From the NCBI GenBank assembly GCA_002700385.1, contig PADC01000008.1, positions 102,485 to 166,484 on the forward strand: DNA of 64,000 nucleotides. The letters run 5' to 3'. Both the position numbers and the translations under genes were made by a program. This stretch comes from Cycloclasticus sp. Its GTDB lineage: Bacteria > Pseudomonadota > Gammaproteobacteria > Methylococcales > Cycloclasticaceae. The stretch's first letter is position 1. Every line of letters begins with the position of its first letter. Positions 1 to 64,000 of this stretch are shown here, piece by piece. The notes under the pieces are model-generated. The model had not been told where the DNA came from. It saw only the letters and a list, made by a program, of their open reading frames with translations, and ran no database searches.

Positions 1-672
1 CAAACGCGCACTCGATAGGCAGTTAATGGCCTGACTTTTAGAAAAAACATGCTTAAATTTCGTTTTTTGTTTTACCTTGCCTATATCTTTTTTTAACAAG
101 AAAAGACTCAAGACCCAAACAACCAATAACGCCAGTACCATTGATAAAATGGCATCATGAAAACCCAACTGGCCAAGCAACACGCCACCAAGAAAGAAAC
201 CCACCCCTTTTAACGTATTTTTAGAACCCGTGAGTAAGGCAACCCATTTGTACAACGCATTATTTGCATTTACTGGTACCAACAGCTTAATGGTACTTTT
301 GGCGCTCATTTTATTAAGATCTTTCGCTACGCCTGACACCGCTTGCGCAACCATGACCCAGAGAACACTGAGCATCTCGGGAGGAACCAATAGCATTGAT
401 AAAGCAACCACCTGCAAAGCCAAACCAATATTCATGGTTTTATTAAGGCCAATAACAGCGCCTAGCCACCCGCCAACTAAATTCGTGACGATACCGAATA
501 TTTCGTAAAAGATGAATAACATGGCTATTTCGAGAGGCGTGTACCCCAACTGATGAAAGTACAGCACGACGAGCATGCGCAAGGCCCCATCAGTTAACGT
601 AAACACCCAGTAATTCCCTGTAATAATAAGGTATTGCTGAACCTCTCGAGGTAATGCCATCAGACCACGCAT
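1..672 (-). CDS. arsJ: ArsJ organoarsenical efflux MFS transporter (partial, C-terminus beyond window)
   Basis: The reverse strand encodes an open frame from an ATG 10 nt after the GAPDH stop to the window edge, about 224 codons of a family near 400 residues. It is absent from the ORF track because it has no stop here. The start reads MRGLMALPREVQQYL, followed by the family-typical LTDGALRMLVVLYF segment, then MSAKSTIKLL and LLTGSKNTLKGVGFFLG, with several hydrophobic membrane segments. ArsJ is an inner-membrane major facilitator that exports 1-arseno-3-phosphoglycerate, the unstable product made by the neighbouring GAPDH from arsenate. The order arsR-GAPDH-arsJ is the known context of this pathway. 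Identification is firm. Only the N-terminal half can be judged. Confidence 0.9.
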   Translation of the reverse strand, partial: MRGLMALPREVQQYLIITGNYWVFTLTDGALRMLVVLYFHQLGYTPLEIAMLFIFYEIFGIVTNLVGGWLGAVIGLNKTMNIGLALQVVALSMLLVPPEMLSVLWVMVAQAVSGVAKDLNKMSAKSTIKLLVPVNANNALYKWVALLTGSKNTLKGVGFFLGGVLLGQLGFHDAILSMVLALLVVWVLSLFLLKKDIGKVKQKTKFKHVFSKSQAINCLSSARL

Positions 673-682
673 ACTAAGCTGT

Positions 683-1690
683 TTACTTATCCAATTTTGC
701 CACTTTGAGGAGCAGCTCGATGGTTCGGTTCACATAACCCCATTCATTGTCATACCAAGCATATAATTTGACATGGGTGCGATTAACCACCATGGTTGAT
801 AAAGCATCGATAATACTTGAGCGGGGGTCTGTCTTATAATCAATAGACACCAATGGACGCCCTTCATACCCTAAAATGCCATGTAATTCATTATTTGATG
901 CAGACTTTAAATATTGATTGACCTCATCAACCGTTGTTGTTTTTTCCACTTCAAATACACAGTCTGTCAAGGAAGCGTTAGCAAGAGGAACGCGGACCGC
1001 ATGGCCATCCAAGCGACCTTTAAGCTCTGGAAAAATATGAGTGATGGCTGTTGCGGACCCTGTTGAAGTTGGAATTAAACTCATTCCACAGGCTCTGGCT
1101 CGCCTTAAATCACGGTGTGGCGCATCTAATATCGTTTGTGTGTTAGTGATGTCGTGAATAGTGGTTATTGAGCCATGCACGATGCCCAATTTCTCATGAA
1201 TAACCTTAACCACCGGGGCTATGCAATTCGTAGTACAAGAGGCAGCCGTCACAATTCGATGCTGCTCTTTATCATACACATCATCATTTACACCTAAGAC
1301 CACATTGAGCACGCCTTCTTCTTTAACAGGCGCCGTTACAATGACACGCTTAACACCCTGATCAAGATACGCCTGTAATAAAGCTTTACTTTTAAACCGT
1401 CCAGATGCCTCGATAACAATATCGCAGCCTGACCAATCTGTCTGCTCAATTTTAGAATTTCTGCTGGTGCTGATCACAGTCCCATCAACACACAATTTAT
1501 CCTCTGCACTACTTGCTTCAAAACCCCATTGGCCATGAACAGAATCAAAGTTCAGCAAGTGGGCAAATGTTTTAGCATCGCCCGCCGGATCATTAATATG
1601 CACAAATTCTATCTCATCAGATGGGAAACCCACCCTGAATGATAAGCGCCCCATGCGCCCAAACCCATTAATCCCAACTCTTATCGTCAT
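683..1690 (-). CDS. ArsJ-associated glyceraldehyde-3-phosphate dehydrogenase
   Basis: A 335-residue type I GAPDH. The N-terminal Rossmann motif is [10 protein letters not shown]. The catalytic cysteine lies in SCTTNC near residue 152, and the C-terminal NEWGYVNR segment is present. In glycolysis this enzyme phosphorylates glyceraldehyde 3-phosphate with NAD. In ars operons it uses arsenate instead and makes 1-arseno-3-phosphoglycerate for export. The gene sits 10 nt upstream of arsJ and downstream of arsR, and no other glycolytic gene is nearby, so the arsenate role is favoured over the housekeeping one. An imperfect inverted repeat about 50-70 nt upstream is a candidate ArsR operator. Function in arsenic resistance is inferred from context; the enzyme family is certain. 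Confidence 0.92.
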
Positions 1691-1733
1691 AATTCATCGC
1701 TCTCATTAAACTATCAAACCATTAATATGTGGA

Positions 1734-1762
1734 ATTATACATATATGAAAAAGCATATGTGT
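1734..1762 (-). promoter_or_regulatory. Candidate ArsR operator / promoter of GAPDH-arsJ
   Basis: On the minus strand ACACATATG and CATATATGT arms flank a 6-nt spacer (one mismatch), immediately followed by a TATAAT-like -10 hexamer. The repeat lies between arsR and the GAPDH start, where an ArsR/SmtB-type repressor would block transcription. No convincing -35 hexamer was seen, so the promoter half of this call is weak. Confidence 0.4.
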
Positions 1763-1799
1763 GAAAGTTTAATGACCATGCCGAGCAACAGCCCATAAC

Positions 1800-2144
1800 C
1801 TAACAACAGGCTTGTTGCCGATTTGGGCGCGAACGCATTAAAGCCAGGTTATTTAAACAATCCTGTATTTGCGATTCATTGGAAAGCAATGTTTCTTCTA
1901 ACACCCTCTTTGCCCATGACGCTAAGGAAGGGTTAATGCTATAGAACACCCATTGACCTTGCCTTCTATCTGATAACAAATCAAATTTTCTTAATTGAGC
2001 CAAGTGCCTTGAAATTTTTGGCTGGCTCTCCTGTAAGGCTTCCATCAATTCACATACGCACAGTTCGCCTTCTTGCTGAAGAAGCATTAAACACGTTAAA
2101 CGCGTTTGATCAGATAAGCATTTAAAAAAAGATAAAGGGTCCAT
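1800..2144 (-). CDS. arsR: ArsR/SmtB-family arsenic-responsive repressor
   Basis: A winged-helix regulator of about 114 residues. The helix-turn-helix region starts at ALQESQPKISRHLAQL. ELCVCEL just before it is the classic ArsR metalloid-sensing motif with paired cysteines, and the protein ends in a vicinal CC pair (RQQACC) that could also bind metalloid. The ORF track begins at an upstream ATG (2180). I prefer the internal ATG giving MDPLSFFKCLSDQTRL, because family members start there and the 12 extra residues are not conserved-looking; neither start has a clear ribosome site. It lies upstream of GAPDH-arsJ in the same orientation and probably represses them until arsenic binds. Confidence 0.9.
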   Translation of the reverse strand: MDPLSFFKCLSDQTRLTCLMLLQQEGELCVCELMEALQESQPKISRHLAQLRKFDLLSDRRQGQWVFYSINPSLASWAKRVLEETLLSNESQIQDCLNNLALMRSRPNRQQACC

Positions 2145-2191
2145 GCGGCGTATTATAAAGCAGGAAATTGAGATCATCATAGGCGTTCAAT

Positions 2192-2223
2192 AAAAAAAGC
2201 CCTGGCTGTATGCTAGGGCTTTT
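2192..2223 (-). terminator. Rho-independent terminator after the ferredoxin oxidoreductase gene
   Basis: The stem AGCCCT/AGGGCT with an 11-nt loop is extended by A/T pairs and followed on the minus strand by a run of seven T. It lies between the 3' end of the oxidoreductase gene and arsR, so it isolates the ars operon. The T/A-rich flanks could let it work in both directions. Confidence 0.75.
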
Positions 2224-2251
2224 ACAGGTGGCTTTATTGGTAAAAGGTCTT

Positions 2252-5200
2252 CTAAGCCGTTGTTTCCATTTTAACTTTAATTATTTTCATCGGGTTTTTA
2301 AACTGCTCATCCAATGTTTTCCAACGACCCTGAGCGACTTCAATATTCTGCGTTCGGACATGGCCATAACCACGAATAAACTCTGGCACCTTTGCCATCT
2401 CTAAAGCTATTTCTTTATTTTCCTCGTTCAAATCGGTAATAATCTGTTTTAACACAGATTCATATTGACTAAGCAATTCCTTATCTTCCTTACGCTCAGC
2501 AGAATAACCAAATGGGTTTAGCGGTGTATTTCTCAACCCCTTAAATTTAGACACTATTTTAAGAGCCGACAACATCCAACCACCAAACTCTCTTTTTTTC
2601 AATTGGCCTGTTATCGGATCGCGCTTAGAAATAAGCGGCGGCGCCATGTGGAACTTGATTTTATAGTCACCAGAAAAATTCTCTTTAATCTGCTTCTCCC
2701 AGGTACCATCGGTATATAAACGGGCTACTTCTAATTCATCTTTGTAAGCCATTAATTTATATAAATAGCGGGCCGCTGCTGCAGTAATCTCATCGCTATC
2801 ACCGTTTAATTTTGCTTCGGCTTCACGCACTCGATTAATTAACCGGGTAAATTTCTTAGCATATGATTTGCTTTGATAAGCGACAAGATCTTTCTCACGG
2901 CGGCTAATCAGTTCTTCTGTACTAGCTGAAAGCACTTCCCACTCGGGTATTGTTGCACCTTGTTCAAGTAAAGCTTTCACTGCATCGGGATCATGCGCCA
3001 TTAAACGCCCAATTTTGAAAACACGCTGATTGTAAGCAACTGCAACGCCATTTTCTGTAATGGCATCTTCTAATGATTGACGCTTAACAGGCAGCCAACC
3101 TTTTTGGCACGCGTATCCCAGCAACATCATATTTGCACCAATGGTGTTACCCGTTAGTGTTTCTGATACGACCGTTGAATCAAAGAAATGACAATGACCT
3201 TCCCCAGTAAAACGCTCTAATGCTTGCTTCATATCGTCTACAGGTATCGTGAAATCACCATCTCGTGTAAAGGCGCCCGTCACAATTTCATGTGAGTTAA
3301 CAACGCCCTGGGTATGCCCTTCTCGTAAACGAGACATCCCCTCATCACTGGCACTGGTGACGATATCCGCGCCTATCAACAAGTCTGCTTTACCAATAGA
3401 TAGCCGTGTTGAATTCAATTCTTCAACACTATGCGCAACTTTAAGATGGCAATAAACGGCACCAAACTTTTGTGCCATTCCCGTCAAATCCAGTACTTGC
3501 GATGCAAACCCTTCTGCCTTAGCCGCTTCACCAATCATTGAGGAAATAGTCACCACACCTGTGCCACCAATTCCACAAACTAACGAACCAAAAACACCGT
3601 CCAGCGCTTTAGGTGTCGGCTCTGGCAAGGCTGAAAAAATTTCATCGGAGAGATCAACCGCGCTACCTTTTGCTAACTCTCCCCCTTCGATGGTAACAAA
3701 ACTCGGGCAGAAACCTTTTACACAGCTAAAGTCCAAGTTACAACCTGACTGGTCGATAACGCGTTTACGGCCCAGCTCAGTTTCTAGCGGTTGCACAGAT
3801 AAACAATTAGATTGTACGCCACAATCACCACAGCCTTCACAAACGCGTGAGTTAATAAAGGTTAATTTTTTAGGTGTTTCCACTATTTTACGCTTACGGC
3901 GTCGACGCAATTCAGTCGCACAAGTTTGCTCATAGATAAGAATCGTAACGCCTTTTGTTTCTGCTAATTCTTTCATCACCTGTTGCAGATCATCACGGTG
4001 ATATAAATCTGTTCCTGGAGCAAATGCCGCCTTGTTTAAGGCCTCGGGCTCTCTTGAAACAACCACAACACGGGCAGCCCCCTCGGCATGCATTTGTTGT
4101 GTAATCCCTTCAACGGTTAAAGGTCCATCGAACGATTGGCCACCGGTCATCGCCACTGCATCATTAAATAAGACTTTATAGGTAATGTTTATACCCGATG
4201 CAATGGCTTGACGAATGGCTGTGGAGCCCGAATGGTAAAATGTACCGTCACCTATATTAATAAACGTATGGCGGTTACCCAAAAAAGGAGAAGCGCCAGC
4301 CCAGGTCGCGCCTTCACCACCCATTTGTGTATAGGTTGTTCCCTTTCTATCCATTAGGCCAACAAGAAAATGACAACCGATACCAATCAATTGCTCAGGT
4401 GCTCCATCCGGTAATTTCGTTGATGAACTATGCGGACAACCAGAACAAAAATAGGGTGTACGTTCCACCGAATTACGAGGTACGCTCAACTGTTGATCTG
4501 TATTTTCAAGCACTGCAATCCACTGATTCATGGACTCGGTGGTTTTGTAAGGCTTTAACCAATCAACCAAAACCTTTGATATCAATGCCGGTGTCAATTC
4601 TCCATTGGAAGGAAACTGGACTTGTTGATCACGCCCCTTCTTCCCCATTACTAAAGGACGACTATCCATTGGCATGTCAAACAAAATATCCTTCACTTGG
4701 GTTTCCAGAAATGGGCGCGATTCTTCTATGACTAAAATTTCATCGACCGATTCTGCGAATTCTTGCACCAGGCTTTCTTCCATTGGCCAAATAACTGCAA
4801 TTTTAAACACAGCCAAGCCAAGCTCATCACGCATCGCGTCATCAATACCCAAGTCATTCAGGGCTTCAATGGTATCCAAATAGCTTTTACCTGCTGTGAT
4901 AATCCCCATACGGCGCTGTTTTGCATCCAGTGTCACTTTATTGAGCTTATTTGCTTTTGTGAAGGCCTTAACAGCAGGCAAACGCGCATTAACAATGCGT
5001 TCATCTTGATCAACCGAACGATCTGGCCAGCGCGTATGTACGCCGCTGTCAGGAATGACAAACTCACTGGGGTCAGGCAGGACAGTTTCAGTGCGGTTAG
5101 GATTGATGTCCACCATGTACCATGACTCAGCTATATCAGAAACCGATTTAACAGCAACCCAAACACCCGCATAACGAGACATCTGGTAAGCTATTAATCC

Positions 5201-5737
5201 AAAATCATATATATCCTGCACCGAAGAACAGTGCATGATAGGAATACATAAACCAGACAGCACATATTCACTTTGTTGTTGAATACTGGATGAACGACTC
5301 ATGGGGTCATCCCCCACCGCCATAACCACACCACCGTGTTGACTGGTGCCCCATAAGTTAGCATGATGCAAGGCATCCGCCGCCTGATCTACACCAGGGC
5401 CTTTACCGTACCAAAGCCCAAAAGCACCATCAAATTGTTTACCTTCAAACAAGTCAATTTGTTGTGACCCCCAAATAGCCGTTGCGGCCATGGCCTCGTT
5501 TACACCCGGGTTAAAATGAATATCCCGCTCATTTAAAGCGCCTTCAACCCCTTTGCATTCAGAATCAAAATTACCAAAAGGCGAACCTCGGTAACCTGAA
5601 ATAAACCCCCCCGTATTCAGGCCTGCTTCACGATCTCGACGCTGTTGTTCAAAAACAAGGCGTAAATAAGCCTGATTACCCGACAAGAAAACCGGCCCAG
5701 TTTGGCATGTATATTTTTTTTCCTTAGTATTCGACAT
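2252..5737 (-). CDS. Indolepyruvate ferredoxin oxidoreductase family protein (fused alpha-ferredoxin-gamma)
   Basis: A 1161-residue single-chain 2-oxoacid:ferredoxin oxidoreductase. The N-terminal pyrimidine-binding part is followed by FCSGCPHSS near residue 430. A thiamine-diphosphate binding stretch (GDGTFYHSG) lies near 496 and a cysteine-rich iron-sulphur segment (CEGCGDCGVQSNC) near 631. The gamma-type domain begins at GIGGTGV near 721, and a long C-terminal extension completes the protein. The family oxidatively decarboxylates aryl- or branched 2-oxoacids to acyl-CoA, passing electrons to ferredoxin. Fusions of this size are usual in proteobacteria and act in aromatic amino-acid breakdown. 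The true substrate cannot be read from the sequence. A decayed MaoC-like gene lies 14 nt upstream and a terminator follows. Confidence 0.9.
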   Translation of the reverse strand: MSNTKEKKYTCQTGPVFLSGNQAYLRLVFEQQRRDREAGLNTGGFISGYRGSPFGNFDSECKGVEGALNERDIHFNPGVNEAMAATAIWGSQQIDLFEGKQFDGAFGLWYGKGPGVDQAADALHHANLWGTSQHGGVVMAVGDDPMSRSSSIQQQSEYVLSGLCIPIMHCSSVQDIYDFGLIAYQMSRYAGVWVAVKSVSDIAESWYMVDINPNRTETVLPDPSEFVIPDSGVHTRWPDRSVDQDERIVNARLPAVKAFTKANKLNKVTLDAKQRRMGIITAGKSYLDTIEALNDLGIDDAMRDELGLAVFKIAVIWPMEESLVQEFAESVDEILVIEESRPFLETQVKDILFDMPMDSRPLVMGKKGRDQQVQFPSNGELTPALISKVLVDWLKPYKTTESMNQWIAVLENTDQQLSVPRNSVERTPYFCSGCPHSSSTKLPDGAPEQLIGIGCHFLVGLMDRKGTTYTQMGGEGATWAGASPFLGNRHTFINIGDGTFYHSGSTAIRQAIASGINITYKVLFNDAVAMTGGQSFDGPLTVEGITQQMHAEGAARVVVVSREPEALNKAAFAPGTDLYHRDDLQQVMKELAETKGVTILIYEQTCATELRRRRKRKIVETPKKLTFINSRVCEGCGDCGVQSNCLSVQPLETELGRKRVIDQSGCNLDFSCVKGFCPSFVTIEGGELAKGSAVDLSDEIFSALPEPTPKALDGVFGSLVCGIGGTGVVTISSMIGEAAKAEGFASQVLDLTGMAQKFGAVYCHLKVAHSVEELNSTRLSIGKADLLIGADIVTSASDEGMSRLREGHTQGVVNSHEIVTGAFTRDGDFTIPVDDMKQALERFTGEGHCHFFDSTVVSETLTGNTIGANMMLLGYACQKGWLPVKRQSLEDAITENGVAVAYNQRVFKIGRLMAHDPDAVKALLEQGATIPEWEVLSASTEELISRREKDLVAYQSKSYAKKFTRLINRVREAEAKLNGDSDEITAAAARYLYKLMAYKDELEVARLYTDGTWEKQIKENFSGDYKIKFHMAPPLISKRDPITGQLKKREFGGWMLSALKIVSKFKGLRNTPLNPFGYSAERKEDKELLSQYESVLKQIITDLNEENKEIALEMAKVPEFIRGYGHVRTQNIEVAQGRWKTLDEQFKNPMKIIKVKMETTA

Positions 5738-5751
5738 AGTGGTTCTCTCAG

Positions 5752-6109
5752 TTAGTTTTTTTCTTTTAATTTAGCGGGTATTGGTTTTACAACCGCTTCA
5801 CTGCTAATAATTTTATTACCCTCGTGGTCAAAACATTCTGTTGTAAAAGTGACGGTATTGTTTTCTGTATCAATCGCAACCACTTTATATTCATTACCAA
5901 AAAAGCAGGTTTTAAAAACTCTATGCTCTGTATTAGCTATAAAGTACCCAGACAAGGCAAGTCCATACCCAAGATACCTGAAAATTGAATCACTGAAAAC
6001 AAGCCATTTCTGTACCAAAGCAAGGAATCGCCGTTTTATTAATCTCAACACATCATCATAATTAATTTTATTAATCATATGATGACTTAGCCTCAATCGA
6101 TGTGATCAT
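5752..6109 (-). pseudogene. Decayed MaoC-like (hotdog) acyl dehydratase remnant
   Basis: The track shows a 114-aa ORF here starting at TTG, but only its C-terminal half (FFGNEYKVVAIDTENN...) looks like a protein family. Reading other frames on the same strand recovers the rest of a MaoC hydratase. ITSIEAKSSYD is followed after a shift by NKINYDD, then EINKTAIPCFG in another frame, then NGLFSVIQFSGILGMDLPCLGT. That last frame hits an in-frame TAG (5937-5939) where the family has Tyr, and continues LIQSIEFLKPAF until a T6 run (5899-5904), where one base shift joins the final frame. At least three frameshifts plus a stop make this a pseudogene. It sits directly upstream of the oxidoreductase gene. 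Confidence 0.72.
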
Positions 6110-6184
6110 TTTTACCAATCAATAAAATCTCTCTAACATGATTTTTTACACGCTATAATTACGACAAAAAAACCAGTTAAGCCT

Positions 6185-7525
6185 ATGCCTAACTCTCAGC
6201 CAGATCAAGATTTAACCATAGGTTCTATTTACCGCCATTTAATCCGACTCGCCATTCCTGCTTCTATGGGAATGTTTTTCAATACTTTATACAACCTGAG
6301 CGATAATTGGTTTGCTGGAAAAATATCAGATGACGCGCTGGTCGGTTTATCTATTTCGAGTATTGTTTTTTATCTATTTATAGGCTTGTTAGCTGGGTTG
6401 CAGAATGGCACGTCCGTCATGGTCTCAACAGAAATTGGCCTTAAAAATCCTTTTAATTTAAAACGAATTCTTAAAAACACGGTTGGCCTTAGTCTTTTGT
6501 TTTCAGTCGGCATTGTTTTTTTAGGGCTGGTCTTTGCTAAAGATGCGATAGGTTTTCTCAGTCATCATGATAACGTTAGCGAACTGGCTTGGGACTACAT
6601 TCATATTTTAATTCTTGGCAATGTTGCTTTTTCTCTAAGCAGCGTTGCTGCTGGTGCTCTTATAGCACTGGGTGACACAGCATCGAACCGTAATGCCTTA
6701 ATTGTCGGGTTTTTTGCTAATTTGCTACTTAACCCCTTTTTAACTTTTGTTTTGAATATGGGGGTTGCAGGACTGGCCTGGGCCACCCTTATTATCAAGC
6801 TCGCATCTGCACTTTATTTATTTATTATTTTATGTAAAAAATTGGGGTATACGCCTATGCCCACTGTCGAGAAAAGCATCTCAAGTGCCATCTTGCGGCA
6901 AGTATTACCCGCCAGTTTTAATTTTCTTATTATGATTTTTGGCAGCCTTATTATCACCGGTTTTGTAAGCCAATTTGGTGATTATGCGGTGGCTGGTTAT
7001 TCAGTGGGTTTACGGCTTGAACAAGTGCTTTTACTGCCTGCTCTTGGTTTAAATACCGCTGTATTGGCTATTTCAGGGCAAAACTTTGGCGCTAAAAATT
7101 ACCGTCGCATCGCAGAAACTTACCGCAAAGGGCTTATACTCAGCTTATCCATTTCTTTTGCCTGCATACCGATAATGGTTTTTTTATCACCTTTATTGAT
7201 GAGTTTTTTTAGTCAACAACAAGCGATTATTGATGTAGGAACATCCTATTTAAGAATCGATGCCATCGCTTTTTTTTGTTACGTTTCTTTATTCATAAGC
7301 GTGGCGACGCTTCAAGCAATCAAACAGCCTGACTTTCCCGTTATTATGGGCTTATTCAGACAACTCATTTTACCTTTCCTCGTCAATGTTATTCTTATTA
7401 CTCACTTCGACTTCGGCATTGAATGGATTTTCGGTTCGGTAGCCTGCATTGTTTTTACCAGTATGATTATTACACTGCTTTATACCCGATCGAAATTAAA
7501 AAAGCTGGCGATAACTGGCACTTAA
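6185..7525 (+). CDS. MATE family efflux transporter
   Basis: A 446-residue inner-membrane protein with about twelve hydrophobic segments in two homologous halves. The N-terminal IPASMGMFFNTLYNLSDNWFAG segment is typical of the NorM/DinF superfamily, which exports drugs or organic cations in exchange for Na+ or H+. Its length is normal. It is transcribed alone and divergently from the MaoC remnant. Its last four bases overlap the convergent glycerophosphodiesterase gene. The substrate is unknown. Confidence 0.88.
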   Translation: MPNSQPDQDLTIGSIYRHLIRLAIPASMGMFFNTLYNLSDNWFAGKISDDALVGLSISSIVFYLFIGLLAGLQNGTSVMVSTEIGLKNPFNLKRILKNTVGLSLLFSVGIVFLGLVFAKDAIGFLSHHDNVSELAWDYIHILILGNVAFSLSSVAAGALIALGDTASNRNALIVGFFANLLLNPFLTFVLNMGVAGLAWATLIIKLASALYLFIILCKKLGYTPMPTVEKSISSAILRQVLPASFNFLIMIFGSLIITGFVSQFGDYAVAGYSVGLRLEQVLLLPALGLNTAVLAISGQNFGAKNYRRIAETYRKGLILSLSISFACIPIMVFLSPLLMSFFSQQQAIIDVGTSYLRIDAIAFFCYVSLFISVATLQAIKQPDFPVIMGLFRQLILPFLVNVILITHFDFGIEWIFGSVACIVFTSMIITLLYTRSKLKKLAITGT

Positions 7526-8193
7526 GCAGGTCGACGATCTGGAAAATCACTGAACACGGCATCCACACCGATTTTCTCCATTTTCTCCATTTCTTTACGA
7601 TCATTAACGGTATAGACATAGAGCTTTAAGCCAGAACGATGGGCTTTTTTAATGATATCCAATGTTAATTGTTGCTGGTTTATGTGAAGTGAAAAAGCCT
7701 TCAGCTTGATACACCAATCAAAGGACTCGTCTAAATTATGACTCGCCAATACCCCAATTTTTAAGCCACTATTCCATGCTCTAAGGGTCCTTAGTTCTTC
7801 TATTAGAAACGAAGAAATCAACAGTTTTTCATGATCATCGAACAACGGGTTATCCAGTATCTTTATCAACGCATCAGATGAACCCTTCCCCTTTAACTCA
7901 ATATTTAAGTCAACCACTCCATGCGTCACCGCCAAAACTTCTGGTAATGTGGGTATTTTTTCCCCTAACCCGGCATCTAATCGCCTGATTTCTTCAAAGC
8001 TATAGTTCTCCAGTCTTCCACGCCCATTAGTTGTTCTCTCCAATGTTTCATCATGAAGAACGATCAAGTCTTCGCCCAATAAATGAACGTCTACCTCCAC
8101 ACAATCAACACCTAATTCCATGGCTTTACGAACCGATAACAGGGTATTTTCGGGAGCATAACCCTTGGCCCCTCGGTGACCAATCATTAACAC
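7522..8193 (-). CDS. Glycerophosphodiester phosphodiesterase
   Basis: A 223-residue GDPD-family TIM-barrel enzyme that hydrolyses glycerophosphodiesters to glycerol 3-phosphate and an alcohol. The opening MIGHRGAKGYAPENT carries the catalytic HR pair, and EVDVHLLGEDLIVLHDETLERTTNGRG carries the metal-binding Glu-Asp and second catalytic His. No signal peptide is visible, so it resembles cytoplasmic UgpQ. The GTG start in the track has an AGAGG ribosome site 8 nt upstream. The ATG two codons later would be too far from it, so GTG is favoured. It is convergent with, and overlaps by 4 nt, the MATE gene. Confidence 0.87.
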   Translation of the reverse strand: MLMIGHRGAKGYAPENTLLSVRKAMELGVDCVEVDVHLLGEDLIVLHDETLERTTNGRGRLENYSFEEIRRLDAGLGEKIPTLPEVLAVTHGVVDLNIELKGKGSSDALIKILDNPLFDDHEKLLISSFLIEELRTLRAWNSGLKIGVLASHNLDESFDWCIKLKAFSLHINQQQLTLDIIKKAHRSGLKLYVYTVNDRKEMEKMEKIGVDAVFSDFPDRRPA

Positions 8194-8297
8194 GATACAT
8201 GCCTCTTAATTTGATAGAGCAAAGTACTCCAGCCAAAGTCTATAAGGAATCCTTAAAAAAGGATAGAATATCATTCTTTCCCAAAGGTTCTTAACGG

Positions 8298-9437
8298 ATG
8301 ACCAACGATCTAAGCACTGAATTTAATTTAGATGATAACGTTATTTATCTAAACCATGCAGCGGTTGCCCCTTGGCCCGTCCGAACTGAAAAGGCGGTTA
8401 ATGCCTTTTGCCGTGAAAACGTCACAATAGGATCCAAAAAATACGCTCATTGGCTGACTGTTGAAAATCGATTAAAAAATCAATTAGCTCAACTGATCAA
8501 TGCACCATCAGTAGATGAAATCGCTCTGGTTAAAAATACATCAGAGGCTCTTTCTTTTGTGGCTTATGGACTGAATTGGACAACAGGCGACAAGGTCGTG
8601 ACCAGCGACGAAGAGTTTCCATCCAATATGATTCCATGGGAATCACTGGCAAACCAAGGCGTGCAAGTAAACAAAGTACACCTCAAGGATGCTGACGACC
8701 CAACGGCTGCCTTAATAAGCCAACTGGATGACCAGACAAAACTACTCACCATCAGTTCTGTTCAATATGCATCGGGGTTACGCGTTGATTTAGAGCGCTT
8801 GGGGCATGCCTGCCAGGATAAAGGTATCCTTTTTTGCATAGACGCCATCCAATCAATAGGGGCTTTCCCGGTTGACGTTCAAAAGTACAATGCGGACTTT
8901 ATGATGGCTGACGGGCATAAATGGATGCTTGGCCCTGAAGGTCTGGGTGTTTTTTACTGTCGACAATCGGCTATTAACAAACTCAAACTCACTCAATATG
9001 GTTGGCATATGGTTGAAGAGATGGGAAATTATGATAACCCTGAGTGGACAACAGCCAGCTCTGCAAGACGCTTTGAATGTGGCAGCCCAAACATGCTCAG
9101 TATTCACGCGTTATCAGCCAGCATCAGCTTACTGCTAGACATTGGTATGGATACCGTATCAAAGGAAGTTATTAAGCGCGGTCATTATGTCATCGAAAAA
9201 GTGCTTCAAAACCCCTCTTTAGAATTATTAACAAACCCAGATAATGACGGGAATAATATTATCGTTTTCAAATCAAAAAACGGGCTAACGGATTCTCTAT
9301 TTGATGACCTGACAACTCGACAGGTAGTTTGCGCTAAACGAGGTGGCGGCATTCGGTTTTCACCACATTTTTATACTCCTTTTGAGGTCATTGATCGCGC
9401 TTTTGCTTTAATTGAACAATATCAAGCGGCACGTTAA
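8298..9437 (+). CDS. Aminotransferase class V-fold PLP enzyme
   Basis: A 379-residue class V aminotransferase/cysteine-desulfurase-like protein. The N-terminal YLNHAAVAPWP is the usual opening of this family. ALVKNTSEALSFVAYGL contributes to PLP phosphate binding, and the Schiff-base lysine is in DGHKWMLGPEGLG near residue 206. The loop with an active-site cysteine typical of SufS/IscS is not recognisable, and no iron-sulphur genes flank it. A general aminotransferase or lyase role is therefore more likely than cluster assembly. It lies 87 nt upstream of ispG in the same direction, but a shared transcript is not certain. Confidence 0.82.
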   Translation: MTNDLSTEFNLDDNVIYLNHAAVAPWPVRTEKAVNAFCRENVTIGSKKYAHWLTVENRLKNQLAQLINAPSVDEIALVKNTSEALSFVAYGLNWTTGDKVVTSDEEFPSNMIPWESLANQGVQVNKVHLKDADDPTAALISQLDDQTKLLTISSVQYASGLRVDLERLGHACQDKGILFCIDAIQSIGAFPVDVQKYNADFMMADGHKWMLGPEGLGVFYCRQSAINKLKLTQYGWHMVEEMGNYDNPEWTTASSARRFECGSPNMLSIHALSASISLLLDIGMDTVSKEVIKRGHYVIEKVLQNPSLELLTNPDNDGNNIIVFKSKNGLTDSLFDDLTTRQVVCAKRGGGIRFSPHFYTPFEVIDRAFALIEQYQAAR

Positions 9438-9524
9438 ACCGTATTAAAAACTCTTCCTTTTTTATCTGGCACAAGCCAAATATAATGAATACATAATCAC
9501 CCATATGATCCATCAAAATCTACT

Positions 9525-10727
9525 ATGAAAGACTCATTAACCGTCAACGTCGGCTCTGTTTTAATTGGTCATCAACACCCTGTTGTCATTCAATCCATGA
9601 CTAATACAGACACGGCTGATATACATAACACAGTCAAGCAGGTCTATGAATTAGCAAAAGCAGGCTCTGAGCTTGTTAGAATAACGGTTAACTCAGAAGC
9701 TGCGGCATCCGCAGTCAGCACCATTAGGCAGAAACTTGATGCCTTAGGTTGTGATGTTCCCTTGGTAGGCGATTTTCATTTTAATGGCCATAAATTACTC
9801 GAAAAATACCCAGATTGCGCACAAGCCCTAGCGAAATATCGAATTAACCCCGGCAATGTGGGGCGTGGTAGTAAACGCGATCCTCAGTTTGCTCAAATGA
9901 TTGAGTTTGCTATTCAATACGATAAACCGATACGCATTGGGGTTAACTGGGGAAGCCTTGATCAATCCGTGTTAGCTCGCCTTATGGATGAAAATTCTAA
10001 AGCCAGTACACCGCGTGACTCCGTAGCCGTGATGCACGATGCTGTTATAACCTCTGCCCTTGAAAGCGCCAAAAAAGCGGAAGAAATAGGCTTGCCCAAA
10101 GATAAAATTATTTTATCTTGTAAAATGAGTGGCGTCCAAGATCTGATCTCGGTGTATCAAGACCTCGCCGCTCGCTGCGATTACCCTCTGCACCTTGGCT
10201 TAACAGAGGCCGGTATGGGTAGCAAAGGAATTGTCTCATCCACTGCAGCGTTAGCTGTTCTACTGCAGCAAGGTATTGGTAATACAATTCGAATCTCTTT
10301 AACACCAGAACCCGGTGGTGATCGATGCCAAGAAGTTGTTGTGGCTCAAGAAATTTTACAATCGATGGGAATTCGCTCATTTACCCCAGCCGTTATTTCT
10401 TGCCCAGGTTGTGGCCGTACAACAAGCGACTATTTCCAACAATTAGCACAAGATATTCAATCATACCTGCGCCATAAAATGCCTGAATGGAAAACCCAAT
10501 TTGCCGGTGTAGAGAATATGAAAGTCGCCGTTATGGGATGCGTAGTGAACGGCCCTGGTGAAAGTAAAAATGCTGATATCGGTATCAGTTTACCTGGCAC
10601 AGGCGAAAAACCTGTCGCACCCGTGTACATAGATGGACAGAAAAACGTGACCTTAAAAGGAAACGATATAGCCGAACAATTTCAAAAAATTGTTGAACGC
10701 TATGTTATTGATACCTATCAACAGTAA
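9525..10727 (+). CDS. ispG: 4-hydroxy-3-methylbut-2-enyl diphosphate synthase (IspG/GcpE)
   Basis: A 400-residue iron-sulphur enzyme of the MEP isoprenoid pathway. It reductively converts methylerythritol cyclodiphosphate to HMBPP. The N-terminal TIM-barrel half begins [23 protein letters not shown]. The C-terminal cluster-binding half has CPGCGRTT near residue 293 and the third cysteine in [18 protein letters not shown] near 338. Length and motifs match the bacterial, two-domain form. Its usual gammaproteobacterial neighbours (rodZ, hisS) are not here. No strong ribosome site precedes the ATG. Confidence 0.96.
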
Positions 10728-10765
10728 TATCTTGCTATTGACAGGTTTTTTTTAAAGCCTAACGG

Positions 10766-10790
10766 TTGAACCGGTTTATCACCGGTTCAA
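10766..10790. terminator. Perfect 10-bp stem-loop between convergent ispG and cold-shock genes
   Basis: TTGAACCGGT and ACCGGTTCAA flank a 5-nt loop, exactly between two convergent genes. Neither side has an immediate T run, so it is an atypical or factor-assisted terminator at best. Confidence 0.45.
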
Positions 10791-10798
10791 GCCCATTA

Positions 10799-11014
10799 TT
10801 ACTCTAGGCCGGTAACTTCTTCTGCTTGAAGCCCCTTTTCACCTTTAGTAATTGTAAATTCAACAGCTTGGTTCTCTTTTAATGTACGAAAACCGTCTCC
10901 TTGAATTGCTCTAAAATGAACAAACACATCTTCCCCACCAGCATCTGGTTGAATAAAACCAAAGCCCTTTGAGTTATTAAACCACTTAACAATACCGCGA
11001 ACTCGTTCTGACAT
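10799..11014 (-). CDS. Cold-shock domain protein (CspA family)
   Basis: A 71-residue single cold-shock domain. The RNA-binding motifs KGFGFIQPD (RNP1) and VFVHFRAI (RNP2) are intact. Such proteins bind single-stranded RNA and act as RNA chaperones or antiterminators. The purine-rich GGAAGAGGAAAAGAG precedes the ATG. The gene has its own 164-nt upstream region before mazG, consistent with the long leader common for csp genes. I cannot tell whether it is cold-induced or constitutive. Confidence 0.93.
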
Positions 11015-11178
11015 CTCTTTTCCTCTTCCAAAATAAATATAAAAACCAGATAGTTAGAAGACTTTATTACTGTTAATTATTAACTTCATCTAGACTATCA
11101 ACACCCTGAGTATACTAAAAGCTATAGAAATGTACTAACTTTTATTTACACACATCAATGCCACCAAACTAGCACTGC

Positions 11179-11964
11179 CTATGTAAACTCTTTTGCTTGA
11201 TTCCAAAGCGCTTCTAAATACATAGAGGAGCAATTCTCAATTTCTTCTCCTGATTCATTCAATAGTCGTTCAATATATGTAAACCGTTTAGTAAACCGTT
11301 CATTTGCTAATCGCAATGACCATTCCGGGCTAATTTCTAAATGTCGCGCCATATTGATGCAGCTAAAAAGAACATCACCCAGTTCTTCTTCGATACGTTG
11401 TTGATTGTGTTCTAACTTGATTTCTTCTTTGAGCTCCTCAATTTCTTCCTCCAGTTTTTCCATAACAGGGGGCAATTCTTTCCAATCAAAGCCGACTGAT
11501 GCTGCTTTTTTTTGTAACTTATAAGCTTGATTCATTGCTGGCTGGTTTGAACCGATACCACTTAAAATACCTTTTTCTTCATCATGTTCTACACGTTTAT
11601 ACCCTTCCCAGTCTTTTACTGACTCCTTGTCTGAAACTAAATCACTGCTAAATACATGAGGGTGACGTTGAATTAATTTATTACAAACACATTCAAGAAT
11701 ATCGGCAAACTCGAAGGCCTGACTTTCTTTGGCTAACTGCGCATGAAAAATCACATGAAACAGAAGATCACCCAGCTCCTCTTTTAAAGCCGAAAAATTT
11801 TTATGTTGTATAGCTTCTGCCACTTCATAAGCTTCTTCTATTGTATAAGGCGCAAGGCTGTCAAAATTTTGCTTGATATCCCAAGGGCAGCCCTTCTTTT
11901 CATCCCTGAGTTGAGTCATTATGTCCAACAACTCGTCTATTTTATTTTTAACATCGATATTCAT
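11179..11964 (-). CDS. mazG: Nucleoside triphosphate pyrophosphohydrolase MazG
   Basis: A 261-residue all-helical NTP pyrophosphohydrolase with two MazG repeats. The first carries the EExxE...ExxD metal site (YTIEEAYEVAEAI then KEELGDLLFHVIFHAQLA), and the second repeats it (LEEEIEELKEEI then EEELGDVLFSCINMARHL). CPWDIKQNFDSL near the N-terminus is characteristic. It removes pyrophosphate from aberrant or excess NTPs. It is monocistronic here and divergent from the SpmA/B-like gene. No adjacent toxin gene suggests the unrelated MazEF context. Confidence 0.94.
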   Translation of the reverse strand: MNIDVKNKIDELLDIMTQLRDEKKGCPWDIKQNFDSLAPYTIEEAYEVAEAIQHKNFSALKEELGDLLFHVIFHAQLAKESQAFEFADILECVCNKLIQRHPHVFSSDLVSDKESVKDWEGYKRVEHDEEKGILSGIGSNQPAMNQAYKLQKKAASVGFDWKELPPVMEKLEEEIEELKEEIKLEHNQQRIEEELGDVLFSCINMARHLEISPEWSLRLANERFTKRFTYIERLLNESGEEIENCSSMYLEALWNQAKEFT

Positions 11965-12051
11965 CTAGAGCACTTGTTTGTTGTGTTAAAGTTCCGCTAG
12001 CGTTGCCACCGGACCCTACGTTTTCTATTCGTTAAGTTTCATCTTTATTTT

Positions 12052-13281
12052 ATGTTAAATATCATTTGGTTAAGCTTTTTTTTCATTGCCTTTTTAACTG
12101 GCCTTTATCGCTTGGTCATGCTTGGTGATACCAATGTTTTTAATGACATCACACTGGCAACATTTACCTTATCTAAAACAGCCTTTGAAATTTCACTTGG
12201 CCTAACCGGCATTCTTTGTTTTTGGATGGGTGTCATGAAAATTGGCGAAAAAAGTGGTTTTATCGGGCATTTAACTCAGTTCCTAAACCCGTTTTTAAAA
12301 CGTTTAATGCCAGACGTCCCAGATAAACACCCTGCATACGGCGCTATGGTGATGAATTTATCCGCTAATATGCTTGGTTTGGACAATGCTGCAACACCGC
12401 TGGGTATAAAAACCATGCAACATTTACAGACACTCAACCCTCATAAAGAATCAGCCAGTAATGCGCAAATATTATTTTTGGTGATTAACACTTCTGCCGT
12501 CACCCTATTTCCGCTGACTATTTTTACATATCGCGCTCAACTGGGTGCTGCTAATCCCACCGACGTATTTATCCCCATTTTAATTGCCACTTATGCATCC
12601 ACTCTCGCTGGACTGTTAGCCGTTGCGAGCATTCAACGCATAAAACTCTATGATCCAGTTGTTCTTGGCTATTTGGCAGGCTTTAGCGCTATAGTCGCGT
12701 CCATTCTGTTTTATTTTGCTCAACTCGATCAAGTGACAATGCAACAACACTCTTCCTTGGTCAGCAATTTTATTATTTTTACTTTAATTATTGCCTTTAT
12801 GGCTGGTGCTGTAAAACAACGAATTAATGTCTACGAGGCTTTTATTGACGGCGCAAAAGAAGGTTTTCAAACAGCGGTAATGATTATTCCTTACCTTGTT
12901 GCCATGTTAGTGGCTATTGGTGTTTTTAGAGCCAGTGGCGCACTAGAAATAGCGTTAGATTTTTTTAAATCTTTGCTAACACACTATTCTATCGACAACC
13001 GCTTTGTTGATGCCTTACCCACTGCTTTTATGAAGCCACTAAGTGGCAGTGGTGCGCGCGCTATGATGATAGAAACCATGCAGACCCATGGCGCCGATTC
13101 TTTTGCTGGACGGCTTGCGTCCATTGTTCAAGGCAGCACAGAAACGACTTTTTATGTTTTAGCCGTTTATTTTGGCGCAGTTGGTATTAAAAAGGCGCGC
13201 CACGCCGTCGCTTGTGGTTTGTTTGCCGATTTCATCGGTATTTTCATCGCAATCCTTGTTGGCTATTTATTTTTTGCCTAA
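12052..13281 (+). CDS. Nucleoside-recognition (Gate) domain membrane protein, SpmA-SpmB fusion
   Basis: A 409-residue membrane protein. The first half (about 1-200) matches spore maturation protein A, with MNLSANMLGLDNAATPLGIKTM. The second half matches SpmB, with GAKEGFQTAVMIIPYLVAMLVAIGVFR, PLSGSGARAMM and IVQGSTETTFYVLAVYFG. Non-sporulating proteobacteria often carry this fusion, and its function is unknown; transport of a small molecule has been proposed for the domain. Several hydrophobic segments span both halves. It is 56 nt upstream of the LpxL-like gene, so co-transcription is possible. Confidence 0.85.
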   Translation: MLNIIWLSFFFIAFLTGLYRLVMLGDTNVFNDITLATFTLSKTAFEISLGLTGILCFWMGVMKIGEKSGFIGHLTQFLNPFLKRLMPDVPDKHPAYGAMVMNLSANMLGLDNAATPLGIKTMQHLQTLNPHKESASNAQILFLVINTSAVTLFPLTIFTYRAQLGAANPTDVFIPILIATYASTLAGLLAVASIQRIKLYDPVVLGYLAGFSAIVASILFYFAQLDQVTMQQHSSLVSNFIIFTLIIAFMAGAVKQRINVYEAFIDGAKEGFQTAVMIIPYLVAMLVAIGVFRASGALEIALDFFKSLLTHYSIDNRFVDALPTAFMKPLSGSGARAMMIETMQTHGADSFAGRLASIVQGSTETTFYVLAVYFGAVGIKKARHAVACGLFADFIGIFIAILVGYLFFA

Positions 13282-13337
13282 TCTGGTTCATTGCTTTGTT
13301 AGAATACGCCCTTTATTTTTAATTTTTCAGTATTCAT

Positions 13338-14216
13338 ATGGCCAAAAATCGCCAATCGTTCTTTTCAAATTTTTACCCCATTCTTGGCAGGCTACCTTTT
13401 TTTGTACTTTACGCCCTCGCCTACCCCATCTATTTCATTGGGTATTATTTTGTTGAAAGAAAACGTAACGTTATCTATTCAAATATGGAAAATTCTTTTC
13501 CAACAATGCCTAAAAATGAGCTACGGCGATTGGCTAAACTGAATTTTAAACATTTGGTTTACGTGATGCTTGAAGCCATTAAAACCAGATACTTATCAGA
13601 AAAACAGATTCGCCAACGAATCATTTTAAAAAACCCTGAGATCATCGAACAGTTTGCCAAAAACAAACAGTCTGTTCTTATGTTAACGGCCCACCACTGT
13701 AATTGGGAATGGATTCTGGCAGGTTGTAGCTTGCAACTGTCTTTTCCTATTGATGTTGTCTACAAACCCTTACACGATCAAGTTGTTGATGAGTACATGA
13801 AAGTCTCACGCTCTCGTTTTAATGCGCGTCCTATACCCAATAAAAATGCCCTTATTGAGATTATGAAAAGGCGAAAAGAGGTGCGTGGTTTTGCGATGGT
13901 TGCTGACCAATCTCCTGTTAGAAAAGAGGAGAAGTATTGGACTACTTTTTTAAATCAGGAAAGTGCTTTTGCCGTTGGTGCTCAAAAAATTGCTCAGCTA
14001 ACCAAATACCCCGTTATTTTTGTTGGAATGAAACGATTAAGCCTTGGGCATTATGAAGTTTATTTTGAAGAATTAGCACAACCTCCCTACGAAAAGGAAG
14101 GCTATGACATCACTGAAAAATATGCGCGTGCGTCTGAAAAAATGATTCTAGAAGCGCCTGAAGATTGGATGTGGTCCAATCGAAAATGGAAAAGAAAACG
14201 CGGCATTTACGATTAA
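13338..14216 (+). CDS. LpxL/HtrB-type lysophospholipid/lipid A acyltransferase
   Basis: A 292-residue inner-membrane acyltransferase. One N-terminal hydrophobic segment (LPFFVLYALAYPIYFIGYYFV) precedes the active-site block HHCNWEW near residue 119, which supplies the catalytic His and Glu. DQSP follows near 190. The family transfers an acyl chain from acyl-ACP to Kdo-lipid A or to other lysolipids. Its position next to an acyl-AMP ligase/carrier protein and a PlsC fusion raises the possibility that it acts on a product of that cluster instead of lipid A. It converges on the ligase with 8 nt between stops. Confidence 0.85.
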   Translation: MAKNRQSFFSNFYPILGRLPFFVLYALAYPIYFIGYYFVERKRNVIYSNMENSFPTMPKNELRRLAKLNFKHLVYVMLEAIKTRYLSEKQIRQRIILKNPEIIEQFAKNKQSVLMLTAHHCNWEWILAGCSLQLSFPIDVVYKPLHDQVVDEYMKVSRSRFNARPIPNKNALIEIMKRRKEVRGFAMVADQSPVRKEEKYWTTFLNQESAFAVGAQKIAQLTKYPVIFVGMKRLSLGHYEVYFEELAQPPYEKEGYDITEKYARASEKMILEAPEDWMWSNRKWKRKRGIYD

Positions 14217-14224
14217 CCACCCTT

Positions 14225-16192
14225 TTAACTGTCCATTTTCTTCGCAATAAACCCTGCTAACTCCTCAATCGTGGGGTAGTCAAAAAAGTCCGTCAACTCG
14301 ACAACATCTGGATACATTTCATCTATCTTTTCATGTATTTGCGCCAGCTTCAAAGAACTTGTGCCCATTTCAAAGATATTGTCATTCAGATGAATTTTTT
14401 GTTCTGCAACCACCGAATGACAGATGTCTAATAATGCTCTTTCTACTGAACTTCCTGCTGCGATATCGTCTGTTGACTGTGTTTCAGAAAGCTCTGTCAA
14501 TGCGGCCATGATTTCATTAAACTCACCGTCCATATATTGATCAGCCAACGCAAATCGTTGAACTTTACCGCTGGTTGTTTTAGGCACTTTTTTTATGGGT
14601 AAGACATGTGCCACATCGAGGCCCGATTTTTCATTCAACTGACGCCTCACATCAATCGTTGTTTGATAAAAGTCTTCTAATTCACCCCGATATAAAACAA
14701 AAACAACTAACTCATCAACCGCTTCTTCAGGGTTACGAATACCACAAACGATTACTTTACCCAATTCAATGCCATCGACATGTTCACAGATGGATTCAAG
14801 ATCCGGTGCAAAGTAGTTCTGGCCATTGACAATGATCAAGTCTTTCGTTCGACCTGTAATAACCAATTGCCCTTCGTTCATTAAGCCTTGATCGCCAGTA
14901 TCTAGCCATCCATCAACCGTGATCAGCTTTTTGTTCAAATCAGCTTCATGGTAATAACCTTTCGTTACATTTTCACCTTTAATATAAACTCGGCCCACAA
15001 CATTGTCGGCGACTGCATGCCCCTCTTTATCGACAATCGCTATGTCAGTGCCTGTAATCGCTTGACCCAGACGCACCAGTTCAATCGTTTGTTTACTCGC
15101 ATGATCGTGTATTTCAGCGGGTTGGCCTTCTGCAATTGACCCCCTCAATACATGAAGGGTAGAAAGCGGTTGTGCTAATTTGGGAAAACTAACAGCAAGA
15201 CAGGCTTCAGCCAAACCATAAACGGTGAACATCGCCGTTTCTCCTAGTCCAAAAGGCTTCATTACCGCATTAAATTCTCTGCACAAATCAGCTGAAATCG
15301 GTTCGGCTCCATTAAATATTAATCTGACATGTGATAAATCCAGCGACTCCTGAGTTTCAGGTTTAAAACGCTTCAATACGTGTTTATAACCAAAGTTAGG
15401 TGAGGAAAGGATTGTTGCTTTCTTTTCACTCGCTTTTTCTAGCCATAGACCCGGGCGTCGAACAAATAAATCTGTCGGCATCATAAACTGATTGATGTTG
15501 ACAAATAACGGTGTCAGGTGGAAACCAATAATGCCCAAATCATGTGTCAGTGGCATCCAGCTAAAAAAACTATCGCGTTCATCAAATGCACTGCATTCAA
15601 TAATGCCGTATAAATTCGTCACCAAATTTTTATGTGTTAAGACAACGCCCTTAGGGTCTCCTGTTGAACCAGAGGAAAATTGTATAAAAGACGTTTGCTC
15701 TGGCTGAATGGATGCGCACTGGCCTTGAGCACTCAATTCTTCTATGCGATCGAGCATAACCGCGTTTTGTTGAATTTTTTGATAGATTGACTCTTTTCCA
15801 TACTCGTCGGCATAGACTTTCAAGCGTTGTAGAGCCTTTATCGTTGTCGCAATATAGGGATTCTCCAGCTTTTCAAAGACATTAAAAACTTTTTGCCGAT
15901 GGCCATCACTGGTTCCAATCGCAATTGGGACAGCAACGATGCCACCGTACTGGCAGGCCCAAAATGTATCAATAAACTGCTCATTTTCAGCCAAATGAAT
16001 AATCAGTTCATCTCCTTCAGACGCACCTGTTTGCTGAATATGATGCAATAAACCCAAGGCTCTTTTTTTAAGCGCAGGGTAACTGACTTGCCGCTCTTTA
16101 TCTTGACCACTGATATAGGTAATGGTTTTACGGGTATCTTGGTTATTATCAAGCGCTTCGGTCAGCGTTTTAGGAAATTCATTCATGAGCAA
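14225..16192 (-). CDS. Fatty acyl-AMP ligase-like adenylating enzyme fused to an acyl carrier domain
   Basis: A 655-residue two-part protein. Residues about 1-560 form an AMP-binding ligase with the P-loop-like FSSGSTGDPKGV near 170, the THDLGIIGFHLTPLF and TVYGLAEA motifs, and GRTKDLIIVNGQNYFAPDLE, which resembles fatty acyl-AMP ligases more than acyl-CoA synthetases. Residues about 570-655 form a carrier domain with GTSSLKL near 609, whose serine would take phosphopantetheine. It should activate a fatty or aryl acid and load it onto its own carrier. The PPTase that could arm it is 48 nt upstream on the same strand. The acyl substrate and acceptor are unknown. Confidence 0.82.
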   Translation of the reverse strand: MLMNEFPKTLTEALDNNQDTRKTITYISGQDKERQVSYPALKKRALGLLHHIQQTGASEGDELIIHLAENEQFIDTFWACQYGGIVAVPIAIGTSDGHRQKVFNVFEKLENPYIATTIKALQRLKVYADEYGKESIYQKIQQNAVMLDRIEELSAQGQCASIQPEQTSFIQFSSGSTGDPKGVVLTHKNLVTNLYGIIECSAFDERDSFFSWMPLTHDLGIIGFHLTPLFVNINQFMMPTDLFVRRPGLWLEKASEKKATILSSPNFGYKHVLKRFKPETQESLDLSHVRLIFNGAEPISADLCREFNAVMKPFGLGETAMFTVYGLAEACLAVSFPKLAQPLSTLHVLRGSIAEGQPAEIHDHASKQTIELVRLGQAITGTDIAIVDKEGHAVADNVVGRVYIKGENVTKGYYHEADLNKKLITVDGWLDTGDQGLMNEGQLVITGRTKDLIIVNGQNYFAPDLESICEHVDGIELGKVIVCGIRNPEEAVDELVVFVLYRGELEDFYQTTIDVRRQLNEKSGLDVAHVLPIKKVPKTTSGKVQRFALADQYMDGEFNEIMAALTELSETQSTDDIAAGSSVERALLDICHSVVAEQKIHLNDNIFEMGTSSLKLAQIHEKIDEMYPDVVELTDFFDYPTIEELAGFIAKKMDS

Positions 16193-16240
16193 TAAAATGT
16201 GTCATTGTAAAATTAAATCAAGCCGCGTATTTTATAAGCA

Positions 16241-16981
16241 TTAACCCATTTGCGGTAAATTTTCAGGATCAAATACGTAAAACAACGGCGAGCAACTTTT
16301 TGAACGCAGCATCATACAAGCGCTTACCTTTTCACCCACCTCTAGTTGAAAACAAGACCATTCTGACATCTCGCCATATTCATCGGGGCATTCCATTAAT
16401 GTATTTGGTTGCGTCAAACTAAATCCACATCGCGAGACGCCCATGCCAAGACCTCTTCCCGTTGCTTTAATAAACGCTTCTTTGCATGTCCATAAATTAA
16501 AAAAAGTTTGTTGACGCTGACTGTCCTCAACCGTCAACCAGGCCTGTTGTTCCCTGTCAGAAAAATTGCGCTTCACTAGGCCTTCCAAATTTTCTAAGAA
16601 ACGCCATTTTTCAATATCGATACCGACTTCTTGATTAAGTGTGATCGCCACGAGTGCCAGATCACCCGAATGAGATATATTGAATGATAACGACGAATCA
16701 TCAAGGTATGGTTTGCCAAATTGGGCGGCTTTAAAACTGATCTCAGCAGGACTTTTGTCCAGGTACATTGATAATAATCGCCTTAGTTGCGTTCGCATTG
16801 AAGTAGCAGATTTTCTGTGCACACCGTCTCTTAAACGATTTATTTTTGTCTTTTCCTCAACACTCAACCACTCCCAGTCTTCTTGCTTGATCGAATGATT
16901 AAGAGACATCTGCCATACGTGAACCTGCCCTTTTTTTAAACGGGGTATTGAATTTTCAAATTTTGGGGTAAAGCCCATCAT
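16241..16981 (-). CDS. 4'-phosphopantetheinyl transferase, Sfp/AcpT type
   Basis: A 246-residue PPTase that moves phosphopantetheine from CoA to a carrier-protein serine. The magnesium-binding VGIDIEKWR lies near residue 117 and WTCKEAFIKATGRGLGMG near 162; the length is normal for Sfp-type enzymes. It is immediately upstream of the ligase-carrier gene and probably its dedicated partner. Its ATG is separated by a single base from the ATG of the divergent PlsC-hydrolase gene, so the two promoters must lie inside each other's coding sequence or the genes use later starts. Confidence 0.9.
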   Translation of the reverse strand: MMGFTPKFENSIPRLKKGQVHVWQMSLNHSIKQEDWEWLSVEEKTKINRLRDGVHRKSATSMRTQLRRLLSMYLDKSPAEISFKAAQFGKPYLDDSSLSFNISHSGDLALVAITLNQEVGIDIEKWRFLENLEGLVKRNFSDREQQAWLTVEDSQRQQTFFNLWTCKEAFIKATGRGLGMGVSRCGFSLTQPNTLMECPDEYGEMSEWSCFQLEVGEKVSACMMLRSKSCSPLFYVFDPENLPQMG

Positions 16982-16982
16982 A

Positions 16983-19325
16983 ATGAACTACTATAAAACT
17001 GAATGCTTAGTTTTAATTAAAACACGGATGAACGACGAGTCAAAAAATAAAAAGAATCCCAAGCGTTATGCCTTAAGTCCGAACACTTATAAGTGGACGT
17101 ATTTTGCCATGAAAACCTTATTTAAGGTTTTCAGCTTAACTATCCGCACACATGGAAAAGAATCATCCTGGTTAGAAGGTGATATTTTTTTATTCAATCA
17201 CTTTGCCCGTTTTGAAACATTTATTCCGCAATATTTAATTTATGAAAAAACAAAGCATTTCTCTCGAACCATTGCGGCAAAAGAATTATTTTCAGGCCAT
17301 TTTTTTAGCCCATTTCTCATAAAACTCGGTGGCATTCCCAATAATACAGACGCCCTTCTTTATCGTGTGGCAAGAGACATTTTACATCAACATAAACTGA
17401 TTGCCTTTCCCGAAGGAGGCATTGTAAAAGATCGACAGATTCTTGATAAAAAAGGTCGCTACCGCATTTATTCTCGCTCACACAAAACACGTAGAAAATT
17501 GCATACCGGACCTGCCGTTATTGCGTTGGCTATTGCCATTTTTAAGCAAACCGTTCGTGATCTTCATCAGCAAGGCGACGATGATGTTTTATCATTATGG
17601 GCTGCTGATTTGGGCTTCAGCAGCACGGCAACACTTATAGAACTGTGCAACAAACCAACAGCGATCATCCCCTGCAATATTACTTTTTATCCTTTACGGG
17701 TCAGTAACAACGCACTCCACAGTCTTGCCCAGTTTTTTATGGATAATTTACATCGACGTTTTTCTGAAGAGTTATTAATCGAGGGGAATTTCTTATTAAA
17801 AGATACTGATATGGATATTTGTTTAGGTGAGCCCATCATCGTTGAAGACTATTGGACACGGATGGAGTCTAGTCTAACGACTGCATTTATAAAAAATTCA
17901 GATTTAGCTCTAAAGCAAATTTTAAGCAACGTTGACCAAGAAGGAGAATGGAGTCATTTTCTATTTAGACTCAGCTATCAACGCAATACGAATAAAATTC
18001 GTGATGACTACATGCACGCAATTTATGACAATGTGACGATTAACATCGCCCATATCGCCTCCACCTTGATTTTACATTTTGTTGATGAAGGAAGGACCCA
18101 TATCAAAAAGCGAACACTCCATCATCTCATTTACATCGCTATTAAAGCATTACAAAAACACCGTTCTCTTAATTTTCATAGAACCCTCAAAAATCCCTCT
18201 ATTTATCGCAACTTACTGATGGCAAAGAGCAAAACTTTTGATCGGTTTCTAAAAAGTGCCCACAAAGCAAAATTAATCGAGTCATCAGGGGCTTATTATC
18301 AATTTTCTAAAAACCTCGTCAATGAACACGATTTTGATAGCATTCGATACAAAAACCCCATAGTCGTTAATGCCAATGAAGTGTCCTCCATTCCCGAAGT
18401 AGAAACATCAATAAAAAACAGCTTGGCTTTCCAGTTTAACAAAGAGTCAAATCACTTTGCCGATTTACTGATCGAGGATGAGTTACTGGAATATCACTGG
18501 GATATCGAACAATTTAAAGGTGAAAAACACCAGACACTGAACCAGCAACAAATGCTTAGCGAGGACTCTGCTTTGCCTTATGTGTTAAAACCGGCTCATC
18601 ACAATGGCGAGTGCATCATCTTTATACATGGATTACTTTCAACCCCTGCTGAGTTGAGAGAACTGGCTGAAAAATTTGCAAATGAGGGCTTTATCGCTAT
18701 TGGTTGCCGTCTTAAAGGTCATGGTACATCACCATGGGACTTACATGAAAGAACATGGCAAGATTGGCGACAATCTGTACAACAAAGTATAAAAATTGCA
18801 CATTGCTATAGTCAAAATGTCCACTTGGTTGGTTTTTCAGGAGGCGGTCTGCTCGCACTACTAACTGCGGCCGACAGGCATATAAATATTGCCTCAGTAG
18901 TGGCTTGTTCAACGCCTATTTTTTTGAAAGACCCCTCGTTCAAACGTCTTAAAATCACCGATACAGCGAATAAAATAATAAAAAAATTCAGTGGATCTGA
19001 AGGTCTTTTAGTCTTTAAAAAAAATATCCCCGAACACCCACACATCAATTATCAACATATCCCTGTTTCAGCCGTCCATCAACTTATCATGTTGATTGAT
19101 CAAACGACCTGTCGGCTGAATAACATCAACTGCCCCGTATTATTGATACAAGGGGATAATGATCCTGTCGTTGATTCGAGCAGTTTTGCACACATTGCCA
19201 GAAAAATTCCTAAAGAGCGACTCTCTTATCAATGGGTCAGTTCAGACCGACATGGCATTTTGTTTGAAAATACGGGAATGAGCCAACAAAAAATCATCCG
19301 CTTTATCACCAAGCAGGCCAAATAG
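16983..19325 (+). CDS. PlsC-like acyltransferase fused to an alpha/beta hydrolase
   Basis: A 780-residue fusion. Residues about 40-330 resemble 1-acyl-glycerol-3-phosphate acyltransferases, with NHFARFETF, LGGIPNNTD and FPEGG, but the usual HX4D motif reads HX4E. A middle region (about 330-540) is unassigned and partly helical. Residues about 545-780 form a serine hydrolase with IFIHGLLS (oxyanion), GFSGGG (nucleophile near 617), GDNDPVV (Asp near 726) and DRHGI (His near 757). It might acylate a lipid and then transfer or release an acyl group. An ATG at 17028 (MNDESKNKKN) is an alternative start, attractive because the first ATG almost touches the divergent PPTase gene. Confidence 0.8.
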   Translation: MNYYKTECLVLIKTRMNDESKNKKNPKRYALSPNTYKWTYFAMKTLFKVFSLTIRTHGKESSWLEGDIFLFNHFARFETFIPQYLIYEKTKHFSRTIAAKELFSGHFFSPFLIKLGGIPNNTDALLYRVARDILHQHKLIAFPEGGIVKDRQILDKKGRYRIYSRSHKTRRKLHTGPAVIALAIAIFKQTVRDLHQQGDDDVLSLWAADLGFSSTATLIELCNKPTAIIPCNITFYPLRVSNNALHSLAQFFMDNLHRRFSEELLIEGNFLLKDTDMDICLGEPIIVEDYWTRMESSLTTAFIKNSDLALKQILSNVDQEGEWSHFLFRLSYQRNTNKIRDDYMHAIYDNVTINIAHIASTLILHFVDEGRTHIKKRTLHHLIYIAIKALQKHRSLNFHRTLKNPSIYRNLLMAKSKTFDRFLKSAHKAKLIESSGAYYQFSKNLVNEHDFDSIRYKNPIVVNANEVSSIPEVETSIKNSLAFQFNKESNHFADLLIEDELLEYHWDIEQFKGEKHQTLNQQQMLSEDSALPYVLKPAHHNGECIIFIHGLLSTPAELRELAEKFANEGFIAIGCRLKGHGTSPWDLHERTWQDWRQSVQQSIKIAHCYSQNVHLVGFSGGGLLALLTAADRHINIASVVACSTPIFLKDPSFKRLKITDTANKIIKKFSGSEGLLVFKKNIPEHPHINYQHIPVSAVHQLIMLIDQTTCRLNNINCPVLLIQGDNDPVVDSSSFAHIARKIPKERLSYQWVSSDRHGILFENTGMSQQKIIRFITKQAK

Positions 19326-19361
19326 CGTAAAATACCCTCTTCTTTTTAACACCCTTTTCCA

Positions 19362-20648
19362 ATGCGCGTTCATCTAAAAACTTTAGGCTGCCGATTAAAT
19401 GAAGCTGAAATAGAATCGTGGGCAGAAGATTTTAGCTCACGAGGTCATACACTGGTCGGCGAAGAAGACTCTGCGGATATTCTTGTGCTCAATACCTGCG
19501 CCGTGACACAAGGAGCCGTACGAAAGTCTCGCCAGTTAGTCCGTAAAGCACATAAAAAAAACCCAAAAGCCAAATTAGTTGTTAGCGGTTGCTATGCAAC
19601 ATTGAATGAACAAGAAACCTTGACTCTAGAGGGTGTAGACCTTCTGATTAATAATCAACAAAAAGACCAGCTCGTCGAACTCACTTTACAACAACTCAGT
19701 GAAGAAACCATGCCCCATGTGGCAACTGAACCAAGTGAGGTGGCTTTATTCTCACGAGGTCGTCAACGTGCCTTTCTAAAAGTGCAAGACGGCTGTCGCT
19801 ACCGCTGTAGCTTCTGCATTGTTACCCTGGCGAGGGGTGATGAAAAAAGCAAGCCGATTGATGATATTGTGACTCAAGCCAATCGGTATCATTCGCAAGG
19901 TATTAGTGAAATTATCATCACCGGTGTACACCTTGGAGGTTATGGCAGCGACATAGGGACTGACCTCTATCATTTAATAGCCGCTTTGCTTGAAAAAACA
20001 TCCATCCCTAGAATTCGCATGGGCTCGTTGGAACCTTGGGATTTGCCACAAGGCTTTTTTGAATTATTCGAAAACCCAAGGTTAATGCCACATATGCATT
20101 TACCCATGCAAAGTGGTTCTGACTCGGTCTTAAGAAGAATGTCCCGACGTTGTAAAACGGATGAATTTCGTCGGCTAGTCGCAGAAGCACGCCGATTGAT
20201 TCCTAACATTAATATCACCACTGACGTCATTGTCGGCTTCCCCGGTGAAACCGAAGAAGAGTGGCAGCAAACCTTAGACTTTATTAAAGAAATCCAGTTC
20301 GGTGATTTGCATATTTTCACTTACTCAACCCGAGACGGTACAAAAGCGGCTTCAATGCCGAATCAAGTCAGTTCAGCAATCAAAAAAAGTAGAAGCAAAG
20401 CCCTTCACCAATTAGCCGAAGCTTCAAAGCTGGAGAACATGAACCGTTTAATTGGTGAGACGGTCGATATTTTATGGGAAGATAACCATCAGCTTAATGC
20501 GGACGGTTCAAGCACCCTCTTTGGCTACACACCCAATTATTGTCGGGTCAAAATTAACACCAAACAAGTCGACACATTGGTAAATCGCATCACCCCATGT
20601 CATATCATAGCCATTGAGAATAACGTTTTTTACGGCAAATTAGTCTAA
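19362..20648 (+). CDS. mtaB: tRNA (N6-L-threonylcarbamoyladenosine(37)-C2)-methylthiotransferase MtaB
   Basis: A 428-residue radical-SAM methylthiotransferase that converts t6A37 to ms2t6A in tRNAs reading ANN codons. The N-terminal UPF0004 domain has three cluster cysteines (TLGCRLNEAE, LNTCAVT, VSGCYA). The radical-SAM cluster motif CRYRCSFC lies near residue 143, followed by GVHLGGYG. The C-terminal portion is a short TRAM-like segment. The MRVHLKTLGCRLN start is diagnostic of MtaB over MiaB or RimO. Its 3' end overlaps the convergent cysZ gene by 9 nt. Confidence 0.9.
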   Translation: MRVHLKTLGCRLNEAEIESWAEDFSSRGHTLVGEEDSADILVLNTCAVTQGAVRKSRQLVRKAHKKNPKAKLVVSGCYATLNEQETLTLEGVDLLINNQQKDQLVELTLQQLSEETMPHVATEPSEVALFSRGRQRAFLKVQDGCRYRCSFCIVTLARGDEKSKPIDDIVTQANRYHSQGISEIIITGVHLGGYGSDIGTDLYHLIAALLEKTSIPRIRMGSLEPWDLPQGFFELFENPRLMPHMHLPMQSGSDSVLRRMSRRCKTDEFRRLVAEARRLIPNINITTDVIVGFPGETEEEWQQTLDFIKEIQFGDLHIFTYSTRDGTKAASMPNQVSSAIKKSRSKALHQLAEASKLENMNRLIGETVDILWEDNHQLNADGSSTLFGYTPNYCRVKINTKQVDTLVNRITPCHIIAIENNVFYGKLV

Positions 20649-21371
20649 CTCGCCTCTTTCATAAAACATTTTTGTTGCTCCCGCCACTGAAATAGCGGGA
20701 GCAAATAAATTAATGACAGGAACCATTGTTGCTAACAGACTAACCCCACCAAATGTCAGGCTGTTTAAACGGGATTTATTCAAAATACGCTTCTGTTCAT
20801 TAAACATAATCTGATGGTTCTCAAACGAATACCCGCCATATTCAAATGTTAAAAACCAGGCGCTAAATAGTAACCATACCGGCAAACTGATGGCATTTAC
20901 ACCCGGAATAATCGAGAGCAATAACAGAGGAATCGCTCGAAGCAAATAATATGAGAACTTACGGCGTTCCAAATTAAGCATTTGCAAGACTTCCCTGAAC
21001 ACTGAGCCACTTGCAGGCTCAATATAAGGTTGGCCCCTCAAATGCGCCTCCACGCCTTTCGACAATTGACCATAAAAGGGTGCCGCAATAATATTCGCCA
21101 ACAAGGTAAAACAATAATAAACAATGGTCAGAATGCTTAGCAAAAAAACAGGTAAAACCAACCAAGCCAACCACGATAACCAGTCTGGCAACATTGAATT
21201 TACCGTGGTTGACAAATAATGCCAGAGCAGCCAACTAGCCAAACCAAATAAAGCGAAATTAACAATCAATGGAATAATAACAAATCGTCTTAATTTCGGC
21301 TGACTGATTAAATGTGCACCCGCAATAAAACAGGCTATGCTATGAGACAATGAATTTAAATCAGTTCGCAT
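20640..21371 (-). CDS. cysZ: CysZ/EI24-family sulfate transport membrane protein
   Basis: A 243-residue inner-membrane protein with about four long hydrophobic stretches. The pattern IACFIAGAHLISQPKLRRFVIIPLIVNF at the N-terminus and FYGQLSKGVEAHLRG in the loop matches the CysZ/DUF540 family. The family member CysZ mediates sulfate uptake for cysteine synthesis. No cysteine gene is adjacent, so the sulfate role is assigned by family only. Confidence 0.82.
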   Translation of the reverse strand: MRTDLNSLSHSIACFIAGAHLISQPKLRRFVIIPLIVNFALFGLASWLLWHYLSTTVNSMLPDWLSWLAWLVLPVFLLSILTIVYYCFTLLANIIAAPFYGQLSKGVEAHLRGQPYIEPASGSVFREVLQMLNLERRKFSYYLLRAIPLLLLSIIPGVNAISLPVWLLFSAWFLTFEYGGYSFENHQIMFNEQKRILNKSRLNSLTFGGVSLLATMVPVINLFAPAISVAGATKMFYERGELD

Positions 21372-21471
21372 TTTTTTAACCTAAAATTATTCAACTTATT
21401 AAGGCAGTATTTTGATAGAATCAAACAACATTTAATCATCATTTAGTCGCAATACATTTGGTAAAAGTCTA

Positions 21472-23097
21472 ATGGAACTAGCTTACGATAACACAACGAC
21501 TGACAGTATGAACAAGCCCAAAGCAAAAGTAATTACTGTTACAAGTGGTAAAGGCGGTGTAGGAAAATCCAGTACAGCCACCAACTTAGCACTCTCTCTT
21601 GCTGCACTGGATAAAAAAGTGTGCGTGTTTGACGCCGATGCCAGCTTGGCCAACATAAACATTCTGTTAGGTATTCAACCGGCGTACACCTTGCAGCATC
21701 TCCTTAAAGGAGAAAAAAACTTAAACGATATTATTATTGACGGCCCGCGCGGCCTAAAAGTTGTTCCCGGCGCAACAGGCATTGCTGAATACGCCCAACT
21801 ATCCATTGAGCAAAAATTAACTTTATTAACGGCTCTAGACCAGCTTCAGCAGGAGTTTGATTACCTCATTATCGATACAGCGGCAGGTATTGGTGATGAC
21901 GTACTCGATTTTATTAAGGCTTCTCAATTTTCGATTATTATTATCACCCCCGAACCCACTTCTTTAACCGACTCTTTTTCATTGCTCAAAGTCTTAAAAC
22001 GCGCCAACTATAAACGCACACCCTATATTTTGGTTAACATGGCTTTAGATCTTGAAAATAGCCAAGCGATTTATAAACGCTTTGAATCTGCCGTCAAAAA
22101 ATATGTCGACGTCAACATTGCTTACTTAGGCTACGTTCAGGTCGATGAATCCATGATTTCATCGGTCAAGCTTCAATGCCCTACTGTTCTATTAAGCCCT
22201 GATTCAAATGCGAGTCTTTGTTTTAAAAAATTAGCCACTGATTTGAACGAAAATATCGCTGATACGTCTGTTGATTCATTCAGTGAATTTTGGCGCCAAC
22301 AGGATGACATCGAGGAAATAATCGCAGAATCTCCATTAGAAAAACCAACTGATGCGTTTATCAACAAAGATAATACGCCAGATGTGATTGCACCTGTACC
22401 CTCTGCTACAACGCCTCTTAATTTTAAGCAAGCAGCCGATTTTTGTATTGCTCAATTATCCAATGGCCATTTGGACGAAACTGAGTCCAACGCTTTTTTA
22501 GATGCAATCACTCAATTTCAGCCTCAACAAGAACCGCTTTCGCCTGAAACAGCTCAAATACCGCCTGACTCTCCAGTACGGGCCTTTTATCAATATTTAG
22601 AGCAAAAATCTTTTCCTAAAGAAGTCATGCGCGAGGTCGTCGCTACACTTGAGCAAGCTTATTTTACAAAGCATGCTGACAGTTTAAATAGCTTTGACTC
22701 TACGGCATTAAAACTCTTCTCTCAATTTAATGGATCAGAAGAGGATTTACGCCACCTTAACCAACAAACTGTTGATTGCTTCCAGCGGCATTTTAAAAAG
22801 CCTTTATATGATATAACTGAACACCTGCAGGAACTGACCACATCTAATGATTTTAGCCAGGCCGCATTTGATGAGTTACTTGATAACTTATTGTCAACCT
22901 ATCAAGATCAATTTTCCAGTCGCTATAGAACGGACGCCGATGAAAGCTTAGAGCGTGCAAGAGAAGACATTTCAGTCTTACAGAAGCAACTGTCTGACAT
23001 CAATAATGAGCTGAATAGTACACACAGCCTGCTCAATGAGAAAACGCACCTGTTGGAACAGATTCAAGCGCTTTTACCGAGCACTAAAACTTCTTAG
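21472..23097 (+). CDS. MinD/ParA-superfamily ATPase, FlhG-like, with long C-terminal extension
   Basis: A 541-residue protein. Residues about 18-270 are a MinD-type P-loop ATPase with a deviant Walker A SGKGGVGKSS (25-34), CVFDADASLANINILLG as in FlhG/FleN, and IIDTAAGIGDDV as Walker B/switch II. FlhG controls flagellar number and is normally 270-300 residues. This protein has about 270 additional residues. They include helical segments and a terminal likely coiled coil (LERAREDISVLQKQLSDINNELNS). There is no flhF or fliA next to it. It could be a flagellar/pole regulator or a cargo-positioning ATPase. An ATG at 21508 (MNKPKAKV) is an alternative start. Confidence 0.78.
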   Translation: MELAYDNTTTDSMNKPKAKVITVTSGKGGVGKSSTATNLALSLAALDKKVCVFDADASLANINILLGIQPAYTLQHLLKGEKNLNDIIIDGPRGLKVVPGATGIAEYAQLSIEQKLTLLTALDQLQQEFDYLIIDTAAGIGDDVLDFIKASQFSIIIITPEPTSLTDSFSLLKVLKRANYKRTPYILVNMALDLENSQAIYKRFESAVKKYVDVNIAYLGYVQVDESMISSVKLQCPTVLLSPDSNASLCFKKLATDLNENIADTSVDSFSEFWRQQDDIEEIIAESPLEKPTDAFINKDNTPDVIAPVPSATTPLNFKQAADFCIAQLSNGHLDETESNAFLDAITQFQPQQEPLSPETAQIPPDSPVRAFYQYLEQKSFPKEVMREVVATLEQAYFTKHADSLNSFDSTALKLFSQFNGSEEDLRHLNQQTVDCFQRHFKKPLYDITEHLQELTTSNDFSQAAFDELLDNLLSTYQDQFSSRYRTDADESLERAREDISVLQKQLSDINNELNSTHSLLNEKTHLLEQIQALLPSTKTS

Positions 23098-23110
23098 TAA
23101 AGATCGTCAC

Positions 23111-23887
23111 TTAACGATTGAACAAGGTCTCGTAATTTTTGCTGCTTAATTCTGCAATCTTTGCTAGAGGAATCCCGCGTAATTCAGCCAATTTCTCAGC
23201 TACAAATTTCACATAATTAGGATAGTTTGGTTTACCTCGCATTGGCACCGGCGCAAGATAAGGTGAATCCGTTTCGATTAAAAATCGATCATTGGGAACT
23301 TTTTTAGCCACCTCTTGCACTTGTTTCGCATTCTTAAACGTGACGATACCGGAAAATGAAATATAAAACCCTAAATCCAAAGCTTTTTTTGCCATCGACC
23401 AGTCCTCGGTGAAACAATGCAAGACACCCCCTGCTTCACCAGCATTTTCTTCTTGCATAATCCTGATCGTATCGTCTTGAGCATTCCGAGTATGAATAAT
23501 AATAGGTTTATTAATTTTCTTAGCCGCCTCAATATGCTGCCGAAAACGTTGCTGCTGGACGGTCACTTCCTGTTCTTTTTCCACTCTAAAATAATCCAAT
23601 CCCGTTTCACCAATGGCGACAACTTGATCCTTTAACGCAATCTCCACCAGCTCCTTCGAACTCGGGTCGTATCCATCCATTTCATTTGGGTGAACACCTA
23701 CGGACAGCGAAATTTGTGGGTAACCGCTCACTAATTTCTGCATAGCTGGGTAATCTTCCCAATTGATTGATACACATAACAAATGGTCTAGCGAATCAGC
23801 TTTAACCGCTTCTAAATAATCACCGACATTATTCGAATAAGGCCTCAGATCAACACGATCCAGATGGCAATGTGAATCAATAAACAT
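23111..23887 (-). CDS. tatD: TatD-family metal-dependent deoxyribonuclease/hydrolase
   Basis: A 258-residue TIM-barrel hydrolase. The metal-binding IDSHCHLD lies at the N-terminus, then GETGLDYF near residue 95, IIHTRNA, and the terminal LIETDSPYLAP. The family acts as a 3'-5' exonuclease or D-aminoacyl hydrolase; the holB-linked member is often called YcfH. It is the last gene of the large minus-strand cluster and follows a terminator that separates it from the PilZ gene, so it may have its own promoter. Confidence 0.9.
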   Translation of the reverse strand: MFIDSHCHLDRVDLRPYSNNVGDYLEAVKADSLDHLLCVSINWEDYPAMQKLVSGYPQISLSVGVHPNEMDGYDPSSKELVEIALKDQVVAIGETGLDYFRVEKEQEVTVQQQRFRQHIEAAKKINKPIIIHTRNAQDDTIRIMQEENAGEAGGVLHCFTEDWSMAKKALDLGFYISFSGIVTFKNAKQVQEVAKKVPNDRFLIETDSPYLAPVPMRGKPNYPNYVKFVAEKLAELRGIPLAKIAELSSKNYETLFNR

Positions 23888-23900
23888 AATTTTATCCTGT

Positions 23901-23930
23901 AAAAAGAAAAAACGGCCCTATAGGCCGTTT
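23901..23930 (-). terminator. Rho-independent terminator after the PilZ gene
   Basis: On the minus strand AAACGGCC-TATAG-GGCCGTT is followed directly by TTTCTTTTT. It lies between the PilZ and tatD genes and ends the fab-pab-tmk-holB transcript. Confidence 0.8.
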
Positions 23931-23951
23931 AAACAACCTGATGGTGAATTA

Positions 23952-24308
23952 TTACATGGTATGTGTAGGTCTACCTGTTTCTGCCGTACCGGCTAAATAT
24001 GTTTCTATTTTTGCCCGTGCAGCGCCACCATCTTGCTCATTAAATTGAACACCAACACCATTAGAACGCGAGCCTTCGGCACCTACAGGAGTAATCCAGA
24101 TGATTTTTCCAGCCACAGGAATGCGCTCCACTTCCCCCATTAAGCTCAGCAGCATAAAAACTTCATCCCCCAAATTATATTTTTTGTGAGTGGGTATAAA
24201 TAACCCACCACCTTCTACATAATCCATAAACGCTGCATACAATGCATTTTTATCTTTAATCGTTAAAGACAAAATACCTTGACGAGATTCTTTTTCAGGA
24301 AGACTCAT
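23952..24308 (-). CDS. PilZ-domain protein
   Basis: A 118-residue single PilZ domain. The hydrophobic core (LGDEVFMLLSLMGEVERIPVAGKIIWITP) and GVGVQFNEQD match the family found next to holB in many gammaproteobacteria. That holB-linked PilZ type lacks the RxxxR c-di-GMP motif and acts in type IV pilus assembly in Pseudomonas. Here too the N-terminal RxxxR is not obvious: RQGI is present but not the full motif. A pilus or motility assembly role is therefore more likely than c-di-GMP sensing. It is 10 nt downstream of holB. Confidence 0.85.
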   Translation of the reverse strand: MSLPEKESRQGILSLTIKDKNALYAAFMDYVEGGGLFIPTHKKYNLGDEVFMLLSLMGEVERIPVAGKIIWITPVGAEGSRSNGVGVQFNEQDGGAARAKIETYLAGTAETGRPTHTM

Positions 24309-24318
24309 TTTCTAACCT

Positions 24319-25305
24319 TTATTGACCTGTTATCGAATAGCTTTGTATCGCAAATTCTTCAAACATTAATTGTTGATTGACTTGACTCTTTTCTAACGCC
24401 GCGATGCGACTTAAATCGTCCACCAGTGTACTCATTCCCTCTAAGTGTAGCTTTTCTATCAGAACTTTCAAGTCTCCAACCAGATCAGAATTTATTAACT
24501 GCTCTTCTTGCGAGCCATGGGCGTACTTTATGGCATCTGTTAACCAACTTGTTAACCATTTCAAAACAGGCAACCCTTTAAGAATAAAGCATTTTTCTGC
24601 AAATAAAATGGGATCTAAACGCCCATGTAATAGAGACAGAAAATCTTTCAGCAAAGAATCTCTGGCCTCTAAAGCATTTTTTTGCCAAAGATCATAAGCA
24701 AATAAAGGCACATGGTTGGCCATCGATAAATACTGATGGGCTTGATGACAACCCTCGTCAGACAGCCATGCCTGTGCTAAAACCTGATCCACATCATTGA
24801 CTTTGATCAATTGACATCGACTTTTAATCGTTGCTGGTAGATCCACCAACCGATGTGTTATTAAAATTAAGCACGTATTTTCGCTCGGTTCTTCCAGTGT
24901 TTTGAGCAAACTATTTGCTGCTGGCGAGGTCATTCCATCCGCCGGATCAAGGATAACCATTCTCGGTTTATTATAGTGAGTACTTAAGGCTAATGATGCA
25001 CTTATTTCACGGATCGCCTCAATTTTAATACTGTCTTTTTCGTCCTCAGGTCGCACGTAAAAAAAATCGGGGTAATTTTCTGCGTTGAATAACAGACATG
25101 ACTCACAAGAACCGCAAGGCAAATTATCAACCGGTGAAAGGCAAACAACACGGTTGGAAAAGGCCTTGGCTAACGCAGCTAACCCAAGGCCTGGGTCGCC
25201 CACCAACATCAGAGCACTTGGTAATTTATCTTGCAGCAAATACCGAGTTAGCTGCGCCCAATATCCACGCAACCAAGGATAAATAATAGGCTTTGGCTCA
25301 GGCAT
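24319..25305 (-). CDS. holB: DNA polymerase III subunit delta'
   Basis: A 328-residue clamp-loader subunit. The P-loop region is degenerate (GDPGLGLAALA), as expected for delta', which does not hydrolyse ATP. A zinc module follows (CLSPVDNLPCGSCESC), and the SRC motif appears in KSRCQLIKV. The C-terminal collar domain has the weak similarity usual for this subunit. The gene overlaps tmk by 8 nt, so the two are translationally coupled. Confidence 0.92.
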   Translation of the reverse strand: MPEPKPIIYPWLRGYWAQLTRYLLQDKLPSALMLVGDPGLGLAALAKAFSNRVVCLSPVDNLPCGSCESCLLFNAENYPDFFYVRPEDEKDSIKIEAIREISASLALSTHYNKPRMVILDPADGMTSPAANSLLKTLEEPSENTCLILITHRLVDLPATIKSRCQLIKVNDVDQVLAQAWLSDEGCHQAHQYLSMANHVPLFAYDLWQKNALEARDSLLKDFLSLLHGRLDPILFAEKCFILKGLPVLKWLTSWLTDAIKYAHGSQEEQLINSDLVGDLKVLIEKLHLEGMSTLVDDLSRIAALEKSQVNQQLMFEEFAIQSYSITGQ

Positions 25306-25927
25306 TCTTTAATATTTCATCCAAATGTTGGCGGATGTTTTTTTGTACGCTCTCAATACATTGGGAAGCATCAATAACACAAAACCTGTTGGGTTCTGCT
25401 TTCGCTCTGTTTAAATAAACTTCCCGCACTTGCTCAAAAAAAGCGTGTTGTTCAGATTCAAAACGGTCTGGTTGACTTCTATTCGCGGCTCGTTGCAAGC
25501 CAAGTTCCACCGATAAATCCAACAAAACGGTCTTATCTGGAGACAATCCTTTTTGAACAAAATGCTCCATCCATCTAATATCCGCCTCTTTGACACGCCG
25601 ACCACCCCCTTGGTAGGCATAAGTCGCGTCTGTAAAACGATCACATAGCACCCATTTACCGCTCTCTAGTGCTGGACGAATAACCTGTTCAAGATGTTGT
25701 GCTCGCGCTGCGAACATTAAGAGTACTTCAGACTCATCGCCTAGCGATTCTTGATCATGCTGCAATAGTATTTCTCTGATTCGCTCAGCAATGTTAGTTC
25801 CGCCGGGTTCTCTCGTTGTGATAACCTCTTTGCCAGCGGTTGTTAGGTAATCTGCAATAAAATCAAGATTTGTTGTTTTGCCGACCCCTTCAACGCCTTC
25901 AAGCGTTATAAACATGCCTTTCTTCAT
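25298..25927 (-). CDS. tmk: Thymidylate kinase
   Basis: A 209-residue dTMP kinase making dTDP for DNA synthesis. The P-loop is GVEGVGKTTN, DR and the LID region appear as CDRFTDATYAYQGGGR, and TREPGGT lies near residue 40. Its length matches the bacterial enzyme. Its ATG overlaps the mltG stop by one base, and its end overlaps holB. It is part of the conserved pabC-mltG-tmk-holB string. Confidence 0.96.
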   Translation of the reverse strand: MKKGMFITLEGVEGVGKTTNLDFIADYLTTAGKEVITTREPGGTNIAERIREILLQHDQESLGDESEVLLMFAARAQHLEQVIRPALESGKWVLCDRFTDATYAYQGGGRRVKEADIRWMEHFVQKGLSPDKTVLLDLSVELGLQRAANRSQPDRFESEQHAFFEQVREVYLNRAKAEPNRFCVIDASQCIESVQKNIRQHLDEILKNA

Positions 25928-26928
25928 TATTTTTTATTCCGCTGATATTTATCAACCGCTGCATTATGTTGCTTTAGTGTTTCTGAAAACACATGCGTCC
26001 CATCACCTTTGGAGACAAAGTATAATTTTTTAGTATCAAGTGGATGGAGAACGGCATCAATAGCCGCTTTACCAGGCATAGCAATCGGTGTTGGAGGCAA
26101 GCCATAACGTGTATAAGTATTATAAGGGGTATCTTCACGCAAATCTCGATATCTTATATCACCTTTAAAACGATCACCCATCCCATAAATAACGGTTGGA
26201 TCCGTTTGCAATTTCATGCCCATTTCTAGGCGCCGGATAAATACACCCGCTATTTCTTTACGCTCATGAGCCGCGCCTGTTTCCTTCTCTACTATAGAGG
26301 CTAAAATAAGTGCATCATAAACCGTTGGAATAACCTTTTTCTTATCCCTAGCAGGCCAGGCTGTGTGAATAAAATGTTGCATAGAACGATACGCACGCAT
26401 AATAATTTCAGCATCACTTGTATTTTTTATAAAGAAGTAAGTTTCTGCCAATAACATCCCTTCTAAATGTTTTTCTGGAATATTAAGCAGTTCTAAATAG
26501 CGGTTAATACTGACATTATCAGGCAACGTTTTTTTGATAGCCGGGTGGCGATGAATCTCCTGCAACACTTCTTTAAATGTTTGCCCTTCAATAATTGAAA
26601 GGGCATATTGATTGACTTTGCCTTTAACTAAAAAATTCAGGATGTCTACCGGAGTTAAGCCAGGAGAAAACGCGTATTCACCCGCTTGAATTTTATTCGC
26701 AACACCTTCAAAACGAACCAGCCATTTAAACCAACGCCCGTCCACCACACCTTTTTCATCCAGTGTTGAGGTAATTTGATTCAGGTTTTGACCTTGCTCA
26801 ATAGTAATAACCACAGAGCCCATTTGCTCCGTGATAGAAGAAGTGCTTATGGAGTTTTCGTACATCATCCAATACCAACCCACCACCAGACTGAAAATGA
26901 TAAGACTAAGAGCTATTAACCGTTTCAT
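25927..26928 (-). CDS. mltG: Endolytic transglycosylase MltG
   Basis: About 333 residues. A short cytoplasmic start is followed by one membrane anchor (LIALSLIIFSLVVGWYWMM), a LysM-like region, and the YceG catalytic domain with the presumed catalytic glutamate in ASIVEKETG. It cleaves nascent glycan strands and sets their length. The track extends the ORF upstream to 26994. I use the ATG at 26928 because it gives the family N-terminus MKRLIALSL and forms an ATGA overlap with the pabC stop, typical of translational coupling. Confidence 0.93.
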   Translation of the reverse strand: MKRLIALSLIIFSLVVGWYWMMYENSISTSSITEQMGSVVITIEQGQNLNQITSTLDEKGVVDGRWFKWLVRFEGVANKIQAGEYAFSPGLTPVDILNFLVKGKVNQYALSIIEGQTFKEVLQEIHRHPAIKKTLPDNVSINRYLELLNIPEKHLEGMLLAETYFFIKNTSDAEIIMRAYRSMQHFIHTAWPARDKKKVIPTVYDALILASIVEKETGAAHERKEIAGVFIRRLEMGMKLQTDPTVIYGMGDRFKGDIRYRDLREDTPYNTYTRYGLPPTPIAMPGKAAIDAVLHPLDTKKLYFVSKGDGTHVFSETLKQHNAAVDKYQRNKK

Positions 26929-27788
26929 GTGCCTTGAGCCCCAAACGCCTGAACTTGTCGCTGAATATCTGTCAGCAGATAGTTCAAAGCCCAACCCGCA
27001 TAGTGGTTATTCATTTTACGAAAAACTTGTCCATTCACTTTAAATTGTTTAACTGATCGAACCGGCATTAAACTATTCGTCATAAAAATCTCATCCGCAC
27101 TTTGTAGCTCTTCAAGTGTCAATTCTACCTCCCTGCATTCTATTCCCTCCTTGGCCGCTTGCTCTATTAAACGCTGACGAATAACACCTTCAACACCCGC
27201 ATTATCCAATAATGGCGTCATTAAAACATCATTCACTGCAATAAACAGGTTACTCATTGTTCCTTCGATCACGTTATCATCAACATCCAGCATTAGACCT
27301 TCAGCTGATTCAAAATTGGCTAACTCTTGGCGTGCTAATATGCGCTCTAACTGATTCAAATGTTTGATGCCAGCCAATAAAGGTTGCCGGCTGAGTCGGG
27401 TATGACATAAAAAAAGGTCCACACAACGCAACGATTTACTCACGCCTGCATCAGTCGGGGCAAAAGACACAACTCGGGTTATCTCAGGGTCTTTTGGGGG
27501 TTGAAAACCTCTTTCACCGATGCCTCTCGACAACAAAATTTTTATCACTCCGTTTTGATTGTTAGCAACTATTTGATTAATCTCTCTTTCTATAAGCTGA
27601 TCGTCTATTGGTGGGAAACCCAGTACTCTGCAACCACGTTTCAAACGTTGTAAATGTTCGGTTAGGTAACAAACTGCGTTTGCCTCAACTAGAATCGTTT
27701 CAAATAACCCATCACCATATTGAAAACCTCGATCAGACGAGTTTATAGAATGACCAATCTCACCATTAATTAAACTATTCAGTGTCAT
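26925..27788 (-). CDS. pabC: 4-amino-4-deoxychorismate lyase
   Basis: A 287-residue fold-type IV PLP enzyme that releases pyruvate from aminodeoxychorismate to give p-aminobenzoate for folate. DRGFQYGDGLFET is the standard N-terminal block. The PLP lysine lies in AGIKHLNQLERI near residue 146, and EGTMSNLFIA binds the cofactor phosphate. It overlaps pabB by 14 nt upstream and mltG by 4 nt downstream, so the pab pair is tightly coupled. Confidence 0.94.
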   Translation of the reverse strand: MTLNSLINGEIGHSINSSDRGFQYGDGLFETILVEANAVCYLTEHLQRLKRGCRVLGFPPIDDQLIEREINQIVANNQNGVIKILLSRGIGERGFQPPKDPEITRVVSFAPTDAGVSKSLRCVDLFLCHTRLSRQPLLAGIKHLNQLERILARQELANFESAEGLMLDVDDNVIEGTMSNLFIAVNDVLMTPLLDNAGVEGVIRQRLIEQAAKEGIECREVELTLEELQSADEIFMTNSLMPVRSVKQFKVNGQVFRKMNNHYAGWALNYLLTDIQRQVQAFGAQGT

Positions 27789-29130
27789 GAATATTTAACG
27801 CCTTGAGTAAGGCTTTGGCTTTATGTCGAGTTTCTTCTAACTCATTGTCCGCTACTGAATCCGCCACAATGCCGGCTCCTGTTCTTAATATCAACGTCCT
27901 ATCGTTCACGGTCATCGTTCTAATCAAAATGTTAAGGTCGAGATCTCCATTACGATTAATGTACCCCATCGATCCTGTGTACGCACCCCGCGGTGAATGT
28001 TCCAATTCATTGATAATTTCCATGCAACGAACCTTAGGGCAACCGGTAATCGTGCCTCCTGGAAAAACAGCCTTAATAATATCAGAGGGCGTCGTATCTG
28101 GTGATAATTTGCCACTGATATTGGAAACAATATGATGAACAGCAGCATAAGATTCAATCGTCATTTTTTCATCAACGTTGACTGTTCCAGTTTGACATAT
28201 ACGCCCTAAGTCATTGCGGATCAGGTCAATGAGCATGATATGCTCCGCACTTTCTTTTGTATTAGTCAGTAATTCTTCAGCCAGGCCTTTATCTAAGGCG
28301 ACATCATCGTGTCGGGGACGCGTTCCAGCAATCGGCCTCATTTGCACTACATCGCCAATACAATTAATCAAACGTTCTGGGGAGGATGAACAAATAACGC
28401 TTTTTCCGTATCTGGCTAAGCCCGAAAAAGGGGATGGATTGCATGCCCGTAATGAACGGTAAATATCAATATACTGGGTGCCGTTAGTAAGTTCTCCAGT
28501 CCATTGACGAGACAAATTCACCTGCAGGGTATCTCCTTCCACTAAATAGGCGTCAATTTTCTTCACACCGTCAAGAAACAACTCAGCGCTGTCTTCTTTA
28601 AGCACAACTGAAGGGGGAGTCTCAACCCATTGTGATATTTGGTTAATATCCATTAAGACCTCATCAATCAATGAGGTTTGATCCGATTCACAAACAATCC
28701 AGCAAGTCTTGTCTTTACGGTTTTTAATGATCGCTAGCGGAATACGAACAGCACTGGCCAATGGCAAGTTTTCATCAACTTTCAGGTCAGATAATTTTTT
28801 TTCTATCGAGCCGACTAATTCATAACTTAAAAAAACAAACCAACCCCCTGTAAAAGGAAGATTTTCATGATGGCTGAGTGTTTTCTTGTTTTGATTAAAT
28901 GATTGATCAAATTGACTAAAAAACTGTTCATCATTTAAGTCAGTCGATTCAATCACTTCACCCGGAAAACCGAATAAAATATCGACACTGTTATCAGAAG
29001 ATTGAACACCGTTGCTTTCCAATAAGAAAGGGTAGCGCGTTGGGTTAGCCGCATGGCAATCGAGTAAATCAATATCTGAAAAGACTTGGGTTTTAACATA
29101 CTCCCCACAATCTATGATTTCCAGCGTCAC
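27775..29130 (-). CDS. pabB: Aminodeoxychorismate synthase component I
   Basis: A 451-residue chorismate-utilising enzyme forming 4-amino-4-deoxychorismate with a glutamine amidotransferase partner (PabA, not in the window). The C-terminal chorismate-binding core shows IAGTRPRHDD, FPGGTITGCPKVRCMEIINELE and GAYTGSMGYI. The N-terminal anthranilate-synthase-I-like part is divergent, which favours PabB over TrpE. Linkage to pabC confirms the folate role. In many relatives pabC alone follows fabF; here pabB is inserted as well. Confidence 0.92.
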   Translation of the reverse strand: MTLEIIDCGEYVKTQVFSDIDLLDCHAANPTRYPFLLESNGVQSSDNSVDILFGFPGEVIESTDLNDEQFFSQFDQSFNQNKKTLSHHENLPFTGGWFVFLSYELVGSIEKKLSDLKVDENLPLASAVRIPLAIIKNRKDKTCWIVCESDQTSLIDEVLMDINQISQWVETPPSVVLKEDSAELFLDGVKKIDAYLVEGDTLQVNLSRQWTGELTNGTQYIDIYRSLRACNPSPFSGLARYGKSVICSSSPERLINCIGDVVQMRPIAGTRPRHDDVALDKGLAEELLTNTKESAEHIMLIDLIRNDLGRICQTGTVNVDEKMTIESYAAVHHIVSNISGKLSPDTTPSDIIKAVFPGGTITGCPKVRCMEIINELEHSPRGAYTGSMGYINRNGDLDLNILIRTMTVNDRTLILRTGAGIVADSVADNELEETRHKAKALLKALNIHDTE

Positions 29131-29145
29131 CCGATAATGTCTAAA

Positions 29146-30384
29146 TTAGAAACGTTTAAAAACCAGTGTACCGTTAGTACCACCGAAACCAAAAGAATTA
29201 GAGACAACAACATCGATATTCATCTCGCGTGCTTGGTTAGGCACATAATCCAGGTCACACTCTGGGTCAGGCGTGAATTGATTTATCGTAGGTGGCGCAA
29301 CTTGGTCACAAAGCGCTAATACAGAGAATACAGCTTCTGCACCGCCTGCTGCACCCAACATATGCCCTGTCATGGATTTAGTTGAACTCATCGGTACTTT
29401 ATAGGCTCTATCGCCCAAAAGTGTTTTTGCCGCTTGTGTTTCAGCAACATCACCGGCCGGCGTGGATGTTCCATGGGCATTGATATAACTGACATCATCC
29501 GCTGTCAAAGAGGCATCTTTTAATGCATTACGCATACAACGGTAAGCACCTTCACCATTTTTAGATGGCATGGTCATATGGAAGGCATCTGAGCTCATTC
29601 CGTAACCGGCTAATTCAGCATAAATTTTTGCTCCACGCTGTTTTGCATGCTCATATTCCTCTAGAACAAGTACACCTGCTCCATCACTCAGAACAAAACC
29701 ATCTCGGTCTTTATCCCAAGGACGACTGGCTGTTTCAGGCGAATCATTGCGTCGAGACAACGCACGGGCCGCTGAGAAGCCACCATAAGAGGTGACTGAA
29801 GTAGCCATTTCAGCACCACCGGCAACCATCACATCCGCATCACCATATTGTATGATGCGCATTGCATCACCAATATTATGAGCACCTGTTGTACAGGCTG
29901 TAACAATGGCAAAATTAGGACCTTTCAAACCGCGTAAGATTGAAAGGTTACCAGAAATCATATTAATGATATTTGATGGCACAAAAAAAGGAGAAATTTT
30001 TCTTGGGCCACCTTTTTGAAAACCATCGAAACCTGCTTCTATTCCAGAAATCCCACCGATACCAGCACCAATTGCGACGCCAATTCGCTCAGCATTTTCA
30101 TCCGTTACTTCAAGCCCCGAATCATCTAATGCCTGCATGCCCGCAGCGACCCCATAATGGATGAAAGGATCCATCTTTTTTGAATCTTTTCGAGACAAAT
30201 AATCATTTACATCGAAGTCTTTAACCGCTCCACCAAAATTTGATGGAAAGTCAGTCGTATCAAATCGAGTAATCGGCTCAATACCACTTTGACCCTTTAA
30301 AATATTTTCCCAAGAATCGGAAACATTCCCGCCAACAGGCGATAATAAACCTAAACCGGTTACAACGACTCGACGTTTAGACAC
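29146..30384 (-). CDS. fabF: Beta-ketoacyl-ACP synthase II
   Basis: A 412-residue condensing enzyme that elongates acyl-ACP with malonyl-ACP. The catalytic Cys is in [14 protein letters not shown] near residue 163. The two histidines lie in [11 protein letters not shown] and [14 protein letters not shown], and FGFGGTNG closes the sequence. Length and start ([18 protein letters not shown]) are canonical. It lies 70 nt downstream of acpP, behind a stem-loop that may attenuate its expression relative to the abundant carrier protein. Confidence 0.96.
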
Positions 30385-30403
30385 AATATTAACTCTCTAG
30401 CAT

Positions 30404-30439
30404 AAAACAAGCGCGGCATACAAATGTAAACCGCGCTTG
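30404..30439 (-). terminator. Stem-loop terminator/attenuator between acpP and fabF
   Basis: CAAGCGCGG and CCGCGCTTG (9 bp) flank a 14-nt loop and are followed by TTTT on the minus strand. Placed after acpP, it would let most transcripts end there with partial read-through into fabF, a common arrangement for this gene pair. Confidence 0.68.
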
Positions 30440-30454
30440 AAAAAAGAAATTGAT

Positions 30455-30691
30455 TTATTCTGCGTTATTATTAACGTAGTCAATCGCTTGTTGAACTGTA
30501 GTGATGCCCTCAGCTTGCTCATCCGGGATTTCACAATCAAACTCTTCTTCAAGAGCCATGACCAACTCAACAGTGTCTAATGAATCTGCACCTAGATCAT
30601 CGATGAATGATGCTTCGTTTGTTACTTCTTCTTCTTTAACACCAAGCTGCTCAGCAACGATTTTTTTGACGCGTTCTTCAATATTACTCAT
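30455..30691 (-). CDS. acpP: Acyl carrier protein
   Basis: A 78-residue acidic four-helix carrier of growing acyl chains. The phosphopantetheine serine lies in [18 protein letters not shown] near residue 37. Sequence and length match housekeeping AcpP closely. It is separated from fabG by 141 nt containing a likely promoter of its own and is followed by a stem-loop terminator. Both fit the high, independent expression of ACP. Confidence 0.97.
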
Positions 30692-30745
30692 TTTTTCATA
30701 CCCTCTCTATTTTTTGGAACCACAAGTTCCGCTCGTGGATTTAAT

Positions 30746-30774
30746 ATTATATTGCTAATTTACAAAAGTTTAAA
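30746..30774 (-). promoter_or_regulatory. Candidate sigma-70 promoter of acpP
   Basis: A perfect TATAAT -10 and a TTTAAA -35 (4 of 6) are spaced by 17 nt in the fabG-acpP gap. Transcription would start roughly 50 nt upstream of the acpP ATG. A small GGAAC/GTTCC hairpin lies in the resulting leader. Confidence 0.5.
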
Positions 30775-30832
30775 CATTTCTATTAATTAGCCCGACCGTA
30801 CCGCTTTAAAACTTACAAATTACTATTTTTTG

Positions 30833-31564
30833 TTACGCCATGTACATGCCACCGTTAACATGCAATGTTTCTCCTGTGATATACGCTGCTTTATCTGAAC
30901 AAAGGAAAGATACCGCGTTAGCGATTTCCTGTGGCTCACCCAACCGAGCAAGAGGCACGCCTTCTATTAGTGCAGCCTTTTGATCGTCTGTTAACTCTTT
31001 TGTCATATCAGTATCTATAAAACCTGGCGCTAGCGTATTCACCGTAATATGCCGAGACCCTACTTCTTTTGCCAATGATTTACTGAAACCGATAATGCCC
31101 GCTTTTGCTGCAGAATAGTTTGCCTGGCCAGAATTCCCCATAACGCCAACGACTGAAGCAATACTAACAATTCTGCCTTTTTTATTTTTCATCATTCCAC
31201 GTAAGCAGGCTTTACTGACTCGAAAAATCGAGCTGAGGTTAGTTGAAATAATATCATCCCATTCCTCATCTTTCATTCTCAACATCAGATTATCCCTGGT
31301 AATCCCTGCATTATTTACTAACACCGTAGGCGCACCGACACTGGATGTGATTTCTTTGATCACAGACTGAATCGAGTCAGCATCTGTTACATTTAATTTC
31401 ATTCCAGTACCCGCCTCTGATAAATAATCAGATATCGCATCGGCCCCCGAATCAGACGTTGCTGTTCCTACGACATAAAAGCCATCTTCTGTTAACTGTT
31501 GTGCAATGGCTTTACCAATTCCACGACTCGCCCCGGTTACCAATGCCACTGTTTTATCACTCAT
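30833..31564 (-). CDS. fabG: 3-oxoacyl-ACP reductase
   Basis: A 243-residue short-chain dehydrogenase reducing 3-oxoacyl-ACP with NADPH. The cofactor motif is TGASRGIGKAIA. The catalytic set is Asn in NNAGIT, Ser in SIASVVGVMGNSG and the YSAAK Tyr/Lys pair. Its ATG overlaps the fabD stop by 4 nt (ATGA type). The position in fabD-fabG-acpP supports the fatty-acid role over other SDR activities. Confidence 0.96.
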   Translation of the reverse strand: MSDKTVALVTGASRGIGKAIAQQLTEDGFYVVGTATSDSGADAISDYLSEAGTGMKLNVTDADSIQSVIKEITSSVGAPTVLVNNAGITRDNLMLRMKDEEWDDIISTNLSSIFRVSKACLRGMMKNKKGRIVSIASVVGVMGNSGQANYSAAKAGIIGFSKSLAKEVGSRHITVNTLAPGFIDTDMTKELTDDQKAALIEGVPLARLGEPQEIANAVSFLCSDKAAYITGETLHVNGGMYMA

Positions 31565-32502
31565 GATAGCTCCTCTACGGTTTTATTAAATGAGCGCTCA
31601 TCTCCCAATGAATATAATGCCAATGACTTTTCAATTCTTTTATTCAAACCGCTCAGTACTTTGCCTGGCCCACACTCAATCACAGTATCTACACCTGATG
31701 AAACCAAGGCCTCAACTGTTTCCACCCATCGCACAGGCGTGTGCAACTGCTTCGATAATGCTTTTTTAATCTCAGCAGCATCATTATGTAGCGCGACATC
31801 CGTATTGTGTAAGACAGGAATTATTGGTGAAGAAAAACTAACATCGGCCATCGTTTCCAATAATTTTTCAGCGGCTGGCATCATCAGTGCACAATGCGAA
31901 GGAACGCTGACCGGTAGCGGTAAAGCTCTTTTTGCACCTTGTTCTTTAGCCAATTCAATCGCTCGATTAACAGCGGCCGTATTTCCCGCAATAACCACTT
32001 GCCCTGGTGCATTAAAGTTAACAGCAGATACAATGTCGCCCTGGGACGCTTGATCACAGATACTTGTCAACTCTGCGACACTAAGTCCTAATACTGCCGC
32101 CATTGCACCTTCACCTTCCGGGACAGCTTGTTGCATAAATATTGCGCGCTGCTCTACCAATTTAACAGCATCAATAAAATCTAAACTGCCTGCGCAAACA
32201 AGCGCGGTATATTCACCTAAGCTATGACCAGCCATGGACTCAGGACTGATCTCAAGTATTGACTGAAATACTCGCCACATCGCCACACTCGCCGTTAATA
32301 TGAGTGGCTGTGTGTTTTTTGTTTGATTGATCTCTTCAGTTGGCCCTTCTTGGGCTAACGACCACAAATCTCGACCTAATGTATTGGATGCCTCTTGAAA
32401 GGTTGCTTGAATCTGTGGGTATATTTCAGCGAGGTCACCTAACATGCCCAAAGACTGAGAGCCTTGACCAGGGAAAACAATTGCTATTTTTTTTACAGAC
32501 AT
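31561..32502 (-). CDS. fabD: Malonyl-CoA:ACP transacylase
   Basis: A 313-residue enzyme loading malonate from CoA onto ACP. The N-terminal FPGQGSQ loop, the nucleophile serine in GHSLGEY near residue 92, and the active-site His in PVSVPSHCALM near 201 are all present. Length is canonical. It is followed immediately by fabG with overlapping codons and preceded by fabH. Confidence 0.96.
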   Translation of the reverse strand: MSVKKIAIVFPGQGSQSLGMLGDLAEIYPQIQATFQEASNTLGRDLWSLAQEGPTEEINQTKNTQPLILTASVAMWRVFQSILEISPESMAGHSLGEYTALVCAGSLDFIDAVKLVEQRAIFMQQAVPEGEGAMAAVLGLSVAELTSICDQASQGDIVSAVNFNAPGQVVIAGNTAAVNRAIELAKEQGAKRALPLPVSVPSHCALMMPAAEKLLETMADVSFSSPIIPVLHNTDVALHNDAAEIKKALSKQLHTPVRWVETVEALVSSGVDTVIECGPGKVLSGLNKRIEKSLALYSLGDERSFNKTVEELS

Positions 32503-32529
32503 TATCTCAATATTATTTTTATTAAAAAT

Positions 32530-33492
32530 TTACATTTTTACCAAGGCAGAACCCCAGACAAAACCACCACCAAACGCCTCCATCAAGACAGTATCACCTT
32601 TTTTAATTCGGCCATCTCTTACGGCTTGATCCAGAGCAAGAGGAACAGATGCCGCGGAAGTATTCCCCTGGTTTTCTATCGTCAAAACCACTTTCTCCAT
32701 GGGCATATTTAATTTTTTTGCAACCGATGCAATGATCCTGATATTAGCTTGATGAGGGATTAACCAATCAACATCTGACTTGGCCATATTATTGGCCTCA
32801 AGTGTCTCATCGACAATACGGCTTAAGGTCTTAACAGCTACTTTATACACATCGTTACCGTGCATTGTCATGTAAGCCTCATCGCCCCATTGTTTTTGAT
32901 CTTTAATGGGGTTATTGATGTATAGAAGGTCTTGGTATTGCCCATCTGAATGCATGTGAGTTGACAAAATACCTGGTTCTTCAGACGCTTCTATAACCAC
33001 AGCACCCGCCCCATCGCCGAAAATAACACAGGTACTACGGTCCGAATAATCTAAAATTCTTGAGTTTGCTTCCGTACCAATCACAAGAGCTTTTTTAGCG
33101 CCGCCCGCTCTAATAAACTGGTTAGCAATTCCTAGCGCATAGATAAAACCAGAGCAAGCCGCCTGGACATCAAATGACGCACAACCTCTAGCACCCAGTT
33201 TATTTTGTAAGAGACAGGCCGTACTGGGAAAAACCCTGTCAGGCGAACTGGTGCCAACAATAATTAAATCAATATCAGATGCATTGATTCCTGCCGCCTG
33301 AATCGCTTTATTTGCGGCAATTTCTGCCATGCTCGATGCTGATTCATCTTCAGCGATTACGTGCCTTTTTCGTATCCCTGTGCGCGCATAAATCCACTCA
33401 TCAGACGTATCTAAAGTCGCTTCAAAGTCTTTATTCGTGACAATTTTTTTAGGTAAATAGCTACCCGTACCCGTTATTTTCGCATTCAACAT
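32530..33492 (-). CDS. fabH: Beta-ketoacyl-ACP synthase III
   Basis: A 320-residue initiating condensing enzyme that joins acetyl-CoA and malonyl-ACP. The catalytic Cys is in VQAACSGFIYAL near residue 113, His in WLIPHQANIRI, and Asn in NQGNTSAASVP. The C-terminal FGGGFVWGSALVK is typical. In most relatives plsX lies directly upstream, between rpmF and fabH. Here only about 65 nt separate the two genes, so plsX is absent from this locus. Confidence 0.96.
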   Translation of the reverse strand: MLNAKITGTGSYLPKKIVTNKDFEATLDTSDEWIYARTGIRKRHVIAEDESASSMAEIAANKAIQAAGINASDIDLIIVGTSSPDRVFPSTACLLQNKLGARGCASFDVQAACSGFIYALGIANQFIRAGGAKKALVIGTEANSRILDYSDRSTCVIFGDGAGAVVIEASEEPGILSTHMHSDGQYQDLLYINNPIKDQKQWGDEAYMTMHGNDVYKVAVKTLSRIVDETLEANNMAKSDVDWLIPHQANIRIIASVAKKLNMPMEKVVLTIENQGNTSAASVPLALDQAVRDGRIKKGDTVLMEAFGGGFVWGSALVKM

Positions 33493-33521
33493 TCTAAAAC
33501 GCCTTGCTTGTAAAAACGGAA

Positions 33522-33550
33522 TAAATTGACCTTAACGTAACGAAGGTCAA
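33522..33550 (-). terminator. Weak stem-loop between rpmF and fabH
   Basis: TTGACCTT and AAGGTCAA (8 bp) enclose a 9-nt loop, followed on the minus strand by the A/T-rich ATTTATT. It could partially terminate rpmF transcripts before fabH. It marks the spot where plsX would normally begin. Confidence 0.45.
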
Positions 33551-33557
33551 AGGGATG

Positions 33558-33734
33558 TTAGTCTTTATCTGCGACGACTTGCTCGCCCCGGTAAAAGCCA
33601 TCCGCACTAACATGATGACGTAAATGAACTTCACCTGTAGTGGGTTCTGTTGATAGCGTTTTTGCTGTTAGCGCATCATGTGAACGACGCATTCCACGTC
33701 TTGATCGTGATTTTTTACTTTTTTGTACTGCCAT
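33558..33734 (-). CDS. rpmF: 50S ribosomal protein L32
   Basis: A 58-residue protein too short for the ORF track: [22 protein letters not shown] then [21 protein letters not shown]. This is the L32 pattern with the basic N-terminus. The cysteine pairs seen in zinc-binding L32 forms are missing, as in other gammaproteobacterial C-minus versions. The ribosome site GGAG lies inside a perfect AATTCTC/GAGAATT palindrome just upstream of the ATG. It is preceded by yceD as in most Proteobacteria. Confidence 0.95.
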
Positions 33735-33779
33735 CTCAAATTCTCCAGAGAATTAATGTTTCTATTACACTGAATTTAA

Positions 33780-33797
33780 TGAAACGTTTTCGTTTCA
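33780..33797. other. Intercistronic 7-bp stem-loop / operator-like palindrome in yceD-rpmF gap
   Basis: TGAAACG-TTTT-CGTTTCA is a perfect inverted repeat located between the yceD stop and rpmF. It could be an RNA hairpin affecting processing of the yceD-rpmF message. The DNA form also resembles LacI-family operators, but no such regulator is nearby. Confidence 0.4.
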
Positions 33798-33829
33798 AAC
33801 TCATTTTATGTTTATCCGCAACAAATGGC

Positions 33830-34339
33830 TTAATTCAGCTTTAATTTTTCTAATACTTCAAATGGATTCTTTTTTTCCTCTTCAAGTATAAAACCTTTGC
33901 TTGTACTACTTTTAGGTAAGTCTATCGGGCAGACATCATGCCTTGGTATGGTTGGAAGCATCAAAGTCACTTCCGCTTCAACAACATCGCTTACCAATAA
34001 ACGGTCGCCTTCATACAAATAAGGCTCATATTCATCTGGGATTAGAGATACCATTTCCTCATCATTAATGATGGCTAATTTCACATCAATATTGGCTGGA
34101 AAGTCGACCGGTTCCAAACAAGCGGCGCATTGTAACACGAGATCAGCAGAAATCCGACCCGTTAGAACAACAAATTTACCGACCTTTGAAAATAGTAAAT
34201 CAGCCTTTATTACTGAACTAGACGGTTCAATATCTGTTTGAATTTGCTTCAATTCTTCATAAAGCAATTCTCCAACAATCTGGCGCTCCTGAGTTGCGCA
34301 CAAAGGGGGGCTTACTTCTATCTGCAATGTATTGGGCAT
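33830..34339 (-). CDS. yceD: YceD/DUF177 family protein (23S rRNA accumulation)
   Basis: About 169 residues. LQCAACLEPVDFPANIDV carries the paired cysteines of the family, and MLPTIPRHDVCPIDLP is the conserved C-terminal block. YceD proteins affect 23S rRNA levels and are almost always upstream of rpmF, as here. The track starts 12 codons earlier at 34375. I prefer the ATG at 34339 (MPNTLQIEV) because it matches the family length, and the upstream ATG would leave only 3 nt to the divergent maf ATG. Neither start has a good ribosome site. Confidence 0.87.
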   Translation of the reverse strand: MPNTLQIEVSPPLCATQERQIVGELLYEELKQIQTDIEPSSSVIKADLLFSKVGKFVVLTGRISADLVLQCAACLEPVDFPANIDVKLAIINDEEMVSLIPDEYEPYLYEGDRLLVSDVVEAEVTLMLPTIPRHDVCPIDLPKSSTSKGFILEEEKKNPFEVLEKLKLN

Positions 34340-34378
34340 CTTGGTAAAATACAACTCATCGTCAAAAAAAACCATTAT

Positions 34379-34966
34379 ATGAAAAATCAGCCGAAATTAG
34401 TATTAGCTTCCAGCTCCCCGTTCCGCAAAGAGCTCCTTAAAAAAATCTATTCAAGTTTTGACTCTGTTTCCCCCGATATTGACGAGTCTCGCAAACCTGG
34501 AGAAACACCGCTTGAGCTTTCAAAACGCTTGGCCATTGAAAAAGCAAACGCATTGGCTTCAGATTTTCCTGAACACATTATTATTGGTTCAGATCAAGTC
34601 GCAATGCTCGGGGAACATCAGTTAACAAAGCCCGGTGGGTTTGAAAATTCGGTAAGCCAGCTATCACGTTCGTCCGGCCAGGTAATACACTTCTATACCA
34701 GTGTATCCGTATTAAACTCCAAAACGTCTGAAAGTATAACTGAAACCGATCTTTGCAAGGTACACATGAAACAATTATCAGACGAAGAAATAAAAAATTA
34801 CGTGCTCAGGGATCAACCTTATGGATGCGCTGCTGCTTTTAAATCAGAAGGCCTGGGTATCGCTCTGTTTGAAAAAATCGACGGTGAAGACCCAAATGCC
34901 CTTGTTGGACTGCCTTTAATTAAACTGACTCGCAGTTTAGCCAAAATGGGTATTAACGTTCTTTAA
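34379..34966 (+). CDS. Maf-family nucleotide pyrophosphatase
   Basis: A 195-residue Maf/HAM1-fold house-cleaning NTP pyrophosphatase. LVLASSSPFRKELL opens the protein, SPDIDESRKPGETP follows, and IIGSDQVA with the later CAAAFKSEGLG site complete the family pattern. The YceF-like subgroup removes m7GTP. The track begins at an upstream ATG (34238) lying antisense inside yceD. The ATG at 34379 gives the canonical N-terminus. It is divergent from yceD, as in E. coli. Confidence 0.9.
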   Translation: MKNQPKLVLASSSPFRKELLKKIYSSFDSVSPDIDESRKPGETPLELSKRLAIEKANALASDFPEHIIIGSDQVAMLGEHQLTKPGGFENSVSQLSRSSGQVIHFYTSVSVLNSKTSESITETDLCKVHMKQLSDEEIKNYVLRDQPYGCAAAFKSEGLGIALFEKIDGEDPNALVGLPLIKLTRSLAKMGINVL

Positions 34967-34967
34967 C

Positions 34968-35345
34968 CTAAGCCAATAACTCAATCATGTATCCATCAGG
35001 GTCTTTGACAAATGCCAAAATACTGTCGGTTCCTTTCATAGGTCCTGCGTCACGGGTCACCTCGCCACCTCTCGCACGAACCTGATCACAAGCCTTATAG
35101 ACATCATCAACCTGTATCGCAATATGGCCATAGGCATTACCGAGTTCATAAGAATCAACATCCCAGTTATGAGTCAATTCAATCACAGGGCCGTCACTTT
35201 CAGCTTGATAACCAACAAATGCTAAAGTAAAGCGACCCTCAGGAAAGTTTTTTCGTCTCAACAACTGCATTCCCAACACCTCGGTGTAGAATCGAATAGA
35301 ACGGTCCAAATCAGCTACACGCAACATCGTGTGCAGTAAACGCAT
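34968..35345 (-). CDS. gloA: Lactoylglutathione lyase (glyoxalase I)
   Basis: A 125-residue single-domain metalloenzyme isomerising the methylglyoxal-glutathione hemithioacetal. [20 protein letters not shown] supplies the first metal His, [10 protein letters not shown] and VIELTHNWD the Glu, GHIAIQVDD the second His, and YMIELLA the terminal Glu. The track's longer ORF starts at a TTG that overlaps the upstream gene. The ATG at 35345 has an AGGTG ribosome site and the canonical start. Confidence 0.94.
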
Positions 35346-35368
35346 CTTGTCACCTATTAATTTTTTTC

Positions 35369-35962
35369 TCAAAACCCTTTGCTGCCACTCAAATAATTTT
35401 GGTAATAAGCGACCACCTTTTCCACATAATTTTCCGTTTCAGGATAAGGTGGAATATTATTTCCATATTTTAAAACAGCCGACTCACCTGCATTATAAGC
35501 CGCTAAAGCCAACTTTAAATTAAATTGAAACATTTCCAACAAATACCTTAAATATTTCACCCCACCTTTAACATTTTGTGCCGCATTGGTACGGTTATGC
35601 ACGCCAAAACGCTTTGCAGTTGCAGGCATTAATTGCATCAGGCCCACCGCACCAGCTTTTGATACCGCATTTTTATCATAAGCTGATTCTGCATGAATAA
35701 CTGCCATAACAAGAGCTGGATCTACTTTAAACTCCCTAGCTTGTTGACGAATTAAAGGGGCTAATTGACGACGATTTTGTTGAAAATTTTTATATGCGAT
35801 CGTCCCTTTTTTTGGGGTACGCATAACCAGCTTAAAACCACTGCCTTCAGGCTTATCCGTAAAATAAGCACGCCCATTTTCATCGACTTTTTTATACAAA
35901 TCTGCATACCCCAATGACAGGGTCATTAATAGCAACAAAATAGAACGATAAACAAAAACCAT
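35369..35962 (-). CDS. Lytic transglycosylase with N-terminal DUF4124
   Basis: A 197-residue exported protein. A signal peptide ([15 protein letters not shown]) is followed by a DUF4124-type segment ([20 protein letters not shown]). The SLT domain follows, with the catalytic Glu in [29 protein letters not shown] and AYNAGESAV. It should cleave peptidoglycan to anhydromuropeptides in the periplasm. It is upstream of gloA, with its stop about 24 nt from the gloA ATG. Confidence 0.9.
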
Positions 35963-36193
35963 GCGTCCACCAAAACTCCCTTAATTAATATTTTACGTAA
36001 CAACCGACTTAATGCTCACCATGTACAACACTTTACCCTGAGTATATATCATTAAGAAATTTTTGAATGGCTACACAATAACTCTCCTTTGAATTAAATA
36101 ACCTTAATAATTAGCGTTTTACACCCATTTTCTCATTTTGTACTAGTCTTCTATTTAAATAATTTTTAACGCATAAAAAAACTAAGGACCCAT

Positions 36194-37213
36194 ATGCTGT
36201 ATCAAGAAGAACCTAAGCAGGCGGCAGAATACCTCAGACAAGTCATTCCCATGTTGTCACAACATAATCTCGCCCCTACACCCGTAAATTATTCCGTTTT
36301 TTATACCTATTTATCTGGAGCTTCCCAATCGCTTAATAAAGCTGTTGACAGTATCATTAGTGAAAAAAAACCCTTCAACCTAGTCACCATGCTTGCTCTT
36401 TACGAGAAATTTATTAACGGTGGCGCTTCGTTGGAACAACAAGAAAAAATTCAACAAACCCTGGAAAAAATCATTTCCGATACATGCAATGAAATTCAAC
36501 AGGTTAATGACGAGGCCGGAGGCTTTGACAACACCCTAAACAAACACTCGGAGTCTTTATCTGCAACAAATGACCCTCAAGTTGCGACTCTTATTTTAAA
36601 ACAAATCATGGACGAGACCCGAAGCATGATCAAAAGTAATCAGGCCACTCAAAGTAAAATGGATGAAACGAATGCCGAAATCATGAAGATGAAGGCCGAA
36701 TTAGAAGAAGTCAGGGCCACTGCTGAAAAAGACGCTTTAACAGGCCTTAAAAACAGGGGGGCTTTTGATAAAGCCATTAGTGACTCGGTACAAAACCAAA
36801 GCGCCCTAAAGACAGCTCTCGTCATGTTAGATATTGATCATTTCAAACGCATTAACGATAACTTTGGCCACCTGGTAGGTGATCGTGTTATTCGTTATGT
36901 TTCAGCACTACTAACCCAAATTATTGGCGAAAATCATCATATCGCCCGATATGGTGGCGAGGAATTTGCCGTCATTTTGACAGGGATGTCTATCGATGAT
37001 GCTAAACCGCTTATCGAAAAAATACGTATCGCAATGGCAAATAGCAAACTTCAACGTAAAGACAGTGGTGAAACCATAGGTCAGGTCACTATTTCAGCCG
37101 GCATCACGGCACTTAAAGCGAATGATCAGGTTGACTCGTTAATTGATCGGGCGGATAAAGCACTCTACGAAGCAAAAGAAACGGGACGAAATAAAATCGT
37201 CGCATTAGGCTAA
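36194..37213 (+). CDS. Diguanylate cyclase (GGDEF domain)
   Basis: A 339-residue cytoplasmic protein. An N-terminal helical region (about 1-165) without a recognised sensor domain ends in a likely coiled coil (KMDETNAEIMKMKAELEEVRATAEKDALTGLKNRGAF). The GGDEF domain (about 170-338) has an intact active-site motif GGEEF near residue 254, so it should make c-di-GMP from two GTP. The RxxD inhibitory site that normally precedes it by five residues is replaced by GENH, so product feedback is probably absent. AAGGACC precedes the ATG. Confidence 0.92.
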   Translation: MLYQEEPKQAAEYLRQVIPMLSQHNLAPTPVNYSVFYTYLSGASQSLNKAVDSIISEKKPFNLVTMLALYEKFINGGASLEQQEKIQQTLEKIISDTCNEIQQVNDEAGGFDNTLNKHSESLSATNDPQVATLILKQIMDETRSMIKSNQATQSKMDETNAEIMKMKAELEEVRATAEKDALTGLKNRGAFDKAISDSVQNQSALKTALVMLDIDHFKRINDNFGHLVGDRVIRYVSALLTQIIGENHHIARYGGEEFAVILTGMSIDDAKPLIEKIRIAMANSKLQRKDSGETIGQVTISAGITALKANDQVDSLIDRADKALYEAKETGRNKIVALG

Positions 37214-37245
37214 AATTAGGCTCACAAACTCGCTTGAGAAAAGAC

Positions 37246-38028
37246 TTATTTAATGAGCCTTTTCTTTATTTTACACGTCGCTATAAACGCCGCGACCGAA
37301 CCAAAAGCGATTAAAATAAATACGTGCATAAAGACGGACGTTATTTCGCCCCCTGTCATCAGCGGCCTCACCAGTGAGATCGCATGATATAAAGGCAATA
37401 CCTTCGCAACCCATTGAACCAATGATGGCAACGTATCAATAGGAAAAAAAACTCCACTTAACAGAACCATGGGCGTGATGAATAAAGTCGTGTAATACAG
37501 AAAAAAATCATAGCTTTTAGCACTTGACGTAACTAACAGCGCTAAAGAAGAAAAACATAACCCTGTTAAAAATGCGACCGGAAGAATCATCAAGGCCCCA
37601 ATGTTTTCAACCAAACCCAGCAAGGCAGCAACAATTAAAATCGCACCAACACTAATAACACTTTTAGTCGCCGCCCAGAGTATTTCTCCAAAAACCACTT
37701 CTGCTACACCAATCGGCGTTGCCAACATGCCCAACCACGTTTGTTGAACCTCCATTCGCGTATACGCAGAATACATACCCTCAAAACTGGCTGAGTTAAC
37801 TGCACTGGTGCAAATAACTCCCGACGCTAAAAAGGCCATATACGTCATCCCTTCAACCTGACCGACAAAGCGTCCCAATCCATAACCTAAGACAATTAAA
37901 TACATTAATGGATCAGCAAAGTTACCCATCAGTGATGGCCCGGCCAACTTCCCCCAAACACGGATGTTTCTGGACCAGATCGATGTGCTTCTAGACAAAA
38001 ACAGCAATGTGCCAGCGAATTTATTCAC
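37246..38028 (-). CDS. ABC-2 type transporter permease (NodJ-like)
   Basis: A 260-residue inner-membrane permease with about six hydrophobic segments. PSLMGNFADPLMYLIVLGYGLGRFVG near the start and LSGVFFPIDTLPSLVQWVAKVLPLYHAISLVRPLM near the end are typical of NodJ/ABC-2 exporters. It overlaps the upstream ATPase gene by 8 nt and must form one transporter with it. The cargo is unknown; a lipid, glycan or drug are all possible. Confidence 0.9.
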   Translation of the reverse strand: MNKFAGTLLFLSRSTSIWSRNIRVWGKLAGPSLMGNFADPLMYLIVLGYGLGRFVGQVEGMTYMAFLASGVICTSAVNSASFEGMYSAYTRMEVQQTWLGMLATPIGVAEVVFGEILWAATKSVISVGAILIVAALLGLVENIGALMILPVAFLTGLCFSSLALLVTSSAKSYDFFLYYTTLFITPMVLLSGVFFPIDTLPSLVQWVAKVLPLYHAISLVRPLMTGGEITSVFMHVFILIAFGSVAAFIATCKIKKRLIK

Positions 38029-38953
38029 AAAGATCCCGCCCCGTCAACTTGATAAAAACATCTTCTAAATTTGCTGGGCGAAATAAAAAATCATCATGCT
38101 CTCCTTGTTCCAACCTGTCCAACGCTTCATTGAGTTTTTCACCATAAAAAAAATGGATATCACCTGACTTTTCATACCGTGCAAGGGATTTATCTTGCTT
38201 CAATCTAGCGACCAACTCTTCAGATGCGGCATGAACCTCAAGCACATGTGATTCGATTTCATCCCTGATCAATTCTTTTGGAGGCGAATCAGCCATCACT
38301 TCACCCTGATCCATCACAATCACTCGATCGCACAATCGTTCGGCCTCTTCCATATAATGCGTCGTTAAAATCAGTGTCAACCCTTGTTTCTTCAGCTCCC
38401 GTAGCTTCTGCCATATCGCTTGACGTGCCTGAGGGTCAAGTCCAGTTGTGGGTTCATCTAAAATTAAAATTTTGGGTTTATTAATCAGCGCTCTAGCCAA
38501 GGTCAACCGCCGCTTCATCCCACCCGATAATTCGGATATTTTACAATCAGCCTTTTCTTCTAAAGAAGCAAATTCGAGCAATTCCTTTGTTCTTATTTTT
38601 AACTCCTCAGAACCAATGCCATAAAAGCGTCCATACACAAATAAATTTTCTTTAACCGTAAAATCAGGGTCTAAATTATCCATTTGCGGAACAATACCGA
38701 CAGATTCTCTAACTAAAGACGCGTTTTCAGGCATCGCCAGGCCCAGTACCGACAACTCTCCTTCATCCATGGGGCAATGCCCCACCAACATCCTTAGCGT
38801 AGTGGTTTTACCCGCCCCATTAGGGCCTAAAATCCCACAAAAGCAACCCGCATCAATACTTAAATTCAGTGCATTAACGACCTGATGATTGTTATATAAC
38901 TTTGAAAGTTTAACGGATTTGACAATGGGTGATGGCGGACTAATAACATTCAT
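38021..38953 (-). CDS. ABC transporter ATP-binding protein (NodI-like)
   Basis: About 310 residues. Walker A is GPNGAGKTTT, the signature is LSGGMKRRLTLARALI, and Walker B is ILILDEPTTGLDPQAR, followed by the H-loop in TTHYMEEAERLCD. The NodI-like C-terminal tail of about 80 residues ends in RPANLEDVFIKLTGRDL. The track starts at a TTG (38986). The ATG at 38953 (MNVISPPSP) is the more likely start, although no ribosome site is clear at either. A TATAAT hexamer lies just upstream of the TTG. It is the first gene of a two-gene exporter operon. Confidence 0.9.
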   Translation of the reverse strand: MNVISPPSPIVKSVKLSKLYNNHQVVNALNLSIDAGCFCGILGPNGAGKTTTLRMLVGHCPMDEGELSVLGLAMPENASLVRESVGIVPQMDNLDPDFTVKENLFVYGRFYGIGSEELKIRTKELLEFASLEEKADCKISELSGGMKRRLTLARALINKPKILILDEPTTGLDPQARQAIWQKLRELKKQGLTLILTTHYMEEAERLCDRVIVMDQGEVMADSPPKELIRDEIESHVLEVHAASEELVARLKQDKSLARYEKSGDIHFFYGEKLNEALDRLEQGEHDDFLFRPANLEDVFIKLTGRDLCE

Positions 38954-39268
38954 TAGTGATATAAATGGCAAACTTTTTTTGGCCAAGCATTATAACTCGC
39001 TATTCAAAAACATTAATGAATATTTCTCAATCCCCGATCAAAAAGTGACAATCTTGACAACATTGCGGCCAGTGTATCAATCTAGCCTAGGCCCCTCAAA
39101 CAAATAATAAATTGCCTATAGCCCTCTATTAAAATCCTGTCAACAGGCCTTCAGTCTTTATGCTCCATCGCTAATTCATCATTTGTTTTTCAATTATTAT
39201 TCGCTTGACGATTTTATCCTAAACGCTAATCACCTATACTAGCCTGCTAAAAAACGCAGTCTATATTT

Positions 39269-40465
39269 ATGAATCCAGATTTGGCCTTACTCCAGTCGTA
39301 CCCCTTTGAGAAACTTGCTAAACTCAAACAAGGCATCACTCCGCCCGGTGACCTAGAGCATATCGCTTTATCCGTTGGAGAACCTAAACACCCTACACCT
39401 CCAATGATTACAGATGCTTTGTTAAAGCACCTGCATACACTGGGCCAATACCCAACGACAAGAGGCCTTGATTTGCTGCGCCAAAGTATTGCCAACTGGC
39501 TATCTCAGCGTTTTGATATCAAACTCGACGCGTTGAATATAAACACCAATATATTACCCGTCAGCGGCACGCGGGAAGCACTTTTCTCCTTTGCTCAATG
39601 TGTTATTCAACGAAGCAGCAAAGCCCTTGTCGCAATGCCCAATCCGTTTTATCAAATTTATGAAGGTGCGGCCCTTTTAGCGGGAGCCACCCCCTATTTC
39701 ATAAATTGTGATGCCGATCATCTGTATTTACCTGATTACAACAGCGTCGATGAAGACAGTTGGAAAAAGTGCCAACTGCTTTATATTTGCAACCCCGGAA
39801 ACCCAAGTGGCGCAACCCACTCTGAAGAACAGCTCAAACAACTGATTGAGTTAGCACATCGATACGATTTCATCATCGCTGCCGATGAATGTTATTCTGA
39901 AATTTACACCGAAAATCAAAACACGCCTCTAGGTTTATTGGAAATTAGTGAAAAAATTGGCAACCGAGACTTTTCACGCTGCGTTGTTTTTCATAGCTTA
40001 TCCAAACGTTCTAATGCGCCTGGGTTACGCTCTGGATTTGTCGCCGGCGATGCGTCCATATTAAACAACTATTTTAAATACCGCACATATCACGGTTGCA
40101 CCATGTCAACACCCACTCAGCATGCCAGTATTGCTGCTTGGAGCGACGAACAACATGTTATCCAAAACCGCTTACAATACACTCAAAAATTTAACGACGT
40201 GTTATCAGTGCTCGGTGATAGCTTAGACGTTAAAGCACCCGACGCGGGTTTTTATTTATGGGCTAAAACGCCCCTCTCTGATATTGAATTTGCAAAAAAA
40301 TTGTACGCTGAAAAAAACATAACCGTCTTGCCTGGACAATACCTCGCACGAGATACGGCAAACGGCAACCCCGGCTTAAACCACGTTCGTATGGCGCTAG
40401 TCGCCCCTGTCGATGAATGCTTGGACGCAGCTCACCGAATTAAACAATTTATAAACACTCTTTAA
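39269..40465 (+). CDS. dapC: Succinyldiaminopimelate transaminase
   Basis: A 398-residue class I/II aminotransferase converting N-succinyl-2-amino-6-ketopimelate to N-succinyl-diaminopimelate. The pattern MNPDLALLQSYPFEKLAKLKQG and LSVGEPKHPTP marks the DapC subgroup. The PLP lysine is in HSLSKRSNAPGLRSGF near residue 245, and the ADECYSEIY Asp binds the ring nitrogen. It heads dapC-dapD-(Spx-like)-dapE, so the lysine/peptidoglycan assignment is supported by context. Confidence 0.94.
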   Translation: MNPDLALLQSYPFEKLAKLKQGITPPGDLEHIALSVGEPKHPTPPMITDALLKHLHTLGQYPTTRGLDLLRQSIANWLSQRFDIKLDALNINTNILPVSGTREALFSFAQCVIQRSSKALVAMPNPFYQIYEGAALLAGATPYFINCDADHLYLPDYNSVDEDSWKKCQLLYICNPGNPSGATHSEEQLKQLIELAHRYDFIIAADECYSEIYTENQNTPLGLLEISEKIGNRDFSRCVVFHSLSKRSNAPGLRSGFVAGDASILNNYFKYRTYHGCTMSTPTQHASIAAWSDEQHVIQNRLQYTQKFNDVLSVLGDSLDVKAPDAGFYLWAKTPLSDIEFAKKLYAEKNITVLPGQYLARDTANGNPGLNHVRMALVAPVDECLDAAHRIKQFINTL

Positions 40466-40499
40466 TAAAATCAACATAACTTACCCTTAGGAAAAACAC

Positions 40500-41318
40500 A
40501 TGCAACAGCTTGAAAAAATTATCAATGAAGCCTTCGACAACCGTGCTGACTTCGATTCAAAAACTGTATCAACAGACATCCGTGATGCTGTTGAGCATTC
40601 ACTGGCCTTGTTAGACAGTGGCGAAGGACGTGTAGCTGAAAAAAAAGACGGAGATTGGGTTGTTAACCAATGGTTAAAAAAAGCCGTTTTACTGTCATTT
40701 AAAATTAATGACAACCGCGTTATGGATGGTGATGAAAATCGCTACTACGATAAAGTAGAAACAAAATTTGCCAACTACTCAGAAGAAGACTTCAAAGCGG
40801 GTGGCATGCGCGCCGTACCGGGTTCTGTTGTACGTGCTGGCTCATTCATAGGCTCAAACGTCGTATTAATGCCATCTTTCGTTAACATTGGCGCGTACGT
40901 AGATAATGGCTCCATGGTAGATGGCTGGGCCACTGTTGGTTCTTGCGCACAAATCGGTAAAAATGTTCATCTTTCCGGCGGCGTGGGTATTGGCGGCGTT
41001 TTAGAGCCTTTACAAGCAAACCCAACCATCATTGAAGATGATTGCTTTATTGGCGCACGCTCTGAAGTTGTTGAAGGCGTTATCGTTGGCGAAGGGTCTG
41101 TGATTTCAATGGGTGTTTATATAGGTCAAAGTACAAAAATATACAACCGAGAAACAGGTGAAACGCTGTACGGTCGCATTCCTCCCTACTCTGTCGTTGT
41201 TCCAGGAAATTTACCCTCAGAAGATGGCACACACAGCTTATACGCCGCCATCATTATCAAAACAGTCGATGCAAAAACTCGTAGTAAAACGGGCCTAAAC
41301 GACCTATTAAGAGACTAA
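40500..41318 (+). CDS. dapD: 2,3,4,5-tetrahydropyridine-2,6-dicarboxylate N-succinyltransferase
   Basis: A 272-residue left-handed beta-helix acyltransferase. The helical N-terminal region is followed by hexapeptide repeats ([40 protein letters not shown]) and the C-terminal [16 protein letters not shown]. It succinylates tetrahydrodipicolinate just before the DapC step. AGGAAAAACAC precedes the ATG. Its length is canonical. Confidence 0.96.
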
Positions 41319-41320
41319 AT

Positions 41321-41671
41321 ATGGCCATTGTTTTATATGGAATAAAGAACTGCGACACCATCAAAAAAGCCAAAAAATGGTTAACAGATGAAGGTGTCGA
41401 GTTCACTTTTCACGACTATCGACAAAATGGGCTAGACGCTGCTCTATTAAATAAATTCGAACAGCAACTGGGTTGGGAAGCAATGATCAACAAGCGTGGC
41501 ACTACATGGCGTCAACTTGATGAGGCTGTCAAAGCATCCATCAATAAAGACAGCGCCAAAGCCATTATGTTAGAAAACCCCGCTATTATTAAGCGCCCTA
41601 TTCTGGATAATGGAACAACGCTTGCGCTGGGCTTTTCCACCGACCAATATCAGAATCTTTTTTCTAAATGA
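41321..41671 (+). CDS. ArsC/Spx-family protein (YffB-like)
   Basis: A 116-residue thioredoxin-fold protein with a single cysteine in YGIKNCDTIKKAKKWL and the FHDYRQNGL segment typical of YffB, a glutathione-dependent thiol reductase relative. It lacks the arginine triad of true arsenate reductases, so arsenate reduction is not inferred despite the ars operon elsewhere in the window. Its location between dapD and dapE is widely conserved and its role there is unclear. It overlaps dapE by 4 nt. Confidence 0.9.
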   Translation: MAIVLYGIKNCDTIKKAKKWLTDEGVEFTFHDYRQNGLDAALLNKFEQQLGWEAMINKRGTTWRQLDEAVKASINKDSAKAIMLENPAIIKRPILDNGTTLALGFSTDQYQNLFSK

Positions 41672-42795
41672 GCGAAACATTAGACATCACCATCGCCTTA
41701 CTTAAGCAACAGTCATTAACACCTGATGATGCGGGTTGCATGGACATTATGGCCGACTACCTAAAGCAACGCGACTTTACCATTGAGTGGATGAATTTTG
41801 GTAATACACGAAACCTATGGGCAAGAAAAGGCGCCGAAGCCCCTCTATTTTGCTTTGCAGGCCATACTGATGTGGTGCCAACGGGCCCGTTAGAAGAATG
41901 GAACACACCGCCTTTTGAGCCGACGATTAAAGACGGTTGTTTATATGCCCGCGGCGCCGCCGATATGAAAGGCAGCCTTGCAGCCATGCTAACCGCTTGC
42001 GATACCTTTATTAATGCACATCATGATCATAAAGGCTCAATTGCCTTCCTCATCACCAGCGACGAGGAAGGCCCCGCGCATGATGGTACCGTCAAAGTGA
42101 TCGAGAAGCTCAGCGACCGCAATGAAAAAATTGACTATTGCATTGTTGGCGAACCATCCAGCTATAAAACTTTTGGCGATATGGTTCGCGTTGGTCGTCG
42201 CGGCTCAATCAATGGTTATTTAACCCTATTTGGCAAACAAGGGCATGTTGCTTACCCAGAATTAGTTGAAAACCCTATTCACGCCCTCTCCCCTATTTTA
42301 TCGTTACTCACAGCAGAAACATATGACAATGGGAACGAATACTTCCCACCCACCAGCTTTCAAATATCCAATATTAATGCTGGAACCGGTGTAGAAAATG
42401 TTGTTCCCGGGCAGCTCAATTTAGTGTTTAATCTACGGTTTTCCAGCGAACTTACGCCAGAAGAAATCAAACGCCGTATCACCTATATAGTCGACCAAAA
42501 CTCAGACGATTATGAGCTGACTTGGCAGGTTTCCGGTTTACCCTTTATTACAGAAAAGGGCACCTTAACCACCGCCGTTGAACAAGCCTTACTTGAAGTC
42601 ACTGAAAAAAAACCCATATTATCAACCGGCGGCGGCACATCCGACGGGCGATTCATTGCACCCACCGGCGCACAACTGATTGAACTAGGCCCTATTAATG
42701 CCACTATTCATAAAGTCAATGAATGCGTTAATGTAGATGAATTAGACTTACTATCACTTACCTACAGTAAAATTTTAGAAAATATTTTACTTTAA
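41668..42795 (+). CDS. dapE: Succinyl-diaminopimelate desuccinylase
   Basis: A 375-residue M20 metallopeptidase-fold enzyme removing succinate from N-succinyl-diaminopimelate. Zinc ligands lie in FAGHTDVVPTG, GAADMKGSLAAM, SDEEGPA with the catalytic Glu pair, and the C-terminal ATIHKVNECV. The GGGTSDGRF motif is diagnostic of DapE. It completes the succinylase branch with dapC and dapD. Its start overlaps the Spx-like gene, consistent with an operon. Confidence 0.96.
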   Translation: MSETLDITIALLKQQSLTPDDAGCMDIMADYLKQRDFTIEWMNFGNTRNLWARKGAEAPLFCFAGHTDVVPTGPLEEWNTPPFEPTIKDGCLYARGAADMKGSLAAMLTACDTFINAHHDHKGSIAFLITSDEEGPAHDGTVKVIEKLSDRNEKIDYCIVGEPSSYKTFGDMVRVGRRGSINGYLTLFGKQGHVAYPELVENPIHALSPILSLLTAETYDNGNEYFPPTSFQISNINAGTGVENVVPGQLNLVFNLRFSSELTPEEIKRRITYIVDQNSDDYELTWQVSGLPFITEKGTLTTAVEQALLEVTEKKPILSTGGGTSDGRFIAPTGAQLIELGPINATIHKVNECVNVDELDLLSLTYSKILENILL

Positions 42796-42821
42796 ATAAC
42801 CCTAATAACTGGTTGAATTAT

Positions 42822-44171
42822 ATGAAATATGATTTTGATTTAATATCCATTGGCGGTGGTAGCGGCGGCATTGCTGGAGCCAACAGAGCGGCATCATACG
42901 GCGCGAAATGCGCGGTGGTAGAACAAGCACAATTAGGTGGCACCTGCGTTAACGTTGGGTGCGTACCAAAAAAAGTCATGTGGTTTGCCGCCGGTTCAGC
43001 TGACATCATTCATTCGGCTAAAAACTATGGGTTTGATGTGTCCGCCAGCGCCTTCGATTGGGGCTTATTGAAACAAAAAAGAGACGCTTATATTAAACGA
43101 CTTAACGGCATTTACGGTAATAACCTATCCAACAATAAAGTCCAGCATATTGAAGGCACCGCTACGTTTATCGATCCGCATACCATTCAAGTGGGTGAAC
43201 AGCAGTACACTGCAGAACGTTTTCTCATTGCCACCGGCGGAAAACCTTCCATTCCCACCCTTCCTGGTGCCCACTATGGTCTAACATCCGATGGCTTCTT
43301 TGAATTAGAAACCCAACCAAAAAAAGTAGCCATTGTTGGCGCCGGGTTTATTGCCGTTGAATTAGCCGGCGTCTTTCAGTCATTAGGTACGCAAGTCACC
43401 CTCATTCTCCGCGGCGATCAAGCCCTTCGACAATTCGACAGCATGCTAGGTGCCGAGCTAATGAACGCTATGCAGCATCAAGGTATTCGAGTTGAAACAA
43501 ACACCTCTCCCAGCGCTATTGAAAAGCAATCCAATGGGCAATTAACCATCACCACCGCTAATGGCGCAATAAAGGATGAATATGACGAAGTTATCTGGGC
43601 GATAGGTCGTCAACCCAACACCGATTCATTAGCCATAGAAAAGACAGGCATTGAACTGGATAAAAATGGCTTCATCAACACAGATGAATGGCAAAAAACC
43701 TCTCAAGATCATATATTTGCCGTTGGCGATGTCACAGGCCGTACCGCCTTAACCCCCGTTGCCATTGCAGCCGCACGCCGCTTGAGCGATCGATTATTCA
43801 ACGGACAAACCGATCGTAAACTAGATTACAAGCTCATTCCAAGCGTGATTTTTTCACACCCACCCATCGGCACCATTGGGCTAACAGAACAGCAAGCGAC
43901 CGAACAATTTGGCACCGACATCAAAGTGTACACATCCCGCTTTAACCCCATGTCACAAGCACTATCAACCGAAAAACAACCGACTGTAATGAAACTCATC
44001 ACCACCGGTCAGAACGAAAAAATTATCGGATGCCACTTATTTGGCGAAAACTCAGACGAAATCCTGCAAGGGTTCGCCGTTGCCATTAAGATGGGCGCCA
44101 CCAAAAAAGACTTCGACGACACCGTTGCTATACACCCAACAAACGCAGAAGAACTGGTGACCATGACGTAG
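42822..44171 (+). CDS. gor: Glutathione-disulfide reductase
   Basis: About 449 residues. The FAD motif GGGSGGIAGANRAA, the redox-active disulfide GGTCVNVGCVPKK near residue 43, the NADPH motif GAGFIAVELAG and the C-terminal catalytic HPTNAEELVTM are present. It regenerates GSH using NADPH and fits with gloA in the window. The track uses a TTG three codons upstream; the ATG at 42822 is preferred. It is 26 nt from dapE and may be the last gene of the dap operon. Confidence 0.94.
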   Translation: MKYDFDLISIGGGSGGIAGANRAASYGAKCAVVEQAQLGGTCVNVGCVPKKVMWFAAGSADIIHSAKNYGFDVSASAFDWGLLKQKRDAYIKRLNGIYGNNLSNNKVQHIEGTATFIDPHTIQVGEQQYTAERFLIATGGKPSIPTLPGAHYGLTSDGFFELETQPKKVAIVGAGFIAVELAGVFQSLGTQVTLILRGDQALRQFDSMLGAELMNAMQHQGIRVETNTSPSAIEKQSNGQLTITTANGAIKDEYDEVIWAIGRQPNTDSLAIEKTGIELDKNGFINTDEWQKTSQDHIFAVGDVTGRTALTPVAIAAARRLSDRLFNGQTDRKLDYKLIPSVIFSHPPIGTIGLTEQQATEQFGTDIKVYTSRFNPMSQALSTEKQPTVMKLITTGQNEKIIGCHLFGENSDEILQGFAVAIKMGATKKDFDDTVAIHPTNAEELVTMT

Positions 44172-44447
44172 GTCTTGAAAATACAGTTCTTTTTTATATT
44201 CCTTAAGACGTATTGACGGGATTTTTTCCTGCTATATTGTGAAACTTTAAGTGAGCACATATAGCTATCGCTACTTTTCTCGAAGTGTTAAATAAACACC
44301 ATACGTACTGCTACTTTTCTAATTGATTTAACCAGCGATCATGATTTGGACAAAAACTTAAATACCTAAGGTCAATAGTTAGCCCCTGTGGACGCTTCAC
44401 AGATGCGCACCATTGAGCTTCTCGTCAAGCACCCTCTTCGGTCTACG

Positions 44448-44924
44448 TTATTGCCTAAACGTTGCGTGACAACCAACACACGAGGTCATGGTTGTATTTA
44501 AGGCCCGAAGTGAGGCTTGAAGGTCACCTGTTTTAAGTGTTTTCGCTAATTCGTCCCCACTTTCATGAAATGTCATCCCCATCGTTTTAAATGTTTCATT
44601 GCCTATTCGATGACACATTTTCATCATCCGTTTATTCATGCCTAATTGTTTACTGGCGACGTCTGATGCGCTGTTAAAATCGTTTTCAGCCATCAATAAA
44701 ATAGTTTGCCGCACAGCATCAAGGTGCGCCCGCATATTCGCCAGTTGGTGTTGTTTCATTTTTGGCGATAAATTAAGTGATATCCGATTATCTTCAACAA
44801 GGGGTTTCATGTTCATGCCATGCTTCATTTTGTGGTGCATGCTTTCGTGCTGTGTTTCATCAGACAGAGCCGATGTGCTAACTGCCATAAGAAAAAACAT
44901 TATGAGTGATCGTTTTATCATCAA
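44448..44924 (-). CDS. Cytochrome c'/c556-type periplasmic cytochrome
   Basis: A 158-residue exported protein. A signal peptide (RSLIMFFLMAVSTSALS) is followed by a His/Met-rich stretch (HESMHHKMKHGMNM) and a four-helix domain that ends in one heme site, CVGCHATFRQ. Heme at the extreme C-terminus is the cytochrome c' arrangement. Such proteins bind NO or carry electrons. The His/Met cluster before the domain is unusual and could bind copper. It stands alone with no oxidase or reductase partner nearby. Confidence 0.85.
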   Translation of the reverse strand: MMIKRSLIMFFLMAVSTSALSDETQHESMHHKMKHGMNMKPLVEDNRISLNLSPKMKQHQLANMRAHLDAVRQTILLMAENDFNSASDVASKQLGMNKRMMKMCHRIGNETFKTMGMTFHESGDELAKTLKTGDLQASLRALNTTMTSCVGCHATFRQ

Positions 44925-44979
44925 AATAACCCTGTTTAAATTAAACCTTGATGCTAAACATTCCTCCGTGAGTCCTCAT

Positions 44980-44991
44980 TGATAATTATCA
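44980..44991. promoter_or_regulatory. Perfect palindrome TGATAATTATCA upstream of the cytochrome gene
   Basis: A 12-bp perfect palindrome lies about 56 nt upstream of the cytochrome start. It resembles half-overlapping GATAAT units of Fur boxes, but it is short and could be coincidental. Confidence 0.3.
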
Positions 44992-45191
44992 GTCACCTGA
45001 AATCCTAGGCCCAGTGCCTAAATCATATAATTTTCATGTTTAATTCATACCAAACGATGTAGCATTCGTTTTGAACTAAATGAAGTCTGCGCGTCTCTTA
45101 TAGGCAGCGATGGTGTAAGCTTCGTCATTTCTGCTATTTTTTTAAGGTACAATTACAATCAATTTTAAACATAATATTAGAGTCTAGGCGT

Positions 45192-45791
45192 GTGTATAAA
45201 AAACTAGCCATTCAATCCTTTTTTCTCATTTTTTTCATAACTGGCTGCTATTTAGCCCCCGTTAAACCTACACAAAAGCCGCTTCCACAAGCCATTTGCA
45301 AGCCTCTTGTTTGCCCTGCCCCAAAAGTTATAAAAAAAATCGTTGAGGTCCAAATTCCTCCTAAAACAGGTAGCAAATTAAACCTACCCATTATTGGCGA
45401 AGTAGAAAAAATACAAATTGAACCGAGCGGTATTACGTATGACGCACGTATTGATACGGGAGCTGAGTCGTCATCCATCCATGCTGAAAATATTCAATTA
45501 ATCGAACGTGATGGGGAAAAATACGTTACTTTTTCATTACGAGACCCAGCAACTGAAACAATGGTTAAATTAGAACGAAAATACCGCCGGAAAGTGTTAA
45601 TAAAACAAAAAGTGGGCAAGCATGAACGACGTTATGTAGTAACATTTTGGCTTTCATTGGGTGGTATTAAGGAATTAGTTGATGTTACATTAACCAATAG
45701 AAGTGATTTCGACTATAAGCTGCTAATCGGTCGTAATTTACTGACAGATACGGCCATTGTTGATGTCAGCCGTAGGCACGTCATTAAATAG
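45192..45791 (+). CDS. Retropepsin-like putative lipoprotein protease (RimK-associated, DUF785)
   Basis: A 199-residue protein starting with GTG. The signal peptide ends in a lipobox-like ITGC, so membrane lipoprotein anchoring in the periplasm is likely. A spacer with paired Cys-Pro units follows, then a retropepsin-like domain from about residue 70 with the catalytic DTGAESSSIHA and LLIGRNLL flap/terminal motif. This family (often labelled ATP-dependent zinc protease) is repeatedly found with RimK-like ligases. It is followed after 8 nt by the transglutaminase-like membrane protein, forming a three-gene operon. The proteolytic target is unknown. Confidence 0.85.
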   Translation: MYKKLAIQSFFLIFFITGCYLAPVKPTQKPLPQAICKPLVCPAPKVIKKIVEVQIPPKTGSKLNLPIIGEVEKIQIEPSGITYDARIDTGAESSSIHAENIQLIERDGEKYVTFSLRDPATETMVKLERKYRRKVLIKQKVGKHERRYVVTFWLSLGGIKELVDVTLTNRSDFDYKLLIGRNLLTDTAIVDVSRRHVIK

Positions 45792-45799
45792 CGCATTAG

Positions 45800-47329
45800 A
45801 TGAAAATCTCCCCTCGATTACAAATTTCACTGGTGACAGGTATTTTAATCACCTTCGGTCTTGCTTTAACGTTATATAAAAACATTGAATTGGGATTCCC
45901 TTTATCCCCCGGGCAACAACAAACCGTTTGGAAGGTTGAATCAAAAATAAGTTTCGAACCTATTGATGGTCCTGTTAATATTTCCATGGCTTTACCTCAG
46001 GCACAAGCTGGCTGGCAACTATTCAATGAACATTTCGCTTCATCTGGTTTTAGTTTTATCGTTCAAGATAAACAGGGTGTACGACAAGCTGAGTGGGCAC
46101 GCCGATCTCTAAATCAAAAAACAACACTCCATTATAAATTTGAAATTTACCAATCAAATACCATCGATTTAGAAAACATACCGGCACCCAATATTATCAC
46201 CCCTGAACTCACTCCTGATCGCCTAACGGCAATGAAGTCGGTGGTCTCATCACTCAAACAGCATTCAAATAGCCCTGTCAGCTTCACCCAAAATCTATTA
46301 GAAAAACTGCTGCTTGATGATATTGGGCAAAACGCGTCCTTTTTATTAGCAAACAAAGAAAATAGCAAACTGTCTGTCATCATGGATATTTTAGCGTTCG
46401 CTAATGTTCCTCATCATACCGTTAAGGGTATTTTTTTAGAAGATGGCCGACGTCGACAAACCATAGACACACTCATAGAAATACATGATGGAAAACACTG
46501 GCATATCTTTAACCCCTCTTCCGGTGAAAAAGGCTTGCCTGAAAACTTTTTTATCTGGCAGCGCGGGGCTGGATCAATTCTCAACGTAATGGGCGGTAAA
46601 GACTCTCGTCTTGAGTTTGCTCTCGTTAAAAATACTTTACCCCTAAAAACCATCTTGTTTTTAGAACAACATGTTCAAGAACAATTACTGCTCGACTTTT
46701 CCATCTACTCGTTACCTGTCGAACAGCAAGGTGTTTTCAAGGGCTTACTGCTTATTCCTGTTGGTGCATTGGTAGTTGTTTTACTACGCGTATTGGTGGG
46801 GATTCGTACCGCTGGAACGTTTATGCCTATTTTAATTGCATTAGCCTTTGTACAAACAACGTTACTGACTGGCCTGTTTATTTTTCTCTTAGTTGTTGGT
46901 ATTGGTTTATGGATTCGCTATTATTTAAGTTACCTTAATTTACTGCTGGTAGCTCGAATAACAGCCGTCGTCATTGTGGTTATTTTATTAATGGCCACTC
47001 TCAGTATCGTTAGCTATAAACTTGATTTAGATCAATTGCTTACCGTGACTTTTTTACCCATCATAATTCTAGCTTGGACGATCGAAAGAATGTCGATTTT
47101 ATGGGAAGAAGAAGGCGGACATGAAGTTCTCATTCAGGGTAGCGGAAGCTTATTTGCAGCAACACTTTCCTATTTATTAATGTCTGCAGAATTAGTTAAA
47201 CACCTTACATTTAATTTTCCAGAGCTAATGATTAGTTTACTTGGCTTTGTATTATTGCTTGGACGCTATACTGGCTATCGATTAGTCGAATTACACCGTT
47301 TTCGTTACTTAGGCAGACCTGACGAATGA
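45800..47329 (+). CDS. Inactive transglutaminase fused to seven transmembrane helices
   Basis: A 509-residue protein. One N-terminal membrane segment is followed by an extracytoplasmic transglutaminase-like domain (about 25-290) and a block of about seven hydrophobic helices (about 305-495). The family is described as inactive because the catalytic cysteine is missing. Here the expected position reads KLSVIMDILAFANVPHHTVKG with no Cys. The fold still ends in WHIFNPSSGEKGLP. It probably binds peptide or amide substrates rather than crosslinking them. Its stop overlaps the ATP-grasp ligase start by 4 nt, so the two are coupled. Confidence 0.85.
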   Translation: MKISPRLQISLVTGILITFGLALTLYKNIELGFPLSPGQQQTVWKVESKISFEPIDGPVNISMALPQAQAGWQLFNEHFASSGFSFIVQDKQGVRQAEWARRSLNQKTTLHYKFEIYQSNTIDLENIPAPNIITPELTPDRLTAMKSVVSSLKQHSNSPVSFTQNLLEKLLLDDIGQNASFLLANKENSKLSVIMDILAFANVPHHTVKGIFLEDGRRRQTIDTLIEIHDGKHWHIFNPSSGEKGLPENFFIWQRGAGSILNVMGGKDSRLEFALVKNTLPLKTILFLEQHVQEQLLLDFSIYSLPVEQQGVFKGLLLIPVGALVVVLLRVLVGIRTAGTFMPILIALAFVQTTLLTGLFIFLLVVGIGLWIRYYLSYLNLLLVARITAVVIVVILLMATLSIVSYKLDLDQLLTVTFLPIIILAWTIERMSILWEEEGGHEVLIQGSGSLFAATLSYLLMSAELVKHLTFNFPELMISLLGFVLLLGRYTGYRLVELHRFRYLGRPDE

Positions 47330-48270
47330 AATGGACAACACCAAGTAAACTACGCCGACAAGGTATTCTCGGCATGAACAGCCGTAATGTCGATTTTATT
47401 GGTCGCAGTAATGATCGCCACCTTTACCCCTTAGTGGATAACAAATTAAAAACCAAAAAGGCCGCTTTACAGCTTGGTATGTCTGTCCCCAGCTTAATCG
47501 GTGTAATAGAAACTCAACACGATGTTAAATTACTAAAACAGCGGCTAGGCGACGTTAAGCAATTTGTTATTAAACCAGCTCAAGGCAGTGGTGGGAAAGG
47601 CATTCTAGTGATTACTGATCGACAAGGCGATCACTATATTAAAACCTCTTCAGCCAAGTTAAACTTTCGAGGAATTGAGCGACACACGTCTAATATTTTA
47701 AGCGGTTTATACAGCTTAGGCGGGCGCACTGATGTAGCCATGATTGAAGCTTTGATAAGCTTTGACCCTGCACTCAGCAAATACACTTATGAAGGCGTTC
47801 CAGACATTCGAGTTATTATTTACCATGGCTATCCTGTTATGGCGATGATGCGATGCTCAACACATGCTTCTGACGGAAAAGCAAATTTGCATCAAGGCGC
47901 TGTAGGCGTGGGTATTGATATTGCGTATGGGCACAGTCTTTATGCCGTCCAGAATGACCGAATCATTGAAAAACACCCCGATACGGATTGCCACTTTCAC
48001 GATATAAAATTGGCTAATTGGGATAAAGTGCTGCAACTTGCTTCTTCATGTTATGAAATGACAAAGCTTGGATATTTCGGTGCAGATATTGTTTTAGACA
48101 AAAAAAAGGGCCCCGTTATTCTAGAACTCAATGCACGTCCAGGGCTTGCTATTCAAATGGCTAATCAGACAGGCTTAAAGAAACGCTTAAAAGCAATTGA
48201 TAATCTATGTCAGCAAAATCTCTCCGTCGACAAGCGGATTCAATTGGCACAGCATTTATTTAGCAACTAA
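47326..48270 (+). CDS. RimK-like alpha-L-glutamate ligase-type ATP-grasp protein
   Basis: A 314-residue ATP-grasp enzyme. Nucleotide-binding QFVIKPAQGSGGKGILVI lies near residue 85, the central DIRVIIYHGYPVMAMMRCST near 165, and metal-binding VILELNARPGLAIQMAN near 265. The family forms amide bonds by adding amino acids such as glutamate to a carboxyl acceptor. Unlike RimK of E. coli, it travels with a membrane transglutaminase-like protein and a retropepsin-like lipoprotein, suggesting the product is exported or attached at the envelope. The true substrate is not known. Confidence 0.88.
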   Translation: MKWTTPSKLRRQGILGMNSRNVDFIGRSNDRHLYPLVDNKLKTKKAALQLGMSVPSLIGVIETQHDVKLLKQRLGDVKQFVIKPAQGSGGKGILVITDRQGDHYIKTSSAKLNFRGIERHTSNILSGLYSLGGRTDVAMIEALISFDPALSKYTYEGVPDIRVIIYHGYPVMAMMRCSTHASDGKANLHQGAVGVGIDIAYGHSLYAVQNDRIIEKHPDTDCHFHDIKLANWDKVLQLASSCYEMTKLGYFGADIVLDKKKGPVILELNARPGLAIQMANQTGLKKRLKAIDNLCQQNLSVDKRIQLAQHLFSN

Positions 48271-48288
48271 GTACCGACACATTGAATC

Positions 48289-48606
48289 CTAAATATTAGC
48301 CCCTTTTCGTCTTTTTTCACCTTCTTCAAATGCTGCTAATTGCTCGGGTGTAGCGGGTTGCTGATAGTTTTCTTTCCATTCGGCATAGGTCATACCATAA
48401 ATTACCTCTCTTGCAGCGTCGTAATCAACCTCTACGCCGTGCTCTTTTGCTTCAGCCATGTACCATTTTGAGAAACAATTTCGACAAAAGTCGGCCATGT
48501 TCATCAGGTCTATGTTTTGCACATCAGTATGCGTTTGAAAGTGTTGAATAATGCGCCTAAAAGTAGCGGCTTCAATTTCTAGCTGAGTTTGTTTATCCAT
48601 GTTCAT
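48289..48606 (-). CDS. DUF1244 family protein
   Basis: A 105-residue conserved helical protein. FQTHTDVQNIDLMNMADFCRNCFSKWY is the family signature, with a Cys pair CRNC, and GMTYAEWKENYQ follows. Its function is unknown. The family is widespread in Proteobacteria. It lies 8 nt downstream of zapE on the same strand, so co-expression with a division gene is likely. It ends 18 nt from the convergent ATP-grasp gene. Confidence 0.88.
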   Translation of the reverse strand: MNMDKQTQLEIEAATFRRIIQHFQTHTDVQNIDLMNMADFCRNCFSKWYMAEAKEHGVEVDYDAAREVIYGMTYAEWKENYQQPATPEQLAAFEEGEKRRKGANI

Positions 48607-48614
48607 TCTCTTTT

Positions 48615-49718
48615 TTAGGGTAAATGGGGTCGTTCTAAATATTCATGTGATTGCATTTCAAGTAAACGGCTGATGGTTCGTTCAAACTGAAAAGCGAGTT
48701 TTTTTCCTTGATATAATTTATCCACGGGGACTTCGGCCGACATAATCAGTTTTACATTATGATCATACAATTCATCAACTAAGTTGATAAAGCGGTTCGC
48801 CATGTCGTTATTCATGTCATTCATAACCACAACATTTGAAACAAGCACGGTGTGGTAACAACGGGAAATGTCTATATAATCGGCAGCACCACGCGGAATG
48901 TCACAAATGGATTTATAATCAAACCAAACGGCTCCTTCCGCACAATGAATAACCTCAACGATTCGCCCTTCTATTTCAAGGTTAGACTCAGGTTCCACAT
49001 CATTGGCAGTGAGTTGCTTAAACAACGTAGACAAGACTGTGTCGGCCTGTTGATCCAGTGGCCAGTGGTATATCTCTGCTTGTTCTAATTCACGCAATCG
49101 ATAATCAGTGCCGCTATCGAGCTTTAAGACATCACAATGTTTTTTTAGTGCGGCAATGGCAGGTAAAAAGCGGGCGCGTTGTAGGCCGTCTTTGTATAAA
49201 CCATCCGGTTCAATATTCGAGGTGGCCACCAGACATACCCCGCGTTTAAATAAGGCCTCAAACAAGCGACCGAGCAGCATCGCATCGGTAATATCTGAAA
49301 CGAAAAACTCATCAAAACAAACCACGCGGTAATCAACCGCTATCTTATCCGCGACGATTTGTAATGGGTCTTCAACATTTTTGATGGTGCTTAACTGCTG
49401 ATGCACTTTTTGCATAAATCGATGAAAGTGCGTACGTTGTTTTTCTTTAAATGGCAGCGCATCAAAAAAAATATCCATTAAATAGGTTTTGCCTTGCCCG
49501 ACGCCTCCCCAAAGATAAACCCCTTTTGGACTGTTAAGCATTGTTTTAGGGCTGTTTTTAAATTTTGAGAAAAAACCTTTTTTTTCAACCTGTTGAGCCG
49601 GAGATTTACGCAATTCCTTATACAATGTATTTAAACGTTCAACGATTGCTTTCTGCGCATTATCTTTGATGAAACTGTTTTGCGCTTGATCAACCAAATA
49701 GCGTTCTAATGGACTCAT
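48615..49718 (-). CDS. zapE: Cell division protein ZapE (AFG1-like ATPase)
   Basis: A 367-residue AAA-type ATPase. Walker A is GVGQGKTYLMDIFFDAL near residue 73, and Walker B/sensor is VVCFDEFFVSDITDAMLLGRLFEALF. LVATSNIEPDGLYKDGLQR and the C-terminal FQFERTISRLLEMQS complete the ZapE/AFG1 pattern. ZapE associates with the Z-ring during constriction in E. coli. Its length is normal. It is transcribed with the DUF1244 gene. Confidence 0.93.
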   Translation of the reverse strand: MSPLERYLVDQAQNSFIKDNAQKAIVERLNTLYKELRKSPAQQVEKKGFFSKFKNSPKTMLNSPKGVYLWGGVGQGKTYLMDIFFDALPFKEKQRTHFHRFMQKVHQQLSTIKNVEDPLQIVADKIAVDYRVVCFDEFFVSDITDAMLLGRLFEALFKRGVCLVATSNIEPDGLYKDGLQRARFLPAIAALKKHCDVLKLDSGTDYRLRELEQAEIYHWPLDQQADTVLSTLFKQLTANDVEPESNLEIEGRIVEVIHCAEGAVWFDYKSICDIPRGAADYIDISRCYHTVLVSNVVVMNDMNNDMANRFINLVDELYDHNVKLIMSAEVPVDKLYQGKKLAFQFERTISRLLEMQSHEYLERPHLP

Positions 49719-49816
49719 AGTGAAATAGTATTAATTGTGTTAAATTGCTGGTTTAAAGAACAAAAACGGTCGCCACTTCGGGCAATTTACTAGGTGCATT
49801 GTAGCAATTATTTTTC

Positions 49817-50149
49817 ATGAACATTCAAGCAAATTTACCCGGTGTTAACCTAATACCAACGCCTAAAAAAACGGCTAATAAATCATCTACGCCCGATGAA
49901 CACTTAGATCAAAAACAAATTACGGACAAACAAGAGGGCAACCTAGTTAGGCTTGATAACATTGAACGCGCTGAATTATTTCAACAAGTTAAATCATTGA
50001 ATGGTAGCCAAAAAACCAGCTTTACACTGAAGGACCTTAACAACAAAAATCAACAGTTTATTCAGTCTTATCTCGATAATCAGGCTTTGGAAAGCCAAGC
50101 ATTACGCGATGAGCTACATGCTCAATTAGGCGTAGACTTTTCTGTCTAA
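49817..50149 (+). CDS. Hypothetical protein, 110 residues
   Basis: I do not recognise this protein. It is hydrophilic with no signal peptide or membrane segment. The first third (NLIPTPKKTANKSSTPDEHLDQ) looks disordered. The remainder (RLDNIERAELFQQVKSLNGSQKTSFTLKDL...NQALESQALRDELHAQLGVDFSV) looks helical. It lies 15 nt upstream of yciB and could be co-transcribed. Composition resembles its neighbours and the frame is not a shadow of any gene on the other strand, so it is probably real. The ATG follows CATGAACATT without a strong ribosome site. Confidence 0.65.
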   Translation: MNIQANLPGVNLIPTPKKTANKSSTPDEHLDQKQITDKQEGNLVRLDNIERAELFQQVKSLNGSQKTSFTLKDLNNKNQQFIQSYLDNQALESQALRDELHAQLGVDFSV

Positions 50150-50164
50150 ATATTAGCTGCTTAA

Positions 50165-50722
50165 GTGATGAAATTTTTAACCGATTTTTTTCCTATTTTA
50201 TTGTTCTTTATCACCTACAAATGGCAAGGTATTTACGCTGCAACGATCGTCACCATTGCCGCTTCCTTTATACAAATCGCCCCATTCTGGTTAAAAAATA
50301 AACGGGTCGATTCGACTCATTTAACCACGTTCGTTATGGTGGTGATTTTTGGCGGTGCCACCCTTTATTTGCAAGATGAAGCGTTTATAAAGTGGAAGCC
50401 CACCGTCATCAACTGGCTTTTTGCTTTTGCCTGTTTTGCTTCACACTTTATCGGTAAATCAACCCTTATTAAACGCGTGATGCAGAGCGGCATCTCCCTG
50501 CCCGATAAAATTTGGATAAAACTAAACGCTATTTGGGCTGTTTTTTTTCTACTCTTAGGACTTTTAAATCTGTACGTAGTATACAATTTCGATACAGATA
50601 CCTGGGTCAATTTTAAATTATTTGGCATGCTCGGCATGACGATAGTTTTCATTTTTGCACAGGGCTTTTACCTCATTAAATACATTGAAAACCCCGTTAA
50701 CATATCAAACGACAACCACTAG
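50165..50722 (+). CDS. yciB: Inner-membrane-spanning protein YciB (septation protein A)
   Basis: A 185-residue integral membrane protein with about five hydrophobic helices. MKFLTDFFPILLFFITYKWQGIYAAT is the standard N-terminus. SHFIGKSTLIKRVMQSGISLPDKIWIKLNAIWAVFF and LNLYVVYNFDTDTWVNFKLFGM match the family. YciB influences envelope integrity and septation. In related genomes it precedes bolA/ppiC-type genes as here, although the small yciI gene that often intervenes is absent. Confidence 0.93.
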   Translation: MMKFLTDFFPILLFFITYKWQGIYAATIVTIAASFIQIAPFWLKNKRVDSTHLTTFVMVVIFGGATLYLQDEAFIKWKPTVINWLFAFACFASHFIGKSTLIKRVMQSGISLPDKIWIKLNAIWAVFFLLLGLLNLYVVYNFDTDTWVNFKLFGMLGMTIVFIFAQGFYLIKYIENPVNISNDNH

Positions 50723-50742
50723 GACTGACTCCACTTAATATC

Positions 50743-51021
50743 ATGACAAACCGAACAGAAATTATTAAAAACACACTAAACGAGGCTATTCAGCCTGAGT
50801 TCATTCAAGTATTAGACGATAGCCAAGCTCATGCTGGCCATGAGGGTGCAAAATCAGGTGGCGGGCATTTTTATTTAACCATCGTGTCTAATAAATTTGA
50901 AAACAAATCAAGAATTCAACGTCATCAACTCATCTACAGTGCTCTAGGTGACATGATGAAAAACGATATTCACGCCCTAAGCATCAAAGCGTTTACACCC
51001 GAAGAACAAACACAACAATAG
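50743..51021 (+). CDS. BolA family protein
   Basis: A 92-residue BolA-like protein. LDDSQAHAGHEGAKSGGGHFYLTIVSNKF carries the family histidines. The helix-turn-helix-like part is KSRIQRHQLIYSALGDMMKNDIHALSIKAFTPEE. BolA proteins act with monothiol glutaredoxins in iron-sulphur handling and affect morphology and biofilm genes. It is 20 nt after yciB and 11 nt before the PpiC gene, forming an operon. Confidence 0.92.
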   Translation: MTNRTEIIKNTLNEAIQPEFIQVLDDSQAHAGHEGAKSGGGHFYLTIVSNKFENKSRIQRHQLIYSALGDMMKNDIHALSIKAFTPEEQTQQ

Positions 51022-51032
51022 GAGAGATTTAG

Positions 51033-51833
51033 ATGAAGTTAAAATTAGCCCTGCTGGGATCAATATTGCTTGGATGCGTGGCTCAACAAGCCTTTGCTGA
51101 AGAAGACAAAACGCTTGCTATTGTTAACGGGCAAGACATTAAACAATCTACATTGCAATTTTACGCCCTAGAACGGCGCCAAATTGACCCTAAAAATAGC
51201 GCGCCAATGGATCAGTTGATTGATGACCTGATCAATATGCAGTTGCTTAAAGAAGAAGCACATAAAAATAAACTGGATAAATCAGCTGATTTCAAAGCAA
51301 GAATGAAATTTATAAATTTAAGCATGTTATCTCAGGTTGCAATGATTCATTACCTGGATAGCCACCCTATTCCTGAAGCACGATTAAAAGAAGAATACGA
51401 TGCCAATATCACCAACATGGATATGACAGAACTTAAAGCCAGTCATATTCTTGTACAAGATGAAACGAAAGCAAAAGAAGTGATAGAAAAATTATCCAAA
51501 GGTGGAAAATTTGCTGAATTAGCAAAAGAATATTCGACGGGCCCCTCTGGTCCTAAAGGCGGTGATTTAGGCTGGTTTTCGCCTCAACGGATGGTTCCTG
51601 AGTTTTCGCAAGCGGTTTTAGCCATGAAGGATAATGAATACTCAAAAAAAGCCGTACAAACTCAATTTGGCTGGCACATCATTTTACGCACCGGCCAACG
51701 AAAAGGAACACCGCCAAGCTTTGAAGAAGTTAAACCCACCATCATAGCCTCATTAGAACAAGAGTACATTCAAAAACATATCAACGAGTTAAGAAAAAAA
51801 GCCAAGATAAAAATAGCTCAACAAAACCCTTAG
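51033..51833 (+). CDS. PpiC-type peptidyl-prolyl cis-trans isomerase
   Basis: A 266-residue exported parvulin. A signal peptide (LALLGSILLGCVAQQAFA) is followed by a SurA/PrsA-like helical region and a parvulin domain from about residue 135 (KASHILVQDETKAKEVIEKL, YSTGPSGPKGGDLGWF, VQTQFGWHIILRTG). It should help fold outer-membrane or periplasmic proteins. A strong AGGAGA ribosome site precedes the ATG, and a clear terminator follows the stop. LLGC could alternatively be a lipobox. Confidence 0.92.
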   Translation: MKLKLALLGSILLGCVAQQAFAEEDKTLAIVNGQDIKQSTLQFYALERRQIDPKNSAPMDQLIDDLINMQLLKEEAHKNKLDKSADFKARMKFINLSMLSQVAMIHYLDSHPIPEARLKEEYDANITNMDMTELKASHILVQDETKAKEVIEKLSKGGKFAELAKEYSTGPSGPKGGDLGWFSPQRMVPEFSQAVLAMKDNEYSKKAVQTQFGWHIILRTGQRKGTPPSFEEVKPTIIASLEQEYIQKHINELRKKAKIKIAQQNP

Positions 51834-51851
51834 CCCTGTGAATTAAAGTAT

Positions 51852-51881
51852 AAAAAAGCCCTTTTAATAAGGGCTTTTTTT
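51852..51881 (+). terminator. Rho-independent terminator after the PpiC gene
   Basis: AAAAAAGCCCTT-TTAAT-AAGGGCTTTTTT is a textbook hairpin with a T run, 18 nt after the stop. It ends the 49.8-51.8 kb operon. The remaining ~270 nt up to adk hold no gene that I can see. Confidence 0.9.
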
Positions 51882-52149
51882 ATGCCTGAACCGTTCAAAT
51901 GTGCTTAACCCTTTCTTAAATGAACACCTAAGAACTACTGATTTCAGAGACGCTTTTAAATATAAAGAAACCTGCTTCAATCATCACGCACTACTGTAAA
52001 GCTGTGCCTACAAACCACTGGCGAAAAGGGGACATAAAAAAACCCGTTTCGATCACACCATCCGCTAGCCCAAAAAGGTTTCAACTGGATTAAACACACA
52101 TACTGTGTTATTTTGCGCGATCAAATTTATAGAGTCTTAAGGAAAGTAA

Positions 52150-52797
<648 letters not shown>

Positions 52798-52845
52798 TAT
52801 TACACTTAATGTACTAAACAACGTGTTCAGTACAACATAAATAAT

Positions 52846-52880
52846 AAACGTCACCTCATCTCATCATTGGGTGACGTTTT
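52846..52880 (+). terminator. Rho-independent terminator after adk
   Basis: AAACGTCACC and GGTGACGTTT (10 bp) flank a 14-nt loop and end in TTTT. A second, imperfect inverted repeat (GTACTAAACA/TGTTCAGTAC) lies just before it at 52811-52833. Confidence 0.75.
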
Positions 52881-52916
52881 AGATTTAAACAAATAATTTG
52901 TTAGGAACTTACTAAA

Positions 52917-53936
52917 ATGAAAACTTACGATATTGCGGTTGTTGGCGCCACCGGTGCCGTAGGAGAAACAATGCTGTCTATCCTTGAGGAAAGAAAATTT
53001 CCTGTGGGAAACATATACCCACTCGCCAGCAGTCGATCCGCCGGTGGAACAATCCAGTTTAATGGCAAAAATGTAAAAATTGGGAATCTTGCCGATTTTG
53101 ATTTTAGTAAAGTACAAATCGGGTTATTTTCTGCGGGCGGCTCTGTCTCTGAAGAATATGCGCCAAAAGCATCGGCAGCAGGGTGTGTCGTTATCGACAA
53201 TACATCACATTTTCGTTATGACGATGATATTCCACTGGTAGTACCTGAAGTCAATCCAGAAGCTATTGCCCAACACACTAACAGGGGCATTATCGCAAAC
53301 CCAAACTGCTCTACCATACAGATGGTAGTCGCTATAAAGCCTATTTATGATGCGGTTGGTCTTGAGCGTATTAATGTGGCCACTTATCAAGCAGTTTCAG
53401 GTACTGGAAAAAGTGCCATTGAGGAACTCGCTGGTCAAACAGCAAAACTGTTAAATGGTAAAGAGGCGAAGGCCAGTGTTTATCCAAAGCAAATTGCTTT
53501 CAACGTCTTACCACAAATAGATGTGTTTCAAGACAATGGGTACACCAAAGAAGAAATGAAAATGGTTTGGGAAACCAAGAAAATTTTTAATGATGAATCC
53601 ATCAGCGTGAACCCTACAGCGGTCAGAATACCGGTTTTTTATGGTCACTCTGAAGCCTTACACATTGAAACCAAAGAAAAAATTAGTGCGGAAGCTGCAC
53701 GGGAATTACTCTCCAATTCCAATGGCATTACAGTCATTGATGATCGAGTAGATGGCGGTTATGCAACGGCTGTCACTGAATCTGCTGGCCATGATGATGT
53801 TTATGTCAGCCGTATCAGAGAAGATATTTCTCACCCAAAAGGTCTTGACCTATGGGTTGTTGCAGACAATGTTCGTAAAGGTGCCGCCTTAAACAGCGTG
53901 CAAATCGCTGAAGTACTAGTAAAAAATTATCTTTAG
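52917..53936 (+). CDS. asd: Aspartate-semialdehyde dehydrogenase
   Basis: A 339-residue enzyme reducing aspartyl phosphate to the semialdehyde for lysine, threonine and methionine. The NADP motif is VVGATGAVGETML, the catalytic Cys is in IANPNCSTIQMV near residue 130, and RIPVFYGHSEALHIE supplies substrate-binding residues. It directly precedes fimV, a common gammaproteobacterial order, and feeds the dap genes found about 10 kb away. Confidence 0.96.
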   Translation: MKTYDIAVVGATGAVGETMLSILEERKFPVGNIYPLASSRSAGGTIQFNGKNVKIGNLADFDFSKVQIGLFSAGGSVSEEYAPKASAAGCVVIDNTSHFRYDDDIPLVVPEVNPEAIAQHTNRGIIANPNCSTIQMVVAIKPIYDAVGLERINVATYQAVSGTGKSAIEELAGQTAKLLNGKEAKASVYPKQIAFNVLPQIDVFQDNGYTKEEMKMVWETKKIFNDESISVNPTAVRIPVFYGHSEALHIETKEKISAEAARELLSNSNGITVIDDRVDGGYATAVTESAGHDDVYVSRIREDISHPKGLDLWVVADNVRKGAALNSVQIAEVLVKNYL

Positions 53937-54008
53937 GCTATAGTTAAGGTTAAATAATTTCATCAACTTTTAGGGATAGACGACTATCGTTAGTTTAGGA
54001 GCAACAAA

Positions 54009-56069
54009 ATGAACAAACCAGTTAAAGCCATTGCCACACTCTGTCTACTTAACTCAGCCAGCGTATATGCATTAGGTGTCGGGGAAATTGAAACGCATTC
54101 AGCACTCAATCAATTATTGAAAGCAAAAATTCCATTGGTTGGTTCTCAAAAAGAAGACCCTAGTAATATTAGAATAGGTATCGCTTCACGCGAAGCCTTT
54201 GAAAAAGCAGGCATCGATCGCCCCCACTACCTAACCCAATTAGAATTTACGCCTGTACTGAACAAAAATGGGGAAATAACCGTTGATGTTCGTTCTAGCG
54301 ATACCATTAAAGAACCTTTCGTCAACTTTATCCTTGAAGTTGAATGGCCCCAAGGTCGTACGTTAAAAGAGTTCACCATCCTGTTGGACCCCCCTATCAC
54401 AATGTCTGATGTTAAAACAACACCACTTGAATTACCCCAGGTTCAAGTAACACAAATCTCGCCAGCCGCGCCGACCACATCGAACACACAAACAACAAGC
54501 TATACCCCTACTGTTAAACAAGCTCCTCCAGCGACAGAGTATGGTCCTACTAAAAGTCGAGACACTCTCTGGGGGATTGCAAAAAAACTGGTCACAAATG
54601 ACCGTTCTGTTACTCACCAACAAATGATGCTGGCACTTTACGACAATAACCCAAAAGCTTTTTATAAAAAAAATATTAATGCTTTAAAAAAGGGCGCCGT
54701 TCTTCAAGTTCCTAGCAAAGAACAAACAAGCAGTAGAAGTCCATCCCAAGCTAACAACGAATACGCTGAACAAAATGCTTTATGGTCATCATCAACAAAA
54801 GCCGTTGAAGCTCCTAAATTAATCGCTAAAACGGATGAAACAGATCAACCGGTAGCTACCGCGTCAAACGGTAAAAAAAAACTTAAAAATAACGTAGAAG
54901 AAGCAAAACTAACGCTTTTAACACCTGAAAAGGAAACGGAATCTGAGATTCCAGTCGAAGGTAACACCAGTGACACACCGGTCGGCTCATCAAACTCTTC
55001 TGATCAAGCCAATATAGCCATCGAAATGGCGACAACGCTTGAAGAAGAAAACAAAGAAGTTAAGTCTCGTCTTAATGACTTAGAAGCTCAAGTCGACAAG
55101 CTGCAACGATTACTGGCCCTGAAGGATGAACAGCTGGCTCAGCTACAATCTGTCAAACCCGCCGATGTGGCTGACATTAAAGCCCCTGAAGCAGCAACGC
55201 CCACTTCTGAAGAAAATAACAATCTCGCTCTATATGGCGGCGGCTTGGCCCTCGCTTTGCTGGGTCTTTTTTTAGTCAGACGTAGAAAACAAAATGATGA
55301 AACCCAAAGTGAAGAGCAGATTTCAGAAGAAACGCCAGACTTTACCTCATCCATTACAGAAAATAATGACACTAGCCTCAGCGCAACAACCATCTTAGAG
55401 GAAGAGCCTTTATTAAGTGAGTTTACGCCCAGTGAGTTTAATTCAAGCACACAAACTCAAGAAGCCGATCCTCTGACAGAGTGCGATGTTTATATAGCTT
55501 ATGGGCGTTTCCAGCAGGCAGAAGACCTTATCAACAAAGCCCTTGAAGATGACCCTGATAACCAAGCCTACAAATTTAAATTATTAGATGTATATTTTGC
55601 CTCCAGCAATTCAGAAGCATTTGAGGACTTGGCCAACTCCCTATCTACTTTAAAAGACTCTGACCCGGATACCTGGAGTGATATCGTTGATATGGGTAAA
55701 GATCTTTGCCCAGAATCCCCCCTCTTTGCAACACCTCAAAATGAAGAATTAGACACTTCATCTGACATTGAGCAAGAGATCAATCCGGGCATGAGTTTTG
55801 AAGAAACAGATGATGTCGAGGAAGTAAAAATTGAAGAAACACCTGCCGAAAGCAAAGAAAATGGTGATTTTGATTTTGATTTCGATTTAATCAAGCCTGA
55901 CACTGTTTCAGAAGACACTCATGAAAATATTGAAACTTTATTCTCACTTGCCCAAGCTTCCATTGAAATGGAAGACTTTGAATCTGCACGTGAAACACTT
56001 GAGCAAATAATCGCAACAGGTGATGAGGAAGAAAAGCAAAAAGCCCAAGAAATGCTGGATGAGATGTAG
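54009..56069 (+). CDS. fimV: FimV-family polar hub / pilus assembly protein
   Basis: A 686-residue membrane protein. The signal peptide ends near VYA and is followed by the FimV N-terminal domain (ALGVGEIETHSALNQLLKAKI). A LysM-like segment (about 178-238, SRDTLWGIAKKLV) is followed by a low-complexity region and a short coiled coil (about 340-385). One transmembrane helix (NLALYGGGLALALLGLFLV, near 400-420) leads to an acidic cytoplasmic tail with TPR-like repeats and the FimV C-terminal motif (ENIETLFSLAQASIEMEDFESARETLEQII). FimV organises the cell pole and type IV pili in Pseudomonas. At 686 residues it is on the short side for this family. Confidence 0.92.
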   Translation: MNKPVKAIATLCLLNSASVYALGVGEIETHSALNQLLKAKIPLVGSQKEDPSNIRIGIASREAFEKAGIDRPHYLTQLEFTPVLNKNGEITVDVRSSDTIKEPFVNFILEVEWPQGRTLKEFTILLDPPITMSDVKTTPLELPQVQVTQISPAAPTTSNTQTTSYTPTVKQAPPATEYGPTKSRDTLWGIAKKLVTNDRSVTHQQMMLALYDNNPKAFYKKNINALKKGAVLQVPSKEQTSSRSPSQANNEYAEQNALWSSSTKAVEAPKLIAKTDETDQPVATASNGKKKLKNNVEEAKLTLLTPEKETESEIPVEGNTSDTPVGSSNSSDQANIAIEMATTLEEENKEVKSRLNDLEAQVDKLQRLLALKDEQLAQLQSVKPADVADIKAPEAATPTSEENNNLALYGGGLALALLGLFLVRRRKQNDETQSEEQISEETPDFTSSITENNDTSLSATTILEEEPLLSEFTPSEFNSSTQTQEADPLTECDVYIAYGRFQQAEDLINKALEDDPDNQAYKFKLLDVYFASSNSEAFEDLANSLSTLKDSDPDTWSDIVDMGKDLCPESPLFATPQNEELDTSSDIEQEINPGMSFEETDDVEEVKIEETPAESKENGDFDFDFDLIKPDTVSEDTHENIETLFSLAQASIEMEDFESARETLEQIIATGDEEEKQKAQEMLDEM

Positions 56070-56475
56070 CACTAAATTCGCTTTCACCAAGCAATTCGTT
56101 TAAATGGATAACAATAAATATATAATTGAGCAACACGGCCTATAAGATACGTTCGACTTCTCTAGCAAGTAGACAGTAAAGTAAACAGATAACTTCATGT
56201 CCCCTATACTATTTGTCTTAAGGCATAACGTTTATCGCCCTCAATCCTAGCGACATGAGGCCATAACATTAATTAAGGAATCGAGCCATTTTCTTAAAAT
56301 AGCGCAAGCTAAACGATTATTGACTCATCTTTTATCCATTAGTAAGCGCTGCTTAAGAAGAGCAAAATTAATACATCCCCTTCCAATTGATCAGAACACC
56401 CTTATTATTAATACACGACTATCAGTAGACAAAAAATAAGCGATCGGGTTATTGTCCATATTAACTGGAGAATTA
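56070..56475. other. 406-nt region without a gene between fimV and soxY
   Basis: No open frame with family resemblance, terminator or RNA gene was recognised on either strand. It should contain the soxYZ promoter, but I could not find a convincing -35/-10 pair. Confidence 0.5.
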
Positions 56476-56934
56476 ATGACACTTTCAAGAAGAAAATTTG
56501 TACACCTGTTAAGTATTGCTACAACGGCCTGCACGGCCTTAATCACCCCAGCGATCAGTTGGGCAGCATGGGTCAATGACGCCTTTAATGCCAATGAAAC
56601 GGAAGAGGCATATAAAAAACTATTTGGCTCCACGAGCCTTAAAAAGACTAAAAAAGTGAAGCTTAAAGTTCCAAAAGTACCCAATAATAATAATGCGGTA
56701 CCCATCTCAGTTAAAACAGACATCCAAAACGTCGACTCGATTAGTCTATTTGTGGAAAATAACCCTCAGCCTTTGGTCGCTATTTTTGAAATACCGGATG
56801 GCACCTTACCAAAAATCTCCACTCGCATACGCATCTACCAAACCACTACCGTAACAGCCGTTGTCAAAACAGGAGAACAATTATTTAGCAAAAGCCAACG
56901 AGTCACCATCACCGATGGTCAATGCGGTGGCTAA
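56476..56934 (+). CDS. soxY: Thiosulfate oxidation carrier protein SoxY
   Basis: About 152 residues. The twin-arginine signal (SRRKFVHLLSIATTACTALITPAISWAA) targets it folded to the periplasm. An immunoglobulin-like domain follows, ending in the swinging-arm motif GQCGG, whose cysteine carries the sulfur intermediate (usually GGCGG). The track's upstream start at 56452 lacks a ribosome site. The ATG at 56476 has GGAG five nt before it and gives the normal Tat signal. It is paired with soxZ 49 nt downstream. No other sox gene is in the window. Confidence 0.9.
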   Translation: MTLSRRKFVHLLSIATTACTALITPAISWAAWVNDAFNANETEEAYKKLFGSTSLKKTKKVKLKVPKVPNNNNAVPISVKTDIQNVDSISLFVENNPQPLVAIFEIPDGTLPKISTRIRIYQTTTVTAVVKTGEQLFSKSQRVTITDGQCGG

Positions 56935-56983
56935 AGTCACTCCACTCCCTTCTTTAAGATCAAGCCCTAATTGGAGATAGTTA

Positions 56984-57286
56984 ATGAAAGTAAGAGCCAT
57001 CATTAAAAACAACATAACGAACGTGCGTGTTTTAGCGGAACACCCTATGGAAACGGGTCTTGAGATTAACGAGGAAACAGGCCAAAAAAACCCTGTAAAA
57101 TATATTCAAAAACTAACGTGTGAATACGCTGAAAAAGTTATTTTTCTTGCACACCTTGGGCCCTCAGTGTCAGAAAACCCCTATGTGTCTTTTTCCTTCA
57201 AAGGCGGAAAAAAAGGAGATACTTTACTCTTTCGTTGGAACGACAATACCGGTGACATTGAAAAAACCGAAGCGATCATAAATTGA
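56984..57286 (+). CDS. soxZ: Thiosulfate oxidation carrier complex protein SoxZ
   Basis: A 100-residue immunoglobulin-like protein without a signal peptide, exported as a partner of SoxY. VRAIIKNNITNVRVLAEHPMETG and NPYVSFSFKGGKKGDTLLFRWNDNTG are family hallmarks. The SoxYZ heterodimer carries sulfur species through the Sox cycle. Convergent with the fliT gene, 36 nt apart. Confidence 0.93.
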   Translation: MKVRAIIKNNITNVRVLAEHPMETGLEINEETGQKNPVKYIQKLTCEYAEKVIFLAHLGPSVSENPYVSFSFKGGKKGDTLLFRWNDNTGDIEKTEAIIN

Positions 57287-57322
57287 ATTTTTTAGGCTAA
57301 AGCAACAAGCTCTATCCGTAAA

Positions 57323-57637
57323 TCAAGTTATCTGTAGATAAGTATTAATCGCTTTATGTGCATGGGCGGCCTTCGACATTTCCATACGAAGGCTATCCCG
57401 TTGGCTATGAGAGTATTTAGCCAGTAAGTTATTTTTATCTATAATGTATTGTATGCCTTCTGCTAATTGAGGTGTTTCTATATTTGGTTGCGTTTCAAAT
57501 AAAGCACCAATAGCAACAGCCCTCTTTTTTTCTAGCTCAATAACATTTTCCCAATGACCCTCTTCTGCCAGTTCAATGAGTTTATTCGTGTCAGCAATGA
57601 TGCTGTCAAGCTGCCGACTATCGTTTGACATGGTCAT
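57323..57637 (-). CDS. fliT: FliT-like flagellar chaperone
   Basis: A 104-residue helical protein lying directly after fliS (adjacent codons). Sequence similarity in this family is weak. SIIADTNKLIELAEEGHWENVIELEKKR and the terminal KAAHAHKAINTYLQ fit FliT, the chaperone for FliD. Position in fliD-fliS-fliT is the strongest evidence. The ATG at 57631 (MSNDSRQ) is an equally possible start, two codons in. Confidence 0.78.
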   Translation of the reverse strand: MTMSNDSRQLDSIIADTNKLIELAEEGHWENVIELEKKRAVAIGALFETQPNIETPQLAEGIQYIIDKNNLLAKYSHSQRDSLRMEMSKAAHAHKAINTYLQIT

Positions 57638-58036
57638 TTATTTTACTTGAGCAGCCTGTGAGTCTATTGCATCCCAGCCCATTTTAATTTCGCTTAGCAG
57701 CTTACCGGCTTCATCTAATAAAGCGACATCATCTTGAATATTTGCCTGCAACAAAATTCCGGCAATATATTCATATAAAGCATCTAAATTTTCTGATAGT
57801 TCACCACCCACCTTAAAGTCTAAACTGGCTCTTAGCCCCTCAATAATTGAAATAGCATTACCAATTTGCTCCCCTTTTTTCGCAATATTCTTTTGTTTTA
57901 AAGATGCTTTAGCCGACAAAATACGTGACATCGCGCCATCCAGCAACATTTGAATTAAACGGTGAGGAGAGGCATCCATCACACCGCCGTGAACACGTGT
58001 TTGTTGGTATTGCTTTAATGCTATTGCCCCATTCAT
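57638..58036 (-). CDS. fliS: Flagellar export chaperone FliS
   Basis: A 132-residue four-helix chaperone that binds unfolded flagellin. YQQTRVHGGVMDASPHRLIQMLLDGAMSRI is the conserved N-terminal block, followed by IEGLRASLDFKVGGELSENLDALYEYI. Length and location behind fliD are canonical. Confidence 0.95.
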   Translation of the reverse strand: MNGAIALKQYQQTRVHGGVMDASPHRLIQMLLDGAMSRILSAKASLKQKNIAKKGEQIGNAISIIEGLRASLDFKVGGELSENLDALYEYIAGILLQANIQDDVALLDEAGKLLSEIKMGWDAIDSQAAQVK

Positions 58037-58061
58037 ATTAATCTCCGATTATAAATGTACT

Positions 58062-59459
58062 TTAATTATTTTGGTTTGGTTTATATACACCCGGCAAATT
58101 AGCCAGTTGTTGTGTTAAAAAATTACTTTGATTTTGTAATGTACTCACTAAAGCATCCATCGCTGAAAACTGAGAAAGCAACCGGCTCCCAAGCGATTCT
58201 AAGCGTCTATTTAACGCATCTCTTTGATCAGCAATATCATCAATACTCGTTTGCAAACCACCAGTTCTTGATTCAATAATCCCACCTGGACCTATATACC
58301 CTTCGATAACTGTATCTATGGTATTAGCAATACCATTTGTAGCGGCAAACAACTCACCGACCTGATCAAATCCACCGTCTAGTGCATCGTTTAATGAATC
58401 TGTATCTAGGGTTAGTTTACCCGTATCATCTGTTGTTATCCCAAGCTCTGCTAGTGTGCTAAAAGAACCAGTAAGACCAGAAACTGAAGAAGAAATTTCT
58501 CGCCTAATTAAATTTTGAATACCTCTTAGGGTTGAGTCACCCACAAGAATACCGCCGGTTTCTGTAGCAGAATCGTATGAACCCAACGCACTAAATGTAT
58601 CGACTAGGCCATTATAATTTGCAATAAACGTATTTATTTTTGCCGTTACAGAAGCACTGTCTTGCACTACCGTTAACCGCTCACCCGCACCAACAGCAAC
58701 TGACGTAATTGAAATGCCATCAACAACACCTTCAAATGTATCGTTAGCACTACTGATCAATTGATTATCTACTCTAATTTGTCCATCTAAAGCAGCGGCA
58801 GGCACATCCAAATTAGCATTCACTAACCGTGATAGCCCAAACCCATCTGTATCGTTTAAATCGTCATCATCTACAGTTATCGTAATTTCATTTTCAAGGC
58901 CTGTAGACGTCGATGTAAATACTAACTTTTGTTCCGTACCGCCTAAACCGTCATCTATATTGATGATCGAAGCTGCTACCCCTGAATTATCTGATGCTCC
59001 ATTCACCGCATCGCGCACATCTTCAAGCGTGTCCGTTGCGCTTATCGTTAATGCAAAAGAGTTTACACCTTGAGTTAATGTTAAAGTACCGCCACCAATT
59101 GCATCTGTAACAGCAAACCCTTCCGTTGTAATCAACTTATGCGCCTGTGCTAACTGAACAACTTCTATACCGTATTGAGACACATCTGCCGTTTCATCTG
59201 CAGTCGCTGTAAAAATATCAGAGTTGCTTGATGTAGCAGACCTTACTTGAAAGTCTGTCACATCTTGCAAATTTTTTACGGCCGTTTGAAATAGCGATAA
59301 TGCCCCTTTCAATGAACCATAGGCCGATATATTAGCTTGATATTCAGCCTCTCTTAAATCGAGTCGGTTAGCTGTATTTTGCCCCTCAGCCGCCACAAGT
59401 TGGCTAATAAGGGAATTTATATCTAAACCCGATCCAATACCTGGTGATGAAATTGACAT
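58062..59459 (-). CDS. fliD: Flagellar hook-associated protein 2 (filament cap)
   Basis: A 465-residue cap protein at the filament tip. The N-terminus SISSPGIGSGLDINSLISQLV and C-terminal coiled region (RTGGLQTSIDDIADQRDALNRRLESL) are diagnostic. A flagellin hook-IN-type segment lies near residues 125-200 (LTLTQGVNSFALTISATDTLEDVRDAVN). AATAGGAAATC precedes the ATG. A perfect inverted repeat sits in the gap to flaG. Confidence 0.94.
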   Translation of the reverse strand: MSISSPGIGSGLDINSLISQLVAAEGQNTANRLDLREAEYQANISAYGSLKGALSLFQTAVKNLQDVTDFQVRSATSSNSDIFTATADETADVSQYGIEVVQLAQAHKLITTEGFAVTDAIGGGTLTLTQGVNSFALTISATDTLEDVRDAVNGASDNSGVAASIINIDDGLGGTEQKLVFTSTSTGLENEITITVDDDDLNDTDGFGLSRLVNANLDVPAAALDGQIRVDNQLISSANDTFEGVVDGISITSVAVGAGERLTVVQDSASVTAKINTFIANYNGLVDTFSALGSYDSATETGGILVGDSTLRGIQNLIRREISSSVSGLTGSFSTLAELGITTDDTGKLTLDTDSLNDALDGGFDQVGELFAATNGIANTIDTVIEGYIGPGGIIESRTGGLQTSIDDIADQRDALNRRLESLGSRLLSQFSAMDALVSTLQNQSNFLTQQLANLPGVYKPNQNN

Positions 59460-59471
59460 AATGATTTCCTA

Positions 59472-59502
59472 TTTGCATTTATCTAAACAACTTAAATGCA
59501 AA
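59472..59502. other. Perfect 10-bp inverted repeat between flaG and fliD
   Basis: TTTGCATTTA and TAAATGCAAA flank an 11-nt loop in the flaG-fliD gap, 12 nt before the fliD ATG on the minus strand. There is no following T run, so RNA processing or weak attenuation is more likely than termination. Confidence 0.5.
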
Positions 59503-59513
59503 AACCGCGCCTC

Positions 59514-59924
59514 CTATGCACTTTCATTTACTAATAAACCTCTCGCCGCATCTTCTGCTTGCACCTTATTTTCAGCCAAATACGCTGCCATTGCCAACAC
59601 ATCCTCTGAAGGGAAGCTACGGATAACATCCCCCGTGTCTTTATCAGTAACGGTAATGATGGAACGCCCCGTATTCTCATGCACACTAAATTGAATACCC
59701 CGTCGAATGTTTTGAACAAAATCATTCAAATCACTCACCGTTTCTTCAACTTTTTTCTGTGCTTCTGGCTGGCTAACCTTTGCCTCATTTTCCGGCAATG
59801 ATTCACCCATTTCTGGCTGTAAACTTACATTCTGTGCAATAACACTATCTTTAGATACGGCAACATTCGATGCTTTAGATGTTGCCACCTTCGCAATCGT
59901 ATTAACTAAGTTAACTGTTTCCAT
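59514..59924 (-). CDS. flaG: FlaG family flagellar protein
   Basis: About 136 residues. A variable N-terminal half is followed by the FlaG domain (VSDLNDFVQNIRRGIQFSVHENTGRSIITVTDKDTGDVIRSFPSEDVLAMA). FlaG influences filament length in several bacteria. The track begins 18 codons upstream inside the fliC terminator hairpin region. The ATG at 59924 has a strong AGGAGATTAAT ribosome site and is preferred. Confidence 0.9.
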   Translation of the reverse strand: METVNLVNTIAKVATSKASNVAVSKDSVIAQNVSLQPEMGESLPENEAKVSQPEAQKKVEETVSDLNDFVQNIRRGIQFSVHENTGRSIITVTDKDTGDVIRSFPSEDVLAMAAYLAENKVQAEDAARGLLVNESA

Positions 59925-59947
59925 ATTAATCTCCTGGTTATGTAAAG

Positions 59948-59973
59948 TTTGGCCTTGCTTTAACAAGGCCAAA
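59948..59973 (-). terminator. Stem-loop after fliC (terminator/attenuator)
   Basis: TTTGGCCTTG and CAAGGCCAAA (10 bp) flank a 6-nt loop, 17 nt after the flagellin stop. The following CTTTACAT is only weakly T-rich, so partial termination is likely, allowing some read-through to flaG. Confidence 0.6.
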
Positions 59974-59989
59974 GTCACAACCTAGTAGC

Positions 59990-61447
59990 TTATTGCAATA
60001 AGGCCAATACGTTTTGAGGCAATGCGTTTGCTTGCGACAAAATTGAAACACCAGCTTGTTGAAGAATTTGCGCCCTTGTTAACGCAGCTGTTTCTTCAGC
60101 AAAGTCCGCATCACGAATACGGCTACGTGAAGCACTTAAGTTCTCAGCTGTTGTTTGAATACTCGCTACAACAGATTCAAAACGGTTTTGAACCGCACCT
60201 AAATCCGCACGGCCACTGTTAACTTGAGTTAACGCCGCATCAACCAAACTTAATGTTGCTGTTGCACCAGTTGATGTAGAAATATCAATACCTGCTACCG
60301 AAGCAAATGTACTGTTATTTACACCTGCAGCAGCAAATACATCAGCCGCTGCGCCAGCCGTTGCAATTGCACCTTTCGTACTTACTAATTCAATAGTGCC
60401 AATGGCTACACCGTCAATACTACCGCCTTCTGTCAATGTTGTGCCACCAATATCAATAGTGTCATTACCTGCTGTACTATTAGCAAAGTTTTGTAAATCG
60501 ATATCTCTACCATCTGTAGTAGCTAATGTAATACTTGCTTTTGAAGAACTATCTGTAAATGTCGCTGTTATACCTGTAGTACCAGCTACACCGTTAATTG
60601 CGTTAACAAGTTCACTTAAATCATTTTGATCAGCCACTACTGCACTAACAGCTTGACCATTTAAATCAAATGTTACTGTACCTGCTGCACTTAATGAATC
60701 CAATGTAGTGCTGTTGCTCGCTGTTGCAGTGACTCCTAAACCACTCGCTGCAGAGTTAATAGCAGCAGCAATATCAGCAGCACTAGAATGTTGAGCATAT
60801 GATATAGCACTTGTAGTACCTGCATCTGTTGTAATGGTTAAATCAGTTTCTGCGGCTACCGTGTTACCTGCACTATTATCTGCACTCGCAAGTACTGTAC
60901 CTGTTAAAGTGCCGCTAACAGTCAATGTATGACTACCTAATTGAGATGTACGAGCATCTACAATTGAATCAACCGAAATAGATTGACCAGCATTAGCACC
61001 CACTTGGAATACTTGCGAAGTAAATGAACCATCTAGCAAGTTAACACCGTTGAAGTTCGACTGTTCAGCCACACGGTTAATTTCTTCTGTTAACTGTGCC
61101 ACCTCAGCTTGTAATGCTTCTCTATCAGATGCACTGTTAGTCGCGTTAGCTGATTGCACGGCCAACTCACGAATACGTTGTAAGTTGTTTGTAATTTCAA
61201 CTAAATCACCTTCAGCTGTTTGTGCTAGAGAAATACCGTCATTTGCATTTCGAGTTGCTTGGTTTAAACCACGAATTTGTGCTGTAAAACGCTCTGAAAT
61301 AGCAAGGCCGGCCGCATCGTCTTTTGCAGAGTTAATACGTAAACCGGATGAAAGTCTTTGTAACGATGTATTCAAATCATTCTGAGATGTATTCAGATTT
61401 CTTTGAGCAGTTAAAGACGCAATATTGGTGTTAATAATTTGAGGCAT
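59990..61447 (-). CDS. fliC: Flagellin
   Basis: A 485-residue filament subunit. The conserved N-terminal D0/D1 (MPQIINTNIASLTAQRNLNTSQ ... NDGISLAQTAEGDLVEITNNLQRIRELAVQSANATNS) and C-terminal D1/D0 (NRFESVVASIQTTAENLSASRSRIRDADFAEE...LPQNVLALLQ) frame a central region. That region (about 175-385) contains two flagellin-IN-like repeats and is rich in Ser, Thr and Ala. CATAGGAGC is a strong ribosome site. A sigma-28 promoter lies about 95 nt upstream, and a hairpin adjoins the ribosome site. Confidence 0.97.
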   Translation of the reverse strand: MPQIINTNIASLTAQRNLNTSQNDLNTSLQRLSSGLRINSAKDDAAGLAISERFTAQIRGLNQATRNANDGISLAQTAEGDLVEITNNLQRIRELAVQSANATNSASDREALQAEVAQLTEEINRVAEQSNFNGVNLLDGSFTSQVFQVGANAGQSISVDSIVDARTSQLGSHTLTVSGTLTGTVLASADNSAGNTVAAETDLTITTDAGTTSAISYAQHSSAADIAAAINSAASGLGVTATASNSTTLDSLSAAGTVTFDLNGQAVSAVVADQNDLSELVNAINGVAGTTGITATFTDSSSKASITLATTDGRDIDLQNFANSTAGNDTIDIGGTTLTEGGSIDGVAIGTIELVSTKGAIATAGAAADVFAAAGVNNSTFASVAGIDISTSTGATATLSLVDAALTQVNSGRADLGAVQNRFESVVASIQTTAENLSASRSRIRDADFAEETAALTRAQILQQAGVSILSQANALPQNVLALLQ

Positions 61448-61461
61448 TTTATTGCTCCTAT

Positions 61462-61478
61462 GTAAGCTTATCGCTTAC
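61462..61478 (-). other. Leader hairpin next to the fliC ribosome site
   Basis: GTAAGC-GATAA-GCTTAC forms a perfect 6-bp hairpin three nt before AGGAGC in the fliC leader. It could shape translation or mRNA stability. Confidence 0.5.
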
Positions 61479-61542
61479 TTTATTTCTAAACATGACGGAT
61501 ATATCTTTTAATGTTGCTAGATATTCACCGCCTCCGTTTAAT

Positions 61543-61569
61543 TTATCGGCGCAATAAAATTTTTCTTTA
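61543..61569 (-). promoter_or_regulatory. Sigma-28 (FliA) promoter of fliC
   Basis: On the minus strand TAAAGAAA - 11 nt - GCCGATAA matches the FliA consensus (TAAAGTTT-N11-GCCGATAA), with a perfect -10 and correct spacing. Transcription would start near 61535, giving a leader of roughly 90 nt. It implies late-class flagellar control of fliC and probably flaG-fliD-fliS-fliT. Confidence 0.9.
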
Positions 61570-61620
61570 GTGTTTCTTTTTAGGTTTTTGTGAACCGGTT
61601 AACAATTCACTTAATTGAGT

Positions 61621-61710
61621 GTCGATGACAACGCCTTTTCATAAGCGTTTCGACCAGACTTTTGACTTAGCAGATCCTAAGACGCTGGCTTTTATAGCCA
61701 GACTCCCAGC
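61621..61710. other. Cluster of stem-loops between flgL and the fliC promoter
   Basis: Three inverted repeats lie side by side. The first is GTCGA-tgac-AACGC...GCGTT-TCGAC, a nested double stem at 61621-61654. The second is CTTAG-6 nt-CTAAG at 61666-61681. The third is CTGGCT-TTTAT-AGCCAG at 61685-61701. CCAGAC also occurs twice. On the minus strand the elements would lie in the flgL 3' UTR. No T run follows the hairpins, so a simple terminator is unlikely; a structured RNA or protein-binding array is possible. Confidence 0.55.
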
Positions 61711-61735
61711 TTACTGTTCTAGTTAAATAATGTTT

Positions 61736-62974
61736 TTACAATAAATTAAACAACGATAAGTTTTGTATGTTTACAAATGACTGCTGAGCGGCTTGCAGTG
61801 AGACAATTTGCAAATTGAGCTGACTGATGGCTTCAGCCATATCTAAATCTTCAACCTGCGACTTAGTTTGTTCTATATTTAATAGGATATCTTGATTAAT
61901 TTCATTTTGATTATCAACAACATTTAATCGAGCCCCTATTTGCGAACGGACGTCTAGAATGCGATTTAGCGCTGTGTCCAGTTGGTCTAAATGATCGTAT
62001 AAAGGAATAGAGGCTGGCGTCGTTATTGAAACATCACCACCCGTCCCATCACTGAAACTTAAGGTGCCTGCCCCTTGATTATCGGCTAACAACGTTAACG
62101 CGCTACCATTTAACGTAGAGGTAACATCCGTATTACCCAAACTTTGTTCGGTATTAATTGCGGCATTCAAATTAGCCATTGTTGTGTCAGTATCAACCCC
62201 AATTGAAATGGCTGTATGGCCTGCTGTTGTGATGGCGTCATTATCAAACTCATACGTTACGCCGTTTATAACAACGGTTTCACCATCTGCCGGTAATACA
62301 CCCATGGTAACAACCATTTCTTCCGCTGCGGGTCTATTCGATGCTAAATCCGTGGCCAGATTATAAATGGTGCTGAACATGTCTTCAGTATTGCCATTTT
62401 TATCTTGTAAGTTAAAAAATATTTCTGCACCTGAATTATTGTCCGACACGGTACGGTTTTCACCAATTTGGATAAGGCGCTGACCTTGGTCACCTTGAAA
62501 ACTGAATACACCCGTTTCAGACGAGCCTGTTACCGCTTGTGTTTGCCCCTTAAAACCGGCGTACAAGTAGTCGCCATTAGCATCTTTAGTATTAGCTAAC
62601 GCAATCATTTCATCTAAACGCTGAAACATTTCCTGTGCCAAAAATTGCCGGTCTTCAGCCGTGTTTGTATCGTTGAAACCTTGCACAGCCAATTCACGAA
62701 CCCTTTGCAAACTGTTGGTGACACTTTGCAAAGTTCCATCCGATAAAGAGAGCCGATTTTCTGCATAGTTTATATTGGTTTGAAAGTGTGTAATTCGGCT
62801 AATCGATTGATTAAAGTCTAAAATCTGTACAGCACCTGACGGGTCATCCGCCGCTGTCAGAATACGCTTACCGGATGAAATTTGCTGTTGCGTTTGATGC
62901 ACTTTCGTTTGCTGTAACAAAATGGCATTAATGCCCAATTGTTGCGCAAGACTGGTTGAAATTCTATCGGCCAT
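61736..62974 (-). CDS. flgL: Flagellar hook-associated protein 3 (hook-filament junction)
   Basis: A 412-residue junction protein. The flagellin-like N-terminus (RISTSLAQQLGINAILLQQTKVHQTQQQISSGKRI) and C-terminus (DLDMAEAISQLNLQIVSLQAAQQSFVNIQNLSLFNLL) frame a central insertion. That insertion (about 225-320, LPADGETVVINGVTYEFDN) resembles domains of other secreted or tail-like structural proteins and makes it longer than the 317-residue E. coli form. Its ATG overlaps the flgK stop by one base (TAATG). Confidence 0.94.
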   Translation of the reverse strand: MADRISTSLAQQLGINAILLQQTKVHQTQQQISSGKRILTAADDPSGAVQILDFNQSISRITHFQTNINYAENRLSLSDGTLQSVTNSLQRVRELAVQGFNDTNTAEDRQFLAQEMFQRLDEMIALANTKDANGDYLYAGFKGQTQAVTGSSETGVFSFQGDQGQRLIQIGENRTVSDNNSGAEIFFNLQDKNGNTEDMFSTIYNLATDLASNRPAAEEMVVTMGVLPADGETVVINGVTYEFDNDAITTAGHTAISIGVDTDTTMANLNAAINTEQSLGNTDVTSTLNGSALTLLADNQGAGTLSFSDGTGGDVSITTPASIPLYDHLDQLDTALNRILDVRSQIGARLNVVDNQNEINQDILLNIEQTKSQVEDLDMAEAISQLNLQIVSLQAAQQSFVNIQNLSLFNLL

Positions 62975-64000
62975 TATCTGAATGCTCCTAAAAGCGTATC
63001 GAAAATCGTACGCGATGTTAAAACCACCTGGCTGGCAGCTTGGTAGGCTTGCTGAAAGCGTATCAGGTTAGCTGCTTCTTCATCTAAATTAACGCCACTA
63101 ACGGCCTCTTTAGAAGCAATCATTTGCGTTAACAAACCATTTTGCGCAGCACTGTTGACTTCAGCCGCTTGCGTGCGACGTCCAACATCCGCTATAAGCT
63201 GGCCATAGACATCTTGAAACGAAGCGGTTCCACCCGATAAGGTAAAACTTGTTTGTATATTGGCTAACGCGTGTGCGTTTCGGTTATCGCCAATGCCACC
63301 TGCATTATCAATAAGCGAGATAGTGTCTCCCTGATCGGGCTGCCCTGTTAAGGTAAAACTTATATCACCAAAACCCGCCACATTAACAGTGTAGCTCTGG
63401 CCACTGTTACTTGCCGAGTCGTACGCTAATGGGCCACCTGTTGCATTACTAACGGTATACTGCTTTAACGTATCGTCATAACTTAAAACCACATTGGATG
63501 GTAAATTCGCAGCAGATAAACCACTGATAGACATATTGCCCAACCCGCCTGTACCCGTATTACTCGCTGCTTGTTCAGAAACAACAGGTAAAGCAACGGC
63601 TATATCTCTTGGGTCACTCAGCGCGAGTGAAAATTTTTCCGCTGAATAACGTGTTGGACTAATGACTCGATAGCTCTCATTTGCCGAGACGCCTGTCAGG
63701 TCAAACGTTAAACCATCTAACTGTTCAAGGGTTGTGCCTGCAATCAGGCCCGTTGCAAGCACCGTATTATCAGAGAGCCGGGTAATTGTATAATTATTGC
63801 CCCCATCCGTTGTCACCTCATAATCACTGTTGTTGATCGTTGACGGATCAAAGACATTTGTTGTTAAAGATCCCCCATTATTCACCAGGTCAATCTGGCT
63901 TAAGGTGGGTGTGCTGAAAAAATTTAAACCTTGCTGCCCATCCAAATCAATGCCATTAGCATGTTGTGCATTGATAGAAAAAGATAAGCCGATGGCTATT
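62974..64000 (-). CDS. flgK: Flagellar hook-associated protein 1 (partial, N-terminus beyond window)
   Basis: The track's ORF begins at an internal ATG (63945), but the frame stays open to the window edge (IAIGLSFSINAQHANGIDLDGQQG), so the true start lies outside. About 342 C-terminal residues are visible. They include GLSFSINAQHANGIDLDG, typical of the central FlgK domain, and the C-terminal EEAANLIRFQQAYQAASQVVLTSRTIFDTLLGAFR shared by rod/hook proteins. FlgK joins hook to filament with FlgL, to which it is translationally coupled. Confidence 0.95.
   Translation of the reverse strand, partial: IAIGLSFSINAQHANGIDLDGQQGLNFFSTPTLSQIDLVNNGGSLTTNVFDPSTINNSDYEVTTDGGNNYTITRLSDNTVLATGLIAGTTLEQLDGLTFDLTGVSANESYRVISPTRYSAEKFSLALSDPRDIAVALPVVSEQAASNTGTGGLGNMSISGLSAANLPSNVVLSYDDTLKQYTVSNATGGPLAYDSASNSGQSYTVNVAGFGDISFTLTGQPDQGDTISLIDNAGGIGDNRNAHALANIQTSFTLSGGTASFQDVYGQLIADVGRRTQAAEVNSAAQNGLLTQMIASKEAVSGVNLDEEAANLIRFQQAYQAASQVVLTSRTIFDTLLGAFR

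Follow-up and report, generated by a model that had tools for sequence, protein, structure and literature searches.

Three adjacent genes of the rloABC type

The window, by which we mean the whole 64,000-nucleotide stretch of DNA analysed here, comes from the 2.5 Mb genome of a gammaproteobacterium, Cycloclasticus sp., and carries on its forward strand three open reading frames with spacings of 8 nt and then -4 nt (Table 1). They encode a retropepsin, a membrane protein in which an inactive transglutaminase domain is joined to a seven-transmembrane (7TM) domain, and an ATP-grasp ligase. Coordinates and spacings given in the initial annotation were matched to the base when the open reading frames were re-checked, and its family assignments and domain anatomy agree with Pfam and NCBIfam. 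An operon of this type was reportedly first predicted in a 2009 comparative-genomics paper on amidoligases. It has since been described in Pseudomonas aeruginosa as rloABC, encoding a secreted retropepsin, a dead-transglutaminase 7TM protein and a RimK-like ATP-grasp enzyme (PA1768-PA1767-PA1766), and is also found in P. fluorescens (Lormand et al. 2025, mBio; PMC12239564). With adjacent genes for PF05618, PF14400 plus PF14402 and ATP-grasp proteins, the window almost certainly holds a copy of this known operon, in the order rloA-rloB-rloC.

Among the NCBIfam models, the best match of RloC (TIGR02291, alpha-L-glutamate ligase-like) exceeds its cut-off of 314.2 bits, and those of RloB (NF052267, RloB; 333 bits, cut-off 900) and RloA (NF052264, RloA3; 86.6 bits, cut-off 210) fall below theirs. 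The RloA and RloB cut-offs look narrow, several of the models being of type 'exception', so the shortfall concerns Pseudomonas-type naming and not membership. The closest named RloB is that of Cycloclasticus sp. 46_120_T64, at 74% identity. Promoter- and terminator-like sites around the operon are no more frequent than in shuffled sequence. Just upstream (44448-44924, reverse strand) lies a probably unrelated gene, whose small product resembles cytochrome c' and carries a CxxCH haem motif at its C-terminal end.

Table 1. Features of the window operon and positions of the related operons with an intact transglutaminase triad
Feature	Position	Strand	Description	Basis
rloA	45192..45791	+	retropepsin-like aspartic peptidase, lipoprotein form, 199 aa, GTG start	PF05618, E 5e-30
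RloA signal peptide	45192..45248	+	lipobox I-T-G-C19	sequence
RloA linker	45249..45389	+	Pro/Lys-rich, from lipid anchor to protease domain, two Cys (C-KPLV-C)	sequence and alignment
RloA catalytic motif	45453..45464	+	DTGA (D88)	alignment
RloA basic positions	45447..45701	+	stretch with R86, R133, R147, R170	alignment with Pseudomonas RloA
rloB	45800..47329	+	N-terminal TM helix, periplasmic beta-sandwich and inactive transglutaminase domain, 7TM domain; 509 aa	PF14402, E 8.5e-103; PF14400, E 1.6e-44
RloB periplasmic part	45893..46642	+	residues 32-281; triad lost (gap / D / N238)	structure model and alignment
RloB 7TM_transglut domain	46643..47314	+	residues 282-505	PF14402
rloC	47326..48270	+	RimK-like ATP-grasp amidoligase, 314 aa	TIGR02291, 440.6 bits; PF14397, E 3.7e-93; PF08443 (RimK), E 1.4e-8
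Active-triad operons, first set	L054:1359-10363, L055:222-7605, L056:8265-13889			
Active-triad operons, second set	L174:6776-12423, L175:6662-12230, L176:5204-10951, L177:2810-8377, L178:3-4338			

Protein anatomy and the lipoprotein form of RloA

A phmmer search of solved structures with window RloA returned the Legionella protein 2pma (E 2.9e-12) and also 9g59 and 9g58. D88 is invariant in all 81 aligned relatives, and R86, R133, R147 and R170 align with K46, R92, R114 and R137 of P. aeruginosa RloA, so that all four basic positions modelled there as polyglutamate contacts are retained; R114 and R137 are required for cutting and for function in vivo (PMC12239564). The lipobox named in the initial annotation is plain in the sequence: RloA opens with an N-terminal hydrophobic stretch that reads MYKKLAIQSFFLIFFITG directly before C19, giving ITGC rather than a plain signal peptide. 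Of 81 RloA relatives, 75 have a lipobox and only one (1/81) has Asp at position +2; the window protein has Tyr there. By the Lol rule, Asp at +2 bears on lipoprotein sorting and another residue leads one to expect the outer membrane, so that Tyr at this position points to outer-membrane sorting of window RloA.

Two forms of RloA can be told apart across the relatives. The form that includes Pseudomonas has a plain signal peptide and a cysteine pair at about +66 to +70 and +113 to +119 from the catalytic Asp, coinciding with the disulfide of the solved structures, whereas the form that includes the window, Vibrio, Aeromonas and Marinobacter usually has a lipobox and lacks this pair; in the alignment, the protease domain of window RloA contains no Cys at all. 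In an RloB tree, built by a quick search and with one very divergent row left out of one version, the lipoprotein, no-disulfide form makes up a single clade of 46 rows with a support of 99, and the RloA form changes state twice over the whole tree. The window locus is of the lipoprotein-RloA subtype. Because the cysteine pair is missing throughout its clade, Vibrio included, the disulfide is a subtype mark and does not define the family. The published description calls the pair conserved in periplasmic orthologues and contains neither the word 'lipoprotein' nor functional work on the lipoprotein form (PMC12239564), which makes the subtype an amendment to that paper. The RloA proteins of Endozoicomonas (L109, L113, L115-L117, L121) are about 390-400 aa long; the alignment of the one at L117 suggests two tandem retropepsin domains, so that a single chain could make up what is usually a dimer.

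In RloB, the absence of the transglutaminase Cys, already remarked in the initial annotation, is confirmed: aligned with active relatives, Cys is replaced by a gap, His by D and Asp by N, and none of the 101 form-I RloB sequences aligned has a Cys at or near the Cys column. The predicted structure (mean pLDDT 85.9) matches the transglutaminase-family protease 3isr over the periplasmic part (Foldseek, E 7e-9). For the 7TM part, none of the best fold matches in the PDB gives convincing coverage, and a PDB sequence search with RloB returned no meaningful match; its residues R330, R373, R430 and E437 are invariant across all operon forms in the alignment. The model of RloC (mean pLDDT 88.8) finds the poly-alpha-L-glutamate synthetase RimK as its best Foldseek match (5zct, E 5e-11), followed by the Glu-adding ligases ArgX and LysX, with D-Ala-D-Ala ligases also among the matches. 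Pfam gives no match to the Rimk_N pre-ATP-grasp domain (PF18030) in window RloC, and its PF08443 match is weak and partial, not that of a full-length RimK ATP-grasp domain. Lacking the pre-ATP-grasp domain and being just 17% identical to RimK in the structural match, RloC may act on a different substrate.

Distribution of the locus and related operon forms

That the three genes should occur together elsewhere, as the initial annotation supposed, holds well. Among the 80 nearest named relatives the order A-B-C is kept in 79, the remaining locus ending at a contig edge, and RloA adjoins RloB in 19 of 20 other form-I loci of a class-level sample. In 299 genomes of the phylum, counting as clear those RloC matches above 250 bits and judging adjacency from coordinates, RloB directly adjoins RloC in 48 of 48. 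The survey of neighbourhoods for a linked acceptor that had been proposed was carried out by clustering the flanking genes of 81 loci, which yielded lineage-level synteny only and no fourth gene recurring beside rloABC. With no gene for a dedicated protein acceptor in the vicinity, the target is more likely to be a free polymer or some general component of the envelope.

Some neighbours are found at individual loci. A succinylglutamate desuccinylase/aspartoacylase-like (AstE/AspA-like) gene with PF24827 lies near rloC at L046:10811-12235; members of its cluster lie near rloC in three more loci (L039, L048, L050), and one (L060) adjoins a RimB-RimK fusion gene in the window's own genome. This metallo-hydrolase might be an exopeptidase for Glu chains. 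We rejected it as a general partner of rloABC, since it is not general and does not stand beside the window operon. At L179:4021-9653, rloABC adjoins a further predicted system for making peptides, a set of Alpha-E, transglutaminase and proteasome-like (Anbu-type) genes.

A related operon retains an intact Cys-His-Asp triad in RloB. It is present at eight loci, three of them gammaproteobacterial (L054-L056) and five from another family of the phylum (L174-L178), where RloB is followed by RloC, a TPR protein of 600-670 aa and a barrel-like protein of about 390 aa. The barrel-like gene is found at seven of the eight and is off the contig at L178; a TPR lipoprotein is encoded upstream at two of the three gammaproteobacterial loci. 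RloA is linked to the operon at none of the eight, and no PF05618 protease was found in five of the eight genomes, two of these five being only 88% complete. Both operon forms occur together in one genome (G033). A third form (L172:5963-8955) consists of a 7TM domain without a transglutaminase domain, RloC and a 315-aa protein that by eye has the look of an outer-membrane barrel and has no Pfam match; a further locus of this form (L173, around 6155-8919) has RloC and a barrel-like protein of about 314 aa, with a PF05618 match about 3 kb upstream of RloC.

Only RloC and the 7TM domain are present in all three forms and so make up a constant core, which fits a pair that synthesises a product and passes it on. 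The intact triad without linked RloA, set against the dead triad with RloA, suggests an exchange of enzymes: the RloB transglutaminase and the retropepsin RloA may, as a tentative idea to which we give rather less than even chances, stand in for each other in the periplasm, processing one and the same RloC product. If so, rloABC would form a single branch of a larger system for synthesis, export and processing, in which the processing enzyme has been exchanged. rloABC itself is already known; for the lipoprotein subtype and the sister operon with a live transglutaminase, no prior description was found in the part of the literature covered.

Proposed pathway, rival readings and known systems

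In P. aeruginosa, rloABC governs hypo-osmotic tolerance, antibiotic sensitivity, biofilm and cell shape. The secreted retropepsins RloA1-3 are required in hypo-osmotic medium, and in vitro RloA cleaves runs of 8 or more Glu, C-terminal as well as internal (runs of 8 or 10 Glu were cut); when rloB or rloC is deleted as well, the triple protease mutant is fully relieved of its osmotic defect and partly of its other defects (PMC12239564). The same genes were recovered in suppressor mutagenesis of flagellar mutants with raised exopolysaccharide (PMC7314104), and the Vibrio orthologues are reported to be VxrB-regulated (PMC12239564). The published cutting and rescue leave the earlier statement that substrate and product are not established only half true: it is outdated in that RloA cuts polyglutamate, and it stands for the physiological substrate and for the product of RloC.

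Sequence and the published work on orthologues show RloA to be a polyglutamate-cutting retropepsin, RloB a 7TM protein of the inner membrane whose periplasmic transglutaminase domain is dead, and RloC a cytoplasmic RimK-like ATP-grasp enzyme, the three acting in one pathway. The explanation that we favour, at slightly better than even chances, is that this pathway handles a Glu polymer made by RloC, passed on by RloB and trimmed by RloA. In the cytoplasm, RloC would build a chain of poly-alpha-glutamate or some other amide-linked product rich in Glu, and the 7TM part of RloB would move the chain across the membrane or open the way for it into the periplasm. The dead transglutaminase domain would bind the chain rather than cut it, and RloA, probably tethered at the inner face of the outer membrane, would trim it. 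Untrimmed product would damage the envelope, in keeping with the published finding that strains lacking the proteases recover when rloB or rloC is lost too. The biological output is tolerance of low osmolarity and of cell-wall stress. The logic of a substrate made inside and handled outside the inner membrane, put forward in the initial annotation, holds; the mechanism itself is inferred. In the known Rim system, free poly-alpha-glutamate is produced by RimK together with RimB (PMC11957791). The predicted fold of RloC, nearest to RimK and then to ArgX and LysX, counts for a Glu polymer, as do the four basic positions retained in window RloA. Against the pathway count the want of a solved relative of the 7TM part among the best fold matches, which leaves export by RloB a prediction, and the chance that RloA cuts polyglutamate only in vitro, an activity it may owe to RimB.

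The parallel with Rim, the same nearness of RloC to RimK and the in vitro cutting of both C-terminal and internal Glu runs would also suit a reversible, S6-like modification in which RloC adds glutamates to one particular protein of the envelope or membrane and RloA, docked on RloB, removes the tail in the periplasm. We consider this unlikely, though it is the strongest of the rivals: no acceptor gene is linked across 80 loci, the search of the P. aeruginosa proteome for RloA targets turned up no cleaved natural target (PMC12239564), and with a cytosolic ligase and a periplasmic protease the protein would need to pass through the membrane in its modified state. Somewhat less probable again is that RloC makes another small amide-linked molecule, such as a modified cell-wall precursor, an amino-acid conjugate or an osmolyte, the cutting of polyglutamate by RloA being incidental. 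Published mutants do show cell-wall-like phenotypes (PMC12239564), the Pfam label of the RloC family is 'sugar-transfer associated' ATP-grasp, and the D-Ala-D-Ala ligases among the Foldseek matches agree with such a product, against which stand the polyglutamate-contact arginines of RloA, conserved in the window and required in vivo in P. aeruginosa.

Does the operon form a further RimK/RimB system whose target is ribosomal protein S6? RloC is distantly related to RimK, as is RloA to RimB, and the initial annotation had named a ligase modifying only S6 as the alternative to its reading. The same genome encodes a 465-aa fusion of RimB and RimK (G000:C12; L060:8741-10135, reverse strand) in which the RimK pre-ATP-grasp domain is complete, and its S6 ends in ...AETAAEE, that is in Glu-Glu, so that RloC is not needed as an S6 ligase, and we rejected it as an S6-specific RimK. 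RloA moreover carries a lipoprotein signal, RloB is always present, and in P. aeruginosa a rimB deletion shows no interaction with rloA deletions (PMC12239564), all of which makes action on S6 highly improbable. A search of the genome for PF14401 (RLAN family) gave no match, nor did its positive control.

The product of rloABC matters because the operon governs envelope stress tolerance and antibiotic sensitivity. Our comparison narrows the question of what this product is, to a constant RloC and 7TM core with a variable processing enzyme and no linked acceptor gene. The form with an active transglutaminase provides an enzyme that can be trapped so as to capture the substrate, and the lipoprotein form of RloA, common to Vibrio and Aeromonas, points to the probable site of trimming.

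Finally, we would like to place the window operon beside the systems already known. With rloABC of P. aeruginosa and P. fluorescens it shares the three families, gene order, predicted topology, the DTGA motif, the four polyglutamate-contact basic positions and the dead transglutaminase. It differs from them in that its RloA, of the lipoprotein form, has a linker and lacks the disulfide cysteine pair of the solved proteases, in that it sits in a separate RloB clade, and in that P. aeruginosa has three RloA proteases whereas a single, operon-linked one, and no second, was found in the window's genome. A lipoprotein RloA without the disulfide is common to the window and to the loci of Vibrio, Aeromonas and Marinobacter. 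S6 glutamylation by RimK-RimB (RimABK) also pairs a related ATP-grasp ligase with a retropepsin; unlike rloABC of the window, it is cytosolic, lacks RloB and acts on S6, and in this genome it is a separate, fused gene. RimB has no signal peptide and is linked to rimK, whereas window RloA has a lipobox and is linked to rloB and rloC; RimK, unlike window RloC, has Rimk_N and a full-length ATP-grasp match, both of which are present in the host's RimB-RimK fusion.
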